NCBI RefSeq assembly: GCF_900100255.1
Contig: NZ_FMTS01000002.1
Coordinates: 87,400-151,399, forward strand
DNA from: Asticcacaulis taihuensis
GTDB taxonomy: Bacteria; Pseudomonadota; Alphaproteobacteria; Caulobacterales; Caulobacteraceae
Reading direction: 5' to 3'
DNA: 64,000 bases
Under the pieces are notes generated by a model that saw nothing but the letters and a program-made list of their open reading frames with translations, did not search any database and was not told the origin of the DNA. The translations under genes were made by a program, and so were the position numbers. Position 1 is the first letter of the stretch. Every line of letters starts with the position of its first letter. Shown here one piece after another: positions 1 through 64,000 of the stretch.

Positions 1-2115
1 TACGCCCTGTGGGAAGATCCGTTTTTCAAGCCGTGCTACCTGTTCGCCCTGGTGGCCGGCGAACTGGACGTACTCGAAGACTCGACTGTCACCATGTCCG
101 GCCGCACGGTGGATTTGAAAATCTATGTCGATACAGGAATGCGCGACCGCGCCGCCTACGCCATGGACGCCCTCAAGCGTTCGATGAAATGGGACGAAGA
201 GGTCTATGGCCGCGAATACGACCTGGACCTGTTCATGATCGTGGCCGTGCGCGATTTCAACTTCGGCGCCATGGAAAACAAGGGACTGAACGTCTTCAAT
301 GCTTCGCTGCTGCTGGCCGACCCGACCACCGCCACCGACGCCGATTACGAGCGTATCGAGTCGGTCATCGCCCACGAATATTTCCACAACTGGTCCGGCA
401 ACCGCGTCACCTGCCGCGACTGGTTCCAGCTCTGCCTCAAAGAGGGTTTGACCGTTTTCCGCGACCAGGGATTCTCGGCCGATATGCGCGGCCACGCCGT
501 CGCGCGCATCAAGGACGTCCGCGCCTTACGCGCCCGCCAGTTCCCGGAAGATTCAGGCCCCCTGGCCCACAGTGTGCGGCCGTCTTCCTATGTCAAGATC
601 GACAATTTCTACACCGCCACCATCTATGAAAAGGGCGCGGAAATTGTCGGGATGCTGAAAACCCTGGCCGGTCCGGCGGTCTATCGCCAGGCGCTCGACC
701 ACTATTTCGAGCACAACGACGGCACCGCCGCAACGCTGGAGGATTTTCTCGCCAGCTTCCACGCCGTCACCGCCGACAATCCGCAACTGCGCGCCGACCT
801 CAGCGCCATGATCGACTGGTACACCCAGGCCGGCACGCCGCAGGTGCGCATCTCCCAGCACTATGATGCCGCCGCCAAAACCCTGACCCTGACCTGCCTC
901 CAGGTCACGGCGCCGACCCCCGGCCAGCCGGAAAAGAAGCCCCTGCCCATCCCGATCCGCCTGGCCGTGCTGGATGAAGACGGCGCGCCCCAGGCGCCCT
1001 TCAACACACCGGACAATGTTTCCTGGCTGTTCATCCTGCGCGATGCCCAGGCCGAGATGGTGATCCGCAATATCGAAATGCCGCCGGTGCTTTCGGCGCT
1101 GCGCCATTTCTCGGCCCCCGTCACCCTGCATCTCGACGAGCCACAATCGCACGCCTTCGCCCGCTTCAAAGGCGACAGCGACCCCTTCAACCGCTGGGAG
1201 GCGGCGCAAGGGCTGGCCAAGGCCATTATGCTCGACGAAATCCCCGATGAAGCTCTGATCGACGCCTTCGCGCAGGGGCTGGAAGCGACCTTGCGCGACG
1301 ACCGGCTGGATGACGCCTTCAAGGCCCTGATCCTGGGCCTGCCGACCGAGGCCGACCTGGCACAGAGCCAGTCTCCGATCGATCCGGCTTTCCTGCATCA
1401 TAACCGGAAACGCTTTAAAGCAGCCCTTTCGCTGCGCCTGCATGACACCCTGCGCGACCTTTACAATGCCCTGCCGGTGGCCAATACCTTCAGCCCCGAT
1501 GCCGCCTCGGCCGGCAACCGCGCCCTGCGCAATGCCCTGCTCGACCTGCTGCTGGCCGGCTTTGATTTAAGCCAAAATCCGGGCGAACTGACCCTGCTGG
1601 CCGAGGCGCATTTCAAGGCCGCTACCAACATGACCGACATGATCGGCGGCCTCATCGCGCTTACCCATGTGCAGGGCGCGCCCTACCAGAACGCGCTCGA
1701 CGCCTTCTACGCCCGCTTCAGACATGAGCCGCTGGTCATCGACAAATGGTTTTCGCTGCAGGCGGCAGCACCGCATCCGGATACCCTGGCGCGCGTTCAG
1801 GCCCTCAGCCATCACCCCGATTTCGACGCCAAAACGCCCAATCGCTGGCGCGCCCTCGTGCAGGGCTTCGCCAATAACCAGAGCGTCTTCCATGCCCCTG
1901 ATGGCGGCGGCTATGCCTTCCTGGTCGAGCAGATCCTGGCGGTCGACGCCTTCAACCCCATGACCGCGGCGCGTCTGGTCGAACCGCTCAGCCGTTACCG
2001 CTTCTATGCGCAGCCCTACAGCGAGAACATGCGCCAGGCCCTGCAAATGATTACCGCGGCGCCAAAGCTGTCGAAAAACGTCCTTGAACTGGCGACAAAG
2101 GCGCTCGCCGACTAA
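1..2115 (+). CDS. pepN: Aminopeptidase N (M1 metallopeptidase), 5' end outside the window
   Basis: The reading frame is open from base 1, so the N-terminal part lies outside the window. Zinc aminopeptidase of the gluzincin M1 family, which removes N-terminal residues from peptides in the cytoplasm. Seen directly: the substrate-binding motif GAMEN near base 268, and the zinc motif HEYFH with the following NWSGNR near base 373. The long helical C-terminal part fits the E. coli PepN architecture. The first visible residues (YALWEDPFFKPCYLFALVAG) match the usual PepN block upstream of GAMEN, so roughly the first 180 residues are missing. It is followed by a separate regulator gene after 109 bases. 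Identification is secure; only the start is unknown. Confidence 0.95.
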   Translation, partial: YALWEDPFFKPCYLFALVAGELDVLEDSTVTMSGRTVDLKIYVDTGMRDRAAYAMDALKRSMKWDEEVYGREYDLDLFMIVAVRDFNFGAMENKGLNVFNASLLLADPTTATDADYERIESVIAHEYFHNWSGNRVTCRDWFQLCLKEGLTVFRDQGFSADMRGHAVARIKDVRALRARQFPEDSGPLAHSVRPSSYVKIDNFYTATIYEKGAEIVGMLKTLAGPAVYRQALDHYFEHNDGTAATLEDFLASFHAVTADNPQLRADLSAMIDWYTQAGTPQVRISQHYDAAAKTLTLTCLQVTAPTPGQPEKKPLPIPIRLAVLDEDGAPQAPFNTPDNVSWLFILRDAQAEMVIRNIEMPPVLSALRHFSAPVTLHLDEPQSHAFARFKGDSDPFNRWEAAQGLAKAIMLDEIPDEALIDAFAQGLEATLRDDRLDDAFKALILGLPTEADLAQSQSPIDPAFLHHNRKRFKAALSLRLHDTLRDLYNALPVANTFSPDAASAGNRALRNALLDLLLAGFDLSQNPGELTLLAEAHFKAATNMTDMIGGLIALTHVQGAPYQNALDAFYARFRHEPLVIDKWFSLQAAAPHPDTLARVQALSHHPDFDAKTPNRWRALVQGFANNQSVFHAPDGGGYAFLVEQILAVDAFNPMTAARLVEPLSRYRFYAQPYSENMRQALQMITAAPKLSKNVLELATKALAD

Positions 2116-2224
2116 AATCAGGGTTATAGCTAATGGTTATTAACCACTCTTAAGCATTGCTTACCTAGAATGCGCAAAAGAGACGCGGATGGCGTCGCCT
2201 TGCGCATGGTTTTGGGAGAGACGA

Positions 2225-2797
2225 TTGGCGAGCCTCGAACGGGTCCGGTTCCTGGTGGTGGACGATAACGCCCACATGATCAATATCGTCAAAACCCTGC
2301 TGCGCGGGTTTGGCGTGACCCAGATATTCGAGGCGCGCGACGCCACCGAAGCCTTTCACCGCCTGAAACACGACTCAATCGACATCTGCATCACCGATTA
2401 CCAGATGGAGGTGTTGGACGGCGTCGAGTTCGTCAAGCTGGTGCGTAATTCCTCCGACAGCCCGAACCGCTACGTCCCCATCATCATGCTGACCGCGCAT
2501 TCGGAGCGGTCCAAGGTGATCGCCGCGCGCGACGCCGGCACCAATGAATTCTGCTGCAAGCCGGTGACGGCCATCGAACTGCGCCGCAAGATCGTCGCCA
2601 TCGTCGATTATCCGCGCCCCTATATCAAGACCGCCACCGGCAACTATTTCGGCCCCGACCGCCGCCGCAAGCAGGATCCGAAATACCATGGCGAAGAGCG
2701 CCGCGAAGGCTGGAGCGAGGATCATCGTCCGCCCACCGGCCGCAAGCGCAGCACCTCGGCCGGCAGCGGCACCTTTGACGAAGACGAGGCCAGCTAA
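2225..2797 (+). CDS. Single-domain CheY-like response regulator
   Basis: Receiver-domain protein of about 190 residues. It shows the acidic pair (VVDDNAH), the phosphoacceptor in ITDYQME, a Thr in MLTAH and a Lys in CCKPVTA. After the receiver comes a charged tail with GPDRRRK, a motif often seen in alphaproteobacterial stand-alone receivers; there is no DNA-binding domain. I chose the TTG at 2225, because GGGAGAG ends four bases upstream. The longer ATG start at 2189 would add 12 residues (MASPCAWFWERR) that look non-homologous. It sits 153 bases before the PleC-like kinase on the same strand, which makes it a candidate partner in the same phosphorelay. That link is inference. Confidence 0.85.
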   Translation: MASLERVRFLVVDDNAHMINIVKTLLRGFGVTQIFEARDATEAFHRLKHDSIDICITDYQMEVLDGVEFVKLVRNSSDSPNRYVPIIMLTAHSERSKVIAARDAGTNEFCCKPVTAIELRRKIVAIVDYPRPYIKTATGNYFGPDRRRKQDPKYHGEERREGWSEDHRPPTGRKRSTSAGSGTFDEDEAS

Positions 2798-2842
2798 CCG
2801 CTTTTGGCGGCCGGAGAATTATTTAAGTTTATAAAACCTTAA

Positions 2843-2911
2843 GACTCTCGACAATAGGTTAACGGCGCGTTTACCCTGATCTCCTACGCCGAATCAGGGC
2901 GCAACCGAATC
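2843..2911. promoter_or_regulatory. Upstream region of the PleC-like gene with three GANTC sites
   Basis: GACTC at 2843-2847 and GAATC at 2891-2895 and 2907-2911 lie within 69 bases upstream of the kinase start. GANTC is the target of the cell-cycle methylase CcrM in Caulobacterales. Two TTAA half-sites (2823, 2839) and a GTTAAC (2858) lie nearby but do not form a canonical TTAA-N7-TTAA CtrA box. Whether the sites regulate transcription is inference. Confidence 0.4.
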
Positions 2912-2950
2912 TGACCGGGCTCATCAGGGCCAAACTGTACAGGACTGCCC

Positions 2951-5596
2951 GTGGCGGAGACGCATCAAAACCTGCGCACCCGAAGTCTGGCCGGCGGACG
3001 GACAACGAAGGCATCTCCCGAAAAGGAACCGGGAAATGACGGGGCGAAAGCCACTGACGGCCGCTCCCCCTTGTCACGCCTGATTATCTCGCCCGTATCC
3101 CCTACCATGCCGCTCTGGATCCGGATCGGCGCGCTCATTCTCACACTCGGCCTCGTCATCTTCATGGCCCTGTCAACCCTGCAACTGGGCAACAGCCTCT
3201 CCGCCGGCAAGGATGCCGAGGGCCAGGCCCTGCTGACCGCCGCCCGACTCGATGCCGCCCGGCTCGATGGCCGTCTGGGCACGGCCCGGCTGGCGCTGGA
3301 AGCGGCGCAAGGCCAACTGGCCCAGAAACCCGACGCGCCGCTCACCGCCGCCGAACTGGCCCTGAAACTGGGCCGCGACACCCTGACCAGCACGGCGCTG
3401 GTCAATACCGCTGAGGGCGAGACTGGCAGCGAGGTGGTCGCCCGCTCCGGCAGCGAGGACGCCGACCTGATGATCGAGGCGGCGCAAAAGGCTCACGCTT
3501 CCTTCGCCATCGTCACCGCCGGTTCAAAGCTCAGCCGGACGGATCACACCTACGCCGTGCTGAAAGGCGCAGGCGGCGCCCCCGACCTGGTGGCGCGACT
3601 CGCAGACGGCCTGCTGCCGGCGCCGGATGGCAAAGGGGGCTTAAGCGCGCTGGTTGGCCCTGATGGCCTGATCGTTGCCGCATCCAGCGAGGCCCTGGTG
3701 GGCAAGGATATCAAGACCGCGCTGGCCGTTTCCTACAGCCAGGTGCGGGCGCGCGCCGATTCCGGCCATCTCATTCAGGGCGCCCTGACCGAAGGTGGCT
3801 TCGTCAAGATCGCCTCGGTGGCGCAGGCCGACCTCAGCACCGCCGACGCCCTGCGCAGCGCCGACACAAGCCCGCTGATCCTGCTCCGGGCCACGCCCAC
3901 GCCGCGCTTTTTCTCGGCGTCGCAAAGCCTGCTGAAGGCCGTGACCTTCGTGGGCGGCCCGCTGCTGATCGGCGCGCTGTTCGGCCTCCTGCTGTTCTTC
4001 CAGGCGCGCAAGAACCGTGAAGACGCGCGTCTGTTTCAGGCCAGCGAGCAGCGCTACCGCCTGGCGGTCGAATCGGCGCGCTGCGGCATCTTCGACTGGG
4101 ATATCGGCCAGAACCTGATCTATATGTCCGATGTCACCGGCGTCATGCTCGGCTGGGGCGGCGGCGGCGTTGCATCTACCGATGAGGTGCTCGAACGCAT
4201 CGCCCCGGAACAACGGGCCGATGTGGTAAAGGCGCTGGAAACCGCCCGCTCCACCGGCGCACTCGATGTGTCCTTCCGCGTCCCTTCGGCCACCGGCCAG
4301 GCCCTGTGGGTCGATGCGCGCGGCCAGTCGGTCGGCGAACGCACGGCAGGCGGCTTCACGCGCCTGTCCGGCGTGGCGCTCGATGTCAGCCAGGAACGCA
4401 TCGCCCAGATCCGCGCCCAGCGCGCCGAAACCCGTCTGCGCGACGCCATCAATTCGGTGTCGGACGCCTTCGTGCTGTGGGACCGCCACAACCGGCTGCT
4501 GATGTGGAATGCGACCTTCGGCGAGACCTTCAATATCGATGCCCGCTTCCTCAAGCCCGGCACACCGCGCCACCTGATCGACCAGGTGATGCAGATCGCC
4601 ATCCGCCGCCAGCAGCCAACCCAGGACGCGCGCGAAGGCGTCTTCGAGGCCGAGTTGAACAATGGCCGGTGGATCCAGGTATCGGAAAGCCGCACGGCCG
4701 AAGGCGGCCATGTCGTCACCGGCGCCGATATCACCGCCGTCAAGGTGCAGGAAGAAAAGAGCCGCGAAAACGAGGAAGCCCTGCAGGGGCTGGTTGAAAA
4801 GCTGGAACAGAGCCGCCAGCAGCAGACGGTCCTGGCGCGCAAGTACGAGATCGCCAAGATCCGCGCCGAAGCCGCCAACCACGCCAAGAGCGAGTTCCTC
4901 GCCAACATGTCGCACGAGCTGCGCACACCGCTCAATGCCATCAACGGCTTCTCGGAAATCATGTCGTCGGAAATGTTCGGCCCGCTCGGCCATCCGCGCT
5001 ACAAGGAATACGCCGTCGATATTCTCGGTTCGGGCCAGCACCTGCTGTCCCTGATCAATGATATTCTCGACATGTCGAAGATCGAGGCCGGCAAGCTGAA
5101 CCTGCGCTTCGAACCGGTAATCATCGAAGAAGTGGTCGAGGACACCCTGCGTCTGATCCGGCAAAAGGCGGAACGCGCCGGCCTGAAGCTGCGTGTCCAC
5201 CTGCCGCAACTGCCGGAAATTTCGGCCGACTTCCGCGCCCTGAAGCAGATCCTGCTCAATCTGCTGACCAATTCGGTGAAATTCACCCCCACCGGCGGCA
5301 CCCTGACCATCTCGGCCATCGCCACCGAAACCAATGTCCATATCACGGTGGCTGATACCGGCATCGGCATCGCCCGCAAGGACATGGAACGCCTGGCCAG
5401 GCCGTTCGAGCAGATCGAGAACCAGTTCTCCAAGACCCGCGAAGGCACCGGCCTCGGCCTGGCGCTCACTAAGTCGCTGATCGAGATGCACAATGGCCGT
5501 TTCGAGGTCGACAGCGTCCTCGGCGAAGGTACCACCTGCACCGTGATCCTGCCGATCGCCCAGACCGCCACGCAAATCGGCGACCAGGCGGCTTAA
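2951..5596 (+). CDS. pleC: Membrane histidine kinase, PleC-like
   Basis: 881 residues with a GTG start preceded by AGGA at suitable spacing. Order: basic cytoplasmic N-terminus; TM1 about 56-76; periplasmic region; TM2 about 331-352; two PAS domains (about 363-480 and 495-600); HisKA with phosphoacceptor His655 in SHELRTPLN; HATPase with DTGIGI and GTGLGL motifs. There is no receiver domain. In Caulobacter, PleC is the polar kinase/phosphatase of DivK and PleD that controls development. The H-box neighbourhood (AINGFSEIMSSEMFGPLGH) and the two-TM, two-PAS layout are what I recall for PleC. DivJ-like or other PAS kinases share parts of this, so the symbol is less certain than the function. The protein is about 40 residues longer than Caulobacter PleC, mainly at the N-terminus. 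Confidence 0.75.
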   Translation: MAETHQNLRTRSLAGGRTTKASPEKEPGNDGAKATDGRSPLSRLIISPVSPTMPLWIRIGALILTLGLVIFMALSTLQLGNSLSAGKDAEGQALLTAARLDAARLDGRLGTARLALEAAQGQLAQKPDAPLTAAELALKLGRDTLTSTALVNTAEGETGSEVVARSGSEDADLMIEAAQKAHASFAIVTAGSKLSRTDHTYAVLKGAGGAPDLVARLADGLLPAPDGKGGLSALVGPDGLIVAASSEALVGKDIKTALAVSYSQVRARADSGHLIQGALTEGGFVKIASVAQADLSTADALRSADTSPLILLRATPTPRFFSASQSLLKAVTFVGGPLLIGALFGLLLFFQARKNREDARLFQASEQRYRLAVESARCGIFDWDIGQNLIYMSDVTGVMLGWGGGGVASTDEVLERIAPEQRADVVKALETARSTGALDVSFRVPSATGQALWVDARGQSVGERTAGGFTRLSGVALDVSQERIAQIRAQRAETRLRDAINSVSDAFVLWDRHNRLLMWNATFGETFNIDARFLKPGTPRHLIDQVMQIAIRRQQPTQDAREGVFEAELNNGRWIQVSESRTAEGGHVVTGADITAVKVQEEKSRENEEALQGLVEKLEQSRQQQTVLARKYEIAKIRAEAANHAKSEFLANMSHELRTPLNAINGFSEIMSSEMFGPLGHPRYKEYAVDILGSGQHLLSLINDILDMSKIEAGKLNLRFEPVIIEEVVEDTLRLIRQKAERAGLKLRVHLPQLPEISADFRALKQILLNLLTNSVKFTPTGGTLTISAIATETNVHITVADTGIGIARKDMERLARPFEQIENQFSKTREGTGLGLALTKSLIEMHNGRFEVDSVLGEGTTCTVILPIAQTATQIGDQAA

Positions 5597-5614
5597 GGCG
5601 TCGCCTACACCAAA

Positions 5615-6640
5615 CTATTGATTGAACATTTGTTGAAAACGCTGCTTGAACTGTCGCTTGCTCAGTTGCATCTTTTCGGCGCTGATCTCCTGGCTGAATG
5701 CTCCCTGGATTGAGGCAGGCAGATGGGCTACCGGATCCCCGGCGCTGTCGAAAATATAATAGTCGAGCATGGTTTTCCAAAACTGGCGCTGATCGGAGGG
5801 GAGATGCTTGATGCTGAGCGCCGCCAGATAGAGCGTCGCCAGAGGATGGTATGCATCCGGACGAGCGTCGTTCCACCAGTAGTTTACCAGCATGTTGAGA
5901 GGCCCCGTAGTCTGGACGTGGTGCCACCAGTAACTCGGTATATAGAGCGCATCCCCAGGTTCCAGATGGGCCTGCTGCGCTACTTCTAGGGCCTGGGCAA
6001 AGCGCGGGTGGGCGTTGAAATCCGGTTCGTCTAGTGAGGCCAGGCTAATCAGCGCGCCGCCGGGCGTCATGTCGAGCGGCCCCATATACAGGTTCGGTAG
6101 CTGGTCAGGCGGAAAAAGCGTAAAAACCTTTTTTCCGGCGACATGACACGCGATATTTTCCGGGCGGTCCAGATGGGTCTGGGTACAAATGGTATTACCG
6201 AGCCATAGTCTGGGCTGCACGTCCGTGTTCAGAAGCGGCATGTCGAGGCCGGCCATCATGTCCGGAGCGACCGCAGGGATCGGCAACGCCTGGATATAGC
6301 GTGCCTCACCGCACTGGGAAGCCGGCTGGGCCAAAAACCAGTCGACAAGACCGGATATCGATTCATTTATGGCAGTGAAATTAACCCCGGTAAGACTCTC
6401 ATTGTAAAAAAAACGGCCTTTGAATTCAGCGGGACAGACGGAAACCAGACTGGTTCTGCGACTATCATGCTTTTTCAGATAGGCCCCAAGCGCCTCGGGC
6501 GATTTTTTTGCGGCCTCAACACATGGCCAGTGAGACACAAGGCCCTTCATGACCACAGGCTGATTTAGGGGCCGGATCTCATTTTCGAATGTCACCCGAT
6601 CAACTTTATCAATAACGGCGATCGATTTAAATCGATTCAT
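5615..6640 (-). CDS. Cupin-like JmjC/FIH-type oxygenase
   Basis: 341 residues. I chose the ATG at 6640, which has AGGA eight bases upstream, over a TTG at 6688. It resembles the Cupin_8 group of Fe(II)/2-oxoglutarate hydroxylases related to FIH. His156 and Asp158 (THLDRP) form the HxD half of the iron site; IPSYWWHH supplies the distal His (probably His241); the downstream VNYWW matches the fold. Such genes often accompany tryptophan-halogenase/TonB loci in Caulobacterales, but here it is isolated, convergent with the kinase gene and about 37 kb from the halogenase-like gene. G+C is visibly lower than in its neighbours, suggesting transfer. The substrate cannot be told from the sequence. Confidence 0.75.
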   Translation of the reverse strand: MNRFKSIAVIDKVDRVTFENEIRPLNQPVVMKGLVSHWPCVEAAKKSPEALGAYLKKHDSRRTSLVSVCPAEFKGRFFYNESLTGVNFTAINESISGLVDWFLAQPASQCGEARYIQALPIPAVAPDMMAGLDMPLLNTDVQPRLWLGNTICTQTHLDRPENIACHVAGKKVFTLFPPDQLPNLYMGPLDMTPGGALISLASLDEPDFNAHPRFAQALEVAQQAHLEPGDALYIPSYWWHHVQTTGPLNMLVNYWWNDARPDAYHPLATLYLAALSIKHLPSDQRQFWKTMLDYYIFDSAGDPVAHLPASIQGAFSQEISAEKMQLSKRQFKQRFQQMFNQ

Positions 6641-6845
6641 CTGAGAATTCCTGGTCGTAAAGCACGGCATCAGAAGACTGTTTCGCAATCAAAACCATGC
6701 CTCGTCAAGCGGGCCATAGCCATAACTTTGTTTGAAAACGAATGCAATGCAGGCGACCGGCGGCCACTACTGGCTACCACTGACAGCCGGGCGTCAGCTT
6801 CCGACTTTATTGCTTCCCATCGATGCAAATGTGCTACAACGCCCC

Positions 6846-7325
6846 ATGAGCGTAGCCTTTACCAGAGACGAAGACTTTGAGGCCGCGGCGGCCAACCTGC
6901 CCGACCGGCCGGTCTCCCCGCATCCCAATCTGGTCACGCCCGAGGGCCTGGCGCAACTGGAAGCCGCCTTCGCCGAGGCCAAGACCGCCTATACCGCCGC
7001 GCAAGCCTCCGGCCAGATCAATGAAGACCGCACGGCCATGGCGCGCGCCACGCGTGACCTGCGCTACTACACCACCCGCCTTGGCTCTGCCCAGCGCATC
7101 GATCCCGTCACCGCACCGGAACGCGTCGTCTTCGGCTGCACGATCACGATCCTGCGGGATAATGACCGCGAACAGACCTTCCGGATCGTGGGAGAAGACG
7201 AAGCCGACCCGGCAAAAGGCAGCGTGTCCTACGTCTCGCCGCTGGCCCGCGCCCTGCTCGGCAAGGAGATAGGCGACGAGGTCCAGGTCGGCGGCGCCGG
7301 CGTGGAGATTATGTCGATACGCTGA
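6846..7325 (+). CDS. GreA/GreB-family transcription elongation factor
   Basis: 159 residues, the normal length for Gre factors, which rescue backtracked RNA polymerase by stimulating transcript cleavage. The N-terminal half is a predicted helical hairpin (LVTPEGLAQLEAAFAEAKTA onward). The C-terminal half is the FKBP-like GreA_GreB domain (FGCTITILRDND, EDEADPAKGSVSYVSPLARALLGKEIGD). The start at 6846 gives a normal N-terminus; an in-frame ATG at 6732 would add 38 residues without support. The ribosome binding site is weak. It may be a divergent Gre or Rnk-type paralogue rather than the housekeeping GreA. Confidence 0.75.
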   Translation: MSVAFTRDEDFEAAAANLPDRPVSPHPNLVTPEGLAQLEAAFAEAKTAYTAAQASGQINEDRTAMARATRDLRYYTTRLGSAQRIDPVTAPERVVFGCTITILRDNDREQTFRIVGEDEADPAKGSVSYVSPLARALLGKEIGDEVQVGGAGVEIMSIR

Positions 7326-7330
7326 TCCAG

Positions 7331-7855
7331 CTATTGCGGCGCCGGCGCGTCCACCTTTACCGGCGGCTTGTCGTCCTTGGCGATAAAGCGGTCAAACCGG
7401 CCGCTGGCGCGCAGGAGCGTGGTGAGAACGAACGTCCGTTCACGCACGGGCAGGTCCCGCATATTCAAAATCAGAGTATTCTCGATCTTGCCGCGAGCGT
7501 CGTTCTCTGCGTTGCGGGCCTGTTCGGACAACATGGCGATCTGCGCCGCGTCATACGGCTCTTGCGATACCAGCACGCGCGCCTGGGCCCGCAGAGCCCG
7601 CGCCTTGGCCATGTCTGCCTCACCGCTTAATGCCGCGGCCTTGGTCAGTAGATAGATATGATGGCGCTCCTCGCGCGTCGTCCCCTCGGTGGCCTCGCGC
7701 CACGCCTTCTGCATGGCCAGCGGACGCTGGAAATCACGCAGATGGTGCTTGAACACGAAACCAGCGCCTACGGCCGCACCGATCAGAAAGATATTGATAA
7801 CCAGCGAGATCGACAGAATCCATTTAAGTCGGGTGTTCGTCAGCCAGGCGTTCAT
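7331..7855 (-). CDS. Membrane-anchored periplasmic metal-sensor-like protein (Spy/CnrX type)
   Basis: 174 residues: one N-terminal membrane segment (about 11-32, LKWILSISLVINIFLIGAAV), then a periplasmic, largely helical domain with HHLRDFQ, REERHHIYLL and an RERTFVLTTLL block, as in the heavy-metal-sensor/Spy family. It begins two bases after the anti-sigma gene and so is the third gene of the sigma operon. By analogy with CnrX it may pass a periplasmic signal to the membrane anti-sigma factor. Several His residues could bind metal, but no ligand set can be assigned by eye. The C-terminus is proline-rich. Confidence 0.7.
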   Translation of the reverse strand: MNAWLTNTRLKWILSISLVINIFLIGAAVGAGFVFKHHLRDFQRPLAMQKAWREATEGTTREERHHIYLLTKAAALSGEADMAKARALRAQARVLVSQEPYDAAQIAMLSEQARNAENDARGKIENTLILNMRDLPVRERTFVLTTLLRASGRFDRFIAKDDKPPVKVDAPAPQ

Positions 7856-7857
7856 GC

Positions 7858-8313
7858 TCAGTCTCCCCCGTCGATCATCGCCACCTGTTCCAGCACGCTG
7901 GTGACGCGCAGGTCGCTCAGGCCCATCAGGCTGAGATTAACCCCCAGCACCGCACCGGCCAGACAGGCCGCCGTCGCGATGCTTATGCCCCAGACAACCG
8001 ACCGGGATACCCGCGCCGGACGCGGCCGGACCGGGAAGGTAACAACGTTACTCACCGGCGTAAAGTCGGCCGCGAAACGCTCCATAGCCGCCTCGAAAAG
8101 CGGCTGGTCCGCTTCCGCCCGGCCATGTTCGATGACGCGCAGGGTGTCCATCATGTCATCCAGCGCGCGCGCCTCGGTCAGCCAGGCCGCCGCTTCCGGA
8201 TGCGCCTCGACACAGGAAAGTGCCGCCTCGCGCTCCGCCTCCGGCCAGTGCGCCGCATGGGCGCCATAGGCCTCAATAATCGCTTTCAGTCGTTCCAAAC
8301 GCATGTCACTCAT
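7858..8313 (-). CDS. Putative anti-sigma factor, single-pass membrane protein
   Basis: 151 residues. The cytoplasmic N-terminal 100 residues are charged and helical. A single TM lies at about 107-130 (VVWGISIATAACLAGAVLGV), followed by a short periplasmic tail. The ATG overlaps the sigma-factor stop by four bases, so the two are translationally coupled. There is no HxxxCxxC zinc motif, so it is not a ZAS-type anti-sigma. The call rests on position, topology and length; the sequence alone is not diagnostic. Confidence 0.65.
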   Translation of the reverse strand: MSDMRLERLKAIIEAYGAHAAHWPEAEREAALSCVEAHPEAAAWLTEARALDDMMDTLRVIEHGRAEADQPLFEAAMERFAADFTPVSNVVTFPVRPRPARVSRSVVWGISIATAACLAGAVLGVNLSLMGLSDLRVTSVLEQVAMIDGGD

Positions 8314-8999
8314 CTTCCCGCTCCCGTACTCCCCGGGATTACAGACTTTTCACTCATCAGGGTGCGCAGGGTACGCCTCGCCCGCGCCAGCAGACTTTCC
8401 AGCGCCTCTATGCTCACCCCCATGACCGCCGCCGCTTCTATATTGGACATCTCCTGGAAATAGTTCAGGGTGATGGCCGTCCGCTGCCTTTCGGGCAGTT
8501 GCGCCAGGGCCTTTTGCAGGGCCTGCGCGGTCTGCGCCTGCTCAAGCTGCACCGAAGGCCCCGCCGCGTCATCGATGATCTCGACATCATCCGGGCTGAC
8601 GCTGTCCTTCCGCCGCCGCAGGCGATCATAGCACAGGTTGAGCGCCACGCGGTGCATCCAGGTGTCGATGCGCGCCTTGCCCGGCACCCAGGTCGCCGCT
8701 TGTTTCCAGGTCCGCACAAGAGTTTCCTGCGCCACGTCCTCGGCTTCCGCCGGATCGTTCAGCATCCGCCGCCCGAGCGACAGAAGCCGCGGCAGCTTGC
8801 GCGAGACAAGCGCCGACACCGCCGCCATATCGCCGCGCGCGATCCGCTCCAGCAGAACCTCGTCAGGGTCTGTCGTCACCTGTTTCCCCGGCAGCGCATC
8901 GACCTGAGCCGACACAAGATGTATCCGTTTCTGTTGCAGATTTTCCTTCACCCCGGCATGACCAAAGTCACGGGGCTTATGAAAGAGGCTCTGCGCCAT
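8310..8999 (-). CDS. ECF RNA polymerase sigma factor
   Basis: 229 residues from the ATG at 8999 (AAGGA nine bases upstream). Region 2 is clear (PRLLSLGRRMLNDPAEAEDV, then AQETLVRTW), and region 4 is a typical helix-turn-helix (LPERQRTAITLNYFQEMSNIE, then AAAVMGVSIEALESLLARAR). About 50 residues precede region 2, more than usual, so the true start could be internal. First gene of a coupled operon with an anti-sigma and a periplasmic sensor-like protein, which suggests an envelope or metal stress response. The target promoters are not visible here. Confidence 0.88.
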   Translation of the reverse strand: MAQSLFHKPRDFGHAGVKENLQQKRIHLVSAQVDALPGKQVTTDPDEVLLERIARGDMAAVSALVSRKLPRLLSLGRRMLNDPAEAEDVAQETLVRTWKQAATWVPGKARIDTWMHRVALNLCYDRLRRRKDSVSPDDVEIIDDAAGPSVQLEQAQTAQALQKALAQLPERQRTAITLNYFQEMSNIEAAAVMGVSIEALESLLARARRTLRTLMSEKSVIPGSTGAGR

Positions 9000-9058
9000 C
9001 AATTACGGTCCTTAACAAGATAAATGAAACCAGAACAGGTATCCGCCGTCATCTTGTT

Positions 9059-9076
9059 CATTACAACGTTGTAATG
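9059..9076. promoter_or_regulatory. 18-base perfect palindrome upstream of the ECF sigma gene
   Basis: CATTACAACGTTGTAATG reads the same on both strands. It lies between the glnE stop (9094) and the sigma start (8999), where a repressor operator or short terminator stem could sit. There is no T-run on the minus side, so operator is preferred. AACAAGAT (9014-9021) and ATCTTGTT (9051-9058) form a second inverted pair just beside it. Confidence 0.4.
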
Positions 9077-9093
9077 ATAATTATCCGTCGCTT

Positions 9094-12045
9094 TTAATTC
9101 TCGTTGGGCCGGACGATCTTTTCAAAAGCGATCCTGGCCCGCTTGCGGATATCACGCAGCTTCTTCTCCAGCGTATCGAGCCTGCGGGTATGGACGGCGC
9201 GCGCCAGCTTACGCTGGAAGGCTTCCGGCTCGTTACGCGGATCATCCTGAGCGGTAAGAGACACCCGCATGACCTGCGCCAGCGCCTGCTGCACCTTCCA
9301 GGCCACGCTGAGTGCCTCGATCTCGGCGGCCGGCGCCAGACCGGCGCGCGACATGGCCGACAGCGCCTGAAGCGTGCCGACACGCAAGGGGCCGCCCGCC
9401 TCGCCATGGATCAGTTGCAGGTACTGCGCCGCGAACTCGGCATCGACCTGGCCGCCGATCGACAGCTTGAAATCCCAGAAGCTCTTGGCCGGGCGTTCCT
9501 TTTCCATCAGGGCACGCATGGCCAGCACATCGAGCGCCGTCTGCGCCACGGAGCGCTGGCGGCGCAGGATGGTCTCGACCTTCAGCCGCACCAGGTCGGC
9601 GAAATCGGCCGAGGTCGACCAGACGATCCGCGCCCGCGTCAGGGCCTGGAATTCCCAGGTATCGGCGTCCTTGTCGTAATAGTTCTCGAAAGCCGCCAAA
9701 GATACCGCCACCGGCCCCTTGGCGCCGGTCGGCCGCAGCTTCATGTCGATTTCGTAGAGCGTGCCTTCGTGCGTCGGTGCCGAAAGCGCCGAAATCAGCC
9801 TCTGAGTAAACCGGCCGAACCAGGTTTCCGGCGCCCAGTTCTTGACCGTGGAGGCCGAAGACGGATCATCCGGCAGGTAGACCGCCATCAGGTCGAGGTC
9901 CGAGGTTGCCGTCATCTCCTGAGAGCCAAGCTTGCCGAGCGCCAGGATCGCCACCTGCCCGTCCAGCTTTCCGGCCTGACGCACCATATCTTCCAGGGCC
10001 AGCGGCGCCAGGTGATGGATGCAGGCATCGGCCAGGCGGGCATAGGCCGCGCCCGCCGCCTCGGTGTTCAGCCGGCCCGACAGGATCTGCATCCCGATGC
10101 GGAACTGTTGTTCGCGGCCGATGCGACGCAGGGCATTCATCACCGCTTCGAGATCAGGCGGCACGCGCTCGACCTCGCGCCGCACCAGTTCGTCCACTTC
10201 CTCGCCGAGCGGATCGAAGAAGCCGGCATCGAGCATGGCATCGAACGAGGTCGGATGGCGCGCCAGCATCTGGGCCAGGCGCGGCGAGAAGCCCATGATC
10301 TCGACAATGGTATGGAACAGCTTCGGATTGGCCAGGAAGAGGGATTGTATCTGCACCCCGGCATTCAGAGTCACGAAGAACGAGGCGAAGCGCGTAAAGG
10401 CGATGGAGGGCGTGCCCGTTTCATTCAGCGCCTCCAGCAGGCGGGGCACAAGCCGGGTAAACAGTTCGCGGCCGCGCTCCGAACGCGTCGCCGGGATGCG
10501 GCCGTGATGCCATGACCGGATGGTGGCCGCCACCTGCTCCGGATGATCGAAGCCCATCCGCGCCAGGGTCTTGATCGTTTCCGGATCATCGTCCACGCCG
10601 GTAAAGACCAGTGAGCCGAACGAGGAGGACAGCGATTCCGCCTCGGAAAACAGCTCGCCATAGTGCGAATTGACCAGGCGCAGGGTGCGCGACACCGCCA
10701 GGTCAAAGCGTGACAGATTGGAGAAGCCGGAAAGCGCCGCCACCCGCATCCGGTCGTCATCATTTTCCGGCAGGTCGTGGGTCTGCTCGTCGTGGATCAT
10801 CTGGACGCGGTGTTCCCAGTCGCGCAGCCGAATATAGGCTTGCTTCAGTTCCTTGGCGACGGCGGGCGCCAGATGACCGGCCCGGCGCAGCGCATCCAAA
10901 GCATCGAGCGTGCGTTTGGACCGCAGGGAGGGATCGCGGCCGCCAAGAATCAACTGCTGCGTCTGGGCGAAGAACTCGATCTCGCGGATACCGCCGGCGC
11001 CGAGCTTCAGGTTGGCTCCCGCCGCTTCCAGCCGCTCATCCACCTTATAGACGTGGATCTGCCGCTTGATCGAATGCACGTCGGCAATGGCCGGATAATC
11101 GAGACTGCGCCGCCAGATGAAGGGCGACAGGTCGTTCATGAACCCCTTGGCCTCCACCATGTCGCCGGCCACGGCCCGCGCCTTGATAAAGGCGGCGCGC
11201 TCCCAGTTCTGCCCGACCGATTCGTAGTAATGCAGGGCGAAAGGCACGCTGACCACTGTGGGCGTGGATGATGGATCGGGCCGCAGGCGCAGGTCGACGC
11301 GGAAGACATAACCATCGCCGGTGCGCTCGGAAAGCAGGGTCGAGACGCCGCGCGCCACCCGGTCGGCGAAGGTCTGCGGATCGACCTGGGCATTGACCGG
11401 CAGGCGGTCCAGGTCGCAGAAGAAGGTGATGTCGATATCCGACGAATAGTTCAGTTCGCCGGCGCCATGCTTGCCCATGGCCAGCACGAAGAGGCCCGGC
11501 AAAATCCCGCGCTCTTCGCTTTTGTCGATGCGGCTGTCATCTATCCGGCCCTTGTCGCGCTCCTCACGCACCACCAGCGCAAGGGCGGCCTCGGTCACGG
11601 CATCGGCAAAGCGCGTCAGGGCGGCGGTGACGTGATCGAGCCCCCAGACATCGCCGAGATCAGCCAGGGCGGTCAGCAGGTGCGTGTCGGCCTTCAGGTG
11701 GCGCAGTATCTTTTTGGCGGCGGGGATATCGAGCGTCTCGACAGTGGCGGCCTGATCCTTCAGCGCCTCGGTGGCCAGCAGGATCGCTTTCAGGCGGGCT
11801 TCCGGCGCCGATATCAGGGTCTCACGCAGGCGCTGCGGATCACGGCGCATAAGGCCGGCCAGATAGGGCGAGGCCGAGACCACGGGCCGCAGCGCATTTT
11901 CGGCCTGTTGCAGCACATCGCGCCAACCTTCGGTCGTGGCCACCTCATACAGGGTCTCGAAGACATAATCCGCCGCACCCGCATTCAGAACCGGCCCGCA
12001 GGGGTGCAGGCGGTCGACCAGAGAAGAGAATAAAACATCTGCCAT
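9094..12045 (-). CDS. glnE: Bifunctional glutamine-synthetase adenylyltransferase/deadenylase
   Basis: 983 residues, the normal length. GlnE adds AMP to, and removes it from, GlnA in response to PII and glutamine. Two nucleotidyltransferase domains are visible: the N-terminal deadenylase (GAGELNYSSDIDITFFCD, preceded by LFVLAMGKHG) and the C-terminal adenylylase (LALGKLGSQEMTATSDLDLM). The linker region with LGAGGIREIEFFAQTQQLI is the conserved GlnE block. In rhizobia glnE follows a degP/two-component group; here a phzF-like gene separates them. Divergent from phzF with 161 bases between the starts. Confidence 0.96.
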   Translation of the reverse strand: MADVLFSSLVDRLHPCGPVLNAGAADYVFETLYEVATTEGWRDVLQQAENALRPVVSASPYLAGLMRRDPQRLRETLISAPEARLKAILLATEALKDQAATVETLDIPAAKKILRHLKADTHLLTALADLGDVWGLDHVTAALTRFADAVTEAALALVVREERDKGRIDDSRIDKSEERGILPGLFVLAMGKHGAGELNYSSDIDITFFCDLDRLPVNAQVDPQTFADRVARGVSTLLSERTGDGYVFRVDLRLRPDPSSTPTVVSVPFALHYYESVGQNWERAAFIKARAVAGDMVEAKGFMNDLSPFIWRRSLDYPAIADVHSIKRQIHVYKVDERLEAAGANLKLGAGGIREIEFFAQTQQLILGGRDPSLRSKRTLDALDALRRAGHLAPAVAKELKQAYIRLRDWEHRVQMIHDEQTHDLPENDDDRMRVAALSGFSNLSRFDLAVSRTLRLVNSHYGELFSEAESLSSSFGSLVFTGVDDDPETIKTLARMGFDHPEQVAATIRSWHHGRIPATRSERGRELFTRLVPRLLEALNETGTPSIAFTRFASFFVTLNAGVQIQSLFLANPKLFHTIVEIMGFSPRLAQMLARHPTSFDAMLDAGFFDPLGEEVDELVRREVERVPPDLEAVMNALRRIGREQQFRIGMQILSGRLNTEAAGAAYARLADACIHHLAPLALEDMVRQAGKLDGQVAILALGKLGSQEMTATSDLDLMAVYLPDDPSSASTVKNWAPETWFGRFTQRLISALSAPTHEGTLYEIDMKLRPTGAKGPVAVSLAAFENYYDKDADTWEFQALTRARIVWSTSADFADLVRLKVETILRRQRSVAQTALDVLAMRALMEKERPAKSFWDFKLSIGGQVDAEFAAQYLQLIHGEAGGPLRVGTLQALSAMSRAGLAPAAEIEALSVAWKVQQALAQVMRVSLTAQDDPRNEPEAFQRKLARAVHTRRLDTLEKKLRDIRKRARIAFEKIVRPNEN

Positions 12046-12206
12046 GAGGTAAGCGGTACAGGTCCCTGCGTCTATTGTCCTGCATGTTTAACCCTGAATC
12101 GCCGAAATACCAAACTTTCCAAGAGCTTTGGCCAATATGTTTTTGAACATGGCCGCTCCGCGCCTCATGTGCTACGTCCGTCCGGTCCCGCCACCGGAGC
12201 CTGACC

Positions 12207-13061
12207 ATGAGAGCCTATAAAGTCGTCGATGCCTTCAGCGACCGGCCGTTTCTCGGCAATCCTGTCGCGGTCGTTCTGGACGCGGAGGGTCTGGACACCG
12301 CCGCCATGCAGGCCATTGCCCGCTGGACCAACCTGTCGGAAACCACCTTCCTGCTGCCGGCCGAACACCCCGACGCCGATTACGCCTTGCGCATCTTCAC
12401 GCCCTTGAGCGAACTGCCTTTCGCCGGCCATCCCACGCTCGGCAGCGCCCATGCCATTATCGAGGCTGGGCGCCATACGCCGAAGACTGGCGTGCTGGTG
12501 CAGGAATGCGGCGTCGGCCTGGTCCGCATTGAGGTGACGGATCGCCTCATAACCCTCGCCCTGCCATCGGCGCGAATAGAGACGCTTGCCGTTGATGACG
12601 TTGCGGAACTCGAGGCCATCCTCGGCGCTCCGGTCCAGAAAGAAAGTGCCCCGGCGCTGGTTAATGTCGGCCCGGCCTGGATCGTGGCCCAGATGACGGA
12701 TGCGGCGGCCGTACTCGCTCTCAAACCCGATTTCGCCCGTTCGGCCGTATTCGAGCGCCGACTGAACGCCACCGGCATCACCGTCTTCGGCAGATATCCC
12801 GATAGCAGCGCGATCGAGGTCCGCTCCTTCGCCCCCTCCGACGGCATAGATGAAGACCCGGTGTGCGGCAGCGGCAATGGCAGCGTGGCGGCCTTCCAGA
12901 TTGCCCGCGGCCTGATCCCGCCCGTAGCGACCGCCTATACGGCCACGCAAGGCCAGTGCATCGGCCGCGACGGACACATTCAGATATCGGTCGATGAGGC
13001 CGGACAGGTCTATGTCGGCGGCGCCTGCGTCACCTGCGTCGATGGCTGGCTTCATAAGTAA
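12207..13061 (+). CDS. PhzF-family isomerase/epimerase
   Basis: 284 residues, with GGAG upstream of the ATG. PhzF fold (diaminopimelate-epimerase-like, two half-barrels). N-terminal FSDRPFLGNPVAVVLDAEGL, the catalytic-Glu motif NLSETTFLL, the substrate loop ELPFAGHPTLGSAH, and DPVCGSGNGSVAAF in the second half. The family includes the phenazine isomerase and many enzymes of unknown substrate; no other phenazine gene is present, so phenazine synthesis should not be inferred. Convergent with the histidine kinase at 13343, with a large inverted repeat between them. Confidence 0.9.
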   Translation: MRAYKVVDAFSDRPFLGNPVAVVLDAEGLDTAAMQAIARWTNLSETTFLLPAEHPDADYALRIFTPLSELPFAGHPTLGSAHAIIEAGRHTPKTGVLVQECGVGLVRIEVTDRLITLALPSARIETLAVDDVAELEAILGAPVQKESAPALVNVGPAWIVAQMTDAAAVLALKPDFARSAVFERRLNATGITVFGRYPDSSAIEVRSFAPSDGIDEDPVCGSGNGSVAAFQIARGLIPPVATAYTATQGQCIGRDGHIQISVDEAGQVYVGGACVTCVDGWLHK

Positions 13062-13070
13062 AGGAAGGGT

Positions 13071-13317
13071 ATCCACAGATTACACAGATTGCACAGATTA
13101 AGAAGAAAAGCGGTCCACAGATAAGCCAGATAAGCACAGACGATTTGAAGCAGTTTGAGCTCAGGCGCGAAACGAAATGCTTTCTTATGCGCCTGCGGCG
13201 CATTCGTGACTATAACCGCCGAGGCAGGTCATGCGCACGGACCATCTGTGCTTATCTGGCTTATCTGTGGATTCCTTCTCTTTCTTAAAATCTGCGCAAT
13301 CTGCGTAATCTGTGGAT
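13071..13317. repeat. Large imperfect inverted repeat between convergent genes
   Basis: Left arm 13071-13140 and right arm 13245-13317 are reverse complements over about 70 bases. The inner 27 bases (13114-13140 against 13245-13271) match perfectly; the outer part has a few mismatches and small indels. Within each arm, short units of the form NCACAGATT repeat in tandem. The 104-base centre encodes nothing recognisable. It could fold as a long hairpin and serve as a bidirectional terminator, or be a miniature mobile element. Confidence 0.85.
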
Positions 13318-13342
13318 CAACGTCTTTCCTTCAAACCCCAAA

Positions 13343-14860
13343 TTACCCCTGCACCGGCGGCAGAACCAGGGCCGTGCGCAGACCCGGCCCCTGACCGTCG
13401 AAAACGCCCGGCCCCTCGGCCACTTCCAGCCGCCCCTTGTGCGCCACCGCCACGGCCTCGACCATCGAAAGCCCCAGCCCCACGCCCGGAAGCGTCCGCG
13501 AATTTTCCAGCCGCACAAAGCGTTCGGCAATGCGCTTTCGGTCCTTTTCCGGCACGCCCGGACCGGTATCGGTGATCGAAAACTCGATCTCCCGCTGCGA
13601 GGTATGACGCATCCGGAAGGTCACGCCGCCCGGCACCGGCGTATATTTGATGGCATTGTCGAGCAGGTTGGAAAGCGCCTGCGCCAGGAAATCACGGTTG
13701 CCATAGGCCCTGACGCCCTTTTCGATCTCGGCCTCGAACTCCAGCCCCTTGTCGGCCGCCACCGCCTCGAACAGTTCGGCCATGTCGTCGGCCAGTTCGC
13801 TGGCGGAAAACAGCACCTGATCCGGCGCCTGTCCCTGCGCCTGCAAACGCGACATCGAAAACACCGTCTGGAAGGTACGCAGCAACTGGCCAGTTTCCTC
13901 CAGCGCCCCCGCCAGGGCATCGTGTGCCTGGGACGGGTCTTTATCGACCTCCAGCAGCGACACCTCCAGCTTGGTGCGCAGGCGCGACAGCGGCGAGCGC
14001 AGGTCGTGCGCGATGGCGTCACCGGCGTATTTCAGATTGCCCATGGTCTTTTCCATGCGGTCGAGCGTCTGGTTGATGCGCAGGGAGAGCGCGTCAAACT
14101 CGTCGCCGGAATCGCGCACCGAAATCCGCGCCTTGAGGTCGCCTTCCTGCACCCGCTCCAGCACCGTCGTCACCCGCGCCACCGAGCGCGTGACCTCCTG
14201 ATTGATCAGGGTGCCGGCGAAGAGGCCGAGGATCACCACCAGCAGGCCGCCGCCAGCCACTGCCTTGATTTCCTGCTGGAAGCCGTGATCGGCCCACGAC
14301 ATATCCATAGCGACATAGATGTAGAAATTGTCGTCCAGCCGCACCACGCGCCCCTGGAAACGGCAGCAGTTCGGATCATTGGGCGACGGCGAGGTGAAGT
14401 TGATCGAGGCCACCGGATTATCGGCACTGACCTGTTTCAGCCCTTCACGGATCACCGTGTCGGGCAGGCTCTTGCCTTCCATGCGGGCGCGGCCGTTCTG
14501 CGCCAGCACCTGGCCAGAATTATCGAAGGCGCCCTTGGCGAAGACCCATTCGACGGCGTCATCCCCCAGGATCTTCGCCACCACCGCCGCATGGCCGTCG
14601 CGCGCGTCCGTCTCCTTGAGGCTCTTGATGCGCGCGTCGATCGACACATTGCCCCAGGCGCGCGATTCCGTCGAGGTGGCCAGATAGATGTAGCCGAAGA
14701 CCAGCGCCGCCACGAAGACATAAACGCACAGGAAAACCAGCGTCAGCCGGAAGGGCGTCTGGCGGAAGAAGTTCGGCCGCAGGATGGCGAGCGCATCCAC
14801 CCGCCGCCACACGGCGTCGATCATTTGCTTGCGGGTTTCGGAGGAAGAGCTGTCAGTCAT
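13343..14860 (-). CDS. Two-component sensor histidine kinase with HAMP domain
   Basis: 505 residues: TM1 about 38-62, a periplasmic sensor region containing NDPNCCRFQG, TM2 about 200-225, HAMP, then HisKA with phosphoacceptor His in AIAHDLRSPLSRL and an HATPase domain with NLLDNAIKYTP, DTGPGVP and GVGLGLSMV. The partner regulator lies upstream on the same strand (15020-15691), separated by a pair of A-type palindromes. In Sinorhizobium an unnamed kinase/regulator pair holds the same place between degP and glnE; this is synteny from memory. The paired Cys in the sensor region are unusual and may be redox- or metal-sensitive. Confidence 0.9.
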   Translation of the reverse strand: MTDSSSSETRKQMIDAVWRRVDALAILRPNFFRQTPFRLTLVFLCVYVFVAALVFGYIYLATSTESRAWGNVSIDARIKSLKETDARDGHAAVVAKILGDDAVEWVFAKGAFDNSGQVLAQNGRARMEGKSLPDTVIREGLKQVSADNPVASINFTSPSPNDPNCCRFQGRVVRLDDNFYIYVAMDMSWADHGFQQEIKAVAGGGLLVVILGLFAGTLINQEVTRSVARVTTVLERVQEGDLKARISVRDSGDEFDALSLRINQTLDRMEKTMGNLKYAGDAIAHDLRSPLSRLRTKLEVSLLEVDKDPSQAHDALAGALEETGQLLRTFQTVFSMSRLQAQGQAPDQVLFSASELADDMAELFEAVAADKGLEFEAEIEKGVRAYGNRDFLAQALSNLLDNAIKYTPVPGGVTFRMRHTSQREIEFSITDTGPGVPEKDRKRIAERFVRLENSRTLPGVGLGLSMVEAVAVAHKGRLEVAEGPGVFDGQGPGLRTALVLPPVQG

Positions 14861-14897
14861 AATCTATCCTTGTACCTGCCAGTGCTGGCACGATACG

Positions 14898-15014
14898 CTC
14901 CTCCCCATTTCTTGAATGGGGAGGTGTCAGCGCCAAGCCCGCAGGGCTGGTGTCGCTGACGGAGGGGCGCCCCTCCGGCGCTGCGCGCCACCTCCCCGCT
15001 TCGCAGGGAGGAGA
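14898..15014. repeat. A-type palindromic elements, facing pair
   Basis: Forward copy 14898-14967 and inverted copy 14968-15014. Each has a CTCCTCCCC...GGGGAGG stem, a second stem, and a terminal GGAGGGG. The pair sits between the response regulator stop (15020) and the kinase start (14860), within a presumed operon. Confidence 0.85.
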
Positions 15015-15019
15015 AAAAG

Positions 15020-15691
15020 CTACGCCTTAAGCTGATATCCCTCGCCGCGCACGGTGTGCAGCATCGGGCGGTCGAAATCCTTGTCCAGCTTGGAGCGCAA
15101 GCGCGAGATATGCACGTCGATGACATTGGTCTGCGGGTCGAAATGATAGGCCCAGACCTTTTCCAGCAGCATGGTGCGGGTGACGCTCTGGCCGACATGG
15201 CGCATCAGGAATTCCAGCAACTGGAACTCGCGCGGCTGCAAATCAATCACCTTGGTCTGGCGTTTCACCACGCGGGAGATCAGGTTCATCTCCAGATCGC
15301 CGACACGCAGGATGGTCTCCACCGTGTCCTTGTCCTTGCGGCGGCCCAGCGCCTCGACGCGCGCCACCAGTTCGGTCAGGGCATAGGGCTTGACGAGATA
15401 GTCATCCGCGCCGGCGCGCAGGCCCGACACGCGGTCTTCCAGTTCGCCGAGGGCCGAGAGGAACAGCACCGGCACATCAACGCCATCGGCGCGCAGGGTT
15501 TGCAGCATGGTCACCCCGTCCATCACCGGCATCATACGATCGAGAATGATGACATCGGGCACTTCCGCCTTGATGGCGTCCAGCCCCTGCGCACCATCGC
15601 CGGCCAGCCGCGCCTCGATACCGGCCTCCTTCAGGCCCTTCTGCATGTTTTGCGCGGCTTCAACATCATCTTCGACAATCAGGACGTTCAT
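15020..15691 (-). CDS. OmpR-family response regulator
   Basis: 223 residues. Receiver domain with EDD (8-10), phosphoacceptor Asp in VIILDRMMPVMDG and Lys in LVKPYAL. The C-terminal winged helix of the OmpR/PhoB type has LQPREFQLLEFLMRHVGQSV and VIDVHISRLRSKLD, ending in TVRGEGYQL. Cognate to the downstream HAMP kinase and placed directly after degP, so a role in envelope homeostasis is plausible but inferred. Confidence 0.92.
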   Translation of the reverse strand: MNVLIVEDDVEAAQNMQKGLKEAGIEARLAGDGAQGLDAIKAEVPDVIILDRMMPVMDGVTMLQTLRADGVDVPVLFLSALGELEDRVSGLRAGADDYLVKPYALTELVARVEALGRRKDKDTVETILRVGDLEMNLISRVVKRQTKVIDLQPREFQLLEFLMRHVGQSVTRTMLLEKVWAYHFDPQTNVIDVHISRLRSKLDKDFDRPMLHTVRGEGYQLKA

Positions 15692-15780
15692 TATCGGCTC
15701 TCGCTTATTCAGATACGAAAAAGGGTCATAACATGCGTTACGACCCTTTTCCTCTTAAAAATTGGCAATTAAGCCCAAAG

Positions 15781-15893
15781 CCCTCCCCCTCTTGGAGGGG
15801 GAGGTGGCGCGTAGCGCCGGAGGGGGTAAATCCCGACAGTTGTTACCCCTCCGTCGCGGCCTGGCCGCGACACCTCCCCTGCAACAGGGGAGG
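15781..15893. repeat. A-type palindromic elements, facing pair
   Basis: Forward copy 15781-15826 and inverted copy 15846-15893. The outer ends are complementary, so the pair can also form one long hairpin. Located eight bases after the degP stop codon (15902, minus strand), where it could end or attenuate the degP transcript. Confidence 0.85.
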
Positions 15894-15901
15894 ATCTTTT
15901 G

Positions 15902-17473
15902 TCACTTCTTCGCGGCATCGTCCTTGAGCGACAGCGGCAGGGCGATATTGCGGCCTTCGCGGCGGACCAGAAGCAGGATGCTCGGGCGGTTCTGCTTCTT
16001 CAGGTCAGCCACAATGCCGCTGAACTGCGCCTGAGTGGTCACCGGCTGGTTATTGGCCAGAACGATGACGTCGCCCGGCTTGAGACCCTTCTGGTCGCCA
16101 TCGGAATTGGCGGCCACATCGGTGATCACCAGGCCGTTGCTGGTATCGTCCAGACCGAACGCCTTGCGGACATCCGGGGTGATCGCCTTGACCGACAGGC
16201 CGATAACCGGCGCCGACCCGCTGGCCGAACCGCTGGACGAGCTGTCGTCACCACCGCTCTGGCCGTTTAGGCCCTTCAACAGGTCTTCTTCCGAAGGCCG
16301 CAGGGCTGCCGTCAGGGTCAGGTTGATCATCTTGCCGTTGCGCAGCACGCCGAGCGTCACCTTTTCGCCGACCTTAACATCGGCAATGCGGCGGGTCAGT
16401 TCGGTCGGGCTCTTGACCGGATTACCATCCACCGACTTGACGATATCGCCCAGTTGCACGCCGGCCTTATCCGCCGGACCGCCACGGGTGGTTTCAGCGA
16501 TATAGGCGCCGGTGACATCGGTGATGCCGAGCGCCTCGGCATTTTCCTGCGTCACGGACTGGATGGTGACGCCGATATAGCCGCGCTCGATCTTGACGCC
16601 CTTCATCAACTGGCTGGTGATCTTGGCCGCCACATCCGACGGAATAGCGAAGCCGACGCCGGCATTGGCGCCCGAAGGCGTGACGATGGCGGTATTGACG
16701 CCGATCACCTTGCCGTAAAGATCAAAGGTCGGGCCGCCGGAGTTACCTCTGTTGATGGCGGCATCGATCTGGAGATAGTCGGTATAGTCCGGACCGGAGG
16801 AATTGTCGCGCAGGTCGCGGCCATAGGCCGAAACGATGCCGGCCGTAGCGGTGTTCGAGAAGTTGAATGGATTGCCGACGGCGATCACCCAGTCACCGAC
16901 GCGCGGCTGCTTTTCCAGTTCCCAGCGCACGAACGGGAAGTTCGTGCCCTCGACCTTGAGCACGGCCAGGTCGGTGCCGACATCGCGGCCGACCACGGTG
17001 GCCTTCAGTTCCTTGTCATTGGTCAGCTTGACGGTGATTTCGTCGGCGCCGTCGATGACGTGGTTATTGGTGACGACATAGCCATCAGCCGAAATGAAGA
17101 AGCCGGAGCCTGCACCGCGGACTTCCTGTTCCTTCTGGCCGGAGCCGTCATCCTGGCCGGGGAAGCTGAAGCCCGGAAGCGACGGGATGCCGGTGTCGAT
17201 CTTCATCTTGCCCTTGGTCTCGATCGAAACCACGGCCGGCGAGACGCGCTCGATCAGGTCGGCAAAGGACATGGGGGCGCCGGCGGGCGGCTTGACCGGG
17301 GTCAGGTCGGCGGTCTTGATCAGTTGCGCGCCGTCATAGCCCGCGCCGATGCCGTGCGCGCCGAAACCGGTGATGGCCGCGCCGGCAACGCCCGCGCCCA
17401 GGACCAGACCGGCGACCGCGCCACCCACTGCCGAACGATTTTTCAGCAGCGCCTTGAAATTCCAATTCCCCAT
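15902..17473 (-). CDS. degP: DegP/HtrA (Do-type) periplasmic serine protease
   Basis: 523 residues. N-terminal membrane/signal segment about 15-37 (AVGGAVAGLVLGAGVAGAAI), which may stay as an anchor. Trypsin-like domain with catalytic triad His138 (VTNNHVID), Asp168 (TDLAVLKV) and Ser245 (RGNSGGP). Two PDZ domains follow (YIGVTIQSVTQENAEALGI region, and the last 90 residues with GLKPGDVIVLANNQPV). A Gly/Ser-rich linker separates the PDZs. It degrades or refolds misfolded envelope proteins. Downstream of the ccm genes and upstream of a two-component pair, the same order as in rhizobia. Confidence 0.95.
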   Translation of the reverse strand: MGNWNFKALLKNRSAVGGAVAGLVLGAGVAGAAITGFGAHGIGAGYDGAQLIKTADLTPVKPPAGAPMSFADLIERVSPAVVSIETKGKMKIDTGIPSLPGFSFPGQDDGSGQKEQEVRGAGSGFFISADGYVVTNNHVIDGADEITVKLTNDKELKATVVGRDVGTDLAVLKVEGTNFPFVRWELEKQPRVGDWVIAVGNPFNFSNTATAGIVSAYGRDLRDNSSGPDYTDYLQIDAAINRGNSGGPTFDLYGKVIGVNTAIVTPSGANAGVGFAIPSDVAAKITSQLMKGVKIERGYIGVTIQSVTQENAEALGITDVTGAYIAETTRGGPADKAGVQLGDIVKSVDGNPVKSPTELTRRIADVKVGEKVTLGVLRNGKMINLTLTAALRPSEEDLLKGLNGQSGGDDSSSSGSASGSAPVIGLSVKAITPDVRKAFGLDDTSNGLVITDVAANSDGDQKGLKPGDVIVLANNQPVTTQAQFSGIVADLKKQNRPSILLLVRREGRNIALPLSLKDDAAKK

Positions 17474-17621
17474 AATCCTACCTTTATCCGTACGAATAAG
17501 CCGCGTTTAGTCAGATATCTGAGCGTTAAGCGGGGCGATTACAACCACAAACCGTCGATGACTCACGAAGAATCCCGGTTTCGGCCTTATGTAATCAAAG
17601 CGGTGAGGCAAAATCGTGACA

Positions 17622-18041
17622 TCAATCGTGTTTCTTCAAGATATCACGAAGCTTTTTCTCTTCGTCGGCACTCAGGGCATAATCACCTGATTTTTCAGGC
17701 TTTCGCCGTGAGGCCCACAGGATTGCGCCGCCGATTATAGCAATGAGCGGCGGCAGCAGCCACAGCAGCAGGTTGCCCATCGAGAACCTTGGCCGAAAAA
17801 GAACATAATCGCCATAATGGGCGAAAAGCTCCTTGCGGATCTGCGCATTGGTCTTGCCGGCGGCGATATCGGCGCGGATTTCGCGGCGCATGTCGCCGGC
17901 GATCTGGGCGTCCGAATCGGCGATGCTCTCGCTCTGGCACTGCACGCAGCGCACCTCGGTAAAAAGCTGCCTCCCCCGCGCTTCGTCTTGCGGCGTGGCC
18001 GAGAAGGCGTGGAGGGGAAAGATAAGCAAAAACCATATCAT
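17622..18041 (-). CDS. ccmH: Cytochrome c maturation protein CcmH (CycL type)
   Basis: 139 residues from the ATG at 18041: signal peptide, redox motif CVQC in RCVQCQSESIADSDAQIAGD, the typical helical bundle, then a C-terminal TM about 85-107 (LLLWLLPPLIAIIGGAILW). CcmH reduces the CXXC of apocytochromes for haem ligation. The frame stays open upstream to an ATG at 18134 overlapping the ccmF stop, but those 31 codons (TIRLRLKATPDGPPPHRRWG) are B-type repeat, so I reject them. The chosen ATG touches the repeat edge, whose GGGGAGGT is the only Shine-Dalgarno in sight, at unusually close spacing. Confidence 0.85.
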   Translation of the reverse strand: MIWFLLIFPLHAFSATPQDEARGRQLFTEVRCVQCQSESIADSDAQIAGDMRREIRADIAAGKTNAQIRKELFAHYGDYVLFRPRFSMGNLLLWLLPPLIAIIGGAILWASRRKPEKSGDYALSADEEKKLRDILKKHD

Positions 18042-18121
18042 ACCTCCCCACCTTCGGTGAGGAGGGGGACCGTCCGGCGTAGCCTTTAGGCGAAGACGGA
18101 TGGTGGTGGGGTTTCTTGCTT
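18041..18121 (+). repeat. B-type palindromic element between ccmF and ccmH
   Basis: Starts TACCTCCCC and ends GGTGGTGGGGTTTCTTGCTT; the inner stem is CCGTCCGG...CGAAGACGG. It fills the whole ccmF-ccmH junction and its left edge overlaps the ccmH start codon. Confidence 0.9.
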
Positions 18122-18130
18122 CCCTTTTTT

Positions 18131-20128
<1,998 letters not shown>

Positions 20129-20157
20129 GCAGCCACCGCGGGCAGGAAATATTCTTG

Positions 20158-20334
20158 TACCTCCCCGGCTATGCCGGGGAGGGGGACCACGCCAGCTTGC
20201 TGGCGTGGTGGTGGGGCATCTTGCTTCCTAAAACCAAGATAAACATCTCGGGTAAGGCTTAAAAAGTAAGAAACCCCACCACCACGAGCCTGAAGAAGGC
20301 TCGCGGTCCCCCTCCCCAACAAGTTGGGGAGGTA
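20158..20334. repeat. Facing pair of B-type palindromic elements
   Basis: Forward copy 20158-20226 and inverted copy 20266-20334, separated by about 40 bases, between ccmE and ccmF. Because the copies face each other, the interval is one long imperfect inverted repeat of about 177 bases, on top of the smaller stems in each copy. Confidence 0.9.
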
Positions 20335-20351
20335 CAAGGTATGACTGCCAC

Positions 20352-20846
20352 TCATTGAAACGGCCTCTGGACCGGCTTCGGCTTGTCCATGCCCGCACCG
20401 GGACGCCATTCGCCCTGCTTTTCCAGTTCCTTCTGCACGTTCTTCGGAATGTACTTCTCGTCGTGCTTGGCCAGAACCTGCACAGCCTTCAACGCGGTCA
20501 CCCCCGTTACTTCCCCTTCGCAGACCACGCCCTGCCCCTCCCGGAACAGGTCCGGCAGTTCGCCCTTATAGACTACGGAGATTTCCTTCAGCTTGTCCTG
20601 CACGGTAAAGCGCGTCACGCCGTCCGGCGTCTTCACCACACTGCCCGGCTTGACCAGTCCGCCCAGCCGCACTGTCTTGCCGACCGGCACCTTCGCTTCA
20701 ATCCACTGTGCCGGTGTATAGAAATAGACCACCGTCCCTTTCAGCGCATACAGGCTCAGGGCGACAGCGGCGATAAATACCGGTGCAGCAATGAGAAAAA
20801 TCGTCAGCCGGCGGCGGGCTTTGACGGACTTCGGCCAAAAGCTCAT
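20352..20846 (-). CDS. ccmE: Haem chaperone CcmE (CycJ)
   Basis: 164 residues: cytoplasmic basic N-terminus, one TM about 14-35, then a periplasmic OB-fold beta barrel. The covalent haem ligand is His128, with Tyr132, in LAKHDEKYIPK. CcmE carries haem from CcmABCD to CcmF/H. The start overlaps the ccmI stop (ATGA), so translation is coupled. Confidence 0.95.
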   Translation of the reverse strand: MSFWPKSVKARRRLTIFLIAAPVFIAAVALSLYALKGTVVYFYTPAQWIEAKVPVGKTVRLGGLVKPGSVVKTPDGVTRFTVQDKLKEISVVYKGELPDLFREGQGVVCEGEVTGVTALKAVQVLAKHDEKYIPKNVQKELEKQGEWRPGAGMDKPKPVQRPFQ

Positions 20847-21925
20847 TTCGCCTCTCCTTCCGAACCGACGCGCGTCTGCGCCTTCGTGAGGATATCGGCG
20901 ATCACTTCCGGCCGGTTGGCATAGTGCGCCTGCATGGCCGCCCGTGCCCTGTCGTGCGCCGCCGTATCACCGAGCACATCATAGGAACGCAGCAGCCGCG
21001 CCCAGCCATCGGCATTTTCCGGATCGGCCTTAAGCTGCGCCTCAAGCCCTGATACCATGCCGGAAATACGCGCATTCATCGCCTTGGCCGCCGCTTCCGC
21101 CTGGCCAATGCTGTTCAGCGCTTCCAGCACCTGCGGCCGGCTGACATCATCCGGCGCCATGGTCTTCAGCGCCGCTTCATAGTGCCCGCGCGCCGCCTCG
21201 TACCTTCCCTCCGCCAGAGCCTGTTGTCCAAGGTAATAATGCGCCCGCGCATCATTCGGATCACGTTGCAGCGCCTTTTCAAACGCCTGCACCGCCTCCG
21301 GTCCGCTGGTGCCGCCGCCGACAAAGGTCAGGGCCTCACCCAGTTCCGACCAGGCGACAAATGTACCAGGCGAGAGGGCCCGCGCCTTTTCATAATCTTG
21401 CGCCCCGGCGTAATTATTGCCCGCCAGCATGTCGATCCGGCCGAGGAACAGCCAGTAGGTCACGTCATTGGCGTGCCCGGCCTGCCCCTGCCGCAATACC
21501 GCCGCCATGGCCAGCGGCGGCAATACGTCCGGATTGGTCTGGGCCAGCCGCGTCCAGGTTTGCAGGCGCTGTTTATACGGCTGATCCGGCTGATCGGGAT
21601 GACCGATCATCAGGTAAACCGCCAGGCTCAGGATCGCGGTCACACCGAGCGCCACATAACCGTAAAGCGGTTTTACCGGCGCAACCGCGGCCTGCGTTTC
21701 GCTGGCTTTCAAAAGGGCCCGCGCCGCCTGCGCCCGTTCTTCCTGCGCCTGAATGTCGTCGATCTCGCCCCGCGCCTGCCGGCGCTCCAGATCGGCGACA
21801 AATCCGGTATATAGCGCCTTTTCCTGCGTCAGTCCGGACGCCACGCCACGTCTCCGCTGCCATGCCCACACCAGCGCCATCAGCGCGGCGCAGATCAGCA
21901 GGCAGGTCAGGATGAGCAGGAGCAT
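20843..21925 (-). CDS. ccmI: Cytochrome c maturation protein CcmI (CycH)
   Basis: 360 residues. Two TM segments (about 2-22 and 95-115) flank a cytoplasmic loop with EKALYTGFVADLERRQARGE, the conserved CcmI signature. A periplasmic C-terminal domain follows with TPR-like helices (FVAWSELGEALTF; DPNDARAHYYLGQQALAEGR) that bind apocytochrome C-termini. First gene of the ccm group here; the unknown gene upstream ends only 46 bases before it. Confidence 0.92.
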   Translation of the reverse strand: MLLLILTCLLICAALMALVWAWQRRRGVASGLTQEKALYTGFVADLERRQARGEIDDIQAQEERAQAARALLKASETQAAVAPVKPLYGYVALGVTAILSLAVYLMIGHPDQPDQPYKQRLQTWTRLAQTNPDVLPPLAMAAVLRQGQAGHANDVTYWLFLGRIDMLAGNNYAGAQDYEKARALSPGTFVAWSELGEALTFVGGGTSGPEAVQAFEKALQRDPNDARAHYYLGQQALAEGRYEAARGHYEAALKTMAPDDVSRPQVLEALNSIGQAEAAAKAMNARISGMVSGLEAQLKADPENADGWARLLRSYDVLGDTAAHDRARAAMQAHYANRPEVIADILTKAQTRVGSEGEAK

Positions 21926-21971
21926 GTGGCCTCAATAGCCGATTTCAGGCCAAAAGAAAGCCTATACAGGC

Positions 21972-23315
21972 TCAAGCCACGGATTTCGAGGGGTTCATCA
22001 GGTCCGATGACGCGACACGGCGTCGCGCCAGTTGCCCCTTTTCCTCGCCGCACAGGGCTTCCATCAGGTCGGCGATCCGCTCGAAGCCGGCCAGCAACTG
22101 TTCGGCGTCAAACGGTTCATCGCCATTCGCAAGGGCCAGCAGTTCGGTGAAATAGGCATCCAGCGTCAGCTCGCAGGCTTCGGCCGTCTTGGCCTGGAGG
22201 GCGGCGAACCCGCCAGCCATGGCGATCGGCCGCACCTTGCGGATAAACGTCAAAACGCCGTGGGCACGGGCCATAACCTCCTCCGCGGGCACGCGCGCAT
22301 AATCCGGCACCTCCTTCTTCACCCGGCCATAGACGCGTTCGGTGCGCATCGGCATGACGCCTTCCAGCGCCTTTTCCGCGCTCTTGAGCTGGTGCTCGAC
22401 TAGGCCGGCTATGGTCTTTTGCGCTTCGGTGACCCGCTTGCCCCAGGGTCCGCCGCGTGTCAGCTCGACATAGTGCCCGAACGCCTGAATCTGGCTGAGG
22501 CAGTGCGCCACCCGTTCGCCGGCAGCACCGGGATCATCGCAAACCTGTCCCTTGCCGCCCATGAAAGCCTTGATAGCGGCCAGGTCCGCTTCGATCCGGT
22601 CGAGGATGCGTATGCCGAAATCCGCCAGTTCCGACTCCGCCAGGAATCGGTCGTTCGGCCGGTCGGAAACAATGGCCACGAACTTGATGATCTGGGCGCC
22701 GTCCTCCAGATTGGCGAAGATGATCTCCAGAAAGCGCGTACCGCCGTTGATATCGAGATCGCTGGCGTCACCGAACAGAACCCGCAGGGCCGCCGCCTTG
22801 TCGGCATCGATCCGCCCCATGAAATCGTTGAGGCGGGCCAGCACCTGCCGCGCCAGCCGGTGCAGGTCGAGATAGTGCCCGAACTCCGCCACCGCCGCGC
22901 GCTCGGTGTCGCCGGCGTCAGGGCGCAAAATCGTCTCCGGCGTATCATGGCAGATATGGGCCGCCGCCGTCACCAACCGGAAAAAGACCACCGGCGTCGG
23001 GTCTTCCGCGCGCAGGGTGCGAAAGATCACTTGCGCCTCGGCGCACAGATCGGGCTCGCTTGTGCCCAGCGCCGACCACAGGGCATTGACGATCCACGGT
23101 TCGAACCTGACCCCGGCCAGTCCATCGGCGCGCGGGCGGAACAGCGGCATGAACGGTGCGAAAACCGCCTCGCGGACCTGGCGAAATTCCATCTCGGCCG
23201 CGATGAGTTCGCGGACCTCGACCATCTTCGCCTCATTGGTCAGGCCCAGCGCCATTTCCAGCGAACGCAGGGAGGTCTGAGGCAGGGTGCGAACCAGGCC
23301 TTTGAGCATATTCAT
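21972..23315 (-). CDS. Conserved-looking protein of unknown function
   Basis: 447 residues from the ATG at 23315 (a TTG at 23342 is possible). I do not recognise the family. It is soluble, almost entirely helical by composition, and lacks a signal peptide, TM segments and catalytic motifs. The N-terminus has MLKGLVRTLPQTSLRSLE. Several segments (LARQVLARLNDFMGRIDADK; QKTIAGLVEHQLKSAEKALE) look like long helices. It shares orientation with, and lies 46 bases before, ccmI, so it may be co-transcribed. Codon use matches its neighbours, so it looks resident. Confidence 0.6.
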   Translation of the reverse strand: MNMLKGLVRTLPQTSLRSLEMALGLTNEAKMVEVRELIAAEMEFRQVREAVFAPFMPLFRPRADGLAGVRFEPWIVNALWSALGTSEPDLCAEAQVIFRTLRAEDPTPVVFFRLVTAAAHICHDTPETILRPDAGDTERAAVAEFGHYLDLHRLARQVLARLNDFMGRIDADKAAALRVLFGDASDLDINGGTRFLEIIFANLEDGAQIIKFVAIVSDRPNDRFLAESELADFGIRILDRIEADLAAIKAFMGGKGQVCDDPGAAGERVAHCLSQIQAFGHYVELTRGGPWGKRVTEAQKTIAGLVEHQLKSAEKALEGVMPMRTERVYGRVKKEVPDYARVPAEEVMARAHGVLTFIRKVRPIAMAGGFAALQAKTAEACELTLDAYFTELLALANGDEPFDAEQLLAGFERIADLMEALCGEEKGQLARRRVASSDLMNPSKSVA

Positions 23316-23424
23316 GCGCTTTTCGGCTATCAAGCCTGCCAAACCGGAAATCCTTACGCCACAACGCTTTAGGGAAAACGCATCATAGTAACGATCCGGT
23401 TAATTTTGTCTGACGGGTAACTGC

Positions 23425-24858
23425 CTACTCGGACAGGTTTGCCGGCAGCTTTGCAACCACTTTCAAGCCGCCCCACGGGGAACGCTCGAAATGCAGCCCT
23501 CCGCCGTAGGCGCGCACCAGTTCATCGACAATCGACAGCCCCAGGCCGGAGCCCGGCACGCTCTCATCCAGCCGCGCCCCGCGTTTCAGCACCTCATCGA
23601 ACCGCGCCTCATCCAGCCCCGGACCGTCATCCTCTATGGCCAGTTTCATGGTCTGGTCGGCTGTGGTAAATTCCGCTGTGATGCGTACCTTGCGTTTGCA
23701 CCAGATGCAGGCATTTTCCAGCAGATTGCCGGCAATTTCCTGCAGGTCCTGTTTCTCGCCGCGGAAGGCCAGGTCTTCCGGCGCGCGCCAGTCGATGATC
23801 ACGCCCTTGTCCTGGAAAACCTGCTCCAGCATCACCGCCAGTTCATCCAGAACCGGCTCCACCGGCGTGCGCTCACCCATGGCCTGGGACCGCGCCGCCG
23901 CCCGCGCCCGCCGCAGATGGTGATCGACCTGAGCCCGCATGGTCTCGGCCTGCTTGCGCATGGTTTCCGGCAGAGGCCCTTCGGCCTCGCCCGCCGTCGC
24001 CATCAGCACGGAGAGCGGCGTCTTCAGCGCATGGGCCAGATTACCGACGTGCATCCGCTGGCGCTCCACCACCTCCTGAGAATAGTCGAGAAAGGCATTG
24101 AGTTGGGTCGCCACCGGGGTGATTTCCGCCGGATAGGTCTTGACCAGGCGCTGCTGCTTGCCACTCTGCACATCGGCAATTTCGCCGGTCAGGTCGAACA
24201 GCGGCCGCAAGCCCACCCGCACCTGGATGAAGATGGCCACCAGCGAACCAAGCGCCAGGATGAACAGGGCCGCTGCTGTGATAAGGGCGAAACGGCGCAC
24301 ATCCTTGTCCATCGGGGCGCGATCTTCGGCCGACAGGAAGACAAAGGCGCGATCATCGATCATCGAATAGATGGCCGCCACGCGCAACGGCGCCTTGTTT
24401 GGCCCCAGGCTGTCATAGAAAACAGGCTCGCCCGAACGGCTTTTCGCCGCCGCCAGGCTCTCCGCCGGCACGACGATGCGCTCGCTCCACAGGGAGCGCG
24501 ACCGCGCCTGATCGATCATCTTGCCTTGGGCGTTGATTTCGCTGACCTGCCAGTAAAGCCCGGAATAGACGCGGTTGGTGCGGGTGTCGAAAAAGACCGG
24601 CGTGGTAATGTGGCCGTCGCTGGCGATATCGGTATCGGCATAGAGGTTATCGGCGATCTGGCCGACATTGAGCTGGAAGCGCTGAAGTGCTGCCTGATGA
24701 AAATAGGCGGTCAGTGCAATGCCGGTAATGACCAGAGAAAAGATGAACCACACCGAGGCCAGCCGGATCAGCCGCCCGACCAGCGAATTTTTACGCGTCA
24801 GCCGGCGCCAGAGTTTGCCAGCAGCGCGAAGGATTGGGGCGGTTGTGTCATCACTCAC
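23425..24858 (-). CDS. PhoQ/FeuQ-type sensor histidine kinase
   Basis: 477 residues: TM1 about 31-52, periplasmic domain to about 187, TM2 about 188-212, a short HAMP-like linker, and HisKA with phosphoacceptor His in NLAHALKTPLSVL, typical of PhoQ/FeuQ kinases. The HATPase shows NLLENACIWCKR, DDGPGLDE and GSGLGLSIV. The start overlaps the regulator's stop by four bases. Together with the PepSY-like protein upstream this resembles feuNPQ of rhizobia; the input signal is unknown. Confidence 0.9.
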   Translation of the reverse strand: MSDDTTAPILRAAGKLWRRLTRKNSLVGRLIRLASVWFIFSLVITGIALTAYFHQAALQRFQLNVGQIADNLYADTDIASDGHITTPVFFDTRTNRVYSGLYWQVSEINAQGKMIDQARSRSLWSERIVVPAESLAAAKSRSGEPVFYDSLGPNKAPLRVAAIYSMIDDRAFVFLSAEDRAPMDKDVRRFALITAAALFILALGSLVAIFIQVRVGLRPLFDLTGEIADVQSGKQQRLVKTYPAEITPVATQLNAFLDYSQEVVERQRMHVGNLAHALKTPLSVLMATAGEAEGPLPETMRKQAETMRAQVDHHLRRARAAARSQAMGERTPVEPVLDELAVMLEQVFQDKGVIIDWRAPEDLAFRGEKQDLQEIAGNLLENACIWCKRKVRITAEFTTADQTMKLAIEDDGPGLDEARFDEVLKRGARLDESVPGSGLGLSIVDELVRAYGGGLHFERSPWGGLKVVAKLPANLSE

Positions 24859-25535
24859 AGATCGCTGATCTCGTCATGCAGGGGCTTGAGCCGATAGCCC
24901 AGACCCCGCACAGTCTCGATCCGGTCGGTGCCGATCTTCTTGCGCAGACGGCCCATGAAAACCTCGATCGTATTGGAATCGCGGTCGAAATCCTGATCAT
25001 AGAGGTGCTCGACCAGTTCGGTGCGCGAAATCACTCTGGACTGGTGCAGCATAAGATAATGCAGCAGGCGATATTCCAGAGAGGTCAGGCGCAGGGGCTC
25101 ACCATTGACCGAGGCCCGCGCCGCCCGCGGATCGAGCCGCACGCCGCCGCAGACGAGCATGGGCTGGGCATGTCCGGCGGCGCGCCTGACCAACGCACGG
25201 AGGCGGGCCAGCAGTTCCTCGGTATGGAAGGGCTTGGTCAGGTAATCATCGGCGCCGGCGTCGAAGCCCGCCACCTTGTCATTCCAGGCGCCGCGCGCGG
25301 TCAGGATCAGCACCGGCGTGGCCTTGCCGGCCCGCCGCCACTTTTCCAGCACCGAAACGCCGTCAATCTTGGGCAGGCCAAGATCGAGGATCACCGCGTC
25401 ATAGGGTTCGGTATCGCCAAGGAAATGCGCTTCCTCGCCATCCGGCGCGTGATCGACCACATAGCCGGCATCACTCAGCGACGCCTTCAACTGGCGCGAC
25501 AGATCGGGATCATCTTCGGCTAACAGGATTCTCAA
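24855..25535 (-). CDS. OmpR-family response regulator (PhoP/FeuP-like)
   Basis: 226 residues: receiver with AEDDPDL, phosphoacceptor Asp in VILDLGLPKIDG and Lys in LTKPFHTEEL. The winged helix has LTSLEYRLLHYLMLHQSRV and TIEVFMGRLRKKI, ending TVRGLGYRL. It begins one base after the stop of the PepSY-like gene and overlaps the kinase start, giving a tight three-gene operon. Confidence 0.93.
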   Translation of the reverse strand: MRILLAEDDPDLSRQLKASLSDAGYVVDHAPDGEEAHFLGDTEPYDAVILDLGLPKIDGVSVLEKWRRAGKATPVLILTARGAWNDKVAGFDAGADDYLTKPFHTEELLARLRALVRRAAGHAQPMLVCGGVRLDPRAARASVNGEPLRLTSLEYRLLHYLMLHQSRVISRTELVEHLYDQDFDRDSNTIEVFMGRLRKKIGTDRIETVRGLGYRLKPLHDEISDL

Positions 25536-25994
25536 CTAGCGCTCTCCAATAATACGGCCGGAATCGGCATCGACGAGCAGGTCGACGCGTCCCTGATCGG
25601 TCGCCACACGCACCCAGAAGATGGAGCCGCCCTGAGGGCCGGCATCAAGCACCCGCCCACGACGTCCGGCTACCGCCATGGCGCGGTTGATACGATCGTC
25701 ACGGTTCTGGAACTGCCTGGCATTGCCGCGGTCGAAATTCTGTGCATTTACCGGCCGATCCCTCGACGGACGGTCATCGCCTTGCCGGTCGTCTCCGCGA
25801 TTGCCGCGACGATCGTCATTTCCGCGCTGGCGGTTGCTGCCGCTGTTGTCGCGGTCCTTTTTATTGCCCGCCAGCAGCATCACGGCTTCATCCAGACCGC
25901 CGCGCAGAGCCAGGGGCTCCGCCGCCGCGACCGAAGGCAAGGTCACAGGCGCGGCGATCAGCACAAGACTAAGAAGGGGCCAAATCTGTTTCAT
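25536..25994 (-). CDS. Secreted PepSY-like protein of a two-component operon
   Basis: 152 residues. Signal peptide with cleavage near residues 24-25 (LPSVAAAEP). A central disordered stretch is rich in Asp, Arg, Asn and Gly. A C-terminal PepSY-like half-domain follows (VAGRRGRVLDAGPQGGSIFW, then VDLLVDADSGRIIGER). First gene of the operon with the regulator and kinase. By analogy with FeuN-type proteins it may be a periplasmic inhibitor of the kinase; that is inference from position. Confidence 0.75.
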   Translation of the reverse strand: MKQIWPLLSLVLIAAPVTLPSVAAAEPLALRGGLDEAVMLLAGNKKDRDNSGSNRQRGNDDRRGNRGDDRQGDDRPSRDRPVNAQNFDRGNARQFQNRDDRINRAMAVAGRRGRVLDAGPQGGSIFWVRVATDQGRVDLLVDADSGRIIGER

Positions 25995-26098
25995 GACGCC
26001 ATTTATAGAGGTCTACACCTGAACCTTATCTGAACAGACGCGTCAGGGAAGTAAATAATTGGAAAAAATACAATCTGACCGATTATGCTCTTACCGCC

Positions 26099-27085
26099 CT
26101 ATTTGCGCCGGGTGGTGATGGTCGGCGTGTAGTCTGCCTTGTCACGCCAGCGTTCGAGCAAGCTGGTGAACTCCGCCTTCAGGTCAGCCGGCATCCCGTC
26201 CAGTCCCTTGTCGGGCATGGCCAGGACGACATGGGCGAACAAGTCGCCGCGCGTACCGGCCTTGGCATCGAGCGCGCCACGCCCCTTCAGACGCAGGATA
26301 GCCCCGGAATTGGACCCTTTTGCCAGGTTGACGCTGACCGGGCCATCCGGCGTCGGGGCCTGCACCTTGCCGCCCAAAAGGGCATCCGGCAGGGAGACGA
26401 ACAGGTCCATATGCAGGTCATTGCCATCCATGCGAAAGACCGGATGCGGCTTGAGGTGCAGTTCGACCAGGGCATCGCCGTGCGCGCCGCGTCCCGTGGG
26501 CGAAGGCGAGCCCTGCCCCTTCAGGCGCAGGGTCTGGCCATCGCGCGAGCCCTTGGGAATATTGACATCGACCGTGCGACCATCCGAAAGCAGCACGCGG
26601 CGCGTATTGCCGACAATGGCATCCAGCAGGTCGATATCGAGCCTGATCTTGATATCGCTGCCCTTGGCCGGCGCCTGTTCGCGCTGGCCACCAAAGCCGC
26701 CGAAGCCACCGCCAAACGGGCTGCCGCCCCGGCCGCCGCCCCCGAACATGCTCATGATATCATCCATGTCCATGCCCTCGAACTGCGTGCTGCGTCCGCC
26801 ACCCGCGCCAAAGGGCGAACCGCCGGCACGACCGCCCCCGCCGAAGCCACGGAAAATCTCGCGGCCATCGGCATCGATCTCGCCGGCGTCGAACTTCTTG
26901 CGCTTGTCGGTGTCTTTCAGGAAATCATAGGCCGCCGTCACGCGCTTGAAGCGCTCTTCGGCCACCTTGTTGTCGCGGTTGGTATCCGGATGCAGTTCCT
27001 TGGCCAGCTTGCGGAACGCCTTCTGAATCTCGGCATCGCTGGCCCCTTTTTTCAGGCCCAATTCAGAATAGGGATCATTTGCCAC
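26099..27085 (-). CDS. DnaJ-class cochaperone (CbpA-like, no zinc-finger domain)
   Basis: 328 residues with a GTG start (GGAGGT ten bases upstream). Order: J domain with HPD at 32-34 (KELHPDTNRD), a long Gly/Phe-rich linker (about 75-145), then two DnaJ C-terminal beta domains (VNIPKGSRDGQTLRLKGQG and VSVNLAKGSNSGAILRLKGR). It lacks the four CxxCxGxG zinc repeats of DnaJ, so it is a class II (CbpA/DnaJ2-type) cochaperone for DnaK. Confidence 0.92.
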   Translation of the reverse strand: MANDPYSELGLKKGASDAEIQKAFRKLAKELHPDTNRDNKVAEERFKRVTAAYDFLKDTDKRKKFDAGEIDADGREIFRGFGGGGRAGGSPFGAGGGRSTQFEGMDMDDIMSMFGGGGRGGSPFGGGFGGFGGQREQAPAKGSDIKIRLDIDLLDAIVGNTRRVLLSDGRTVDVNIPKGSRDGQTLRLKGQGSPSPTGRGAHGDALVELHLKPHPVFRMDGNDLHMDLFVSLPDALLGGKVQAPTPDGPVSVNLAKGSNSGAILRLKGRGALDAKAGTRGDLFAHVVLAMPDKGLDGMPADLKAEFTSLLERWRDKADYTPTITTRRK

Positions 27086-27160
27086 TGTAAAACATACCTC
27101 CGCGATAGAGGTGTGTCCTAGACCTTATCGTTTCAAGAGGCAAGCACAGCCCCCTTCTTA

Positions 27161-27226
27161 TACCTCCGGGGGACCGTCCGGCGAAGCCTTTAGGCGAAGA
27201 CGGAGGGTGGTGGGGCGTCTTGTTTT
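27161..27226 (+). repeat. B-type palindromic element, deleted variant
   Basis: Has the B inner stem (CCGTCCGG...CGAAGACGG) and the GTGGTGGGG end, but the first stem is collapsed to TACCTCCGGGGGACC. Lies 22 bases from the end of the unknown gene at 27249 and 76 bases upstream of the DnaJ-type gene. Confidence 0.85.
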
Positions 27227-27248
27227 CTTTTTCAAGTGAAAAGGTGGT

Positions 27249-27974
27249 CTAATCTGTCGCCGACCCGGCAATAATTGTCAGTTTTTGTAAATCAGGAATG
27301 TAGATGCTGAACAGAAATATGCCCCACCATTCCTTCCCCGCCGTGAAATAATCTGACACCTTGTCCAGTGATGGATTGGTCCAGTCGAAAATAGTCGCGG
27401 CGTGCGCTTTTGGCAGAATAGCTTCACGAATATCGTCAAACCTGCTTTGGATTTCAACAGGTGTGCCAGCCAAGCCATAAGGGGGATTGAGATAAGCATA
27501 GGCAAATTGCCCGCCAGCGCCCACTTCCACACCCGGACCACCGCTCGATGCTACCTGAAGGTTCTCAAGCGACACCAGCTTGGGATTGCTGAGGTTCTGA
27601 CCGCCAACCGTCGTGACGCTGCCAAGCTTAATCAGGCCGCCGTCTGCCGGATCATACCAGTCGCCAAAAAACTGGCCCAATGATATTTGGCGCCCCTTCA
27701 GCTTTGCAAATGCGCTTTCGTTGAGACTGCCCGTGTTGGCAAGTCCGTCATGGATCGCCGCCATGGAATCGCTCTCCCCATCTTGCGCGCCATCATATAC
27801 GATGAACTGCAAGACGCCGCCCATTTGGTAATATGGTTTGAAGACCTCCATGGCTTCATCGTCAGCCACGCGTAAACTGGGGGACCGGGTCGTATTTCCG
27901 GCGCATGAACTATCAGGCAAGAATTGAGCACTCGCTATAGACGCCACTGCTTTAAGTAATAATCGTCTGTCCAA
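27249..27974 (-). CDS. Exported protein of unknown function
   Basis: 241 residues with a TTG start (AAGG just upstream). N-terminal Arg pair and hydrophobic stretch (DRRLLLKAVASIASAQFLPD) suggest a signal, possibly Tat. The mature part has no motif I know; FFGDWYDPADGGLI and the C-terminal AGKEWWGIFLFSIYIPDL are its clearest features. G+C is visibly lower than in the surrounding genes, and the gene sits between the DnaJ-type gene and the end of the GTA cluster, which suggests acquisition. Confidence 0.55.
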   Translation of the reverse strand: MDRRLLLKAVASIASAQFLPDSSCAGNTTRSPSLRVADDEAMEVFKPYYQMGGVLQFIVYDGAQDGESDSMAAIHDGLANTGSLNESAFAKLKGRQISLGQFFGDWYDPADGGLIKLGSVTTVGGQNLSNPKLVSLENLQVASSGGPGVEVGAGGQFAYAYLNPPYGLAGTPVEIQSRFDDIREAILPKAHAATIFDWTNPSLDKVSDYFTAGKEWWGIFLFSIYIPDLQKLTIIAGSATD

Positions 27975-28044
27975 AGCCTTGCCCCAATCTCATGACGTCA
28001 ACAATACGCCGTCACAGCATTTCAGGCAATGAATACCGGCACGC

Positions 28045-31000
28045 CTACACCAACCCCATACTCAATAACGACCCGTACCCCCAGACCTGCGATTTCTGCG
28101 CAATCTCGACCCGCGCATCCGCCCCGAAACCGGATGGAAAATCCGCCGCCCGCTCGGCATACAGCCATTCCGGCGTGCTCACCTCAACCTCGCGCACCAG
28201 GTCATCGCCATCCCACACCTGCACACGATAAAGCTCATAGTCCTCGCACAGGGGCGGCTCGGCTTCCCAGCTATCGCCGCCATAGCGCGGTGACCGCAGC
28301 CAGCTTACTGTGTCCGTCGACATCCGGCCGAAGACCGGCGCGCGCGGCCGCAGGGCCAAACCCGTCCAGGTCACGGTCACATCCAGGGCGCCCATCGCTG
28401 CACCGCCAGAACCCGTCCGGCCCGTCCGCCACAGCCGCGACAGGCCAAGTTCCTCCAGCGCCATCTCCGCCCGCACAAAGCCCGGCGGCAGGCGCACCAC
28501 CTCCGCCCCCGCGCCCATTCCGGCCAGCAGGGCCTGCTCGGTGCCCCACTGCCCACGGATCAGCCCGCTCAGGCGATACTGATCGACGCCCAAAACCGTC
28601 GCAGTCAGATACTGGACGATCTCCCATTCGCCATTATCCGCCTGAACGCACAGACAGTTCTCCCCGGCCAGCACCTCTTCCAGGCTGCGGCTCACGGGCG
28701 CCGTCCCTTCAAGATAGATATCCAGCACCGCCCCCTCATGCAGGTAATGCGCCCGCTGCACCGGCAAGGCCGCCAGCACCCGACCGACCGATGCCGCCTC
28801 AACCACCCGTCCGCGCAACCGCAATGAAGCCGCACTCGTCCCGGCATAGACATCCGCCCCCGCCCACGGATCGGCGGAGGGTACCAGCACTGGCCGCGCA
28901 TTCGCCTCATCCGTGCCGAAGCATGGCAGTTCCAGCAGCCGGAAGCCGGTCATGATCGACCCCGCCACCACCGCGCTGACCGATCCCGCCGCCGACGGAT
29001 CGGCACTGACAGAGCGGCGCGTCTCCGGCGCTGGTTCAAGCGTGACGGTTGGGGTCTCGCCCTGGTCGACATGGCTCAGGCGATAGTTCGCACTACCAAA
29101 AGCCACGCCATCGCCGGTTTCCAGTTCCAGCAGGCGCAACGGATCGACATCGAGCGTCAGGCTCTGATTGACACTCTGTACTGCCCGCAGGCTATATCCC
29201 GCATAATCCATGGCCTGCGCCGCACTCAAGACCAGCGGTAAGTCGACCGAGGCTTGCGACGCCCCCGCCTCATCGCCGCGCACCGTTACCGCCAATAACT
29301 GGTAATCACGATCAACATCGTAACAGCGCAGGGTCAGGCTGGCCGGCGGCACCACCAGATCACGGCGCGCCATCACCGGATTCTGGTCATTATAGGCTAG
29401 GTCGCCGGCCAGCAGCGCGGTACCTACCCCATGCGCCGAGCCGATCAGCTTCAGGCCCTCCCCGCGTTCTGCCACGCTCAGTCCCAGATAACTCAGCACC
29501 GGCGACAGGGCATCAGCCGCCGTCATCGGCTGTTCGATGACATAGCCGTCGATCGCACCCGTCACCTCGTCGAGATCAAGTGCCGTCACCCCTGCCTGGG
29601 CGGCGATATCTGCGATCAGATTTCGCGCCTCCCCCACGCCCACTCGCCCATTCAGCCAGTGACCGGTACGCCAGTTGGCCGTATCGCCCCACACATCATC
29701 GCGTTGCGGAAAATACGGATAGGGCCTTGCGTCCCAACACCACACCGCCATACCTTCCAGCATCGGCCCGCCATAGACCGTGCTGACCGGATTATGCGCC
29801 GCATAATGCTGCATATAGGCGCCAAGATACGCCCGCTGCGCCCGATCATCACGCGCGCCGCTTGAGAACGGCGGCACGGCGCTTTCCGAGCTTTTCGGAT
29901 CGAGAAACAGGTTTGGCGCGTTCGGCCCCTTGTCGATGGCGCCGCAGCCGATCTCAATAAAACGGATCGGCTTGGATTGCGGCACCCACGCGGTTGCCGA
30001 TGCCGACCTGACGCCATTCGGCCGGTCATAATGGGCATTCGACCACCACGAAACGATGTCCTTCGGTCGGTAGATCCACGGTTCGCCATAGGCGCCATCG
30101 CTGATCGTCGAACGCATCTGAGCCACCCGATCGGCCTCGCTCGCATAATACCAGTCGAAGCCCTCGCCAGCGGTGATCCGGCCTCGCAGATAGGCGTCAT
30201 CATAGATCGAGGTCGCCAGGGCGCGATCGAGATGATCGCCGCCATCGCGCCAGTCGGTCAGGGGCGCATACCAGTCGATGCCGACAAAATCTATATTGGT
30301 ATCGGCCCACAGCGGATCGAGATGGAAGCTGACATGCCCCGTACCATCGGCCGGCTGATGGCCGCAATATTCCGACCAGTCGGCACCGTAGCCGATCTGC
30401 GTCTCCGGCAGAATGGCGCGCACCTCCGCCGCCAGGACACGCAAGGCGCTGACCATCGGATAGGTGTTTGTGGCGCTTCGTAAGGTTGTCAGCCCGCGCA
30501 GTTCGGAGCCGAGCACAATGCCGTCCACCCCGCCTGCCGCAGCCCCCAGACTGGCGCAATGTTTCACAAAACGCCGGAAGCCCCACGCGCCGTCCATAAA
30601 GGCGCCGACCACCGTGGCTGCTCCTGCCGTCATATCCGCAGCCGAGGTGATCCGCCCGCGCCACGGATAACCAGCGCAATCCATCAGGATAAACGGGATC
30701 AAATTTACGCTATAGCCGCGCGCCTTCAGTTCACGGATGGCATCGATCACCACCGCATCCGAAGGCGTGCCGCCATAGGCCGGGCGGCCCTCGATCTGCG
30801 ACACCACATAGGCATCCTCACGCGCCACGCCATCGACTGACCATACCAGCGGCGTCGTTATCTTGTCTGATACCTCGACACCCGGCCGGATGGTGCAGGT
30901 GGCCGCATCTAGGCCGGTGCCAAACCAGCTCACCACCAGATTGACGGTTGTCACATTGGGCAATTGCGCCTGCAACTGATCGAGCGACACGATGAAATCC

Positions 31001-31722
31001 GTGCGCCCGTCACCCGTATGCTGGGTTTCGTAACTGGCGCGCGTCATGCCGCTCAAAACGGCGTTGGGTTCTGTCGCATAGATAAATTCCCCCGCACCGG
31101 GGATCAGGCACACGCCCTCGATCAGGGTTTCCAGATCGGCGTATTCGCCCTTCGGACGCCGGAAAACCTCGACCGAAAGATTGGGCGGGCGATTGCCGAA
31201 CTGGGTGATATCGAGATCCTCGAATACCAGATAGGCCAGGCCGCGATAGGCCGGCGCCGTACCTTCCACCGCCTCGATCAACGCATCCGGTGTTTGCGTT
31301 TCCTCGCCGCGATAGAGCCGATACGCGATCACCGACTGATCGAGCAATTGCCCGTCCGCCCAGATACGGCCGATGCCATCGATCGGCCCTGCGCAAAGCC
31401 CGACCGCAAACGACAGCGAATAGCTGAAACTCTCCGTCTTGCCAGACGTCTTGCTGGCGCGGGTGGTCGAACGGTTCTCTTTCAGCCGCGCCGCCCATAT
31501 GATGGTGCCCGCTACCCGCGCTCGGCCATAGACCTGTTTGACCGGATCACCCTGCGCGCTCCCGGTCAGTTGCAGACCTGTCAGCCGCGCCCCGACCTGC
31601 CGCGCCGGCGCCAGGGAATTGATCGCCGTCCGGTCGATCGCCGAACCGATCTGCGCCCCGATCCATCCCCCCACCGGCCCGCCCAGGGCCTGCCCCACCG
31701 CACTCAAAACCACCTGCGCCAA
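28045..31722 (-). CDS. GTA host-specificity / tail fibre protein (gp15 type)
   Basis: 1225 residues with a TTG start, AAGGA seven bases upstream. Last gene of the GTA set. The N-terminus (QALGGPVGGWIGAQIGSAID) is that of the GTA/phage tail-hub family. A central part of about 300 residues resembles the GTA TIM-barrel domain (VGIDWYAPLTDWRDGGDHLD; WWSNAHYDRPNG), and beta-rich receptor-binding modules follow. In RcGTA this is the large baseplate 'megatron' that contacts the recipient cell. The stop lies 70 bases from the unknown gene at 27974. Confidence 0.9.
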   Translation of the reverse strand: MAQVVLSAVGQALGGPVGGWIGAQIGSAIDRTAINSLAPARQVGARLTGLQLTGSAQGDPVKQVYGRARVAGTIIWAARLKENRSTTRASKTSGKTESFSYSLSFAVGLCAGPIDGIGRIWADGQLLDQSVIAYRLYRGEETQTPDALIEAVEGTAPAYRGLAYLVFEDLDITQFGNRPPNLSVEVFRRPKGEYADLETLIEGVCLIPGAGEFIYATEPNAVLSGMTRASYETQHTGDGRTDFIVSLDQLQAQLPNVTTVNLVVSWFGTGLDAATCTIRPGVEVSDKITTPLVWSVDGVAREDAYVVSQIEGRPAYGGTPSDAVVIDAIRELKARGYSVNLIPFILMDCAGYPWRGRITSAADMTAGAATVVGAFMDGAWGFRRFVKHCASLGAAAGGVDGIVLGSELRGLTTLRSATNTYPMVSALRVLAAEVRAILPETQIGYGADWSEYCGHQPADGTGHVSFHLDPLWADTNIDFVGIDWYAPLTDWRDGGDHLDRALATSIYDDAYLRGRITAGEGFDWYYASEADRVAQMRSTISDGAYGEPWIYRPKDIVSWWSNAHYDRPNGVRSASATAWVPQSKPIRFIEIGCGAIDKGPNAPNLFLDPKSSESAVPPFSSGARDDRAQRAYLGAYMQHYAAHNPVSTVYGGPMLEGMAVWCWDARPYPYFPQRDDVWGDTANWRTGHWLNGRVGVGEARNLIADIAAQAGVTALDLDEVTGAIDGYVIEQPMTAADALSPVLSYLGLSVAERGEGLKLIGSAHGVGTALLAGDLAYNDQNPVMARRDLVVPPASLTLRCYDVDRDYQLLAVTVRGDEAGASQASVDLPLVLSAAQAMDYAGYSLRAVQSVNQSLTLDVDPLRLLELETGDGVAFGSANYRLSHVDQGETPTVTLEPAPETRRSVSADPSAAGSVSAVVAGSIMTGFRLLELPCFGTDEANARPVLVPSADPWAGADVYAGTSAASLRLRGRVVEAASVGRVLAALPVQRAHYLHEGAVLDIYLEGTAPVSRSLEEVLAGENCLCVQADNGEWEIVQYLTATVLGVDQYRLSGLIRGQWGTEQALLAGMGAGAEVVRLPPGFVRAEMALEELGLSRLWRTGRTGSGGAAMGALDVTVTWTGLALRPRAPVFGRMSTDTVSWLRSPRYGGDSWEAEPPLCEDYELYRVQVWDGDDLVREVEVSTPEWLYAERAADFPSGFGADARVEIAQKSQVWGYGSLLSMGLV

Positions 31723-31742
31723 ATCAAAATCCTTTCCTTATG

Positions 31743-31811
31743 CTCCTCCCCTGCGAAGCGGGGGAGGTGTCAGCGCGAGGCGCAAAGCGCCGGTGTCGCT
31801 GACGGAGGGGG
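31743..31811 (+). repeat. A-type palindromic element overlapping the gp14 3' end
   Basis: CTCCTCCCC stem, GTGTCAGCG...CGCTGACGG inner stem, and GGAGGGGG end. Bases 31770-31811 also encode the last 13-14 residues and stop of the upstream NlpC/P60 gene. Confidence 0.9.
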
Positions 31812-32243
31812 CAAATGAGACGGCGGATACCGGAACGCCCCCACCACACATTTCCGCCAAAACGGCCCCAGCCAACTCTCGACCACCGCACGCCCCCAAT
31901 AGGCATGAATGATCTTCGCCGCCGGATCACCCACGCCCTCACCGGCGCTCATAATCGCCACATGCTTGGCCACCGCGCCGGGCTTCATCCGAAACACCAA
32001 CACATCCCCCGGCCGCGCCTCATCCACCGTCCCGAAATGTGCGCTCAATCCGGCAATCAACCGGTCGTCCCCGCCCACCTCCGCCCAGTCCGGACTATAG
32101 GCCGGCAGCGCGCAAGGCTCCGCGCCATAAACCGCCCGCCACACGCCTCGCACCAGGCCGATGCAGTCGCACCCCACGCCTTTCAGACTGGCCTGATGCT
32201 GATAGGGCGTGCCGATCCAGGACCGCGCCTCAGTGACGATCAT
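31770..32243 (-). CDS. GTA NlpC/P60 cell-wall peptidase (gp14 type)
   Basis: 157 residues. Catalytic Cys in VGCDCIGLVRGVWR and His in AKHVAIMSAG, as in NlpC/P60 gamma-D-glutamyl peptidases of phage tails, which open the recipient's peptidoglycan. It overlaps gp13 by four bases (ATGA). The last 14 residues (LPPPSATPALCASR) are read from an A-type repeat, so the native C-terminus was replaced or extended when the element arrived. The catalytic core is intact. Confidence 0.9.
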   Translation of the reverse strand: MIVTEARSWIGTPYQHQASLKGVGCDCIGLVRGVWRAVYGAEPCALPAYSPDWAEVGGDDRLIAGLSAHFGTVDEARPGDVLVFRMKPGAVAKHVAIMSAGEGVGDPAAKIIHAYWGRAVVESWLGPFWRKCVVGAFRYPPSHLPPPSATPALCASR

Positions 32244-32917
32244 CTGCCGGCGCTCTGCTGCCGCGAACCGCCATCCATCACATCGCCGCCGCGCGGATAG
32301 ATCGTCAGGAAATCCTCGCCCGGCAGGTCAGGGAAGCCGCGAAAATTCAGCACGTTATCGAATATATTCAGGCAGGTGCTGTAGCGCTTGTCGCAACTGG
32401 CTGCCGCCAAGGTGCCCGTCAGTCCGCAGCGCGCATCGCCCAGGGCGGCATCGCACAGAAAACCGAACCGCCGGCCAATCACCCGATCGAGCTGCGCCGC
32501 CGGTCCTTCGATATGGGCGATAAATGATCCGCCTTCCACCACCCCGCCCCGGCATTCCAACCGCGCCAGCGTCCCCGCGCCGGTCAGCACATAGTCGGAC
32601 GGATCGCGCCAATCGACCGTATAGATCCGCACCGCCGCCGAATCATAAAGCCCCGCCGCGATATCCTCAGCACTGATCGCCTCGCTGGAAATCGCGCCAG
32701 ATATCGCCGCGCTGCCGGTCTCGCCGATATCCGCATTCGTCGCCCCAGCCGTCAAACCCGATTGCGCCTGACAAACGACACCGAGAAAGACCAGCGCCCG
32801 ATCATGATCGGTAAAGCCGAGCGTCAAGCCATCGCGGCGCTCAATCAGCCAGACATGACAAAGCTTCGCCGCGCCCTGCGCCAGCGCAGAGGCCATAGTC
32901 TCAGAAATTATCCGCAT
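32240..32917 (-). CDS. GTA baseplate hub protein (gp13 type, DUF2163)
   Basis: 225 residues, DUF2163/BR0599 family. N-terminal WLIERRDGLTLGFTDHDRAL and the C-terminal Cys pattern (FLCDAALGDARCG and CDKRYSTCLN) are diagnostic. From memory, structural work on RcGTA placed an iron-sulfur cluster in the hub; the four conserved Cys here fit that. It is coupled to the peptidase gene downstream by an ATGA overlap. Confidence 0.88.
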   Translation of the reverse strand: MRIISETMASALAQGAAKLCHVWLIERRDGLTLGFTDHDRALVFLGVVCQAQSGLTAGATNADIGETGSAAISGAISSEAISAEDIAAGLYDSAAVRIYTVDWRDPSDYVLTGAGTLARLECRGGVVEGGSFIAHIEGPAAQLDRVIGRRFGFLCDAALGDARCGLTGTLAAASCDKRYSTCLNIFDNVLNFRGFPDLPGEDFLTIYPRGGDVMDGGSRQQSAGR

Positions 32918-32927
32918 ACTTACCTTT

Positions 32928-32991
32928 CTCCTCCCTTGCGAGCCTCTTGGCGAAGCGGGGGAGGTGGCGGGCGAAGTCCCGCCGGAGGGGG
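32928..32991 (+). repeat. A-type palindromic element between gp12 and gp13
   Basis: CTCCTCCCTTGCG...GGGGGAGGTGGC followed by GCCGGAGGGGGC. Its right end is nine bases from the gp12 stop and its left edge ten bases upstream of the gp13 start. Confidence 0.88.
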
Positions 32992-32999
32992 CCTCTGCC

Positions 33000-33611
33000 C
33001 TAAACCCGTATCTCGATCAGCGACACCGCTGTTAGCCGCCCGGCATCGATACCTTCCAGGGTCAGATCAATCCGCTCGGAATCAAACCGCACCGGCGTAT
33101 CGAATTCAAACCCGGCCGTGACCGCCTGGCCAGCCGCCGGCGCGCTGGCCAGAGTCACGATGCCCGCAGTCTCATCGACCTCAAACCCGACCTCGACACC
33201 ATCCACAGCCACCTTCACCGTGCCGCTCACCGGCTTGGTAATATCGCGCGTGACGCCGCCGTAGACCTTCACCAGTTGAAACGCCGTCGTCACGCCGTCC
33301 CCCGTGCCGATCACCTGATCCGTCGCCGCCGGACCGACATTCAGCGCGCAGCTCTTGAAATCAGCGAAATCCTTGAAGCGGAAACCATAGAGCCGCCCTT
33401 CCCGCGCCTCGAAGAAGCCGAGCAATTCCGCCGCATCGACCAGCGACCTGACACCCGCCCCGATCAGATAGCGCCGGCGCCCCAGCGCCCACGGACTGCT
33501 CCGCCGCTCATAGCCCGAAGCCAGCGACACGATCTCGGTCTTGCGCTCGATCCCCGAACCCGACCCGAAGGCCAGCCGCACCGGAAACCGCACCTCATGA
33601 AAACTGGTCAT
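33000..33611 (-). CDS. GTA distal tail protein (gp12 type, DUF2460)
   Basis: 203 residues from the ATG at 33611 (AAGGA five bases upstream; a GTG precedes it). N-terminal FHEVRFPVRLAFGSGSG, a central RRRYLIGAGVRSLVDAAELL block and FRFKDFADFKSC are characteristic of DUF2460, the distal tail ring joining tube and baseplate. The C-terminal half is beta-rich (TPVRFDSERIDLTLEGIDAG). Confidence 0.9.
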   Translation of the reverse strand: MTSFHEVRFPVRLAFGSGSGIERKTEIVSLASGYERRSSPWALGRRRYLIGAGVRSLVDAAELLGFFEAREGRLYGFRFKDFADFKSCALNVGPAATDQVIGTGDGVTTAFQLVKVYGGVTRDITKPVSGTVKVAVDGVEVGFEVDETAGIVTLASAPAAGQAVTAGFEFDTPVRFDSERIDLTLEGIDAGRLTAVSLIEIRV

Positions 33612-33631
33612 CACAATCCTTTTTTTTCTTA

Positions 33632-33700
33632 TACCTCCCCACCTTTGGTGGGGAGGGGGACCGACGCGCCCTTGCGCGTTGGTGGTGGGGGTTCTTGCTT
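33632..33700 (+). repeat. B-type palindromic element between gp11 and gp12
   Basis: Complete B unit with stem ACCTCCCCACC...GGTGGGGAGG and end GGTGGTGGGGGTTCTTGCTT. It ends three bases from the gp11 stop codon. Confidence 0.9.
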
Positions 33701-33703
33701 CCC

Positions 33704-34225
33704 TTAAACCTGCCTCACCCCCATCCGCGCCGCGCGCTGCAAGGCCGTCGCTACCTGCGCCTCAGATCGCACCAAACCTTGCGCCCCACCCGAAACCATG
33801 ACCGTCACATTGACATTGGGTGACGAACCACCGCTGTCGACCGTGCCCGAAACCGCCGGCCGGAAGACCTCTGGCCCACGCTCACCGACGACGTAACTGC
33901 CGCCCGCCCCGACAAACCCACCGTCCGCGCGCGCACCGGAAAACGACGAACTCGCCGCCGAAAACACCTGTGATAATACGCTCGCCAGTCCGCCAGAAGA
34001 CGACGACACCCCCGCCGCCGAATTGACCGCTGCCAGCACCGCCGAGGCCAGTTCCTTCAGGCTGATCTTGCCGTCCGAAGCCGCCCGCGCCAATGACCGC
34101 GACAGGCTTTCGCCCGCCTTTGAAAACGCCTGGTCGATGGCATCAGCCGTCTCTGCCGCCGAGGCTTCCAGCGCCTTCAGACTGGCACCCGCCTCATCGA
34201 CCTGACCGCCAAACGGATCACTCAT
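33704..34225 (-). CDS. GTA tail tape-measure protein (gp11 type, short)
   Basis: 173 residues, short as expected for GTA tape measures. Helical N-terminus (ASLKALEASAAETADAIDQA), the GKISLKELASAVLAAVNSAA segment, then a Gly/Ser-rich stretch and the tape-measure tail motif VVGERGPEVFRPAVSG. Overlaps the tiny gp10.1 gene by eight bases. The tape-measure length sets the tail length. Confidence 0.82.
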   Translation of the reverse strand: MSDPFGGQVDEAGASLKALEASAAETADAIDQAFSKAGESLSRSLARAASDGKISLKELASAVLAAVNSAAGVSSSSGGLASVLSQVFSAASSSFSGARADGGFVGAGGSYVVGERGPEVFRPAVSGTVDSGGSSPNVNVTVMVSGGAQGLVRSEAQVATALQRAARMGVRQV

Positions 34226-34394
34226 CCGGAAACTCCCGCATTAAATCCTCCAGAGCCTGCCGGCTCAAAACCGCCATTTCCGGCGCTGCGCTCAGCATCC
34301 GCCATTCGCGCCAGCTTAAGTGCCAGAAGGCTTCCGGTGTCAGCCGCAAACCCAGCACACCATGCCGAAACAAGGCCGCCCAATCAGTCGCCAT
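34218..34394 (-). CDS. Small GTA tail-assembly chaperone (gp10.1 type)
   Basis: 58 residues, found by reading between gp10 and gp11. The protein starts MATDWAALFRHGVLGLRLTP and continues EAFWHLSWREW, a pattern typical of the small phage tail-assembly chaperone of GTA clusters, then ends REFPDE. It overlaps gp10 by 11 bases and gp11 by 8, so all three are translationally coupled. No separate ribosome binding site is needed or obvious. Confidence 0.8.
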   Translation of the reverse strand: MATDWAALFRHGVLGLRLTPEAFWHLSWREWRMLSAAPEMAVLSRQALEDLMREFPDE

Positions 34395-34671
34395 TCATCG
34401 CCTCGAATGCCTTGACCACCGCGGCGATGGCCTCGGCAAACCCGATCCCCTCCGGCAGCTCATCCATCGCTAATACGCGCATAACCACCATCAGATCCGT
34501 CGCCCCCACGGCCTTCAAACGCTCGCCCAGGGCTTCGAATCCGGACACCCCGAAGTGCCCTTCCAGCGCCGCCAGCGCGCCGAGCGTCACGCATAAGCGC
34601 ACCTCAGCCCCACCCAGCGAGACCAGTACTTCACCACGCGCGGCATTACCCAAAGGCCTAGAGGGAGGCAA
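34384..34671 (-). CDS. GTA tail-assembly protein (gp10 type)
   Basis: 95 residues. The GTA_gp10 family is recognised by GEVLVSLGGAEVRLCVTLGA followed by LAALEGHFGV. The C-terminal half is helical (FAEAIAAVVKAFEAMNGD). Overlaps gp9 by 14 bases and gp10.1 by 11. In phages the two proteins at this position act as tail-tube chaperones. Confidence 0.85.
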   Translation of the reverse strand: MPPSRPLGNAARGEVLVSLGGAEVRLCVTLGALAALEGHFGVSGFEALGERLKAVGATDLMVVMRVLAMDELPEGIGFAEAIAAVVKAFEAMNGD

Positions 34672-35062
34672 AGCTGACCTCCCCCGCCGACGCCAGCGTC
34701 AGGGCGAAACTGGCCTCGCCATCATGCTGGCCGGCATATTCCAGCGTCGCGATCAGGAACGGCCCCTCGAACTGAGCGAAATCCGGCACGATCACCTGCC
34801 AATCCACCTGGCTTTGCGCGAAAAACGCCTCGCGCATCAGCGCATCCGAGGCCGCATCCCGAAAAACGCCGGAGCCTGACACCGACAGCGACCGCACCCC
34901 CGCCCCGGCCAGCAGTTCACGCCAGCCGCCGGAGCCGGAATCGGTGACATCCACCGTCTTCGCGTTGAGCGACACCGTCCGCGCCCGCAGTCCCGCCACG
35001 GTCACAAAGGTCGCACCATCAGAAATCTTGAGCAGCATGTCCCTGCCCTTTTGCACAGCCAT
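34658..35062 (-). CDS. GTA major tail protein (gp9 type)
   Basis: 134 residues with a strong AAGGAGG seven bases before the ATG, the best ribosome binding site in the cluster and fitting for an abundant tube protein. MAVQKGRDMLLKISDGATFV, the TVDVTDSGSGGWRELL block and VDWQVIVPDFAQFEGPFLI are typical of the phage major tail TP901-1/GTA gp9 family. It begins just upstream of a B/A repeat pair. Confidence 0.9.
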   Translation of the reverse strand: MAVQKGRDMLLKISDGATFVTVAGLRARTVSLNAKTVDVTDSGSGGWRELLAGAGVRSLSVSGSGVFRDAASDALMREAFFAQSQVDWQVIVPDFAQFEGPFLIATLEYAGQHDGEASFALTLASAGEVSFASL

Positions 35063-35079
35063 TACGGCCTCCTTTCTTA

Positions 35080-35195
35080 TACCTCCCCGACTCGTCGGGG
35101 AGGGGGACCGCGCCGCCCTTGCGGCGTGGTGGTGGGGTTTCTTCTCCTCCCCTGCACAGCGGGGGAGGTGGCGCGCGCAGTCGCGCCGGAGGGGG
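35080..35195 (+). repeat. Tandem B-type and A-type palindromic elements
   Basis: B copy 35080-35143 directly followed by A copy 35144-35195. They fill the gp8-gp9 junction; the A end lies five bases from the gp8 stop (35201). Confidence 0.9.
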
Positions 35196-35200
35196 CCAGC

Positions 35201-35602
35201 CTAGTCTGCCTCAGTCACCGCTCTCACCCTGACCAGCGCATAGGTCGTCCGCTGGTCGGCCGAGCGAAACACATCGACATATGTCACCCGCAGACTGACC
35301 AGCCCGGCCACTTCCAGCGATGCACCATCGAGCAAAACCCGCAGTTCCGCGGCCATCGCCTTGACCTCTTCCGATCCGTCGAACCGCGACACACACATCA
35401 GGTTCAGTGCCTGTTCGGTCACCTCGGCATCCACCCCGCCGATCGATTGCGCCGACACCCGCCCGAAGCTGACATAAGGGTACAAAACCCCCGTCGGCGG
35501 TTGGTCATAAACCCGCGCAGGGCTCCCCAGCCAGACGGCCAATGACGCCTGCGCGCGCAGATAGGCCAGCAACCCCGCCTGCACATTCAGAAGCGCGCTC
35601 AT
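35201..35602 (-). CDS. GTA tail terminator (gp8 type, DUF3168)
   Basis: 133 residues. DUF3168 is recognised by the N-terminal LLNVQAGLLAYLRAQASLAV followed by VYDQPPTGVLYPYVSFG, and by the C-terminal VTYVDVFRSADQRTTYALVR. It overlaps gp7 by four bases (ATGA). In the GTA particle it closes the tail tube at the head side. Confidence 0.88.
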   Translation of the reverse strand: MSALLNVQAGLLAYLRAQASLAVWLGSPARVYDQPPTGVLYPYVSFGRVSAQSIGGVDAEVTEQALNLMCVSRFDGSEEVKAMAAELRVLLDGASLEVAGLVSLRVTYVDVFRSADQRTTYALVRVRAVTEAD

Positions 35603-35916
35603 GCGTGAACCCTTTCCAGCCGCGCGCGTACAGAACCGTCCGCGCTCTCGTCCAGACTGACGATCCGCCAGTCGAACCCCTTGAGACTGAGCCGTCCGCC
35701 GCGCGCCAGGCCCGCCATCGAGCGACAGAGAAAATCCGCCCCCTGCACCACGGAGGCATCGCCCTCCGCCGTGCTTTCCGCAGCCGGCGTATCGGGCCGG
35801 AAATCGCCCCAGATTGTCGCGCCCGGCACCAGCGAAAACGATCGGCCGCCATAGGCGCTTTCCACCTCGGTCACGGCATAGAGCCGCGCCGGCGTCTGTA
35901 AGTCGGCAATCTTCAC
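35599..35916 (-). CDS. GTA head-closure protein (gp7 type)
   Basis: 105 residues. Phage head-tail joining family, with LYAVTEVESAYGGRSFSLVP, GATIWGDFRP and LSLKGFDWRIVSLDE. Overlaps gp6 by four bases and gp8 by four; gp6-gp7-gp8 form one coupled block. Confidence 0.86.
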   Translation of the reverse strand: MKIADLQTPARLYAVTEVESAYGGRSFSLVPGATIWGDFRPDTPAAESTAEGDASVVQGADFLCRSMAGLARGGRLSLKGFDWRIVSLDESADGSVRARLERVHA

Positions 35917-36182
35917 AGCCTCACCTCACGATATGGCGAAAGCCAGGCTTCCAGCGCGTCGGTGTCCATCACCGTCTCGCCCCGGTTCTGGTAAGCCTGC
36001 GCCACCAGATAGAGCAGGCAGAGCCGTAAGGGCACCGGGGACGCGTCATCGAGCCCTACGCCGGCCTCGCCCTCCAGCCGCGTTTTCGCCGCCGCGATCA
36101 GGGTCGTGATCAGCGTGTCCTCGGCATCATGCGACACGCGCAAAAAGAGCTTGGCCTCGTCAAGCGAGACTGGATCAGCCAT
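35913..36182 (-). CDS. GTA head-tail connector (gp6 type)
   Basis: 89 residues from the ATG at 36182 (AAGGA seven bases upstream); a TTG at 36215 would add 11 residues. PVSLDEAKLFLRVSHDAEDT followed by LITTLIAAAKTRLEGEAG is the classic phage gp6-like connector motif. Confidence 0.9.
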   Translation of the reverse strand: MADPVSLDEAKLFLRVSHDAEDTLITTLIAAAKTRLEGEAGVGLDDASPVPLRLCLLYLVAQAYQNRGETVMDTDALEAWLSPYREVRL

Positions 36183-36261
36183 TTGATTTTCCTTAGGTAA
36201 TTTGATCAGGCTCAAAGCCTAAACCGGCCCGAAACACCGGGGATTATTTCCCCCTTCCCTG

Positions 36262-36401
36262 TACCTCCCCGGCTCTGCCGGGGAGGGGGACCGTCCGGCG
36301 AAGCTTCTTCAGCGAAGCCGGATGGTGGTGGGGGTTCTTCCTTACTGATCCTCCCCTGCTCGCGGGGGAGGTGTCGCGGCGTGAGTCCGCGACGGAGGGG
36401 G
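36262..36401 (+). repeat. B-type and A-type palindromic elements between gp5 and gp6
   Basis: B copy 36262-36343 with inner stem CCGTCCGGCG...AGCCGGATGG, then A copy 36349-36401. The A end is two bases from the major capsid stop codon. Confidence 0.9.
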
Positions 36402-36403
36402 CA

Positions 36404-37615
36404 CTAGGAAGCTGCAACCTTCAAAAGCTTAATCGCGTCAAAATTCTGCACCCCGCCGCCGACGCGCTTGGTGGTGTAGAACAGCACATAGGGCTTGGCC
36501 GAATACGGGTCGCGCAGCACCGAGATGCCGGCGCGATCGACGATCAGATAGCCCTTGGCGAAGTCACCGAAGGCCACCGAAAAGGCATTGGCCGCCACAT
36601 CCGGCATGTCCTCGATCTCCTGCACCGGGTAGCCGAGCAACAGCGGCAGGCTGCCCGCGGTCATCGCCGGCTGCCAGATATAGTTGCCTTCGGCGTCCTT
36701 GAATTTGCGGATCTTCGCGGCCGTGCGGCGGTTCATCACGAAGCTGGCGCCGGGGCGATACTGCGCCTTCGGGGCATAGATCAGGTCGATCAGCGCGTCG
36801 GTCGGGTTGGTGGTGGCGAAATCGCTGGCCGCACCCGTGGCGACATAGCCGATCTGCCCCCAGGTGGCCGAGGCATTGGCCGCCGTGGTGTAGTTCAGGA
36901 AACCCTTGGGCTTAGCCGAACCGTCACCGCTGACAAAGGCCGTGGTTTCCTGGGCGGCGAAGCTGTCCTCGATCTCGGAAGCCAGCCATTCGTCGAGATT
37001 GATATAGGCGTCATCCAGCAGGTCTTGCGTCGCCGAAGGCGAGGCATAGAGATCGCCGGCCGCGAAGGTGATCAGGTCGAGCGTCGCCGGATTGGTTTCC
37101 GGGCGCGCGGCGGTTTCCGCCACCCAGCCGGAGGTGACCGAGGCGGTCGTCACCGGCTTCCTGAAGGTGGCCGCACCGACCTGGCGCACACTGGCCAGCG
37201 AACGGAAAGGCGACACCTGGGCCAGGCGGCGATCGATAAAGGTTTCCGTTTCGGTTGGCGCCAAAACGCCCAAACCGCTGGCCGACGAAATACCGGCCTT
37301 GAGTTCAATGCCCATACGGCCTGAGCGCAGATACCCGTTCCAGGCGGCCTTGGCCTCGTCCGGCTGGACCAGACGCCCCTCCTCGATCACCGGGCGCGAC
37401 TTCTGGCTCATCAGACGCTGCAAACGCCCTTCAGCCGATTGCAGGGCGCTTTCGATGCGCTCCAGCTTGTCTTCCAGCAGGCCATCGCCACGCTTGGTTT
37501 CGATGGCGCTGAGGCGCTCGTCATTGGCCGCCTTGAAGGCTTCGAAATTGGCCAGCACCTCATGCAGGGCCGCACGCACCTCCGGCGAGGCCGCGGCCTG
37601 TTTCACTTCTTTCAT
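36404..37615 (-). CDS. GTA major capsid protein, HK97 fold (gp5 type)
   Basis: 403 residues from the ATG at 37615 (GGAG seven bases upstream). The frame continues open upstream to 37816, but that part is palindromic repeat and is rejected. Order: N-terminal coiled coil/delta-domain (EVRAALHEVLANFEAFKAAN), then the HK97 capsid domain (ISSASGLGVLAPTETETFID, LASVRQVGAATFRKPVTTAS). The scaffold-like N-terminus is expected to be removed by the neighbouring protease. Confidence 0.92.
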   Translation of the reverse strand: MKEVKQAAASPEVRAALHEVLANFEAFKAANDERLSAIETKRGDGLLEDKLERIESALQSAEGRLQRLMSQKSRPVIEEGRLVQPDEAKAAWNGYLRSGRMGIELKAGISSASGLGVLAPTETETFIDRRLAQVSPFRSLASVRQVGAATFRKPVTTASVTSGWVAETAARPETNPATLDLITFAAGDLYASPSATQDLLDDAYINLDEWLASEIEDSFAAQETTAFVSGDGSAKPKGFLNYTTAANASATWGQIGYVATGAASDFATTNPTDALIDLIYAPKAQYRPGASFVMNRRTAAKIRKFKDAEGNYIWQPAMTAGSLPLLLGYPVQEIEDMPDVAANAFSVAFGDFAKGYLIVDRAGISVLRDPYSAKPYVLFYTTKRVGGGVQNFDAIKLLKVAAS

Positions 37616-37662
37616 CCATTTTCTCCAGTTGAAAATCGCCGCGCCGAGGCACAGCTTTCTTG

Positions 37663-37900
37663 TACCTCCCCAACTCGCTTGGGGAGGGGGACCGTCCGGC
37701 GTAGCCTCTTGGCGAAGCCGGATGGTGGTGGGGTTTCTTCTAATTCTCCTCCCCTGTAGCGAAGCGTACAGGGGAGGTGTCGAGCAAGCGGAGTGCGTCG
37801 AGACGGAGGGGGCCACTTGTCACCCTCGATGCCCCCTCCGTCAGCGACACCAGCCCTCTGGGCTTCGCGCTGCCACCTCCCCCGCTCCGCAGGGGAGGAG
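37663..37900. repeat. Cluster of three palindromic elements between gp4 and gp5
   Basis: B copy 37663-37740, A copy 37746-37812 and an inverted A copy 37831-37900. The facing A copies can pair with each other. They fill nearly the whole gap between the protease stop (37904) and the capsid start (37615), the largest junction insert in the GTA cluster. Confidence 0.9.
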
Positions 37901-37903
37901 AAA

Positions 37904-38332
37904 TCAAGCCGCCACACTTTCCTCATGCATCGACGTGATCCGCGCGCTCGGCAGCATGGGGAAGGTGACGATGGAAATCTCCCACAGCTCCACACTCGTC
38001 AGCACGCGCAAACTGCCTGAATCCTTGCGGCTCTTCACCGCGCGGAAACCGATGCTCAAACCATCCACCACACCGGCCTTCACCAACGAACCGACCATCC
38101 GCGCCTCGACGTTCAGATCCAGTATCCGCCCGCGCACAAATAAGCCGATGGCGTCTTCACGCAGTTCGTCCCATACCCCCACCGGCGACTTGACCTGGTG
38201 CTGGTACAGCATCCGCACGCCCTTCGGCCCCGTACTCATAAGCGTGTCACGAAATGCCCCGGCAACCACCACATCGTCATTCAGGTCGCGTAGGCCAAAG
38301 CGCGAGGCATAGCCTTCGATATAGAGGGTCAT
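37904..38332 (-). CDS. GTA prohead protease (gp4 type)
   Basis: 142 residues, HK97-family prohead protease. N-terminal IEGYASRFGLRDLNDDVVVA, YQHQVKSPVGVWDELREDAI with the His of the active site, and the serine in VDGLSIGFRAV. It trims the capsid precursor. It overlaps gp3.5 by four bases (ATGA). Confidence 0.9.
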   Translation of the reverse strand: MTLYIEGYASRFGLRDLNDDVVVAGAFRDTLMSTGPKGVRMLYQHQVKSPVGVWDELREDAIGLFVRGRILDLNVEARMVGSLVKAGVVDGLSIGFRAVKSRKDSGSLRVLTSVELWEISIVTFPMLPSARITSMHEESVAA

Positions 38333-38559
38333 GAATATTCCCTATCAAGCTTGGTTTCGATCCGGTCGAGCGTGGCACGCTGTGCGAACGCCTGTTCTTC
38401 CAGCCGCGCCAGCCGTTCATTGACGCCGGCCTGCTGTTCAAGCCTTTGTTCCATCATGTCGAGCCTGGCCCCGGCTCTGCCCACCCAGAGCAGGACAAAT
38501 GCCGTCTGTATAACAATCGTAATAACCGCCGCGACCGGCACCGCCTGCCAGAAGTTCAT
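38329..38559 (-). CDS. Small membrane/coiled-coil protein of the GTA cluster (gp3.5 type)
   Basis: 76 residues. One TM (about 6-28, AVPVAAVITIVIQTAFVLLW) followed by a coiled coil (RLDMMEQRLEQQAGVNERLA). Overlaps the portal gene and the protease gene by four bases each, so gp3, gp3.5 and gp4 are coupled. Role unknown; the position matches ORF 3.5 of RcGTA. Confidence 0.75.
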   Translation of the reverse strand: MNFWQAVPVAAVITIVIQTAFVLLWVGRAGARLDMMEQRLEQQAGVNERLARLEEQAFAQRATLDRIETKLDREYS

Positions 38560-39725
38560 GCCGCCACCTCCCCCGGAATCTCAGAAAGCCCCGCCAGATG
38601 CCGCCGTTCCGCATCGGTCAGGAAGCTCGCCGCCTCCAGCCTGGCCCACAGCGCGTCACGCTCGGCCGAGAGCGCCGGCAGCGCCTCAACATCATTGACG
38701 ATCCGCGTGCCCGGAAACCTGACCTCCAGCCAGGCGCTCAAACTCCGCGTCGTCTTCTCGGCCAGCGGCAGCACCGCATTGCGCCAGAAGGCGGCATTGG
38801 CCTCCTTGTAATTGGCGTAGGAATTGTCGCCCGGAATGCCCAGCAATTGCGCCGGCACACCAAAGGCCAAGGCGATCTCGCGCGCCGCGGCGTTCTTGCC
38901 CTGGATGAAATCCATGTCGGCCGGCGTCAACGACATCGGCTTCCAGTCCAGCCCGCCTTCCAATAGCAGCGGCCGCCCGGCATTATCCTGACCGGAATAG
39001 GTGTCGGCCAGTTGATCCTTCAGCCGCGCAAATTGATCCTCGGTCAGCCGTTCCGATGCCTTCGAACCATAGACCAGCGCCCCCGAAGGCCGCGCCGCAT
39101 TATCGAGCAGCGCCTTGTTCCACGCGCCCGACGCATTATGCACATCGATCGAAAACGCCGCCGCTTCGAGAGGCGAAAGCCCGTACCAGTCGTCGAGCGG
39201 ATGCCAGAGTTTCAGGTGCAGCACCTTAAGCCAGCCCTCGCCGTCCCGACCGATCAGGGCCTTGCCATTGCCGGTGCTGTATTCATAGGCGTCCGGCCAG
39301 CCGCCGGCGCCCGCCACCACCTTCATCCGGTCTGGCCGCAGGCTCCACAGTTCCGCCGGCACATCCGCATCGAGAAACGCCGCCTCGACATAGGCGTTAC
39401 CCGCCGTCTGCAAACCGCCATAGACCGCCTCGCGCAGGTCGGCCCCGCCCTGCTCCGGATTGGGCCGGTCGATCAGTCTTTGCAGCGGATGATCCGGCGC
39501 GCGCCGCCCTTCAAATTCCACCCGCAGCGGCACCGACGCACAGGCTTCCGCGATCATCCGCACGCAGCGATAGGCGATGGCGTTCTTGGCAAAGCCTTCA
39601 CTCGCCAGGGCCTGATAATTGCGCGGGGTCCAGACCGGTTTGCCCACCATGTTCATGGCAATCACCGACCCCGCCGCCGATTGCTTTTGCTCACGCCTGA
39701 AAAGGCCGCTCAGTTTCTCAAACAT
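38556..39725 (-). CDS. GTA portal protein (gp3 type)
   Basis: 389 residues from the ATG at 39725. Phage portal HK97 family: YRCVRMIAEACASVPLRVEF, LIDRPNPEQGGADLREAVYG, LKLWHPLDDWYGLSPLEAAA, and FGVPAQLLGIPGDNSYANYK. It forms the dodecameric DNA channel at the head vertex. Confidence 0.93.
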   Translation of the reverse strand: MFEKLSGLFRREQKQSAAGSVIAMNMVGKPVWTPRNYQALASEGFAKNAIAYRCVRMIAEACASVPLRVEFEGRRAPDHPLQRLIDRPNPEQGGADLREAVYGGLQTAGNAYVEAAFLDADVPAELWSLRPDRMKVVAGAGGWPDAYEYSTGNGKALIGRDGEGWLKVLHLKLWHPLDDWYGLSPLEAAAFSIDVHNASGAWNKALLDNAARPSGALVYGSKASERLTEDQFARLKDQLADTYSGQDNAGRPLLLEGGLDWKPMSLTPADMDFIQGKNAAAREIALAFGVPAQLLGIPGDNSYANYKEANAAFWRNAVLPLAEKTTRSLSAWLEVRFPGTRIVNDVEALPALSAERDALWARLEAASFLTDAERRHLAGLSEIPGEVAA

Positions 39726-39740
39726 CAAAAATCCTTTCTT

Positions 39741-39792
39741 CTCCTCCCCTGCGAAGCGGGGGAGGTGGCGCGCGCAGTCGCGACGGAGGGGG
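39741..39792 (+). repeat. A-type palindromic element between gp2 and gp3
   Basis: CTCCTCCCCTGCGAAGCGGG stem, GGCGCGCGCAGTCGCG inner part, ACGGAGGGGG end. Eight bases from the terminase stop (39801). Confidence 0.9.
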
Positions 39793-39800
39793 CTTCTTCT

Positions 39801-41129
39801 CTAAACCCGCCGCAATCTCGGCTCCGCCCGCCCGTTCACCAACAGAGCCGACAATGCCCACACGAGGGCATCCGCCCGATCCGGGCTTTTGGCCGGACTC
39901 TTCCCCAGCTCGCCACTTCCCAACGCCATCAGTTCCTCATCCAATGCCGCAAACCGGCCACCGTTCGCAGGGCAATGGCTCACCCGTCCCTGCTCATATA
40001 GAGCTGCCACCGGTTCGGCCCGCGTCCGCTTGCCAGACCGCGCATGGACCAGTTCGATCGGTACATCGCAGCCCGACATGGCCAGGAGCGACCGCACCAT
40101 CTCACCGCCCTGATTGGCTTCGGCGATCACCCGTTGCGCGCCATGTTCGGCCAAAACCGACGCCACCTTTTGCGCCCAGCCGAGCGGCGAAAACCCGCTG
40201 ATCGTGGCGTCTTCGAGCACATATCCGCGCTCGCCAAGCCTTCCGGCCACTACGATCCCGCAGGCATCGCCGCCGGCTGTGGCGGAGGGATCGACCGCCA
40301 CCACCACCAGATCGAACCGCTCCGGACGGGCCCCATAACAGCGCGCCAGATCATCGGCCCGCCACAGGGCGCGGTTGTCGTCATCGACGACCAGCCCGTC
40401 CAGTTCCTGCGCCGCCAGCCGCGTCCCGCCATAAAGCCCGTGCAGCCCCTCAAGAAAGGCCGGCGCCAGGTTCTCGGCATTGTCCTTCGTCGCCGCGCGC
40501 GTGATCGCCACACCCGGCTCGGCCATCAGATTGCGCAAGGCCCTGATTGGCTTCGGCGTCGTGGTCAGGCACAGCCGTGGCGCATCGCCCAGCCTCAACC
40601 CCATCCGCAACATGGCCAGGGTCTTGGCCGGATGCCGCCAGGCGCAGAACTCATCCGCCCAGGCATAATGAAACTGCGGCCCCCGCAAACTCTCCGGGTC
40701 TTCCGCCGAATAGGCATAGGCCACTCCGCCATCGGGCCAGCGCAGCCGTTTCCGCGACACCTCATAGCTCGGCCGGTTGCCTCTGGAAGCGATGCTCTTC
40801 AGCCCCGAAGGCCCCTCGATCATCACTTCGCGGACATCATGCAGACTGGCCCCGATCAGGGCGCACCGCACCCCGCGCCCCGCCAACGCCGCCAGCCATT
40901 CGGCCCCGGCTCGCGTCTTGCCGGCGCCGCGTCCACCGAGAAACAGCCAGCTATGCCAGTCCCCCGTCGGCGCCTTCTGATGGTCGTTCGCCCAGAACCC
41001 CCAGGTCTTCCCGTCGTTCACCGGGCTGTCCGGATGCCACACCCACGCGCGAATTTCGTCGTCTGTGAGCGAGGTCAATAAGTTTGCGCTCAAGTTCGAC
41101 CCGCCAGGCATGGTCACTGGTATCGTCAT
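39801..41129 (-). CDS. GTA large terminase (gp2 type)
   Basis: 442 residues. Walker A in WLFLGGRGAGKTRAGAEWLA; Walker B-like segment FHYAWADEFCAWRHP; nuclease-domain Asp motifs in LVVVAVDPSATAGGDACGIV and the C-terminal KSPDRADALVWAL. It packages host DNA. The N-terminal 60 codons overlap the upstream gp1-like frame by 179 bases, so either the true start is internal or the overlap is real. LTDDEIRAWVWHPDS and the following residues look terminase-like, which favours real overlap. Confidence 0.92.
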   Translation of the reverse strand: MTIPVTMPGGSNLSANLLTSLTDDEIRAWVWHPDSPVNDGKTWGFWANDHQKAPTGDWHSWLFLGGRGAGKTRAGAEWLAALAGRGVRCALIGASLHDVREVMIEGPSGLKSIASRGNRPSYEVSRKRLRWPDGGVAYAYSAEDPESLRGPQFHYAWADEFCAWRHPAKTLAMLRMGLRLGDAPRLCLTTTPKPIRALRNLMAEPGVAITRAATKDNAENLAPAFLEGLHGLYGGTRLAAQELDGLVVDDDNRALWRADDLARCYGARPERFDLVVVAVDPSATAGGDACGIVVAGRLGERGYVLEDATISGFSPLGWAQKVASVLAEHGAQRVIAEANQGGEMVRSLLAMSGCDVPIELVHARSGKRTRAEPVAALYEQGRVSHCPANGGRFAALDEELMALGSGELGKSPAKSPDRADALVWALSALLVNGRAEPRLRRV

Positions 41130-41355
41130 TCATGTCTTCTTCCTCAGGTTCACCGGACGTCTCATCTCCGCCCTTGAAAATCTGCTCAATGGCGGCATCC
41201 GCGGCCTTCAAAGCCCTGGCCATGCGTTCGACTTCCAGCGGCGTTTTCGGCTCGTCCAGGCCCTCAATATGCGCCACCAGTTTCTCCGCCTGCGCCGCCA
41301 GCCTCAGCTTCAATGCCTGCCTCCGCAGCGCCAAATCATCCACTTGCCGTTCCAT
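40951..41355 (-). CDS. GTA gp1-like protein (putative small terminase subunit)
   Basis: 134 residues. The N-terminal 75 residues are helical and coiled-coil-like (LALRRQALKLRLAAQAEKLV; ARALKAADAAIEQIFKGGDE), then an acidic linker and WRVELERKLIDLAHRRRNSR. The last 30 residues (GQPGERREDLGVLGERPSEG) lie fully inside the terminase reading frame and look non-native, so the ancestral stop may have been lost. RcGTA gp1 acts as the small terminase; assignment here rests on position and composition. The start-site ribosome binding signal is weak. Confidence 0.6.
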   Translation of the reverse strand: MERQVDDLALRRQALKLRLAAQAEKLVAHIEGLDEPKTPLEVERMARALKAADAAIEQIFKGGDETSGEPEEEDMNDDTSDHAWRVELERKLIDLAHRRRNSRVGVASGQPGERREDLGVLGERPSEGADGGLA

Positions 41356-41398
41356 GCATCCAATTTACCGCGGCCCAGGCCAGCGGGGATTTTTTGCA

Positions 41399-41431
41399 CA
41401 AAAAAGCCGTCCCGCTTTCACGGAACGGCTT
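41399..41431 (-). terminator. Intrinsic terminator after the GH30 operon
   Basis: On the minus strand, AAGCCGT pairs with ACGGCTT (41425-41431 with 41404-41410), followed by a run of T. Located between the GH30 stop and the first GTA gene, it separates the glycan operon from the GTA cluster. Confidence 0.75.
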
Positions 41432-41436
41432 ATAAT

Positions 41437-41558
41437 CTCCTCCCCTGCGTAGCGGGGGAGGTGTCAGCGCGAGGCGCATAGCGCCGGTGTCGCTGACGGA
41501 GGGGGCAAAGCTCCTCCCCATCTTGATGGGGAGGGGGACCGCGAAGCGGTGGAGGGGC
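41437..41558 (+). repeat. A-type and C-type palindromic elements after the GH30 gene
   Basis: A copy 41437-41505 and C copy 41511-41558. C is a B variant ending in GGTGGAGGGGC instead of GGTGGTGGGG. C ends one base from the GH30 stop codon. Confidence 0.88.
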
Positions 41559-41559
41559 C

Positions 41560-42969
41560 CTACGGCCGCCACACAAACGTCGCCACTGCCCCGGCCGGCA
41601 AGGTATAGCCAAACGCCTTCCCGCCCGCCTTCACCGAAAACGCCGTCGCCGCCGCATTGCCATTCAATGCGATCAACACCAGCGAGCCATCCGGATTTTT
41701 AAACGCCACGTTGGAAATCCCGTCCGCCTCATTGGAGGCCACCCGCACCGCGCCCACTTTTACAAATTTCGAGGCATGGCCGAAGGCATAATATTCGATG
41801 TTCTTCGTCACTACGCCCGTGCCGGAATTGATGGTCACGATACCGCGGCAATCACCACACCCGCCCTTGTGCGGTCCGAAATTCTCATCGAGCGCCAGGT
41901 TCCACATCAGCACGCCCTTCGCCCAGTTGCGCGTCGAGCCAATGATCAGGTTCTTCACCGTCCAGTCGAAGGTATCGCTGAATTTCGGCGCCCATTCCCC
42001 GCCCGAACATTCGGTGAAATAGGCGTCCTTGTCCGGGTGCGCCTCATGCACCGGCCCCTGCGCCGCCACATCGCCATTATAGCAGTGCCAGGCCACGCCG
42101 GCGACGTAAGGACTGGCCTTCGCATCGCCCAGAACCGTCAGCGGCGAGGACGGCAGATCCCAGTTATGATCGTAATCCAGTATCTTCGTCCGGTCGCCAT
42201 CCGCCTTCAGTTTCGGCCCCAGAAACCCGCCGATAAAGGCCGCCCGCGACTCCGGCTCCACCCGCATCCCCGGATAGGAATCCGGCTCAAACCCCGGCTC
42301 ATTCTGCAGGGTCAGAAGCGTAATATCGACGCCCTCCGCCCGCATGTCCTTGAGATAGCGCGACAGATAGTCAGCAAAATACGGATAGGCTTCCGGCTTC
42401 AACGATCCTTGGATCAGGCTGTCGGTCGTCTTCATCCAGCCCGGCGCCGACCACGGCGAAGCCATCACCGTCAGCTTCGGATTAAGCGCCAGTGCCTGTT
42501 TCACCGCCGGAATGACATCCACCTTCGCCGCATTGATCGAGAAATGCGCCATCTGCGGATCGCTCTCGCCCTTCGGCATGTCATCGTAAGAGTAATGCTC
42601 ACGCGAAAAGTCCGACGCGCCGATGGTCAGGCGCATAAAGCTGAAATTCAGCCCCTCCGCCCCAAACAGATCACTCATCAAAGCATCGCGCTGCGCCTCC
42701 GTCATTTTATTGCGGATCAGGTAAGCCGAAGCATCCGTCATGGCGGCGCCGAAGCCCACCATACTCTGATAGCTCTGCGCCGGGTCGACCGTGATCACCG
42801 GGCCCGACGCCTGGCCGAAAGCGACATCTCCTTGCGGCGCCAGCAGCTTTGACTGGTCGGCATCGGTTTCCCATACCTTGACGGCCGAATGACCACCCGC
42901 CAATCCGCCAGTCGCGCAGCCGCTTAAGCCCATCAGCGCGGCCAATACCGCCACCTGAAAAATTCGCAT
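41560..42969 (-). CDS. GH30-family glycoside hydrolase, lipoprotein
   Basis: 469 residues from the ATG at 42969 (GGAGG five bases upstream). Lipobox LSGC with lipidated Cys18. A (beta/alpha)8 domain with acid/base Glu224 (LQNEPGFEPD) and nucleophile Glu320 (AYFTECSGGEW), and a C-terminal beta domain. GH30 includes glucosylceramidases, beta-1,6-glucanases and xylanases; the MVGFGAAMTDASAYL and SPWSAPGWMKT blocks suggest the glucanase/glucocerebrosidase subgroups. Eleven bases downstream of the halogenase-like gene. Confidence 0.88.
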   Translation of the reverse strand: MRIFQVAVLAALMGLSGCATGGLAGGHSAVKVWETDADQSKLLAPQGDVAFGQASGPVITVDPAQSYQSMVGFGAAMTDASAYLIRNKMTEAQRDALMSDLFGAEGLNFSFMRLTIGASDFSREHYSYDDMPKGESDPQMAHFSINAAKVDVIPAVKQALALNPKLTVMASPWSAPGWMKTTDSLIQGSLKPEAYPYFADYLSRYLKDMRAEGVDITLLTLQNEPGFEPDSYPGMRVEPESRAAFIGGFLGPKLKADGDRTKILDYDHNWDLPSSPLTVLGDAKASPYVAGVAWHCYNGDVAAQGPVHEAHPDKDAYFTECSGGEWAPKFSDTFDWTVKNLIIGSTRNWAKGVLMWNLALDENFGPHKGGCGDCRGIVTINSGTGVVTKNIEYYAFGHASKFVKVGAVRVASNEADGISNVAFKNPDGSLVLIALNGNAAATAFSVKAGGKAFGYTLPAGAVATFVWRP

Positions 42970-42980
42970 CGTCTCCTCCG

Positions 42981-44570
42981 TCAGGCTTTGCACGTCGCCT
43001 CTATATATTGTTCATGGCTCGGCATGGCCGCCACGCATTTGCCGATAACGCCGCTGATATCGTTGAGATATTTGACGATTTCGCCTTCCGCCCGCAGGTC
43101 AACGAACGGATCGTAACCGGTCGGAATCAATCCCTGCCCGATCAGCACCTGTATCCAGCTCTCATCGACAAAAAGCTCCTCGCCTGTCTTGAAGAACCGT
43201 CCGGCCACGCGCCACAAATCCAGCCGCTCGCGCAGGGCGTCGGGAATATCCATATCCCGGCAATAGCGCCACATCGGGCTGTCATCGCGCGCGGTCAGCT
43301 TATAGTGCGCGATCAGGAAATCGCGGATCTCGCGGTATTCCTCATCGACCAGCCGGTTGAAACTGTCGCGCGGCGCCGGCGCGAAACCGCTGTCCGGGAA
43401 GAAGGCCAGCAGCCGTAAAATCACACTCTGGATCAACTGGATCGAGGTCGATTCCAGCGGCTCCATAAAGCCGGAGGACAGCCCCACGGCCACGACATTC
43501 CTGTCCCACACCTTGCGGCGCTTGCCCGTGCGGAAGCGGATGACGCGCGGCTCGGCCAGCGGCGCGCCATCGAGATTGCCCATCAGCACCGCCGTCGCCT
43601 CATCGTCGCTGATATAGCGTGATGAAAAGACATGGCCGTTGCCGATACGATGCTGCAAGGGAATCCGCCACTGCCAGCCCGACTTATGCGCGATCGAACG
43701 TGTATAGGGCGTCAACAGTTCGGATTTTCCGAGGGCCGGCTCGCCGGTCCGAGGCAAGGCCGACTGGCCGCCCGAGCCGTTGGGAGGTGAAGCCCGCGCG
43801 GCGTCTGAGCGCATATAAGAACAAGGCACCGCCACGGCGCGATCGCACGGCAGCCAATGGCTCCAGTCCTCATATCCGGCGCCAAGCGTCTCCTCGATCA
43901 AAAGCGCCCGCATCCCGGAGCAGTCTATGAAAAGCTCGCCCTCGACTACCGCGCCACTCTCCAGCACCACGCCTTCGATAAACCCGTCCGTCGCCCGCTG
44001 ATTGACCTTGACGATCTTGCCTTCTGTCCGCTTCACACCCAGATTTTCCGAGTATTTGCGCAGGTAAAGCGCATAGAGTCCGGCATCGAAATGATAGGCA
44101 TAGGCGATATCGTTGAGCGGCGACGCCTTCATATCCGCGCGCGCCCGCATGAAACGGTTGGCATAGGCCGCCGCCGTGTTGATCGAATAATCGGCGAAGC
44201 GATCCGACACCTTCCCGGTGTCGCGCATTTTCAGCCAGTACTGGTGCATCCGCAGCCAGCCCAGGTCCTGGCCGATCTTGCCAAAGCCGTGGATATAGCT
44301 GTCGCCTTCGCGGCCCCAGTTGACGAATTCGATCCCCAGCTTGAAGGTCGCCTGCGTGCTCCTAATAAAGTCGGTCTCGTCCAGTTCCAGCAGATGATTG
44401 AAGCGTTTGATCGCCGGAATCGTCGCCTCGCCAACACCGATGGTGCCGATCTCCTCGGACTCCACCAGCTCTATTTCCAGCCCCTTTCGGGCGAGCTTCG
44501 CCAGCAGGGCAGCCGCCATCCAGCCGGCCGTCCCGCCGCCCACAATCACGACTTTCTTCAGAGGTGTCAT
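42981..44570 (-). CDS. Tryptophan-halogenase-like FAD enzyme of a TonB/glycan locus
   Basis: 529 residues from the ATG at 44570; the upstream in-frame extension to 44651 is B-repeat DNA and is rejected. FAD motif VIVGGGTAGWMAAALLAK, the halogenase motif GWQWRIPLQHR, and the Lys position in ATFKLGIEFVNWGREGDSYI, matching the catalytic Lys of PrnA-like enzymes. Such proteins are regularly found in Caulobacterales TonB-receptor/glycoside-hydrolase loci, where their substrate is unproven. Tryptophan halogenation should not be assumed. Confidence 0.87.
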   Translation of the reverse strand: MTPLKKVVIVGGGTAGWMAAALLAKLARKGLEIELVESEEIGTIGVGEATIPAIKRFNHLLELDETDFIRSTQATFKLGIEFVNWGREGDSYIHGFGKIGQDLGWLRMHQYWLKMRDTGKVSDRFADYSINTAAAYANRFMRARADMKASPLNDIAYAYHFDAGLYALYLRKYSENLGVKRTEGKIVKVNQRATDGFIEGVVLESGAVVEGELFIDCSGMRALLIEETLGAGYEDWSHWLPCDRAVAVPCSYMRSDAARASPPNGSGGQSALPRTGEPALGKSELLTPYTRSIAHKSGWQWRIPLQHRIGNGHVFSSRYISDDEATAVLMGNLDGAPLAEPRVIRFRTGKRRKVWDRNVVAVGLSSGFMEPLESTSIQLIQSVILRLLAFFPDSGFAPAPRDSFNRLVDEEYREIRDFLIAHYKLTARDDSPMWRYCRDMDIPDALRERLDLWRVAGRFFKTGEELFVDESWIQVLIGQGLIPTGYDPFVDLRAEGEIVKYLNDISGVIGKCVAAMPSHEQYIEATCKA

Positions 44571-44596
44571 GATCGTACTCCCGTGGCATTTACTCG

Positions 44597-44786
44597 TACC
44601 TCCCCGACTTGTTCGGGGAGGGGGACCGCGCGCCGGCAATTCAGAAGCCACGCAAAAAATGGCGCGTGGTGGTGGGGCTTCTTACTTACTTTTTCTCTGC
44701 CGGACTTTCCGTCAATTAAGCAAGATACCCCACCACCACGCCGATGAATCGGCGCGGTCCCCCTCCCCATCAAAGATGGGGAGGTA
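44597..44786. repeat. Facing pair of B-type palindromic elements
   Basis: Forward copy 44597-44690 with an enlarged inner stem (GCGCGCC...GGCGCGT), and inverted copy 44721-44786. They fill the junction between GH3 and the halogenase-like gene and can form one long hairpin. Confidence 0.9.
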
Positions 44787-44811
44787 TGAGAAGAACGGAG
44801 ATCATTATGTC

Positions 44812-46719
44812 TCATTTACATTCCACCGGCGCCGACACGGGCAATGCCCCGACCGTACCCGGTTTAGCATAGCTCAAGCCATAGCCCAAAGCGAACTGCG
44901 GCGCCTGCCCCGGACACCCCGCCGACGGCCAGTCAAACGACAATGTGCCGCGGAAATCCTTCGCCCCGAACAGCACATCCGTCACGCCCTTGCCTTCCGT
45001 CCCCGGCAGCCACGCGGCTACAAAGGCGTCCGACAGGTTGATCAGGTCATTCGCATAAACCGTCCGGCCAGACTCAAGAACCGTGACCACCGGCCGCCCC
45101 TTGCCCGAAACCGTCTGCAACACCTTCAAATCCTCAGGATACCGCGTGGTGTGCGTCAGGTTGCTGATATCTCCCGCTGTCTCGGCATAGGGCGTCTCGC
45201 CAATCACCGCAATCACCGCATCATACTGGCTGACATCCACGCCCGCCGCATCCGCGCTATAGGTCACATCCCCCGCCTCGGCCCTTATCGCCGTCAAAAG
45301 GCTGTCCGCATTGGGGAAATCCGCATTGGCATTGTCCGTGCCCTGCCAGGTGACGCTCCAGCCGCCGGTCTGGTTACCCAGGCTATCGGCGCTCTTGCCG
45401 ACCACCAGGATTTTCGCGCCCTTTTTCATCGGCAGTGCATTGCCCTCATTCTTCAAAAGCACCAGCGACTCTGAGACCGCCCGCCGCGCCAGGTCACGCG
45501 CCTGCAAGGCCGACATCTTCCCGGCATAGGGATTGCTCGACGGCCGCGCCCCGAAGATCTTCGCCCGCATTTTCACCCGCAGAATCCGCGTCACCGCGTC
45601 ATCGATGCGCGACATTGGAATGGCGCCGCTTTCGACATCGGCCACCGTGGCGTCGATGAATTTGTCCCACTCCAGCGGCACCATCATCATGTCGATACCG
45701 GCATTGATCGCCTGCGGGCAATGATAGTTCAGGCACCCCGGCAATTGCCCGACCGCGTTCCAGTCGGAGATGACGAAACCATCAAAGCCCATCTTGCCTT
45801 TCAGCACGTCGGTCAGCAGATATGCGTCGCCGTGCATCTTGCCGTAATCCTTGCCCGTCGCGCCGTCGGTCCACGAGGAATAGGAGGCCATCACCGTCTG
45901 CACGCCGGCGCCCAGCGCACCATAATAGCCCTGACCGTGAATGTTCATCAGATCGGATTCCGACGACATATTGAGGCCCTGGTCCTTGCCATTGTGCGTG
46001 CCGCCATCGCCGATATAGTGCTTGGCCGTCGCCACCACATTTCCAGCTTTCGAGAAGTCCCCCTGCATCCCGGTGACATAGGCCGAGGCGTAATCCTTCA
46101 CCTCCAGCGGATCGGAAGAAAAGCCCTCATAGGTCCGCCCCCAGCGCTGGTCTTCCACCACGGCAAGCGTCGGCGCGAATACCCAGTTGATGCCAGTGGC
46201 GCGCACAGCTTTTGCCGTCGCCGCACCGATCTCGCCGATCAGTTCCGGATCATGCGCCGCGCCCAGACCGATATTGTGCGGAAACAGCGTCGCCCCGATG
46301 ACATTGCCGTGGCCATGCACCGCATCGGTGCCCCACAGCAGCGGAATTTTCGTCTTCATGTCGGTGGTCATGGCGGCATCATAAAAGCCGTCCGACATCT
46401 TCACCCAGTCCTTTAGCGTGGCGTGCTTCATCATATAGGGCCACGAGCCGCCGCCATTCAGCACCGAGCCGATATAGTGCTTGCGGATATCTTCCGGCGT
46501 CACGGCCTTGATCTCCGCCTGGGTCATCTGGCCGATCTTCTGCCGCAGGGTCATCTGGCTGACGATTTTGGCGATCTTCGCTTCCATCGCCGCATCCGGC
46601 TTTATGGCCGAATCGATATGCGGCCAGTCTTTCAGCTCTTCACCCTGCGCCATCGGCGCAAACAACAGACACAGCGAGATCGATCCGAGCAGCGCTCGGC
46701 GGAAAGACAACTTGGACAT
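44812..46719 (-). CDS. GH3 exo-beta-glucosidase, exported
   Basis: 635 residues. Signal peptide about 1-26 (LLGSISLCLLFAPMAQG). GH3 N-terminal domain with LLWGTDAVHGHGNVIGATLF, AKHYIGDGGT and nucleophile Asp319 in GFVISDWNAV. A GH3 C-terminal domain follows (VSESLVLLKNEGNALPM; VIGETPYAE; LPGTEGKGVTDVLFG). It lacks the extra C-terminal domain seen in ExoP-like homologues of more than 800 residues. Likely releases glucose from beta-glucan oligomers in the periplasm; the terminal bond specificity is not visible. Confidence 0.92.
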   Translation of the reverse strand: MSKLSFRRALLGSISLCLLFAPMAQGEELKDWPHIDSAIKPDAAMEAKIAKIVSQMTLRQKIGQMTQAEIKAVTPEDIRKHYIGSVLNGGGSWPYMMKHATLKDWVKMSDGFYDAAMTTDMKTKIPLLWGTDAVHGHGNVIGATLFPHNIGLGAAHDPELIGEIGAATAKAVRATGINWVFAPTLAVVEDQRWGRTYEGFSSDPLEVKDYASAYVTGMQGDFSKAGNVVATAKHYIGDGGTHNGKDQGLNMSSESDLMNIHGQGYYGALGAGVQTVMASYSSWTDGATGKDYGKMHGDAYLLTDVLKGKMGFDGFVISDWNAVGQLPGCLNYHCPQAINAGIDMMMVPLEWDKFIDATVADVESGAIPMSRIDDAVTRILRVKMRAKIFGARPSSNPYAGKMSALQARDLARRAVSESLVLLKNEGNALPMKKGAKILVVGKSADSLGNQTGGWSVTWQGTDNANADFPNADSLLTAIRAEAGDVTYSADAAGVDVSQYDAVIAVIGETPYAETAGDISNLTHTTRYPEDLKVLQTVSGKGRPVVTVLESGRTVYANDLINLSDAFVAAWLPGTEGKGVTDVLFGAKDFRGTLSFDWPSAGCPGQAPQFALGYGLSYAKPGTVGALPVSAPVECK

Positions 46720-46731
46720 GGAAATTTCCTA

Positions 46732-46801
46732 TACCTCCCCACCTCCGGTGGGGAGGGGGACCAAAGCGCCTTGCGCTTTGGTGGTGGGGTTTCTTACTTA
46801 C
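46732..46801 (+). repeat. B-type palindromic element upstream of GH3
   Basis: Stem ACCTCCCCACC...GGTGGGGAGG and inner CCAAAGCGC...GCGCTTTGG, end GGTGGTGGGGTTTCTTACTT. Lies 12 bases upstream of the GH3 start codon, so the GH3 transcript would carry it in its 5' leader if it is transcribed from upstream. Confidence 0.9.
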
Positions 46802-46805
46802 TCAA

Positions 46806-46850
46806 AACTAAAAAGACATCCGGGGAGGACCGGGAGGTGCCCTCCCCGGA
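46806..46850 (-). terminator. Intrinsic terminator after the TonB receptor gene
   Basis: On the minus strand a 10-base stem TCCGGGGAGG / CCTCCCCGGA (46841-46850 and 46819-46828) with a 12-base loop is followed by TGTCTTTTT. It would separate abundant receptor mRNA from the downstream GH3 operon. Confidence 0.8.
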
Positions 46851-46900
46851 TAGCCAACGCCTGCCGCCACACGCAACGAACGGCAGCAGACGCTCGGGAC

Positions 46901-49735
46901 TTACTGGAACTTGTAGCTGACGCCGAAGAGGATCGTCTTGCCATATTCCTCATAGATTTCCGGATAGGACGAGCCATCCGCCGTCTTGTTCTCCGTCACC
47001 TTCAACTGGGTCTGGTAGTTGGAGTCGGTCAGGTTATAGCCCTGCAACAGGAAGGTGACGCCCTTGAGCGGGCCGTCCTGCATCTGGTAGCTGATCTGGG
47101 CATCGACCTGATCATCGGCCAGGATGCGGGCCGCCGCACGGTTGGCGTAGAGCGCATAGGTCTCGCCCAGGAAGGCCGAGCGGTAACGATAGCTCAGGCG
47201 CGCCGAGAAACCACCCCGTTCGTAATAGCCGGTCAGGTTGCCGACATCGCCGGAGAAGCCCGGCAATTTCGACGGATCGATATCATCGCCTGAGCGGATA
47301 TTGGTCCAGCCGCGCGAGAAGCTGCCGATCACGCCAAAGCCATTCAGCTTGTCCCAGACCAGGGCTCCATCCAGGGCGCCGCTGAATTCAATGCCGGAGA
47401 CGTTCTTGCCGCCGCCGATATTGCTGGCCGTGCCGTCATCATTGATCGGCAGGGTGAAACTGCCGATATTGCTGAGCGGCGTTACACCGCTGGTATTGGT
47501 CCAGCCGGTGAAGTCATAGTCGGAAACCGTCAGGTTGCGGATATAGTTGCGCATGACCTTCTGGAACCCGGCCACGCCGATATAGCTGGTCCGGTTGAAG
47601 TAGCGCTCATAAGCCAGGTCGACACCATCGGCGATCCACGGCTTCAGGTTAGGATTGCCGCCGGAGCCGCTCCAGGTCTGGGTCGTGAGGCTGACCGAAG
47701 CGTTGCGGCTGGCGCGCATGTCCTCCATGCGTGGACGCGCCATGGCGCGGCTCATGGCGAAGCGGAGCACAGAATTATCATCCATATCGTAGATCAGGTT
47801 CAGGCTCGGCAGGAAGTCGCCATATTCCTTGCTGGTCGAAACCCACTGACCGATCGCCGGCGAACCGCGCTGGATGATCTCGTTACCGGCCGAGGTCTGT
47901 TTGGCGCCGACATATTGCAGGCCCAGATTACCGCGCAGACCATGCCCGCCCATGGTCGTATCGATGTTCATCTTGGCGAACAGGGTCACCAGTTCTTCAT
48001 CGACCTGCCAGTACTTGTTGAGGTTGTCCTCGTTGAGGATGGCGCGACGGTCATAGTATTTGTCGAGCACGCTGCCCAAATCATAGGACAAGACCTTGCC
48101 GAAGCCGGCGAAATCGAGATTGGTCGGCTCCTGCAAATCAGCGGCATCCACGGCCACGCGGGTGCCGTGGCAATCATTGGTCGTCTGGTTCCAGCCCTTG
48201 AGGCAGAGATCCCATTCCTGCACGCCCTTTTCCTTGGTACGGTGCGAGTAATCAACGCCCAGTTCGATGCTCTTGAAGCCGGCCCAGTCCATATCATGCA
48301 CGCCGCTGAAACGCGCCGTCGCCAGTTGATCGACCACTTTCGGCTGACGGATGGCGCCGTCATGGCCCCAGCCACCCCAAGGCGCCACGTCGCCGAGATA
48401 GACATTATCGGCATCGGCATAGTTCAGACCCGGCGTAAGCTGCGGGAAATCGCCAAAGGCGATGTTCTCATCGATCGTATCGAAGGTGCGGCTGACCGGC
48501 GTGGGGTCGGTGCCATAGCCGGCATAGGTTTCGGCGATGCTTTCCTTGCGCACCGAACGCGAATAACCGAAATCAATCACCGACCGCCACGCACCGATGT
48601 TAAATCGGTTGTTCGAGCCGAAGGAGAACATCTCGTCGCGGCGCAAATTGTTGTCGTTGCGGATGATCGGCGCGATACCGCTGATCGTCGCCTGCTGCAC
48701 CACCGGCGTACCGCCACGATCGGAGACCACCACATTCGAGAAGTGGATATCGTCAGTCCATTGCGTCTGATACCACTGCGCACCGTGCGTCACTTCATTC
48801 TGGTCGAAGACCGAATAATAGAAATCGTTCACGCTGCGGAAATTGTCGTTCGGCTTGAAATCGAGCACGGCCATGTAGCCGTCGCGCGTCTGGCGGCGGG
48901 CGGTCGACCAGATTTCAACGCCGTGCAGGCCGAACGCATCGGCATTGCCGAGGCGCGGCAGGCCGGTGACCGAGTCATTGCCCTGCTTATCCCACCACCA
49001 GCTCTTGGAATGCTGCAATTCCGACGGATCATCAAGGTGCGCATAGGAGAGCGCGACGCCCAGCTTGCCATCCATGAACTGATCGATATAGGCTAGGCTA
49101 ATGCGGTTGCCGTTGGCGCTGTAGCCGGGCACGATCTCGCCATTGGTATTGACCGAACCACGCAGGTTCACCGAAATGACACGCTTGTTGTAATCGAGCG
49201 GGCGCACCGTATTCAGCACCACCGTGCCCGAAAGGCCCTGGCCGGTCAGGCCGGCATCCGGCGTCTTGTAGACGATGGCCGAGGAGACCATTTCAGACGG
49301 ATACTGGTCGAATTCGGCGGCGCGGTTGTCGCCGGAAGAGACCTGCATCCGGCCGTTCAGCAGCGTGGTCGAGAAATCGCCGGAAAGACCGCGAATGGAG
49401 ATGGTCTGCGAGCGGCCGCCGACGCGCTGCGCCGCCAGGCCCGGCAGACGCGCCAGGGATTCAGCGATCGAGGCATCCGGCAGCTTGCCGATATCTTCGG
49501 CCGAAACGGCTTCCACGATCGAGGTGTTCTTCTTCTTGATGGTCAGCGAATCCTGCAGGCCCTTGCGGATGCCGGTAACGATCACGACCTGGGTATCTTC
49601 GGCCGGCGCGGTCGCGGCCTCATCCTGAGCGTGGGCCACCATTGTCAGGCCGCCAAACGCAATGGCGCAGGCCGCCGTACTCATCAGAACCGTTTTAATG
49701 GACGCAGCATTCCTGCGTCGCGTGACAGATTTCAT
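46901..49735 (-). CDS. TonB-dependent receptor, Caulobacter/Xanthomonas type
   Basis: 944 residues from the ATG at 49735 (GGGGAGG six bases upstream; the ATG at 49738 is also possible). Signal peptide ending AHAQ, a TonB-box-like VVIVTG, plug domain (VEAVSAEDIGKLPDASIAES, TISIRGLSGDFSTTLLNGR), and a 22-strand barrel. This is the large receptor class for oligosaccharides. It imports the products of the outer-membrane/periplasmic hydrolases encoded downstream. A LacI-type operator lies 68 bases upstream of the start. Confidence 0.94.
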   Translation of the reverse strand: MKSVTRRRNAASIKTVLMSTAACAIAFGGLTMVAHAQDEAATAPAEDTQVVIVTGIRKGLQDSLTIKKKNTSIVEAVSAEDIGKLPDASIAESLARLPGLAAQRVGGRSQTISIRGLSGDFSTTLLNGRMQVSSGDNRAAEFDQYPSEMVSSAIVYKTPDAGLTGQGLSGTVVLNTVRPLDYNKRVISVNLRGSVNTNGEIVPGYSANGNRISLAYIDQFMDGKLGVALSYAHLDDPSELQHSKSWWWDKQGNDSVTGLPRLGNADAFGLHGVEIWSTARRQTRDGYMAVLDFKPNDNFRSVNDFYYSVFDQNEVTHGAQWYQTQWTDDIHFSNVVVSDRGGTPVVQQATISGIAPIIRNDNNLRRDEMFSFGSNNRFNIGAWRSVIDFGYSRSVRKESIAETYAGYGTDPTPVSRTFDTIDENIAFGDFPQLTPGLNYADADNVYLGDVAPWGGWGHDGAIRQPKVVDQLATARFSGVHDMDWAGFKSIELGVDYSHRTKEKGVQEWDLCLKGWNQTTNDCHGTRVAVDAADLQEPTNLDFAGFGKVLSYDLGSVLDKYYDRRAILNEDNLNKYWQVDEELVTLFAKMNIDTTMGGHGLRGNLGLQYVGAKQTSAGNEIIQRGSPAIGQWVSTSKEYGDFLPSLNLIYDMDDNSVLRFAMSRAMARPRMEDMRASRNASVSLTTQTWSGSGGNPNLKPWIADGVDLAYERYFNRTSYIGVAGFQKVMRNYIRNLTVSDYDFTGWTNTSGVTPLSNIGSFTLPINDDGTASNIGGGKNVSGIEFSGALDGALVWDKLNGFGVIGSFSRGWTNIRSGDDIDPSKLPGFSGDVGNLTGYYERGGFSARLSYRYRSAFLGETYALYANRAAARILADDQVDAQISYQMQDGPLKGVTFLLQGYNLTDSNYQTQLKVTENKTADGSSYPEIYEEYGKTILFGVSYKFQ

Positions 49736-49802
49736 CATGTTCCTCCCCGGATCGGGTGCTATGCGCTCTTTGGGTGCCGTCACCGACGGGTTGATCCCGT
49801 CA

Positions 49803-49818
49803 TTGGAAGCGCTCTCAA
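49803..49818. promoter_or_regulatory. LacI-family operator upstream of the TonB receptor
   Basis: TTGGAAGCGCTCTCAA, an imperfect palindrome with the AGCGCT core of LacI/CelR-type operators, 68 bases before the receptor start. Confidence 0.7.
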
Positions 49819-49941
49819 TTCCTGCGCCTCAGGATACGCCTCTGTCAAGCGCGGCACCACGCACAAGCCCGTTTTCAGCCATATTTGAGCCGATCAGAGA
49901 CAAAATGTGTTCAATATGACACAAGGTTTAAGGTAAAACCA

Positions 49942-49963
49942 TTTATGGGAGCGCTCCCATAAA
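49942..49963. promoter_or_regulatory. 22-base perfect palindrome, LacI-family operator
   Basis: Core ATGGGAGCGCTCCCAT, extended by TTT/AAA on each side to a perfect palindrome. It lies 139 bases from the operator at 49803, so DNA looping between the two is possible (inference). Confidence 0.75.
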
Positions 49964-49970
49964 CAGCTTA

Positions 49971-50038
49971 TACCTCCCCAGTTTACTAGGGAGGGGACCG
50001 CGCCCGAAGGGCGGGGTGGTGGGGTTTCTTACTTACTT
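49971..50038 (+). repeat. B-type palindromic element between receptor and lacI-type gene
   Basis: B copy with stem CTCCCCAGT...ACTAGGGAG and end GGTGGTGGGGTTTCTTACTT, eight bases from the palindromic operator at 49942. Confidence 0.88.
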
Positions 50039-50053
50039 GGATGGGGGCCTTAT

Positions 50054-51109
50054 CTACCCCTGCGGCGGGCTGGCACTCTCGCGCATGACCACCTTGTGCG
50101 GCACCACATCAAACCGCACCGGCAACGGCCCACTCGCCGTCTTGCCGGCCTTGATACGCTCGACAATCATTTCCACGGCGCGGTAGCCAATGGTCTTGAG
50201 CGGCTGGTTCACCGTGGTCAGCGGCGGCCAGATGATTTCCGACACCGGCGTGTCGTCGAATCCAACAATGGAGAGATCCTGCGGGATATTCAACCCCACC
50301 TTGTGCGCCGAAAACAGGGCCCCCACGGCCATGTCGTCATTGGCGCAGATCAAAGCGCTGGGTCTGTGGCCATTACCCAAAATCGCCGCCGTCAGGTCCA
50401 CGCCCGAACGGAAGGTGAAATTGCCGCGCATCACGGTCACGTCCGCCTCACCTATCCCCGCCTCGGCAATCGCACGGCGGAAACCGGAATAACGCTCCTC
50501 GGCCGAAAGGTGCCCTTCCAGACCCTTGATAAAGCCGAATTTTTTATGGCCGAGCGACAGCATGTAGCGGGTCATTTCATAGCCCGCCACCTCGTCATCT
50601 ATGCCCACGCCCGAGGCCACCTTCTGTGCCGCCAGCCCCGGCGAGATACACACCACTGGACAGTTGCGCGCCTCCAGTTCGCGCAGCAGGTCGCAGTCAT
50701 CGGAAAAGGGCGGCGTCAGGATCAGCCCGTCGCAGCGCCTCGAATCGACCAGTTCGATGATCTTCGCCGTCTTGCCAAGCGAATGCTGGTTGACCGTGTG
50801 CATCAGCAACTGGAAACCGGCCTCGGCGCAACCCCGCAGCGCGCCCAGTTCCAGGCCGGAATGATAGAAGGAGTTGGGCTCGCTATCGAGGTCCGAAGCA
50901 TAGACCAGGCCCAGCACCTGCGTCTTGCCACCGGCCAGGAAGCGCGCCTGCATATTGACCTTATATTGCAGCTTGTCGACAGCCTTGAGCACGCGCTGGC
51001 GAACCTCCTCGCGCACATTCGGTCCGCCGTTCAGCACACGCGAAACCGTGGCCCGCGCCACGCCCGAAAGCGCCGCTACATCGTCAATCGTCGGTTTACC
51101 GCCACGCAA
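50054..51109 (-). CDS. LacI-family transcriptional regulator
   Basis: 351 residues with a TTG start. N-terminal HTH with hinge (TIDDVAALSGVARATVSRVL, then NGGPNVREEVRQRV), then a periplasmic-binding-protein-like sensor domain (GLVYASDLDSEPNSFYHSGL; LICANDDMAVGALFSAHKVG; IVGFDDTPVSEIIWPPLTTV). It most likely represses the receptor/hydrolase genes until a glucan-derived sugar binds. Three matching operators flank the locus, one in front of its own gene, indicating autoregulation. Confidence 0.92.
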   Translation of the reverse strand: MRGGKPTIDDVAALSGVARATVSRVLNGGPNVREEVRQRVLKAVDKLQYKVNMQARFLAGGKTQVLGLVYASDLDSEPNSFYHSGLELGALRGCAEAGFQLLMHTVNQHSLGKTAKIIELVDSRRCDGLILTPPFSDDCDLLRELEARNCPVVCISPGLAAQKVASGVGIDDEVAGYEMTRYMLSLGHKKFGFIKGLEGHLSAEERYSGFRRAIAEAGIGEADVTVMRGNFTFRSGVDLTAAILGNGHRPSALICANDDMAVGALFSAHKVGLNIPQDLSIVGFDDTPVSEIIWPPLTTVNQPLKTIGYRAVEMIVERIKAGKTASGPLPVRFDVVPHKVVMRESASPPQG

Positions 51110-51190
51110 TAGTGTGTCTCATTCGCCAAACAGTCATATCCGCTTTATGCGGCCTGTTGCCGCAGGACACAAGCCCCTATCGCTCACCCA

Positions 51191-51206
51191 TTGAAAGCGC
51201 TCTCAA
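51191..51206. promoter_or_regulatory. LacI-family operator upstream of the regulator gene
   Basis: TTGAAAGCGCTCTCAA, 82 bases before the regulator start and overlapping the 3' end of the small lipoprotein gene. It shares the half-site CGCTCTCAA with the operator at 49803. Confidence 0.7.
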
Positions 51207-51520
51207 TAATGATTGCGGTCGTGATCCCGGTCATGATCGCGTCCGCGGTGCATCCGCGCCGAATGATAGCCGTCCGCCGCATCGCGCCGGAAATGCCGAC
51301 CGTCATCGCGGCGGTATTGGCGGGTTGTATGGTCGCGGTAATAATACCAGCCGTCGTTGCTCCAGTAGCCGTCCCGCACCGGTCCGTAATAGTTGTCGTA
51401 ATAGAGATCGTCGTAGTCGTTGTAGGCGTAGCCGACCCCGGCACCGCCATAATAGCCGGTACAGCCGCTGAGCCCCATCACAGCGGCCAGAGCCGCCGAA
51501 AGAACAATTGCGCGTTTCAT
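51203..51520 (-). CDS. Small Tyr/Asp/His-rich lipoprotein
   Basis: 105 residues from the ATG at 51520 (GGGAGA upstream). Lipoprotein signal with lipobox LSGC. The mature part is dominated by Tyr, Asp, Arg and His (YAYNDYDDLYYDNYYG; GRDHDRDHDRN at the end). No family recognised. Its last codons overlap a LacI operator, so the lacI-type promoter is embedded in its 3' end. Confidence 0.65.
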   Translation of the reverse strand: MKRAIVLSAALAAVMGLSGCTGYYGGAGVGYAYNDYDDLYYDNYYGPVRDGYWSNDGWYYYRDHTTRQYRRDDGRHFRRDAADGYHSARMHRGRDHDRDHDRNHY

Positions 51521-51645
51521 GACCGTCTCCCTGAAGATTTTCCTCCGCAAAACCTGCGCTCAAAATCCTAAACCGGAAAGACGAAAGCCCGCCCGCTTCG
51601 CAAGGATATGGTAAATGGGAAAGGGAATGATGCCAGCTTTCTTAA

Positions 51646-51691
51646 TCCTCCCCTCTTGGAGGGGAGGGGGACCCCGAAGGGGTGGAGGGGT
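51646..51691 (+). repeat. C-type palindromic element
   Basis: CCTCCCCTCTTGGAGGGGAG stem followed by GGGACCCCGAAGGGGTGGAG. Between the UPF0260 gene and the small lipoprotein gene. Confidence 0.8.
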
Positions 51692-51731
51692 AAAAACAGG
51701 AGAGCGTGGCCAAATCCAGCCTCACCAGCCC

Positions 51732-52226
51732 TTAATCGATATCCTCGGCCGGCCATTCAGAGCGGTCCTCGCTTAAGTCCCAGGCGGCAAAATCCAGCGC
51801 CTCTTCCGGATCACCAAGCGCCAGTTCCGAAATCGTCTGCCCCCGGATCGAAACACCTGAGCGATGCACCGTCTCGCGGTCGCCGGTGATCAGATGATGC
51901 CAGGCCGGCAGTGTCTTGCCCTCATGCAGCCGGCGATAGGCGCAACTCATCGGCATCCATTCCAGAGCCTCTATATTGCGCGGCGTCAGCTTGATGCAGT
52001 CCGGAACGTGCTTCTTGCGGTTGGCATAATCTGAGCAGGCGCACTTCTCCGGATCGAACAGCTTGCAATGCACGCGCGTCGGAATGACCTCCAGCGTCTC
52101 CTCGTCCTCAAACCGCACCAGGCAGCACAGCCCGCAACCATCGCACAGGGATTCCCATTCCTGCGGATTCATCTGCTCAAGGGTCTTGGTTTCCCAGAAG
52201 GGAGCTCGTACGGCACTATCGGTCAT
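51732..52226 (-). CDS. UPF0260 / YcgN-family Cys-cluster protein
   Basis: 164 residues from the ATG at 52226. Cys-rich cluster family (DGCGLCCLVRFED; CKLFDPEKCACSDYANR; VPDCIKLT; MPMSCAYRR), well conserved in alpha- and gammaproteobacteria. The Cys set suggests metal or Fe-S binding; the function is unknown. An in-frame extension to 52319 has no start signal. Confidence 0.9.
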   Translation of the reverse strand: MTDSAVRAPFWETKTLEQMNPQEWESLCDGCGLCCLVRFEDEETLEVIPTRVHCKLFDPEKCACSDYANRKKHVPDCIKLTPRNIEALEWMPMSCAYRRLHEGKTLPAWHHLITGDRETVHRSGVSIRGQTISELALGDPEEALDFAAWDLSEDRSEWPAEDID

Positions 52227-52387
52227 GCGCGGGCTTATAATCCCCCCGCCCGGCAAAGGCGATAGGCTTCCTTTAATTTTCAAAACGGCAATATGGATGG
52301 TTGTTGCCTCGCAATGCAAAGTCGCATGTCCTCACTTTGACTGAAACGGGTAGGGAAAATCCGCCGCGCACATGATAGGTTCAGGCC

Positions 52388-53014
52388 ATGACCGATCCGA
52401 AGCCCCGCGGCCGTCCCGCCGATCCCGATATACTCACACCTGCGGAATGGCAGATCGCTGAAGCGGTCCGCCACGGCCTGACCAACCGCCAGATCGCCAG
52501 CCGACGCAATGTCAGCCTGGATGCGGTCAAGTATCACGTCAGTAATGCCCTGTCCAAGCTGGGCCTGACACGACGGGCCCAGTTGCGCCAGTGGTCGGGC
52601 GTAGCGCTACGCAGCCCCGTTCACGACCGAAAGAAAAAGGGAAAACAGATGACGTTCGGACCTATAGGCCAGGTTGCCCGCGGCGTGCACAATATCGATG
52701 AGGCACGAAAATGGTATGGCGAGGTGCTGGGCCTGACGCACCTCTATTCCTTCGGTGACATGGCTTTCTTCGATTGCGGTGGCACGCGCCTGTTCCTGTC
52801 GCCCTCAAAGGCTGAAGGCGAATCGATCCTCTATATTTCCGTCAGCGATATTCATGAAGCGAAACGCCAGATGGAAGCGCGCGGCGTGGTCTTCATCAAT
52901 GCGCCGCACATGATCCACCGCCACGAAAACGGCACCGAGGAATGGATGACCTTCTTCAATGACAACGACGGCCGCCCCCTGGCGCTGATGGAACAGGTGG
53001 CGCCGAAAGCATAG
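52388..53014 (+). CDS. LuxR-type HTH fused to a VOC (glyoxalase-fold) domain
   Basis: 208 residues. Residues 15-70 are a GerE/LuxR-type helix-turn-helix (LTPAEWQIAEAVRHGLTNRQ, then VKYHVSNALSKLGLTRRAQL). After a basic linker (DRKKKGKQ) residues 88-208 form a VOC domain (GVHNIDEARKWYGEVLGLTH; DCGGTRLFLS; GTEEWMTFFNDNDGRPLALM). The VOC part could bind a ligand or be an enzyme. The likely role is a one-component regulator, with the VOC domain sensing. It is convergent with nothing and lies 52 bases before the ABC-F gene. Confidence 0.85.
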   Translation: MTDPKPRGRPADPDILTPAEWQIAEAVRHGLTNRQIASRRNVSLDAVKYHVSNALSKLGLTRRAQLRQWSGVALRSPVHDRKKKGKQMTFGPIGQVARGVHNIDEARKWYGEVLGLTHLYSFGDMAFFDCGGTRLFLSPSKAEGESILYISVSDIHEAKRQMEARGVVFINAPHMIHRHENGTEEWMTFFNDNDGRPLALMEQVAPKA

Positions 53015-53066
53015 TTCTCACACCAGGCGCCAAAAACCCTTTGTAAAATAGCCGCCGGCATCCTAC

Positions 53067-54917
53067 ATGGCGCCTATGGCCAAAAACCCCTCCCCTAAGG
53101 CGCCGCTGCTCGCCCTGAAAGACGTCCGCCTGATGGACGGCATGAACCCGCTGTTCGACGGCGTCGATATCGCGCTGGAGCGCGGCGTGCGCGCCTGTCT
53201 CGTCGGCAAGAACGGCGCCGGCAAATCGACCCTGATGCGCCTGATGTCCGGCCTGATCGAGGCTGATTCCGGCGAGCGCATCGTCAGCAACGGCATCCGT
53301 TACGCTTTCGTGCTTCAGGAGCCGGAGCCCAAGGGCGAGACCATCCTCGACTGGGCCTGTTCCGGCGGCGCCGAGCATTATACTGCCGAGGCCGAACTCT
53401 ATGCCTTCGAGATCGATCCGAATGCACCGACCACCTCCATGTCCGGCGGGGAAAAGCGCCGCGCCGCGCTCGCCAAGGCGTTTGCCGAAGAGCCCGATCT
53501 GCTGTTCCTCGACGAACCGACCAACCACCTCGATATCTTCGCTATCGAAACCCTCGAAGACCGTCTGCGGTCTTTCCGCGGCGCCGCCCTGATCGTCTCC
53601 CACGACCGGACCTTCCTGGAGCGCACCACCCAGCGCTGTTTCTGGCTCTACGATAGAAAAGTCATGAAGCTGGATCAGGGCTATGCCGGCTTCGAGCCGT
53701 GGTCGGAACAGGTGATGAAAGACGCCGAGGAATCGCTGTCGCGCCTGCAAAAGGCGATCGAGCGCGAAACGAAAACCTTCTACTCCTCGATCACTGCCCG
53801 CCGCACGCGCAACGAAGGCCGCGCCGCCCGCCTGGCCGCCATGCGCGCCGACGCCACCGCCCGCCTGATGCAGCGCTCGAAAACGCTCGAAATGAGCATC
53901 GATTCCGGCGGCACTTCCGGCAAGCTTGTAGCCGAACTGAAGGGCGTCAGCAAGGCGTTCGGCGAACGCACCCTGCTGAAGAACTTCTCGACCCGCATCA
54001 TGCGCGGCGATCGCCTGGCGATCGTCGGTCCCAATGGCGCCGGCAAGTCGACCCTGGTCAAGCTGCTGCTCGGCCAGATCCCGGCGGATTCGGGCGAGAT
54101 CAAGCTCGGCACCAATCTCGAAGTCGCCTATCTCGACCAGGGCCGCGACGCGCTGAAGGGCGAGGAAACCCTGTGGGACGTGCTGGCCAATTCCGGCTCC
54201 GACCAGATCATGGTCCAGGGCACGCCGCGCCATGTCGCCGCCTATGCCAAGGATTTCCTCTTCCGCGAAAACCAGTTGCGCCAGCCGGTGAAGTCGCTCT
54301 CCGGCGGCGAGCGCAACCGCCTGCAACTGGCCCGCGCCCTGGCCAAGGCCACCAACCTGCTGGTGCTGGATGAGCCGACCAACGACCTCGACATGGACAC
54401 GCTCGACCTGCTCGAAGACATGCTGGCCGATTACGACGGCACGCTGATCCTGGTCTCGCACGACCGTGACTTTATCGACCGCCTGGCCACTTCCACCCTG
54501 GCCCTGAACGGCAAGGGCGCGGCCGCCGAAACGCCCGGTGGCTGGCAGGACTTCATCCGCCAGAACCCGGACTTCTTCTCGGCGATTTCGCGCATGGAAT
54601 CGATCAAGATCAAGGGCGAAGCGCCATCCGTGCTCTTTGAAAAGCCGGTGGAAGTGGCCACGCTCAGCAAGAAGCCGGCCGCCAAGCTCTCCTACAAGGA
54701 CCAGAAGCGCCTGGAAGACCTGGAACGCCTGATGCCTGAATGGCAAGCCGAGATCGAAAAGCTGGAAGAAATTCTCAGCGATCCGAACCTCTATACCAGG
54801 GCGCCCAAGGCGTTCGAGCAGACCACCCGGCAACTGACCCACACCCGCACCTCACTGGAAAACGGTGAAATGGAGTGGCTGGAACTGGAAGAGAAACGCG
54901 CCGCCCTCGCCGGCTGA
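53067..54917 (+). CDS. uup: ABC-F ATPase (Uup-like)
   Basis: 616 residues, two ABC domains without membrane segments. First Walker A GKNGAGKST (47-55) and signature MSGGEKRR; second GPNGAGKST and LSGGERNR. Walker B LLFLDEPTNHLD and LLVLDEPTNDLD. Linker and C-terminal coiled coil (KLSYKDQKRLEDLERLMPEW). ABC-F proteins act on the ribosome. The start is ATG at 53067 or the ATG at 53076; neither has a strong ribosome binding site. Confidence 0.92.
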   Translation: MAPMAKNPSPKAPLLALKDVRLMDGMNPLFDGVDIALERGVRACLVGKNGAGKSTLMRLMSGLIEADSGERIVSNGIRYAFVLQEPEPKGETILDWACSGGAEHYTAEAELYAFEIDPNAPTTSMSGGEKRRAALAKAFAEEPDLLFLDEPTNHLDIFAIETLEDRLRSFRGAALIVSHDRTFLERTTQRCFWLYDRKVMKLDQGYAGFEPWSEQVMKDAEESLSRLQKAIERETKTFYSSITARRTRNEGRAARLAAMRADATARLMQRSKTLEMSIDSGGTSGKLVAELKGVSKAFGERTLLKNFSTRIMRGDRLAIVGPNGAGKSTLVKLLLGQIPADSGEIKLGTNLEVAYLDQGRDALKGEETLWDVLANSGSDQIMVQGTPRHVAAYAKDFLFRENQLRQPVKSLSGGERNRLQLARALAKATNLLVLDEPTNDLDMDTLDLLEDMLADYDGTLILVSHDRDFIDRLATSTLALNGKGAAAETPGGWQDFIRQNPDFFSAISRMESIKIKGEAPSVLFEKPVEVATLSKKPAAKLSYKDQKRLEDLERLMPEWQAEIEKLEEILSDPNLYTRAPKAFEQTTRQLTHTRTSLENGEMEWLELEEKRAALAG

Positions 54918-54924
54918 TCTTTTG

Positions 54925-55020
54925 TACCTCCCCGACTTGTCGGGGTTTAGCGCAAGCGAAAGTGTAGCTTTCGCCAGCTATGGGACCGCGAGCGAAGCGA
55001 AGGGGTGGTGGGGTTTCTTA
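54925..55020 (+). repeat. B-type palindromic element with an internal insert
   Basis: Starts TACCTCCCCGAC and ends GGTGGTGGGG. Between CGGGG and GGGACCG about 35 bases are inserted that hold their own hairpin (GCGAAAG...CTTTCGC). Seven bases after the ABC-F stop. Confidence 0.85.
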
Positions 55021-55129
55021 CTCCTCCCGTCTTATCCACTTCCCGCAGTCACAACCAAAAATCCCCGCCTATTAGGTCTTAATTAAACTCACTGGCTTAA
55101 GCTTTCAGGGTTACAACCTGACGTACCGC

Positions 55130-56146
55130 GTGAAAGTCATCAAGCAAGCCATGACCAAGCCTGCCCGCCGCGCCTGTTCTCTGCTGCCCGCCGCCGCTCT
55201 TCTGACGGTGATTGCGGTGCCTTGCACGGCGCTCGCCAGTTCGTCCGGCCCCTATCTCAACTGGAACGCCAAGGCTCAGCCGGTTACGCAGGCGCCACCG
55301 CAGACCGAGCAGGTCCAGACCGCCACCGGCGCCTATCCCGTTCCGCCCTCGCCCTATGGCCAGGTCGGCGATCCTTGTGCCAAATCCTTACGCTGGCCCG
55401 CCAAACAGGCGCCGGCCGTGGCTTCGGTCTCCCCGCCGCCGCAGCCGGATTTCGCCCCGGTGCCGACCGCCTCCATACGCAATCCGGCGCCAGTTTCGGT
55501 GTCCCAGCCCGTGCCAATGACCGCGCCGAAGCCGGTGGCTGTGGTGCCCTTACCCGCCCCTGGGCCCGAACGCGAAGACCCCGGCCTGGCCGACGATCCC
55601 GACCTGACGCCCGAAGCGCCGGTCGCCGCACAGCCCTCACCGCCTCAAGCTGCCCGCAAGTCCGCGCCCGCTGTGGCGTCAGCGCCAACGCCTGCGCGCA
55701 CCGAAACCGCGCCGCCCTCGGCCGCCGTCGCCTCAGCCCTCAGCACCGACGGCGCCTACGAAGTGCCCGCGACAAGCAAATACGCCGCCCGCATCGCCGC
55801 AGCCCGCGCCGCCCAACTGCCAACTGCCGAAGCGCCCAAAACCGGCAAGCCAGAGGCCAAACAGACCGCCACCGCACCGGAACCCGATGTCTCCCTGGCC
55901 TCGCAGGAAACCGACCACGTCTTCATTCCCGGCGAGCACTACACCACACCGGCCGACGAACCACGCCTTTACAGCCTGCATCGCCAGTACGGGATGCGCC
56001 CCGATCCGATCACCGTCACACCCGACGCCACCGGCGCGCTGCTGACCGTTTCGCCGGAAGAAGGCGGCGATCCGAACGATGACGATAAGGCCAATGATCG
56101 TACTGGCAGCGATACCGGCAAAAAATCCGACACCGATAAGAACTGA
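55130..56146 (+). CDS. Proline/alanine-rich exported protein
   Basis: 338 residues with a GTG start (an ATG at 55151 is possible). Signal peptide about 8-37 (LLPAAALLTVIAVPCTALAS). The mature part is disordered, rich in Pro, Ala and Gln; the C-terminal third has HVFIPGEHYTTPADEPRLYS and ends with an acidic, Asp-rich tail. No family recognised. The composition suits a cell-envelope spacer. It shares strand with the DUF2336 gene downstream, which starts 67 bases after its stop. Confidence 0.65.
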   Translation: MKVIKQAMTKPARRACSLLPAAALLTVIAVPCTALASSSGPYLNWNAKAQPVTQAPPQTEQVQTATGAYPVPPSPYGQVGDPCAKSLRWPAKQAPAVASVSPPPQPDFAPVPTASIRNPAPVSVSQPVPMTAPKPVAVVPLPAPGPEREDPGLADDPDLTPEAPVAAQPSPPQAARKSAPAVASAPTPARTETAPPSAAVASALSTDGAYEVPATSKYAARIAAARAAQLPTAEAPKTGKPEAKQTATAPEPDVSLASQETDHVFIPGEHYTTPADEPRLYSLHRQYGMRPDPITVTPDATGALLTVSPEEGGDPNDDDKANDRTGSDTGKKSDTDKN

Positions 56147-56213
56147 TCGATACTCTCTAAACCTTCCCGCCAGCCAAAACCTTCTCAGCCAGAATGGCCC
56201 TCAAGGAAACAGA

Positions 56214-57311
56214 ATGTCCCGCGTCCCGACCTCAGCCCTGACCGACCTGATCGAACTGGCCCAGGAGCCCTCGAGCACCAAGCGCCGCGAACTGCTGCGC
56301 CAGGTGACCGGTATCTTCATGACCAATCCGGAAGAGATCAGCGGACCGGAAATGGAACTCTATGACTCGGTGATGAGCCAGCTCACCGCCGATATGGAAA
56401 CCCTGGTCCGCGCCGAAATCTCCACCACCATTTCCCAAACCCGCAACGCCCCGCTCGGCCTGCTGCGCCGTCTGGCCTCCGATGACATCGCCGTCGCCGA
56501 ACCGATCCTGACCCGCTCGCAGGCGCTCAGCGAAACCGATCTGATGCACATCGTCTCGACGCAGGGGCAGGATCACCTGCGCGCCGTTTCCAGGCGCGAC
56601 ACGGTGCCGGAAAGCGTCTCCGGCGTCATCGTCAACCGCGGCGACGACACCACCCTGCACACCCTCCTCAGCAATGACGGCGCCCGCCTGTCTCGCGCCA
56701 CCAACGAGCAGGTCATTCAGCGCGCCCAGGCCAATCCGGCCCTGCACGAAGTCGTGGTCAACCGCGCCGACATGCCGGTCGACCTGATGAACGACATGTA
56801 TTTTGTCGTCGAGGCCCGCCTGCGCGAACGCATCATGCGCGAAAACGAAAAGCTCGACCCCGCCGTGCTCGAACAGGCCCTGTCAAAGGGCCGCGACAAG
56901 GTGGCCGTGGCCTATGGCAGCTTCCCGGACGACTATGAGAAGATCTTCGCCGAGGTCGAATCCTTACGCCGCAATTCGCGCCTGACCCCAACCCTGCTCG
57001 CCAAGTACATGCGCGATCCGAACCCGACCTATTTCCTCTGCGCCCTGGCGCAGATGGCCGATATCGATTTCCTGACCGCCCGCCACCTGGTCGAGAAAAA
57101 GGAAATCGACGCGCTCGCCATCGCCTGCAAGGCCGCCGATCTCGACAAGGCGCTCTTCCTGACCTACGCCATGATCATGCTGTCCGACCAGGAAAACGCC
57201 ATGGGCAAGGCCAGCGAATACGGCCGGCTCTATACCGACCTGCCGCGCGACACGGCGCTTCGCACCATCCGCTTCTGGCGCCTCAGGCGCGCCGAAGGCC
57301 ACGCCGCTTAA
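56214..57311 (+). CDS. DUF2336 domain protein
   Basis: 365 residues from the ATG at 56214 (AAGGAAACAGA just upstream). DUF2336 helical-repeat protein of alphaproteobacteria: PTSALTDLIELAQEPSSTKR at the N-terminus, LLRRLASDDIAVAEPILTRS, and VSQ-type repeats. Function unknown; such proteins are common in Caulobacterales. Followed by a convergent block. Confidence 0.85.
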   Translation: MSRVPTSALTDLIELAQEPSSTKRRELLRQVTGIFMTNPEEISGPEMELYDSVMSQLTADMETLVRAEISTTISQTRNAPLGLLRRLASDDIAVAEPILTRSQALSETDLMHIVSTQGQDHLRAVSRRDTVPESVSGVIVNRGDDTTLHTLLSNDGARLSRATNEQVIQRAQANPALHEVVVNRADMPVDLMNDMYFVVEARLRERIMRENEKLDPAVLEQALSKGRDKVAVAYGSFPDDYEKIFAEVESLRRNSRLTPTLLAKYMRDPNPTYFLCALAQMADIDFLTARHLVEKKEIDALAIACKAADLDKALFLTYAMIMLSDQENAMGKASEYGRLYTDLPRDTALRTIRFWRLRRAEGHAA

Positions 57312-57441
57312 TCGGGCCTTTGTCCCGATTAAGCTTTTTTCTTAAGAAGATACCTCGCATCAGGGCTAGGCGCCCCCCTCGGCGCGCAGTCGCGCTTGCC
57401 AAAAATGCGATTAGTCATCGCCTTTTGGAAATCCATCCTTA

Positions 57442-57520
57442 TACCTCCCCAGTTTACTGGGGAGGGGGACCGCACGACGCGCGAAGCGCTAGATGCGGTG
57501 GTGGGGCTTCTTGCTTGCTT
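57442..57520 (+). repeat. B-type palindromic element
   Basis: Stem ACCTCCCCAGT...ACTGGGGAGG, inner GCACGACGCGCGAAGCGC...ATGCGG and end GGTGGTGGGGCTTCTTGCTT. In the 378-base gap between the DUF2336 gene and the convergent small gene at 57690. Confidence 0.9.
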
Positions 57521-57540
57521 CCTTCCCCCCGCCTCCAGGC

Positions 57541-57568
57541 AAAAAAAAGCCGCGCTAAACAGCGCGGC
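57541..57568 (-). terminator. Strong intrinsic terminator
   Basis: Minus strand: stem GCCGCGCT / AGCGCGGC, loop GTTT, followed by eight T. It ends the candidate small RNA described at 57541-57626. Confidence 0.9.
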
Positions 57569-57626
57569 CAGTTTACAGGGAGGAAACGCCCAGGAAGGGC
57601 AAAGACCTCGAACAAGGTCTAGGCCC
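57541..57626 (-). ncRNA. Candidate small regulatory RNA with anti-Shine-Dalgarno loops
   Basis: About 80-86 nt on the minus strand. Reading 5' to 3': an AGACCT/AGGTCT stem-loop (57603-57620); GCCC-UUCCU-GGGC, whose loop is anti-SD; GUUU-CCUCCCUGU-AAAC, whose loop CCUCCC is complementary to Shine-Dalgarno sequences; then the terminator stem with eight U. AAGGGC (57623-57628) can instead pair with GCCCTT to give a two-tier first hairpin. There is no open reading frame. C-rich anti-SD loops are the hallmark of several alphaproteobacterial trans-acting RNAs. The RNA is predicted, not observed. Confidence 0.6.
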
Positions 57627-57628
57627 TT

Positions 57629-57657
57629 CTTATAGCAGGCTGTTAGCGCTACCGCAA
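57629..57657 (-). promoter_or_regulatory. Promoter of the candidate small RNA
   Basis: Minus strand: -35 TTGCGG (57657-57652), 17-base spacer, -10 TATAAG (57634-57629). GCTATAAG also fits seven of eight positions of the Caulobacter housekeeping -10 (GCTANAWC). The spacer contains the palindrome TAGCGCTA (57644-57651), which could be a repressor site. Confidence 0.6.
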
Positions 57658-57658
57658 G

Positions 57659-57686
57659 AAAAAAATGACAGCGCTGTCATTTTTTT
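57659..57686. terminator. Bidirectional terminator-like perfect palindrome
   Basis: Seven A, TGACAGC/GCTGTCA, then seven T: a perfect 28-base palindrome starting three bases after the stop codon of the minus-strand gene at 57690. It fits as that gene's terminator, directly upstream of the small RNA promoter. Confidence 0.75.
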
Positions 57687-57689
57687 CGC

Positions 57690-57926
57690 TCACCCCTCTG
57701 CATTTGCGTGCAGGAACTTCGCCAGCGGTTCACGCAAGATCTGCGGCCCGGAAACCGCCGCCTCGAACAGGCGTTTCTGGATATCACGCGGCAGGTCGAA
57801 CCAGCGCATGACCACTGCCGTGCCCAGGGCCTGGACCAGTTCGCGTTCATCTTCGCGCAGGTCGTGGCCGGCCGAAAGGTTCCAGGCCAGATATGGCTTG
57901 CCGCCGTCAGATGCCTTTTCCATCAT
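57690..57926 (-). CDS. Small conserved-looking protein, unknown function
   Basis: 78 residues from the ATG at 57926. Soluble; EKASDGGKPYLAWNLSAGHD, then LREDERELVQALGTAVVMRW and FDLPRDIQKRLFEAA give a compact helical look. The start overlaps the stop of the upstream proline-rich small gene (ATGA), so the two are coupled. A terminator palindrome lies right after the stop. A longer frame to 58160 runs through the other gene and is not used. Confidence 0.65.
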   Translation of the reverse strand: MMEKASDGGKPYLAWNLSAGHDLREDERELVQALGTAVVMRWFDLPRDIQKRLFEAAVSGPQILREPLAKFLHANAEG

Positions 57927-58093
57927 ACCGCCTCCAGACCACGCGGCCCCCAGGCGTCCGGCGGCGGCAGGGGTTCCGGCACGGGTATAGGCTCCTCGCC
58001 TTTGGGGACTGGCGATATGTCGGGCACATCGGGGGCCGGATCGGACACGGGCGGCGGCGGATCGTCCTGAATATGGGTTGCAGTCAGGGTCAT
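57923..58093 (-). CDS. Small proline-rich protein
   Basis: 56 residues from the ATG at 58093 with GGGAG nine bases upstream. Mostly Pro, Asp and Glu (DDPPPPVSDPAPDVPDI; EEPIPVPEPLPPPDAW), so probably disordered. Its good ribosome binding site and coupling to the 78-residue gene support a real gene. Function unknown. Confidence 0.55.
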   Translation of the reverse strand: MTLTATHIQDDPPPPVSDPAPDVPDISPVPKGEEPIPVPEPLPPPDAWGPRGLEAV

Positions 58094-58436
58094 GGTGATG
58101 CTCCCGGATAGATATCGGACAGCGCAACCTAGCACTCACACCGTAAAATCCGCAGACCACAAACCGGCAGCTAAATCAAAATTTCATAAATACAGGAAAA
58201 ATCCCTTGTCCGTAAAACATATCCGCTTTTCACCAGACATCCGAAAAGCGAATACTTCCTGTCTATTTGCCATAGCGATAAGGCTTACAATCTCTTTACC
58301 ACGGTTACCGGCCATATGGATGACAATCTTACGGACCGGAGCGTAGGGTCTGCGCCGTGCCCGGCGATACTGGGCACGGCATCAATCACACACACCCTAA
58401 TGCCATCCCGCAGCCCCTGCGGGAAAAGGAGATACC
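58094..58436. other. Intergenic region with two leader hairpins
   Basis: 343 bases between divergent genes. The left half is A/T-rich and should hold the promoters in both directions; I could not fix a convincing -10/-35 pair. The right part holds two stems in the leader of the gene at 58437: GCCGTGCCC/GGGCACGGC (58354-58380) and CCCGCAG/CTGCGGG (58407-58423). The second ends six bases before the AGGAG ribosome binding site. Confidence 0.6.
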
Positions 58437-58973
58437 ATGCCCAGAAACAATGATGACCAACGCAATTCCCAATCCCGCGAACGCGACGAAGAGGGTCGCT
58501 TCACCAGCAATCCTGGTCGCTCATCCTCGCGCTATGACGATGACGACGACGATTACCGCACCCAGGGCCGCGACCGCGATGAAAACGGCCGCTTCACCAG
58601 TGGCCGCGACCGCTCCCAGGACGAGGACCGCGACTTTGAGGACTGGCACGCCTATGGCCATGCCCGCGGCTGGCACGCTCACCAGCAAGGCCGCCATGGT
58701 CAGGCCAACCGCAACCGTGATGAAGAAGGCCGCTTCACCCGTGGTGGGCGCGGCTCGCAAAATCGTGACGATGACCGCTCTTACGGGGCTACATCGGGAC
58801 AAGGCCGCGGCTGGCACGGCGATCCGGAAGGCCATGCCCGCGCCGGCAGTATGAGCCACGGTGGCTCGCAAAGCCGTGGCCGCGATTATGACGACGATGA
58901 TGATATGCGCGGTCGTGGTGCCACCAGCCGCGAACGCGACGACAACGGCCGCTTCGTCGGCAACCGCCACTAA
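58437..58973 (+). CDS. Disordered, highly charged repeat protein
   Basis: 178 residues, with AAGGAG ideally placed before the ATG. Composition is Asp, Arg, Gly, Asn, Ser and His, with almost no aliphatic residues. Four copies of a short motif are seen: RDEEGRFTS (17-25), RDENGRFTS (46-54), RDEEGRFTR and RDDNGRFVG near the end. HARGWHAHQQGRHGQ and QGRGWHGDPEGHARAG form a second repeat pair. It resembles small stress-induced hydrophilic proteins of alphaproteobacteria, but the function is unknown. No signal peptide, so cytoplasmic. Confidence 0.7.
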   Translation: MPRNNDDQRNSQSRERDEEGRFTSNPGRSSSRYDDDDDDYRTQGRDRDENGRFTSGRDRSQDEDRDFEDWHAYGHARGWHAHQQGRHGQANRNRDEEGRFTRGGRGSQNRDDDRSYGATSGQGRGWHGDPEGHARAGSMSHGGSQSRGRDYDDDDDMRGRGATSRERDDNGRFVGNRH

Positions 58974-59019
58974 CAAGAGTCAGATACTTTTAAACTGAAG
59001 CTTTGCATCGAGTGCGCAT

Positions 59020-59147
59020 AAGAAGCCCCACCACCACATCTCAGGCGCTACACGCCTTCGTGCGGTCCCTCCTTATTAGTTCCTCCCCGCTTGTCGGGGA
59101 GGGGGACCGCGCCATTCTTCACGGCGTGGTGGTGGGGTTTCTTGCTT
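59020..59147. repeat. Back-to-back B-type palindromic elements
   Basis: Inverted, shortened copy 59020-59074 (first stem missing) and complete forward copy 59081-59147. They fill most of the gap before the flavoprotein gene. Confidence 0.88.
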
Positions 59148-59271
59148 CGACCCACACCATAACCATGTAGCCTGTCATTTTTTTGTGACCGCTCCCTGTC
59201 CTATAGTCATTTGGCTTGTCCGCGCATGATACCGTCATATAGGGTGCCGGCACTTACAGATGGGGGACGCC

Positions 59272-60420
59272 ATGGACAGACGCACGCTTATTCGCACCGG
59301 CCTGGCCACCGCTCTGCTGGCCCCTTTAACCACACCTCGAATGGCCCTGGCCGCCGAGCCGCCGCTTATCCCCATCCGCACCGATCCGGCCCAGGTGTTC
59401 CGCACCACGGTCTGCCTGCGCCCTTTCCGCGCCAAAGGTCCGCGCATCGAAAGCGAAAGCGTCGGGCGCAAACAGGTCATCCATAATTACGGTCATGGCG
59501 GCAGCGGCTGGTCGCTCTCCTGGGGCTCGGCCGCAGAAGCCGTCTGGCTGGCCATGCAGTCATCGCCGCGAAAACTGGCGGTGATCGGCGCCGGGGCGCT
59601 TGGCCTGACCGCCGCCATCACCGCCCAGCGCGCCGGCGCCGAGGTCACCATCTATGCAAAGGAACGCTTTCCGTTTGTCCGCTCGGCGCGCGCCACCGGT
59701 ATCTGGTCGCCGGATTCGCGCGTCGCGCAAACCACGGCCATGCCGGCTGATTTCCCCGTCCGCTGGGAACGCATGGCGCGCACCTCGGTCGCCCTGCACG
59801 AAAGCTATGTCGGCAGCGCCGGCAATCCGGTGGAATGGATCGATTATTACATCCTGCGCGATCCGGAACCTGAGTCCCTGCCAACCGCCCCTGAAGCCCC
59901 GGAAGCTTTTGACCCTGGTTTTGCCTCTCTGAACGATCGCCTTCAGGGCCTTATGCCGCATTCAGGTCCGGTAGCGCCCGAAACCACACCCTTTGCCGCC
60001 GCTCAAGTGCGCCGCGCCGCCAATCTGTCCTTCAATATCGCCGACTACGGTCGCCAGCTTGAGGCCGACTTCCTGCTGGCCGGCGGCCGGTTTGAACATA
60101 TGGAATTTCATGAACCGTCCGACCTCTCCAGACTGAAGGAAAAGGTCGTCATCAACTGCACCGGCTATGGCGCCCGCGCCCTGTGGCGCGATGAAAGCGT
60201 CATCCCCGTGCGCGGCCAGATTGTCTGGCTGACGCCGCAGGAAGGCGTCCATTACGGCTTCTATTCTCACGGCATCGGCGTTCTGGCCCGCCGCGACGGC
60301 ATAGTGGTGCAGGACTTCGGCCCCGACGAAGCCTTCGGCTGGAACGACGCCAATGAGACCGCCGATCCTGTGGCGGCACAAGCGACACTCGAAAAACTGA
60401 AGACGGTTTACCGGGCGTAG
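59272..60420 (+). CDS. Circularly permuted D-amino-acid-oxidase-like flavoprotein, exported
   Basis: 382 residues from the ATG at 59272 (GGGGG five bases upstream). Signal peptide with RR at residues 3-4, probably Tat. In canonical D-amino-acid oxidases the FAD motif is N-terminal and the RPxR plus HNYGHGG blocks are C-terminal. Here LRPFRAKGPRIE (Arg50) and IHNYGHGGSGWSLSWG (70-85) come first, then VIGAGALG (104-111), and the chain ends at the equivalent of the middle of DAAO (INCTGYGARAL, then RGQIVWLTP). All parts are present, so a fold-preserving permutation is likely. Expected reaction: oxidation of a D-amino acid or other secondary amine with FAD. Confidence 0.75.
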   Translation: MDRRTLIRTGLATALLAPLTTPRMALAAEPPLIPIRTDPAQVFRTTVCLRPFRAKGPRIESESVGRKQVIHNYGHGGSGWSLSWGSAAEAVWLAMQSSPRKLAVIGAGALGLTAAITAQRAGAEVTIYAKERFPFVRSARATGIWSPDSRVAQTTAMPADFPVRWERMARTSVALHESYVGSAGNPVEWIDYYILRDPEPESLPTAPEAPEAFDPGFASLNDRLQGLMPHSGPVAPETTPFAAAQVRRAANLSFNIADYGRQLEADFLLAGGRFEHMEFHEPSDLSRLKEKVVINCTGYGARALWRDESVIPVRGQIVWLTPQEGVHYGFYSHGIGVLARRDGIVVQDFGPDEAFGWNDANETADPVAAQATLEKLKTVYRA

Positions 60421-60560
60421 CGGGCTATTTCCACTGCCACATGGCAATATAATCCGGTCAATGAGCACCCTCATGGATTGCATCGGGGTACGGAATAACA
60501 TACCTTTGTGTGCATAAGCTGCCGCACAGATCGAGCAGGACATCTTCCGGGGGGATCCAC

Positions 60561-62567
60561 ATGGCGTCACACAGCCAGATTTCGCGTCGTTTTTTTGTTG
60601 CGGCCCTGGGCGGCGTTTCCACGCTCAGCCTGTGGAACCGGGCCCTGGCCCAAAAAACCGGCACCCAAACGGCCGCCACTACCGCCGCACCACCGCCGCT
60701 TAACGTCTATGGCAAGCTGCCCGCGGTCGAAAAGGTGGCCCTGTCACCCGACGCCAAACGCATCGCCATGATCATGGAAAAGAACGGCGAACGTATTGTT
60801 TTCGATTACGATCTGAGCACCGGCAAGGCCGCCGCCGCCGCGATCGCCGGCGACAAGCTGCGGGAAGTCATGTGGGCGGATAACAGCCACGTCCTGATCG
60901 TCACCTCGAATACAGAGATCTATTACGGTAGCAAGTATGAGCAGTCCTATGGCCTGGTGCTGGACGTGCCCGCCGGCAAACGCATCCAGCTCTATGCCAA
61001 CGTAACCGGCGTTCCCACCTCCATTGTCACCGGGGACTTTTACCGGATCAAGGCGGAAGACGGCTATCGCATCACCGCCTCCGGTTTCAAGCGCCCGGAG
61101 GGCATAGGTACGGCGGATGGCGGCAGCACGGCCACGGAGACCATTGATCGCTGCCTCTACGCCTTCGGCACCACCACCGGCCGCGGCTTCAAGCTCGATG
61201 TCGATTCACGCCCGGTGCAGGACTGGATCGTTCGCGCCGACGGCACGGTCGCCGCCAAGAGCGTTTATGATGACGACACCAAGAAATGGACCGTCAGCGT
61301 GAAAGGGGACAAGGGCTGGCAGACCCTGCTCAATGTCGACGCCAAATATGACATGCCGGGCCTATGGGGCCTGGGCCGCAATGCCCAGTCGGTCCTGATC
61401 AAATTCAACAGCGGCGAAGACACCGGCCGCTTCTTCGAATACGACTTCAGCGGCAACCGCTCGCCACTGGAGCTTAAGCGCAGCGACAATTACCCGATCT
61501 ACCATCCGCAGACCTATCTGCTGGCCGGCTTCGGCAACAGCGGCTCGGCGGAAACCTGGACCTTCTACGACCCGGTGATGAAACGCCTGCCGGCCCTGAT
61601 CACTGACGCCCTGCCCGGACAGCTCAACCAGATGCTCGCCTTTGCCGAGGACCCGCGCAAGGTGCTGGTTTTTACCGAGGGCGCGGGCGATGCCGGCACC
61701 TATTACTTCTTCGATTTCACCACCGGCGACTACAAGGAGATCGGCTCCGCCTATCCCGACCTGCCGGGCGACTGGGTGGCGCAGAAAGCCTATATCCAGT
61801 ACAAGGCCGCCGACGGCCTGGATATCCCCGCCTGGGTCACCCTGCCGCCGCACCGCGAGGCGAAAAACTGCCCGCTCGTCGTCCTGCCGCACGGCGGTCC
61901 GGAAGCCTTTGACGCCGGGGAATTCGACTGGATATCCCAGGCCATCGCCTCGCGCGGCTATGTCGTGCTCCAGCCCAATTATCGCGGCTCATCCGGCTAT
62001 GGCAAGGATTACACCGCGAAGGGCTACGGCGAATTCGGCCGCAAGATGCAGACCGACCTGTCCGATGGCGTGGCACATCTGGCAAAGGAAGGCATGATCG
62101 ATCCGAAGCGGGTCGCCATTGCCGGCGGTTCCTATGGCGGCTATGCGGCCCTGGCCGGGGTGTCCCTGCAAAAGGGCATCTATAACTGCGCCGTGTCGAT
62201 CTCCGGCCTTTCGAACCTCAAGACCTTCCTGGATTATCGCCGTGAGCGCGTAGGTTTCGATGGTGACAGCTACAGCATGTTGTACTGGAAGCGGTTCATG
62301 GGCGATGACAGCCGGCTGGCGGAAATTTCGCCAATCAACCATGTGGCCGATATCACGGCGCCGGTGATGCTGATCCACGGCAAGGACGATGTGGTCGTGC
62401 CGTTCGATCAGAGCCAGCAGATTTACGACGCCCTGAAGCGCGCCGGCAAGGATGTGGAACTGGTGGCGGCCGACCACGAAGACCACTGGCTGTCACGCGA
62501 GCCATCACGCGTCCAGACCCTCGAAGCCATGATGGGCTTCCTGCTGAAGCATAATCCGCCGGCATAA
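60561..62567 (+). CDS. S9-family prolyl oligopeptidase-like peptidase, Tat-exported
   Basis: 668 residues from the ATG at 60561 (GGGGGG upstream). Tat signal SRRFFVAALGG (8-18), cleavage near ALAQ. Beta-propeller of about 380 residues, then an alpha/beta-hydrolase domain: catalytic Ser524 in AGGSYGGYAA, Asp610 in HGKDDVVVP, and His in VAADHEDHWL. Acylaminoacyl-peptidase/DPP branch. Periplasmic peptide trimming is the likely role. The gene follows the flavoprotein by 140 bases. Confidence 0.9.
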   Translation: MASHSQISRRFFVAALGGVSTLSLWNRALAQKTGTQTAATTAAPPPLNVYGKLPAVEKVALSPDAKRIAMIMEKNGERIVFDYDLSTGKAAAAAIAGDKLREVMWADNSHVLIVTSNTEIYYGSKYEQSYGLVLDVPAGKRIQLYANVTGVPTSIVTGDFYRIKAEDGYRITASGFKRPEGIGTADGGSTATETIDRCLYAFGTTTGRGFKLDVDSRPVQDWIVRADGTVAAKSVYDDDTKKWTVSVKGDKGWQTLLNVDAKYDMPGLWGLGRNAQSVLIKFNSGEDTGRFFEYDFSGNRSPLELKRSDNYPIYHPQTYLLAGFGNSGSAETWTFYDPVMKRLPALITDALPGQLNQMLAFAEDPRKVLVFTEGAGDAGTYYFFDFTTGDYKEIGSAYPDLPGDWVAQKAYIQYKAADGLDIPAWVTLPPHREAKNCPLVVLPHGGPEAFDAGEFDWISQAIASRGYVVLQPNYRGSSGYGKDYTAKGYGEFGRKMQTDLSDGVAHLAKEGMIDPKRVAIAGGSYGGYAALAGVSLQKGIYNCAVSISGLSNLKTFLDYRRERVGFDGDSYSMLYWKRFMGDDSRLAEISPINHVADITAPVMLIHGKDDVVVPFDQSQQIYDALKRAGKDVELVAADHEDHWLSREPSRVQTLEAMMGFLLKHNPPA

Positions 62568-62638
62568 GCCCCTAAGCGAAAGGGATGGACCTTTCACTCC
62601 AAAAGTGATATCACTTTGATATAACTATGGAGGGCAAG

Positions 62639-62836
62639 ATGACCGATGACAGCAGGCCCCTGAGCGAACTGGTGGCACAGGGTTGGGAAATTCTGAACTA
62701 CAGTTCTTCGCACGACGCCACCAACGGCGCGATTGTCGAAAACTTCCTTCTGCGCAAACAGAAGATGCACCGGATCCTCAGCGTCCGGCCGAAGGTGCTC
62801 GGCAAGGGATTTGTCACTAAAGAAATTGATATTTAG
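62639..62836 (+). CDS. Small protein upstream of SPFH gene
   Basis: 65 residues from the ATG at 62639 (GGAGGG upstream). LSELVAQGWEILNYSSSH at the N-terminus resembles DUF4177-like folds; the C-terminus is basic. It ends 12 bases before the SPFH gene and is probably co-transcribed. Function unknown. Confidence 0.6.
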   Translation: MTDDSRPLSELVAQGWEILNYSSSHDATNGAIVENFLLRKQKMHRILSVRPKVLGKGFVTKEIDI

Positions 62837-62848
62837 GGGAGAGCGAAC

Positions 62849-63718
62849 ATGAACGAACAACCGATAAACAGTACCCGCGAACGCGCCGGCGAAAGCGGCA
62901 ATGGCGGCGTCATGCTGCTGGTCTTCCTGGCGCTAGTGGCGGCGACCATCATCGCCCCCGTCATGCGGATGCCGCTGTGGGCCATACCGCCGGCCCTGAC
63001 GGCGCTCTTCCTGCTGATGGGCTTCTATACCGTCCAGCCCAACCAGACCGTGGCGCTGACCGTCTTTGGCAATTACAAGGGCAGCGACCGCAATACCGGC
63101 CTGCGCTGGGTGCCCTTCTGGTATGGACGCCGTAAGGTGTCCTTACGGGTCCGCAATGTCACCAGCGAGGCCCTGAAGGTCAATGACCAGCGCGGCAATC
63201 CGATCGAGATCGCCGCCAATATTGTCTGGCATGTCGCCGATTCCGCCCAGGCTTTGTTCGATGTCGATGACTATGCCGCCTTCGTCAATATCCAGATCGA
63301 GACGGCCCTGCGCGAAACCGCCCGCCAGTATGCCTATGATCACGCCGATGACGGCCAGCCGACCCTGCGCGATGACGCCGATATCGTTGGCGCCCGGCTG
63401 AAGGAGGATTTGCAGGCACGCGTGGCGGTGGCCGGCGTGGCGGTCGATGAAGCCCACCTGATGCACCTGGCCTATGCGCCGGAAATCGCCGGCGCCATGC
63501 TCAAGCGCCAGCAGGCCGAGGCGGTCATCGCCGCCCGCCAGAAGATCGTCGCCGGCGCCGTCGGCATGGTCGAAATGGCCCTGGAGCAATTGTCGCAGCG
63601 CGGCGTCGTCCAACTCGACGAGGAGCGCAAGGCGTCGATGGTGTCAAACCTGCTGGTCGTGCTGTGCGCCGATCGTGAAGTCCAGCCGGTGGTCAATACC
63701 GGCACACTTTACGGCTAG
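62849..63718 (+). CDS. SPFH/Band 7 domain membrane protein
   Basis: 289 residues, with GGGGAGAG before the ATG. Two hydrophobic segments (about 21-41 and 46-63), then the SPFH domain ([60 protein letters not shown]) and a helical C-terminus ([20 protein letters not shown]). SPFH proteins form membrane microdomain assemblies. Middle gene of a three-gene set with an Arc-type protein. Confidence 0.9.
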
Positions 63719-63753
63719 AGGATAGATCCGATTTAATCGGATCTATCCTCTAG
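63715..63753. terminator. Long perfect hairpin overlapping the SPFH stop codon
   Basis: An 18-base stem starting CTAGAGGATAGATCC with a 3-base loop; the TAG stop codon is in its left arm. No T-run follows directly. Two more short stems (GCACTTTT/AAAAGTGC at 63769-63790, and CACTTTTC/GGAAAGTG at 63794-63810) come before the Arc gene. It may be a terminator, an mRNA-stabilising 3' end or a processing site. Confidence 0.6.
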
Positions 63754-63815
63754 CCCTCTACTTTGACGCACTTTTTAATCCGAAAAGTGCGTCACACTTT
63801 TCGGAAAGTGCTCTA

Positions 63816-63998
63816 ATGGCCTCGCCCGGCAAGAAAGCCTACCCCTTGCGACTGCCGCCGGAAGTGCTGGCGGCAGTCGAACGCCTGGCCGCGTCCGAAC
63901 TGCGCTCGACAAATGCTCAGCTTGAAATGTTGCTGCGCGAAGCCCTGAAGACACGTGGCATCCGTCTGACACCGCCCGGCGCCGACGACGGTCATTGA
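63816..63998 (+). CDS. Arc-type ribbon-helix-helix DNA-binding protein
   Basis: 60 residues. KKAYPLRLPPEVLAAVERLA followed by ASELRSTNAQLEMLLREALK is a typical ribbon-helix-helix with the basic beta strand first. Genes of this kind often follow SPFH genes in Caulobacterales. It may autoregulate the operon. The stop is just inside the window end. Confidence 0.85.
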   Translation: MASPGKKAYPLRLPPEVLAAVERLAASELRSTNAQLEMLLREALKTRGIRLTPPGADDGH

Positions 63999-64000
63999 CT

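Follow-up and report, generated by a model that had tools for sequence, protein, structure and literature searches.

Four small RNAs of Caulobacter crescentus, SisA-D (CCNA_R0014, R0133, R0143 and R0157), have been described as αR8 members carrying the 10-mer UUUCCUCCCU, which is presented there as single-stranded (PMC12559287), and all four loci are Hfq-enriched (PMC11005374). According to the accessible text of PMC12559287, SisA is nearly constitutive and uses the 10-mer to repress mRNAs, those of TonB receptors among them, and CrfA, an RNA induced at carbon starvation, pairs with all four siblings and lowers SisA in the manner of a sponge. The siblings differ in expression, no motif common to the sisA-D promoters was reported, and XylR is absent from the main text of that paper. 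MmgR of Sinorhizobium meliloti, the sole αr8 copy of that organism, belongs to the same Rfam family (RF00519, suhB), and its 10-mer affects PHB accumulation (PMC12559287). The second system of relevance is the XylR regulon of C. crescentus, for which XylR binding in strain CB15 is cited, the xyl-box is given as TGGTAGCGCTAACA and the clients described in the accessible text are protein genes (PMC10380989). The open-licence literature, as far as its text was accessible, held no report of an αr8 sRNA as an XylR client and nothing tying an αr8 RNA to XylR.

The window, by which the whole stretch of 64,000 nucleotides from Asticcacaulis taihuensis is meant, contains a small RNA gene with the following elements.

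57534..57607, minus strand: αr8/MmgR/SisA-family sRNA (Rfam RF00519), cmscan match to the full-length model
57541..57624, minus strand: likely mature RNA of about 84 nt, with the 5' end placed from the -10 element GCTATAAG and the 3' end from the terminator, and supported by the fold
57666..57679, minus strand: probable LacI-family operator TGACAGCGCTGTCA, from its copies in the genome and its invariance in five of five orthologues
57652..57657, minus strand: -35 element TTGCGG, from the sequence
57641..57654, minus strand: putative xyl-box-type operator CGGTAGCGCTAACA, overlapping the -35 element and the -35/-10 spacer
57644..57651, minus strand: palindrome core TAGCGCTA, from the sequence
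57629..57636, minus strand: -10 element GCTATAAG with TATAAG inside (57634-57629), from the sequence; TGCTAT is invariant in five of five orthologues
57603..57620, minus strand: 5' hairpin AGACCUUGUUCGAGGUCU / AGACCTTGTTCGAGGTCT, from the fold, with two two-sided pair changes among five orthologues
57588..57600, minus strand: GCCC-UUCCU-GGGC hairpin, from the fold, its pairs invariant in 39 of 39 copies
57577..57586, minus strand: αr8 seed 10-mer UUUCCUCCCU (DNA TTTCCTCCCT), anti-Shine-Dalgarno, equal to the SisA pairing site
57541..57569, minus strand: Rho-independent terminator with T8, from the pattern scan and the sequence

When the whole window was analysed with cmscan, a single match exceeded its gathering score, that to RF00519 suhB/MmgR (60.4 bits against 41, E 5.9e-10, model positions 1-77 of 77). 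By this match the window RNA is a new member of the known αr8/MmgR/SisA family, and an undescribed RNA family, as which the first-pass annotation had seen it, is ruled out. That it belongs to another described family, namely GcvB, SorX, anti-hemB or AbcR (αr15), is very improbable. In a restricted scan seven other Rfam families were listed, all of them under their own cut-offs; GcvB reached 33.7 bits, SorX 25.4 and anti-hemB 19.7, against gathering scores of 42, 46.6 and 49.5, whereas RF00519 lay well above its own. The available texts disagree on the name of the group, since the same four C. crescentus loci are filed under αr15 in PMC6561178 and named αR8 in PMC12559287, and the window RNA sides with αr8 because of its Rfam result.

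The likeness to SisA-D comprises the family, the 10-mer, the 5' hairpin, the terminator and the presence of several siblings per genome; with MmgR the window RNA shares the Rfam family and the conserved core. In the host genome three αr8 genes exceeded the cut-off, and a fourth match was weak. One sibling (L001) lies next to a gene for N-formylglutamate amidohydrolase (Pfam FGase, E 1.1e-67), as sisA does. Unlike it, the window copy lacks this linkage, a mark of sisA and not of the family, and is flanked by a 78-aa frame and a DUF2336 gene. It also differs from other copies in the sequence of its 5' hairpin, and from SisA-D in a promoter that carries an apparent xyl-box and a second LacI-type palindrome. 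To our knowledge, no sugar operator has been described at mmgR.

Members over the cut-off were present in all 25 Asticcacaulis genomes, each genome giving between 1 and 10 matches at E up to 0.001. The number varies strongly within the genus, from ten RF00519 matches (E <= 0.001) in one genome to one in another (G013 and G020). As a separate observation, the motif TGTAACnATAyGTGATC was noted within 140 bases of the core in 22 of 44 distinct Asticcacaulis αr8 upstream regions, those of the siblings L001, L005 and L006 included; the window copy is without it.

A stand-alone gene for an sRNA of the trans-acting type, with anti-Shine-Dalgarno elements and a terminator, had been proposed from the sequence, and it was borne out by the minus-strand elements and by the fold of the RNA 57624-57541. 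The latter has a predicted energy of -33.8 kcal/mol, against -20.95 +/- 3.02 for shuffled sequences (z -4.25; none of 200 as good). The promoter elements are located as proposed, with TTGCGG at 57657-57652, a 17-nt spacer and TATAAG at 57634-57629. A scan of 56000-59000 with the sigma-70 consensus listed no promoter; GCTATAAG resembles what we take to be the Caulobacter -10 consensus, GCTANAWC. The AGACCT/AGGTCT hairpin (AGACCTTGTTCGAGGTCT, 57620-57603), the GCCC-UUCCU-GGGC hairpin and the terminator, a 9-pair stem GGCCGCGCTGTTTAGCGCGGCT at 57569-57548 with eight T at 57548-57541 that the pattern scan also lists, were likewise confirmed. Three claims of the first-pass annotation fared less well. 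Its GUUU/AAAC hairpin occurs in the minimum-energy fold, though it is absent from the centroid and unpaired in the Rfam consensus; its four positions are pairable in 39 of 39 Asticcacaulis copies, the sole variation being U-A to U-G. Of the two anti-Shine-Dalgarno loops that it saw, the anti-Shine-Dalgarno elements stand, and the second 'hairpin' is the family 10-mer described as single-stranded. The 10-mer is unpaired in the centroid fold of the window RNA, and its mean unpaired probability is only 0.5 when it is folded in a longer stretch. Finally, mechanical frames, which are predictions only, do cover the gene (57320-57622 and 57396-57635, plus strand; 57454-57615, minus strand), where none had been thought to span it.

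Covariation was assessed on 39 Asticcacaulis copies out of 67 distinct ones, the other 28 being Caulobacter copies that were left out. Eleven pairs changed on both sides, a number reached in none of 500 shuffles. Helix 1 was only 52.6 % paired in this alignment because its register shifts between paralogues, and a slide by +1 outperformed the given register (covariation score 0.205 against 0.144; 44 against 39 cells with two-sided changes). The 5' hairpin therefore rests on the folding of individual copies: in each of the 74 distinct copies that were folded, many of them chosen by the operator pattern, a hairpin was predicted within the 26 bases preceding the core. Compensatory changes in the stems among relatives had been anticipated, and among the five orthologues helix 1 was 100 % paired with two pairs changed on both sides; 61 of 500 shuffles reach the same number. 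The GCCC/GGGC pairs do not vary in the 39 copies.

The palindrome in the promoter spacer, which had been taken as a hint of repressor control, is present as a sequence (TAGCGCTA, 57651-57644), and the promoter palindrome CGGTAGCGCTAACA is identical to the xyl-box at 13 of 14 positions, which makes it a candidate XylR-type operator. Its last 13 bases, GGTAGCGCTAACA, occur six times exactly in the host genome. With at most one mismatch 20 matches were found, two of which are both strands of one palindrome, in comparison to three for the reversed pattern. Besides the sRNA promoter, exact copies stand at the following places, mostly at genes of the xylose/xylan type.

L034: 68 bases before a TonB-receptor frame
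L037: before a GH39 gene, and before a divergent gene pair with GH43 in second place
L038: before an XylX-like gene of the FAA-hydrolase fold, after a LacI gene
L039: at most 50 bases from the predicted start of a glucuronyl-esterase-like gene
L036: before an HU-like gene

The segment L038:208-2648, in which the exact xyl-box lies between the XylX-like gene and the LacI gene, is probably the xylose locus of the host genome, and this arrangement of an XylR-like LacI gene beside an XylX-like gene is, together with the operator, the likeness of the host to the C. crescentus XylR regulon. The LacI protein shares 51 % identity and the stretch SPMTVSRVIN with a LacI protein of Caulobacter (L130), whose gene lies about 1.5 kb away from that of a short-chain dehydrogenase (XylB-like); the XylX-like proteins of the host and of Caulobacter are 62 % identical. 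Neither of the two L038 proteins, LacI and XylX-like, reached the cut-off of an NCBIfam model, and the names XylX, XylB and XylR for these proteins are our own assumption.

The second palindrome, TGACAGCGCTGTCA, was found at nine places in the host genome, three of them exact and six with one mismatch, and at none for the reversed pattern. The exact places are the sRNA promoter, L055 beside an ArgJ gene and L056 beside an unassigned secreted protein, with no evident sugar gene at L055 or L056. Among the one-mismatch places, two lie between a LacI gene and a GH3 gene and one at a further GH3 gene, and the other three are at zwf, at a LacI gene that exceeds the NCBIfam GntR cut-off and before an MFS transporter. 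The same 14-mer has been used as an artificial cre site for the LacI-family protein CcpA, from the motif TGWNANCGNTNWCA, as the accessible text of PMC10992428 has it, and its shape therefore fits the LacI/GalR family. Judged by its sequence, TGACAGCGCTGTCA is a probable second LacI-family operator, whose repressor would probably be of the glucose/glucoside class.

The palindrome at 57659-57686 around TGACAGCGCTGTCA had been assigned to the upstream gene as its terminator. This assignment did not hold: the pattern scan lists no terminator there and the core recurs as a LacI-type palindrome, and for these two reasons the element is better read as an operator. It is quite improbable that the palindromes are terminators or serve a neighbouring gene instead of the sRNA. 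Such a role could draw on the predicted folding of the whole palindrome together with its A and T runs (-12.6 kcal/mol), on a plus-strand frame starting at 57708 and on the divergent gene found upstream in two of the five orthologues (G002 and G023), which could share the operator sites. Against it, near-identical 14-mers stand at sugar genes, the xyl-box overlaps the -35 element of the sRNA itself, and the upstream gene of the window most likely shares the strand of the sRNA and stops short of the sites. The genes on either side are as follows.

57690..57926, minus strand: probable upstream gene of 78 aa, with no NCBIfam match and no Pfam match (the latter searched within a 156-aa frame)
56079..57311, plus strand: convergent downstream gene, DUF2336 (Pfam PF10098, E 3.1e-61)

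A protein 92 % identical to the 78-aa product is encoded in G017. Of the mismatches with G017, 11 of 18 fall at codon position 3 of the 78-aa frame; for the opposite frame, 10 of 15 fall at position 1. A base-composition rule prefers the opposite frame (57708-58070, plus strand). If real, that frame would place the upstream palindrome before a divergent gene, and the codon-position counts speak against it. The 78-aa frame is also the likelier gene than the 156-aa frame that contains it, for which no homologues were found in the genome contigs searched. With the upstream gene reading in the direction of the sRNA and stopping at 57690, and the downstream gene pointing towards it, no client of the sites other than the sRNA is evident in the window. 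Further along, at 58437-58973 (plus strand), a repetitive 178-aa frame rich in Arg and Asp, with repeats of the RDRDENGRF type, was noted; it had no Pfam match.

Orthologues were searched for in the 25 Asticcacaulis genomes with a 150-base query over gene and promoter. Five of these genomes have a promoter-containing orthologue; in the other 20 the match was confined to the sRNA body. All five orthologues keep TGACAGCGCTGTCA and TAGCGCTA without change, and the flanking bases vary; the outer bases of the xyl-box, for example, read CGTTAGCGCTAACA in G002 and CGTTAGCGCTATCA in G023. These data bear on the simplest alternative, in which the window copy is an αr8 sibling like any other, expressed constitutively or by growth phase, and the palindromes are incidental or are not repressor sites. 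The lack of such a promoter in 20 of 25 genomes would agree with this, as would the near-constitutive expression given for SisA (PMC12559287). What makes it unlikely is that two LacI-type palindromes of different sequence, both of them rare in the genome (six exact 13-mers; nine places with at most one mismatch), fall within 40 bp on one promoter, and that both cores are invariant in five of five orthologues while their flanks change.

Beyond Asticcacaulis, TAGCGCTA was found 28-58 bases before an αr8 core in 34 of 299 family genomes, belonging to two of 22 genera (5 Asticcacaulis and 29 Caulobacter genomes); the reversed pattern gave none. In named genomes the operator-plus-core pattern gave 22 loci, which came from Asticcacaulis sp. 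AC466, A. benevestitus, one Proteobacteria MAG, one uncultured Caulobacterales MAG and, in 18 cases, Caulobacter. A search that did not require the operator gave 69 places in 57 of 75 Caulobacter genomes. Counted by hand, 25 of these places have TAGCGCTA, seven have a palindrome that was judged by eye to be an altered one (e.g. TGTTAGCGGTACCA and TGTTAGCGTTATCA) and 37 have none; the last group, with other 5' hairpins, we think to be other siblings. When both searches were taken together, again by hand count, a Caulobacter sibling with TGTTAGCGCTANCA-type sites was present in 37 of 75 genomes, 30 with the exact TAGCGCTA and seven with an altered one. C. vibrioides DSM 9893 is among the Caulobacter genomes with a xyl-box-like palindrome at an αr8 sibling.

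In the operator-bearing Caulobacter loci compared, the 5' hairpin and the neighbours differ from those of the window copy, and the Caulobacter copy is a different αr8 sibling. Its palindrome lies at what we presume to be the -10 element, not in the spacer. Independent gain of the operator in Caulobacter and Asticcacaulis is plausible. The looser pattern TGNTAGCGCTANC exceeded its reversed control by a modest margin in three Caulobacter genomes (17 against 8, 14 against 5 and 8 against 6). Among 20 annotated TGNTAGCGCTANC loci several lie at XylX-like, LacI-near, TonB-receptor or glycosidase-like frames, named mostly by eye, and others lie inside unrelated genes.

The start regions of TonB-receptor genes were compared with those of 46 window genes for complementarity to the seed, with the use of the 30 of 45 TonB-receptor Plug matches for which loci were given. 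The receptors were not richer in complementarity, either by energy (p 0.98) or by longest match (p 0.79), some of the chosen starts being doubtful (L188, L205 and L206), and this negative test of 30 against 46 start regions speaks against TonB receptors as an enriched target class. Seed matches of 8 nt were found in two of the 30 receptors (L192 with GGAGGAAAC and L199 with GGGAGGAA) and in three of the 46 control genes. L199 is a TonB receptor of the window itself (49226-49534, minus strand; G000:C9:136625-136933) with GGGGAGGAACATGATG at the chosen start, eight bases of which are complementary to the αr8 seed. AGGGAGGAA precedes ATG at one place in the host genome, where there are two ATGs. 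At the TonB receptor L034 (1440-1545, minus strand), which has the xyl-box, the leader contains ACAGGGAGGA, which is complementary over 10 bases to UCCUCCCUGU, the αr8 seed extended by GU, in a single case without control; the combination of xyl-box and complement would permit a possible feed-forward or autolimiting loop. A CrfA homologue was not found by pattern, since the exact 11-mer CAGGGAGGAAA occurs in the host genome only opposite three αr8 genes.

Family membership, predicted structure, the operator-like sequences, their genomic company and their conservation form the basis of the reading that we favour. The window copy is probably a sugar-derepressed αr8 sibling, a feast-side counterpart of CrfA, in which LacI-family repressors would gate a trans-acting sRNA that represses mRNAs via the 10-mer. 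From the anatomy of the gene and the published work on SisA we infer repressor binding, induction, Hfq dependence and targets, and thus a sequence of derepression followed by Hfq-aided repression through the 10-mer. An XylR-type repressor would sit on the xyl-box over the -35 element and the spacer, and TGACAGCGCTGTCA, just upstream, would be occupied by another member of the LacI family, probably a repressor of the glucose/glucoside class. On entry of xylose, and probably also of glucose or glucosides, the repressors would leave and the RNA would be made. The RNA, most likely with Hfq, would then pair via UUUCCUCCCU(GU) with ribosome-binding regions and, like SisA in C. crescentus, repress mRNAs, those for alternative uptake systems for instance.

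The family itself is known; what looks new are the likely sugar-repressor sites in an αr8 promoter, which would make the RNA depend on the presence of plant sugars, xylose for example. The accessible text of PMC12559287 does not decide between redundant and independent action of the several αr8 siblings in Caulobacterales, nor does it settle how each one is controlled. A xyl-box-like site on one sibling in Asticcacaulis and in Caulobacter would provide a concrete answer, in that one copy reports the presence of sugar. If this is true, two studied systems, XylR and SisA/CrfA, would be connected. A broader proposal, to which we would give somewhat less than an even chance, is that an αr8 sibling gated by two sugar repressors is induced by sugar and forms, on the feast side, the counterpart of CrfA, the sponge made in starvation, that another sibling gained wiring of this kind on its own in Caulobacter, and that αr8 duplication with capture of a sugar operator is a recurrent route to post-transcriptional catabolite control in Caulobacterales. 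Under the sugar-derepressed reading, the C. crescentus sibling carrying TGTTAGCGCTATCA, if there is one, would be the xylose-induced one, and if the laboratory strain of C. crescentus has the same wiring, the xylose used there for gene induction would also switch a broad post-transcriptional repressor.
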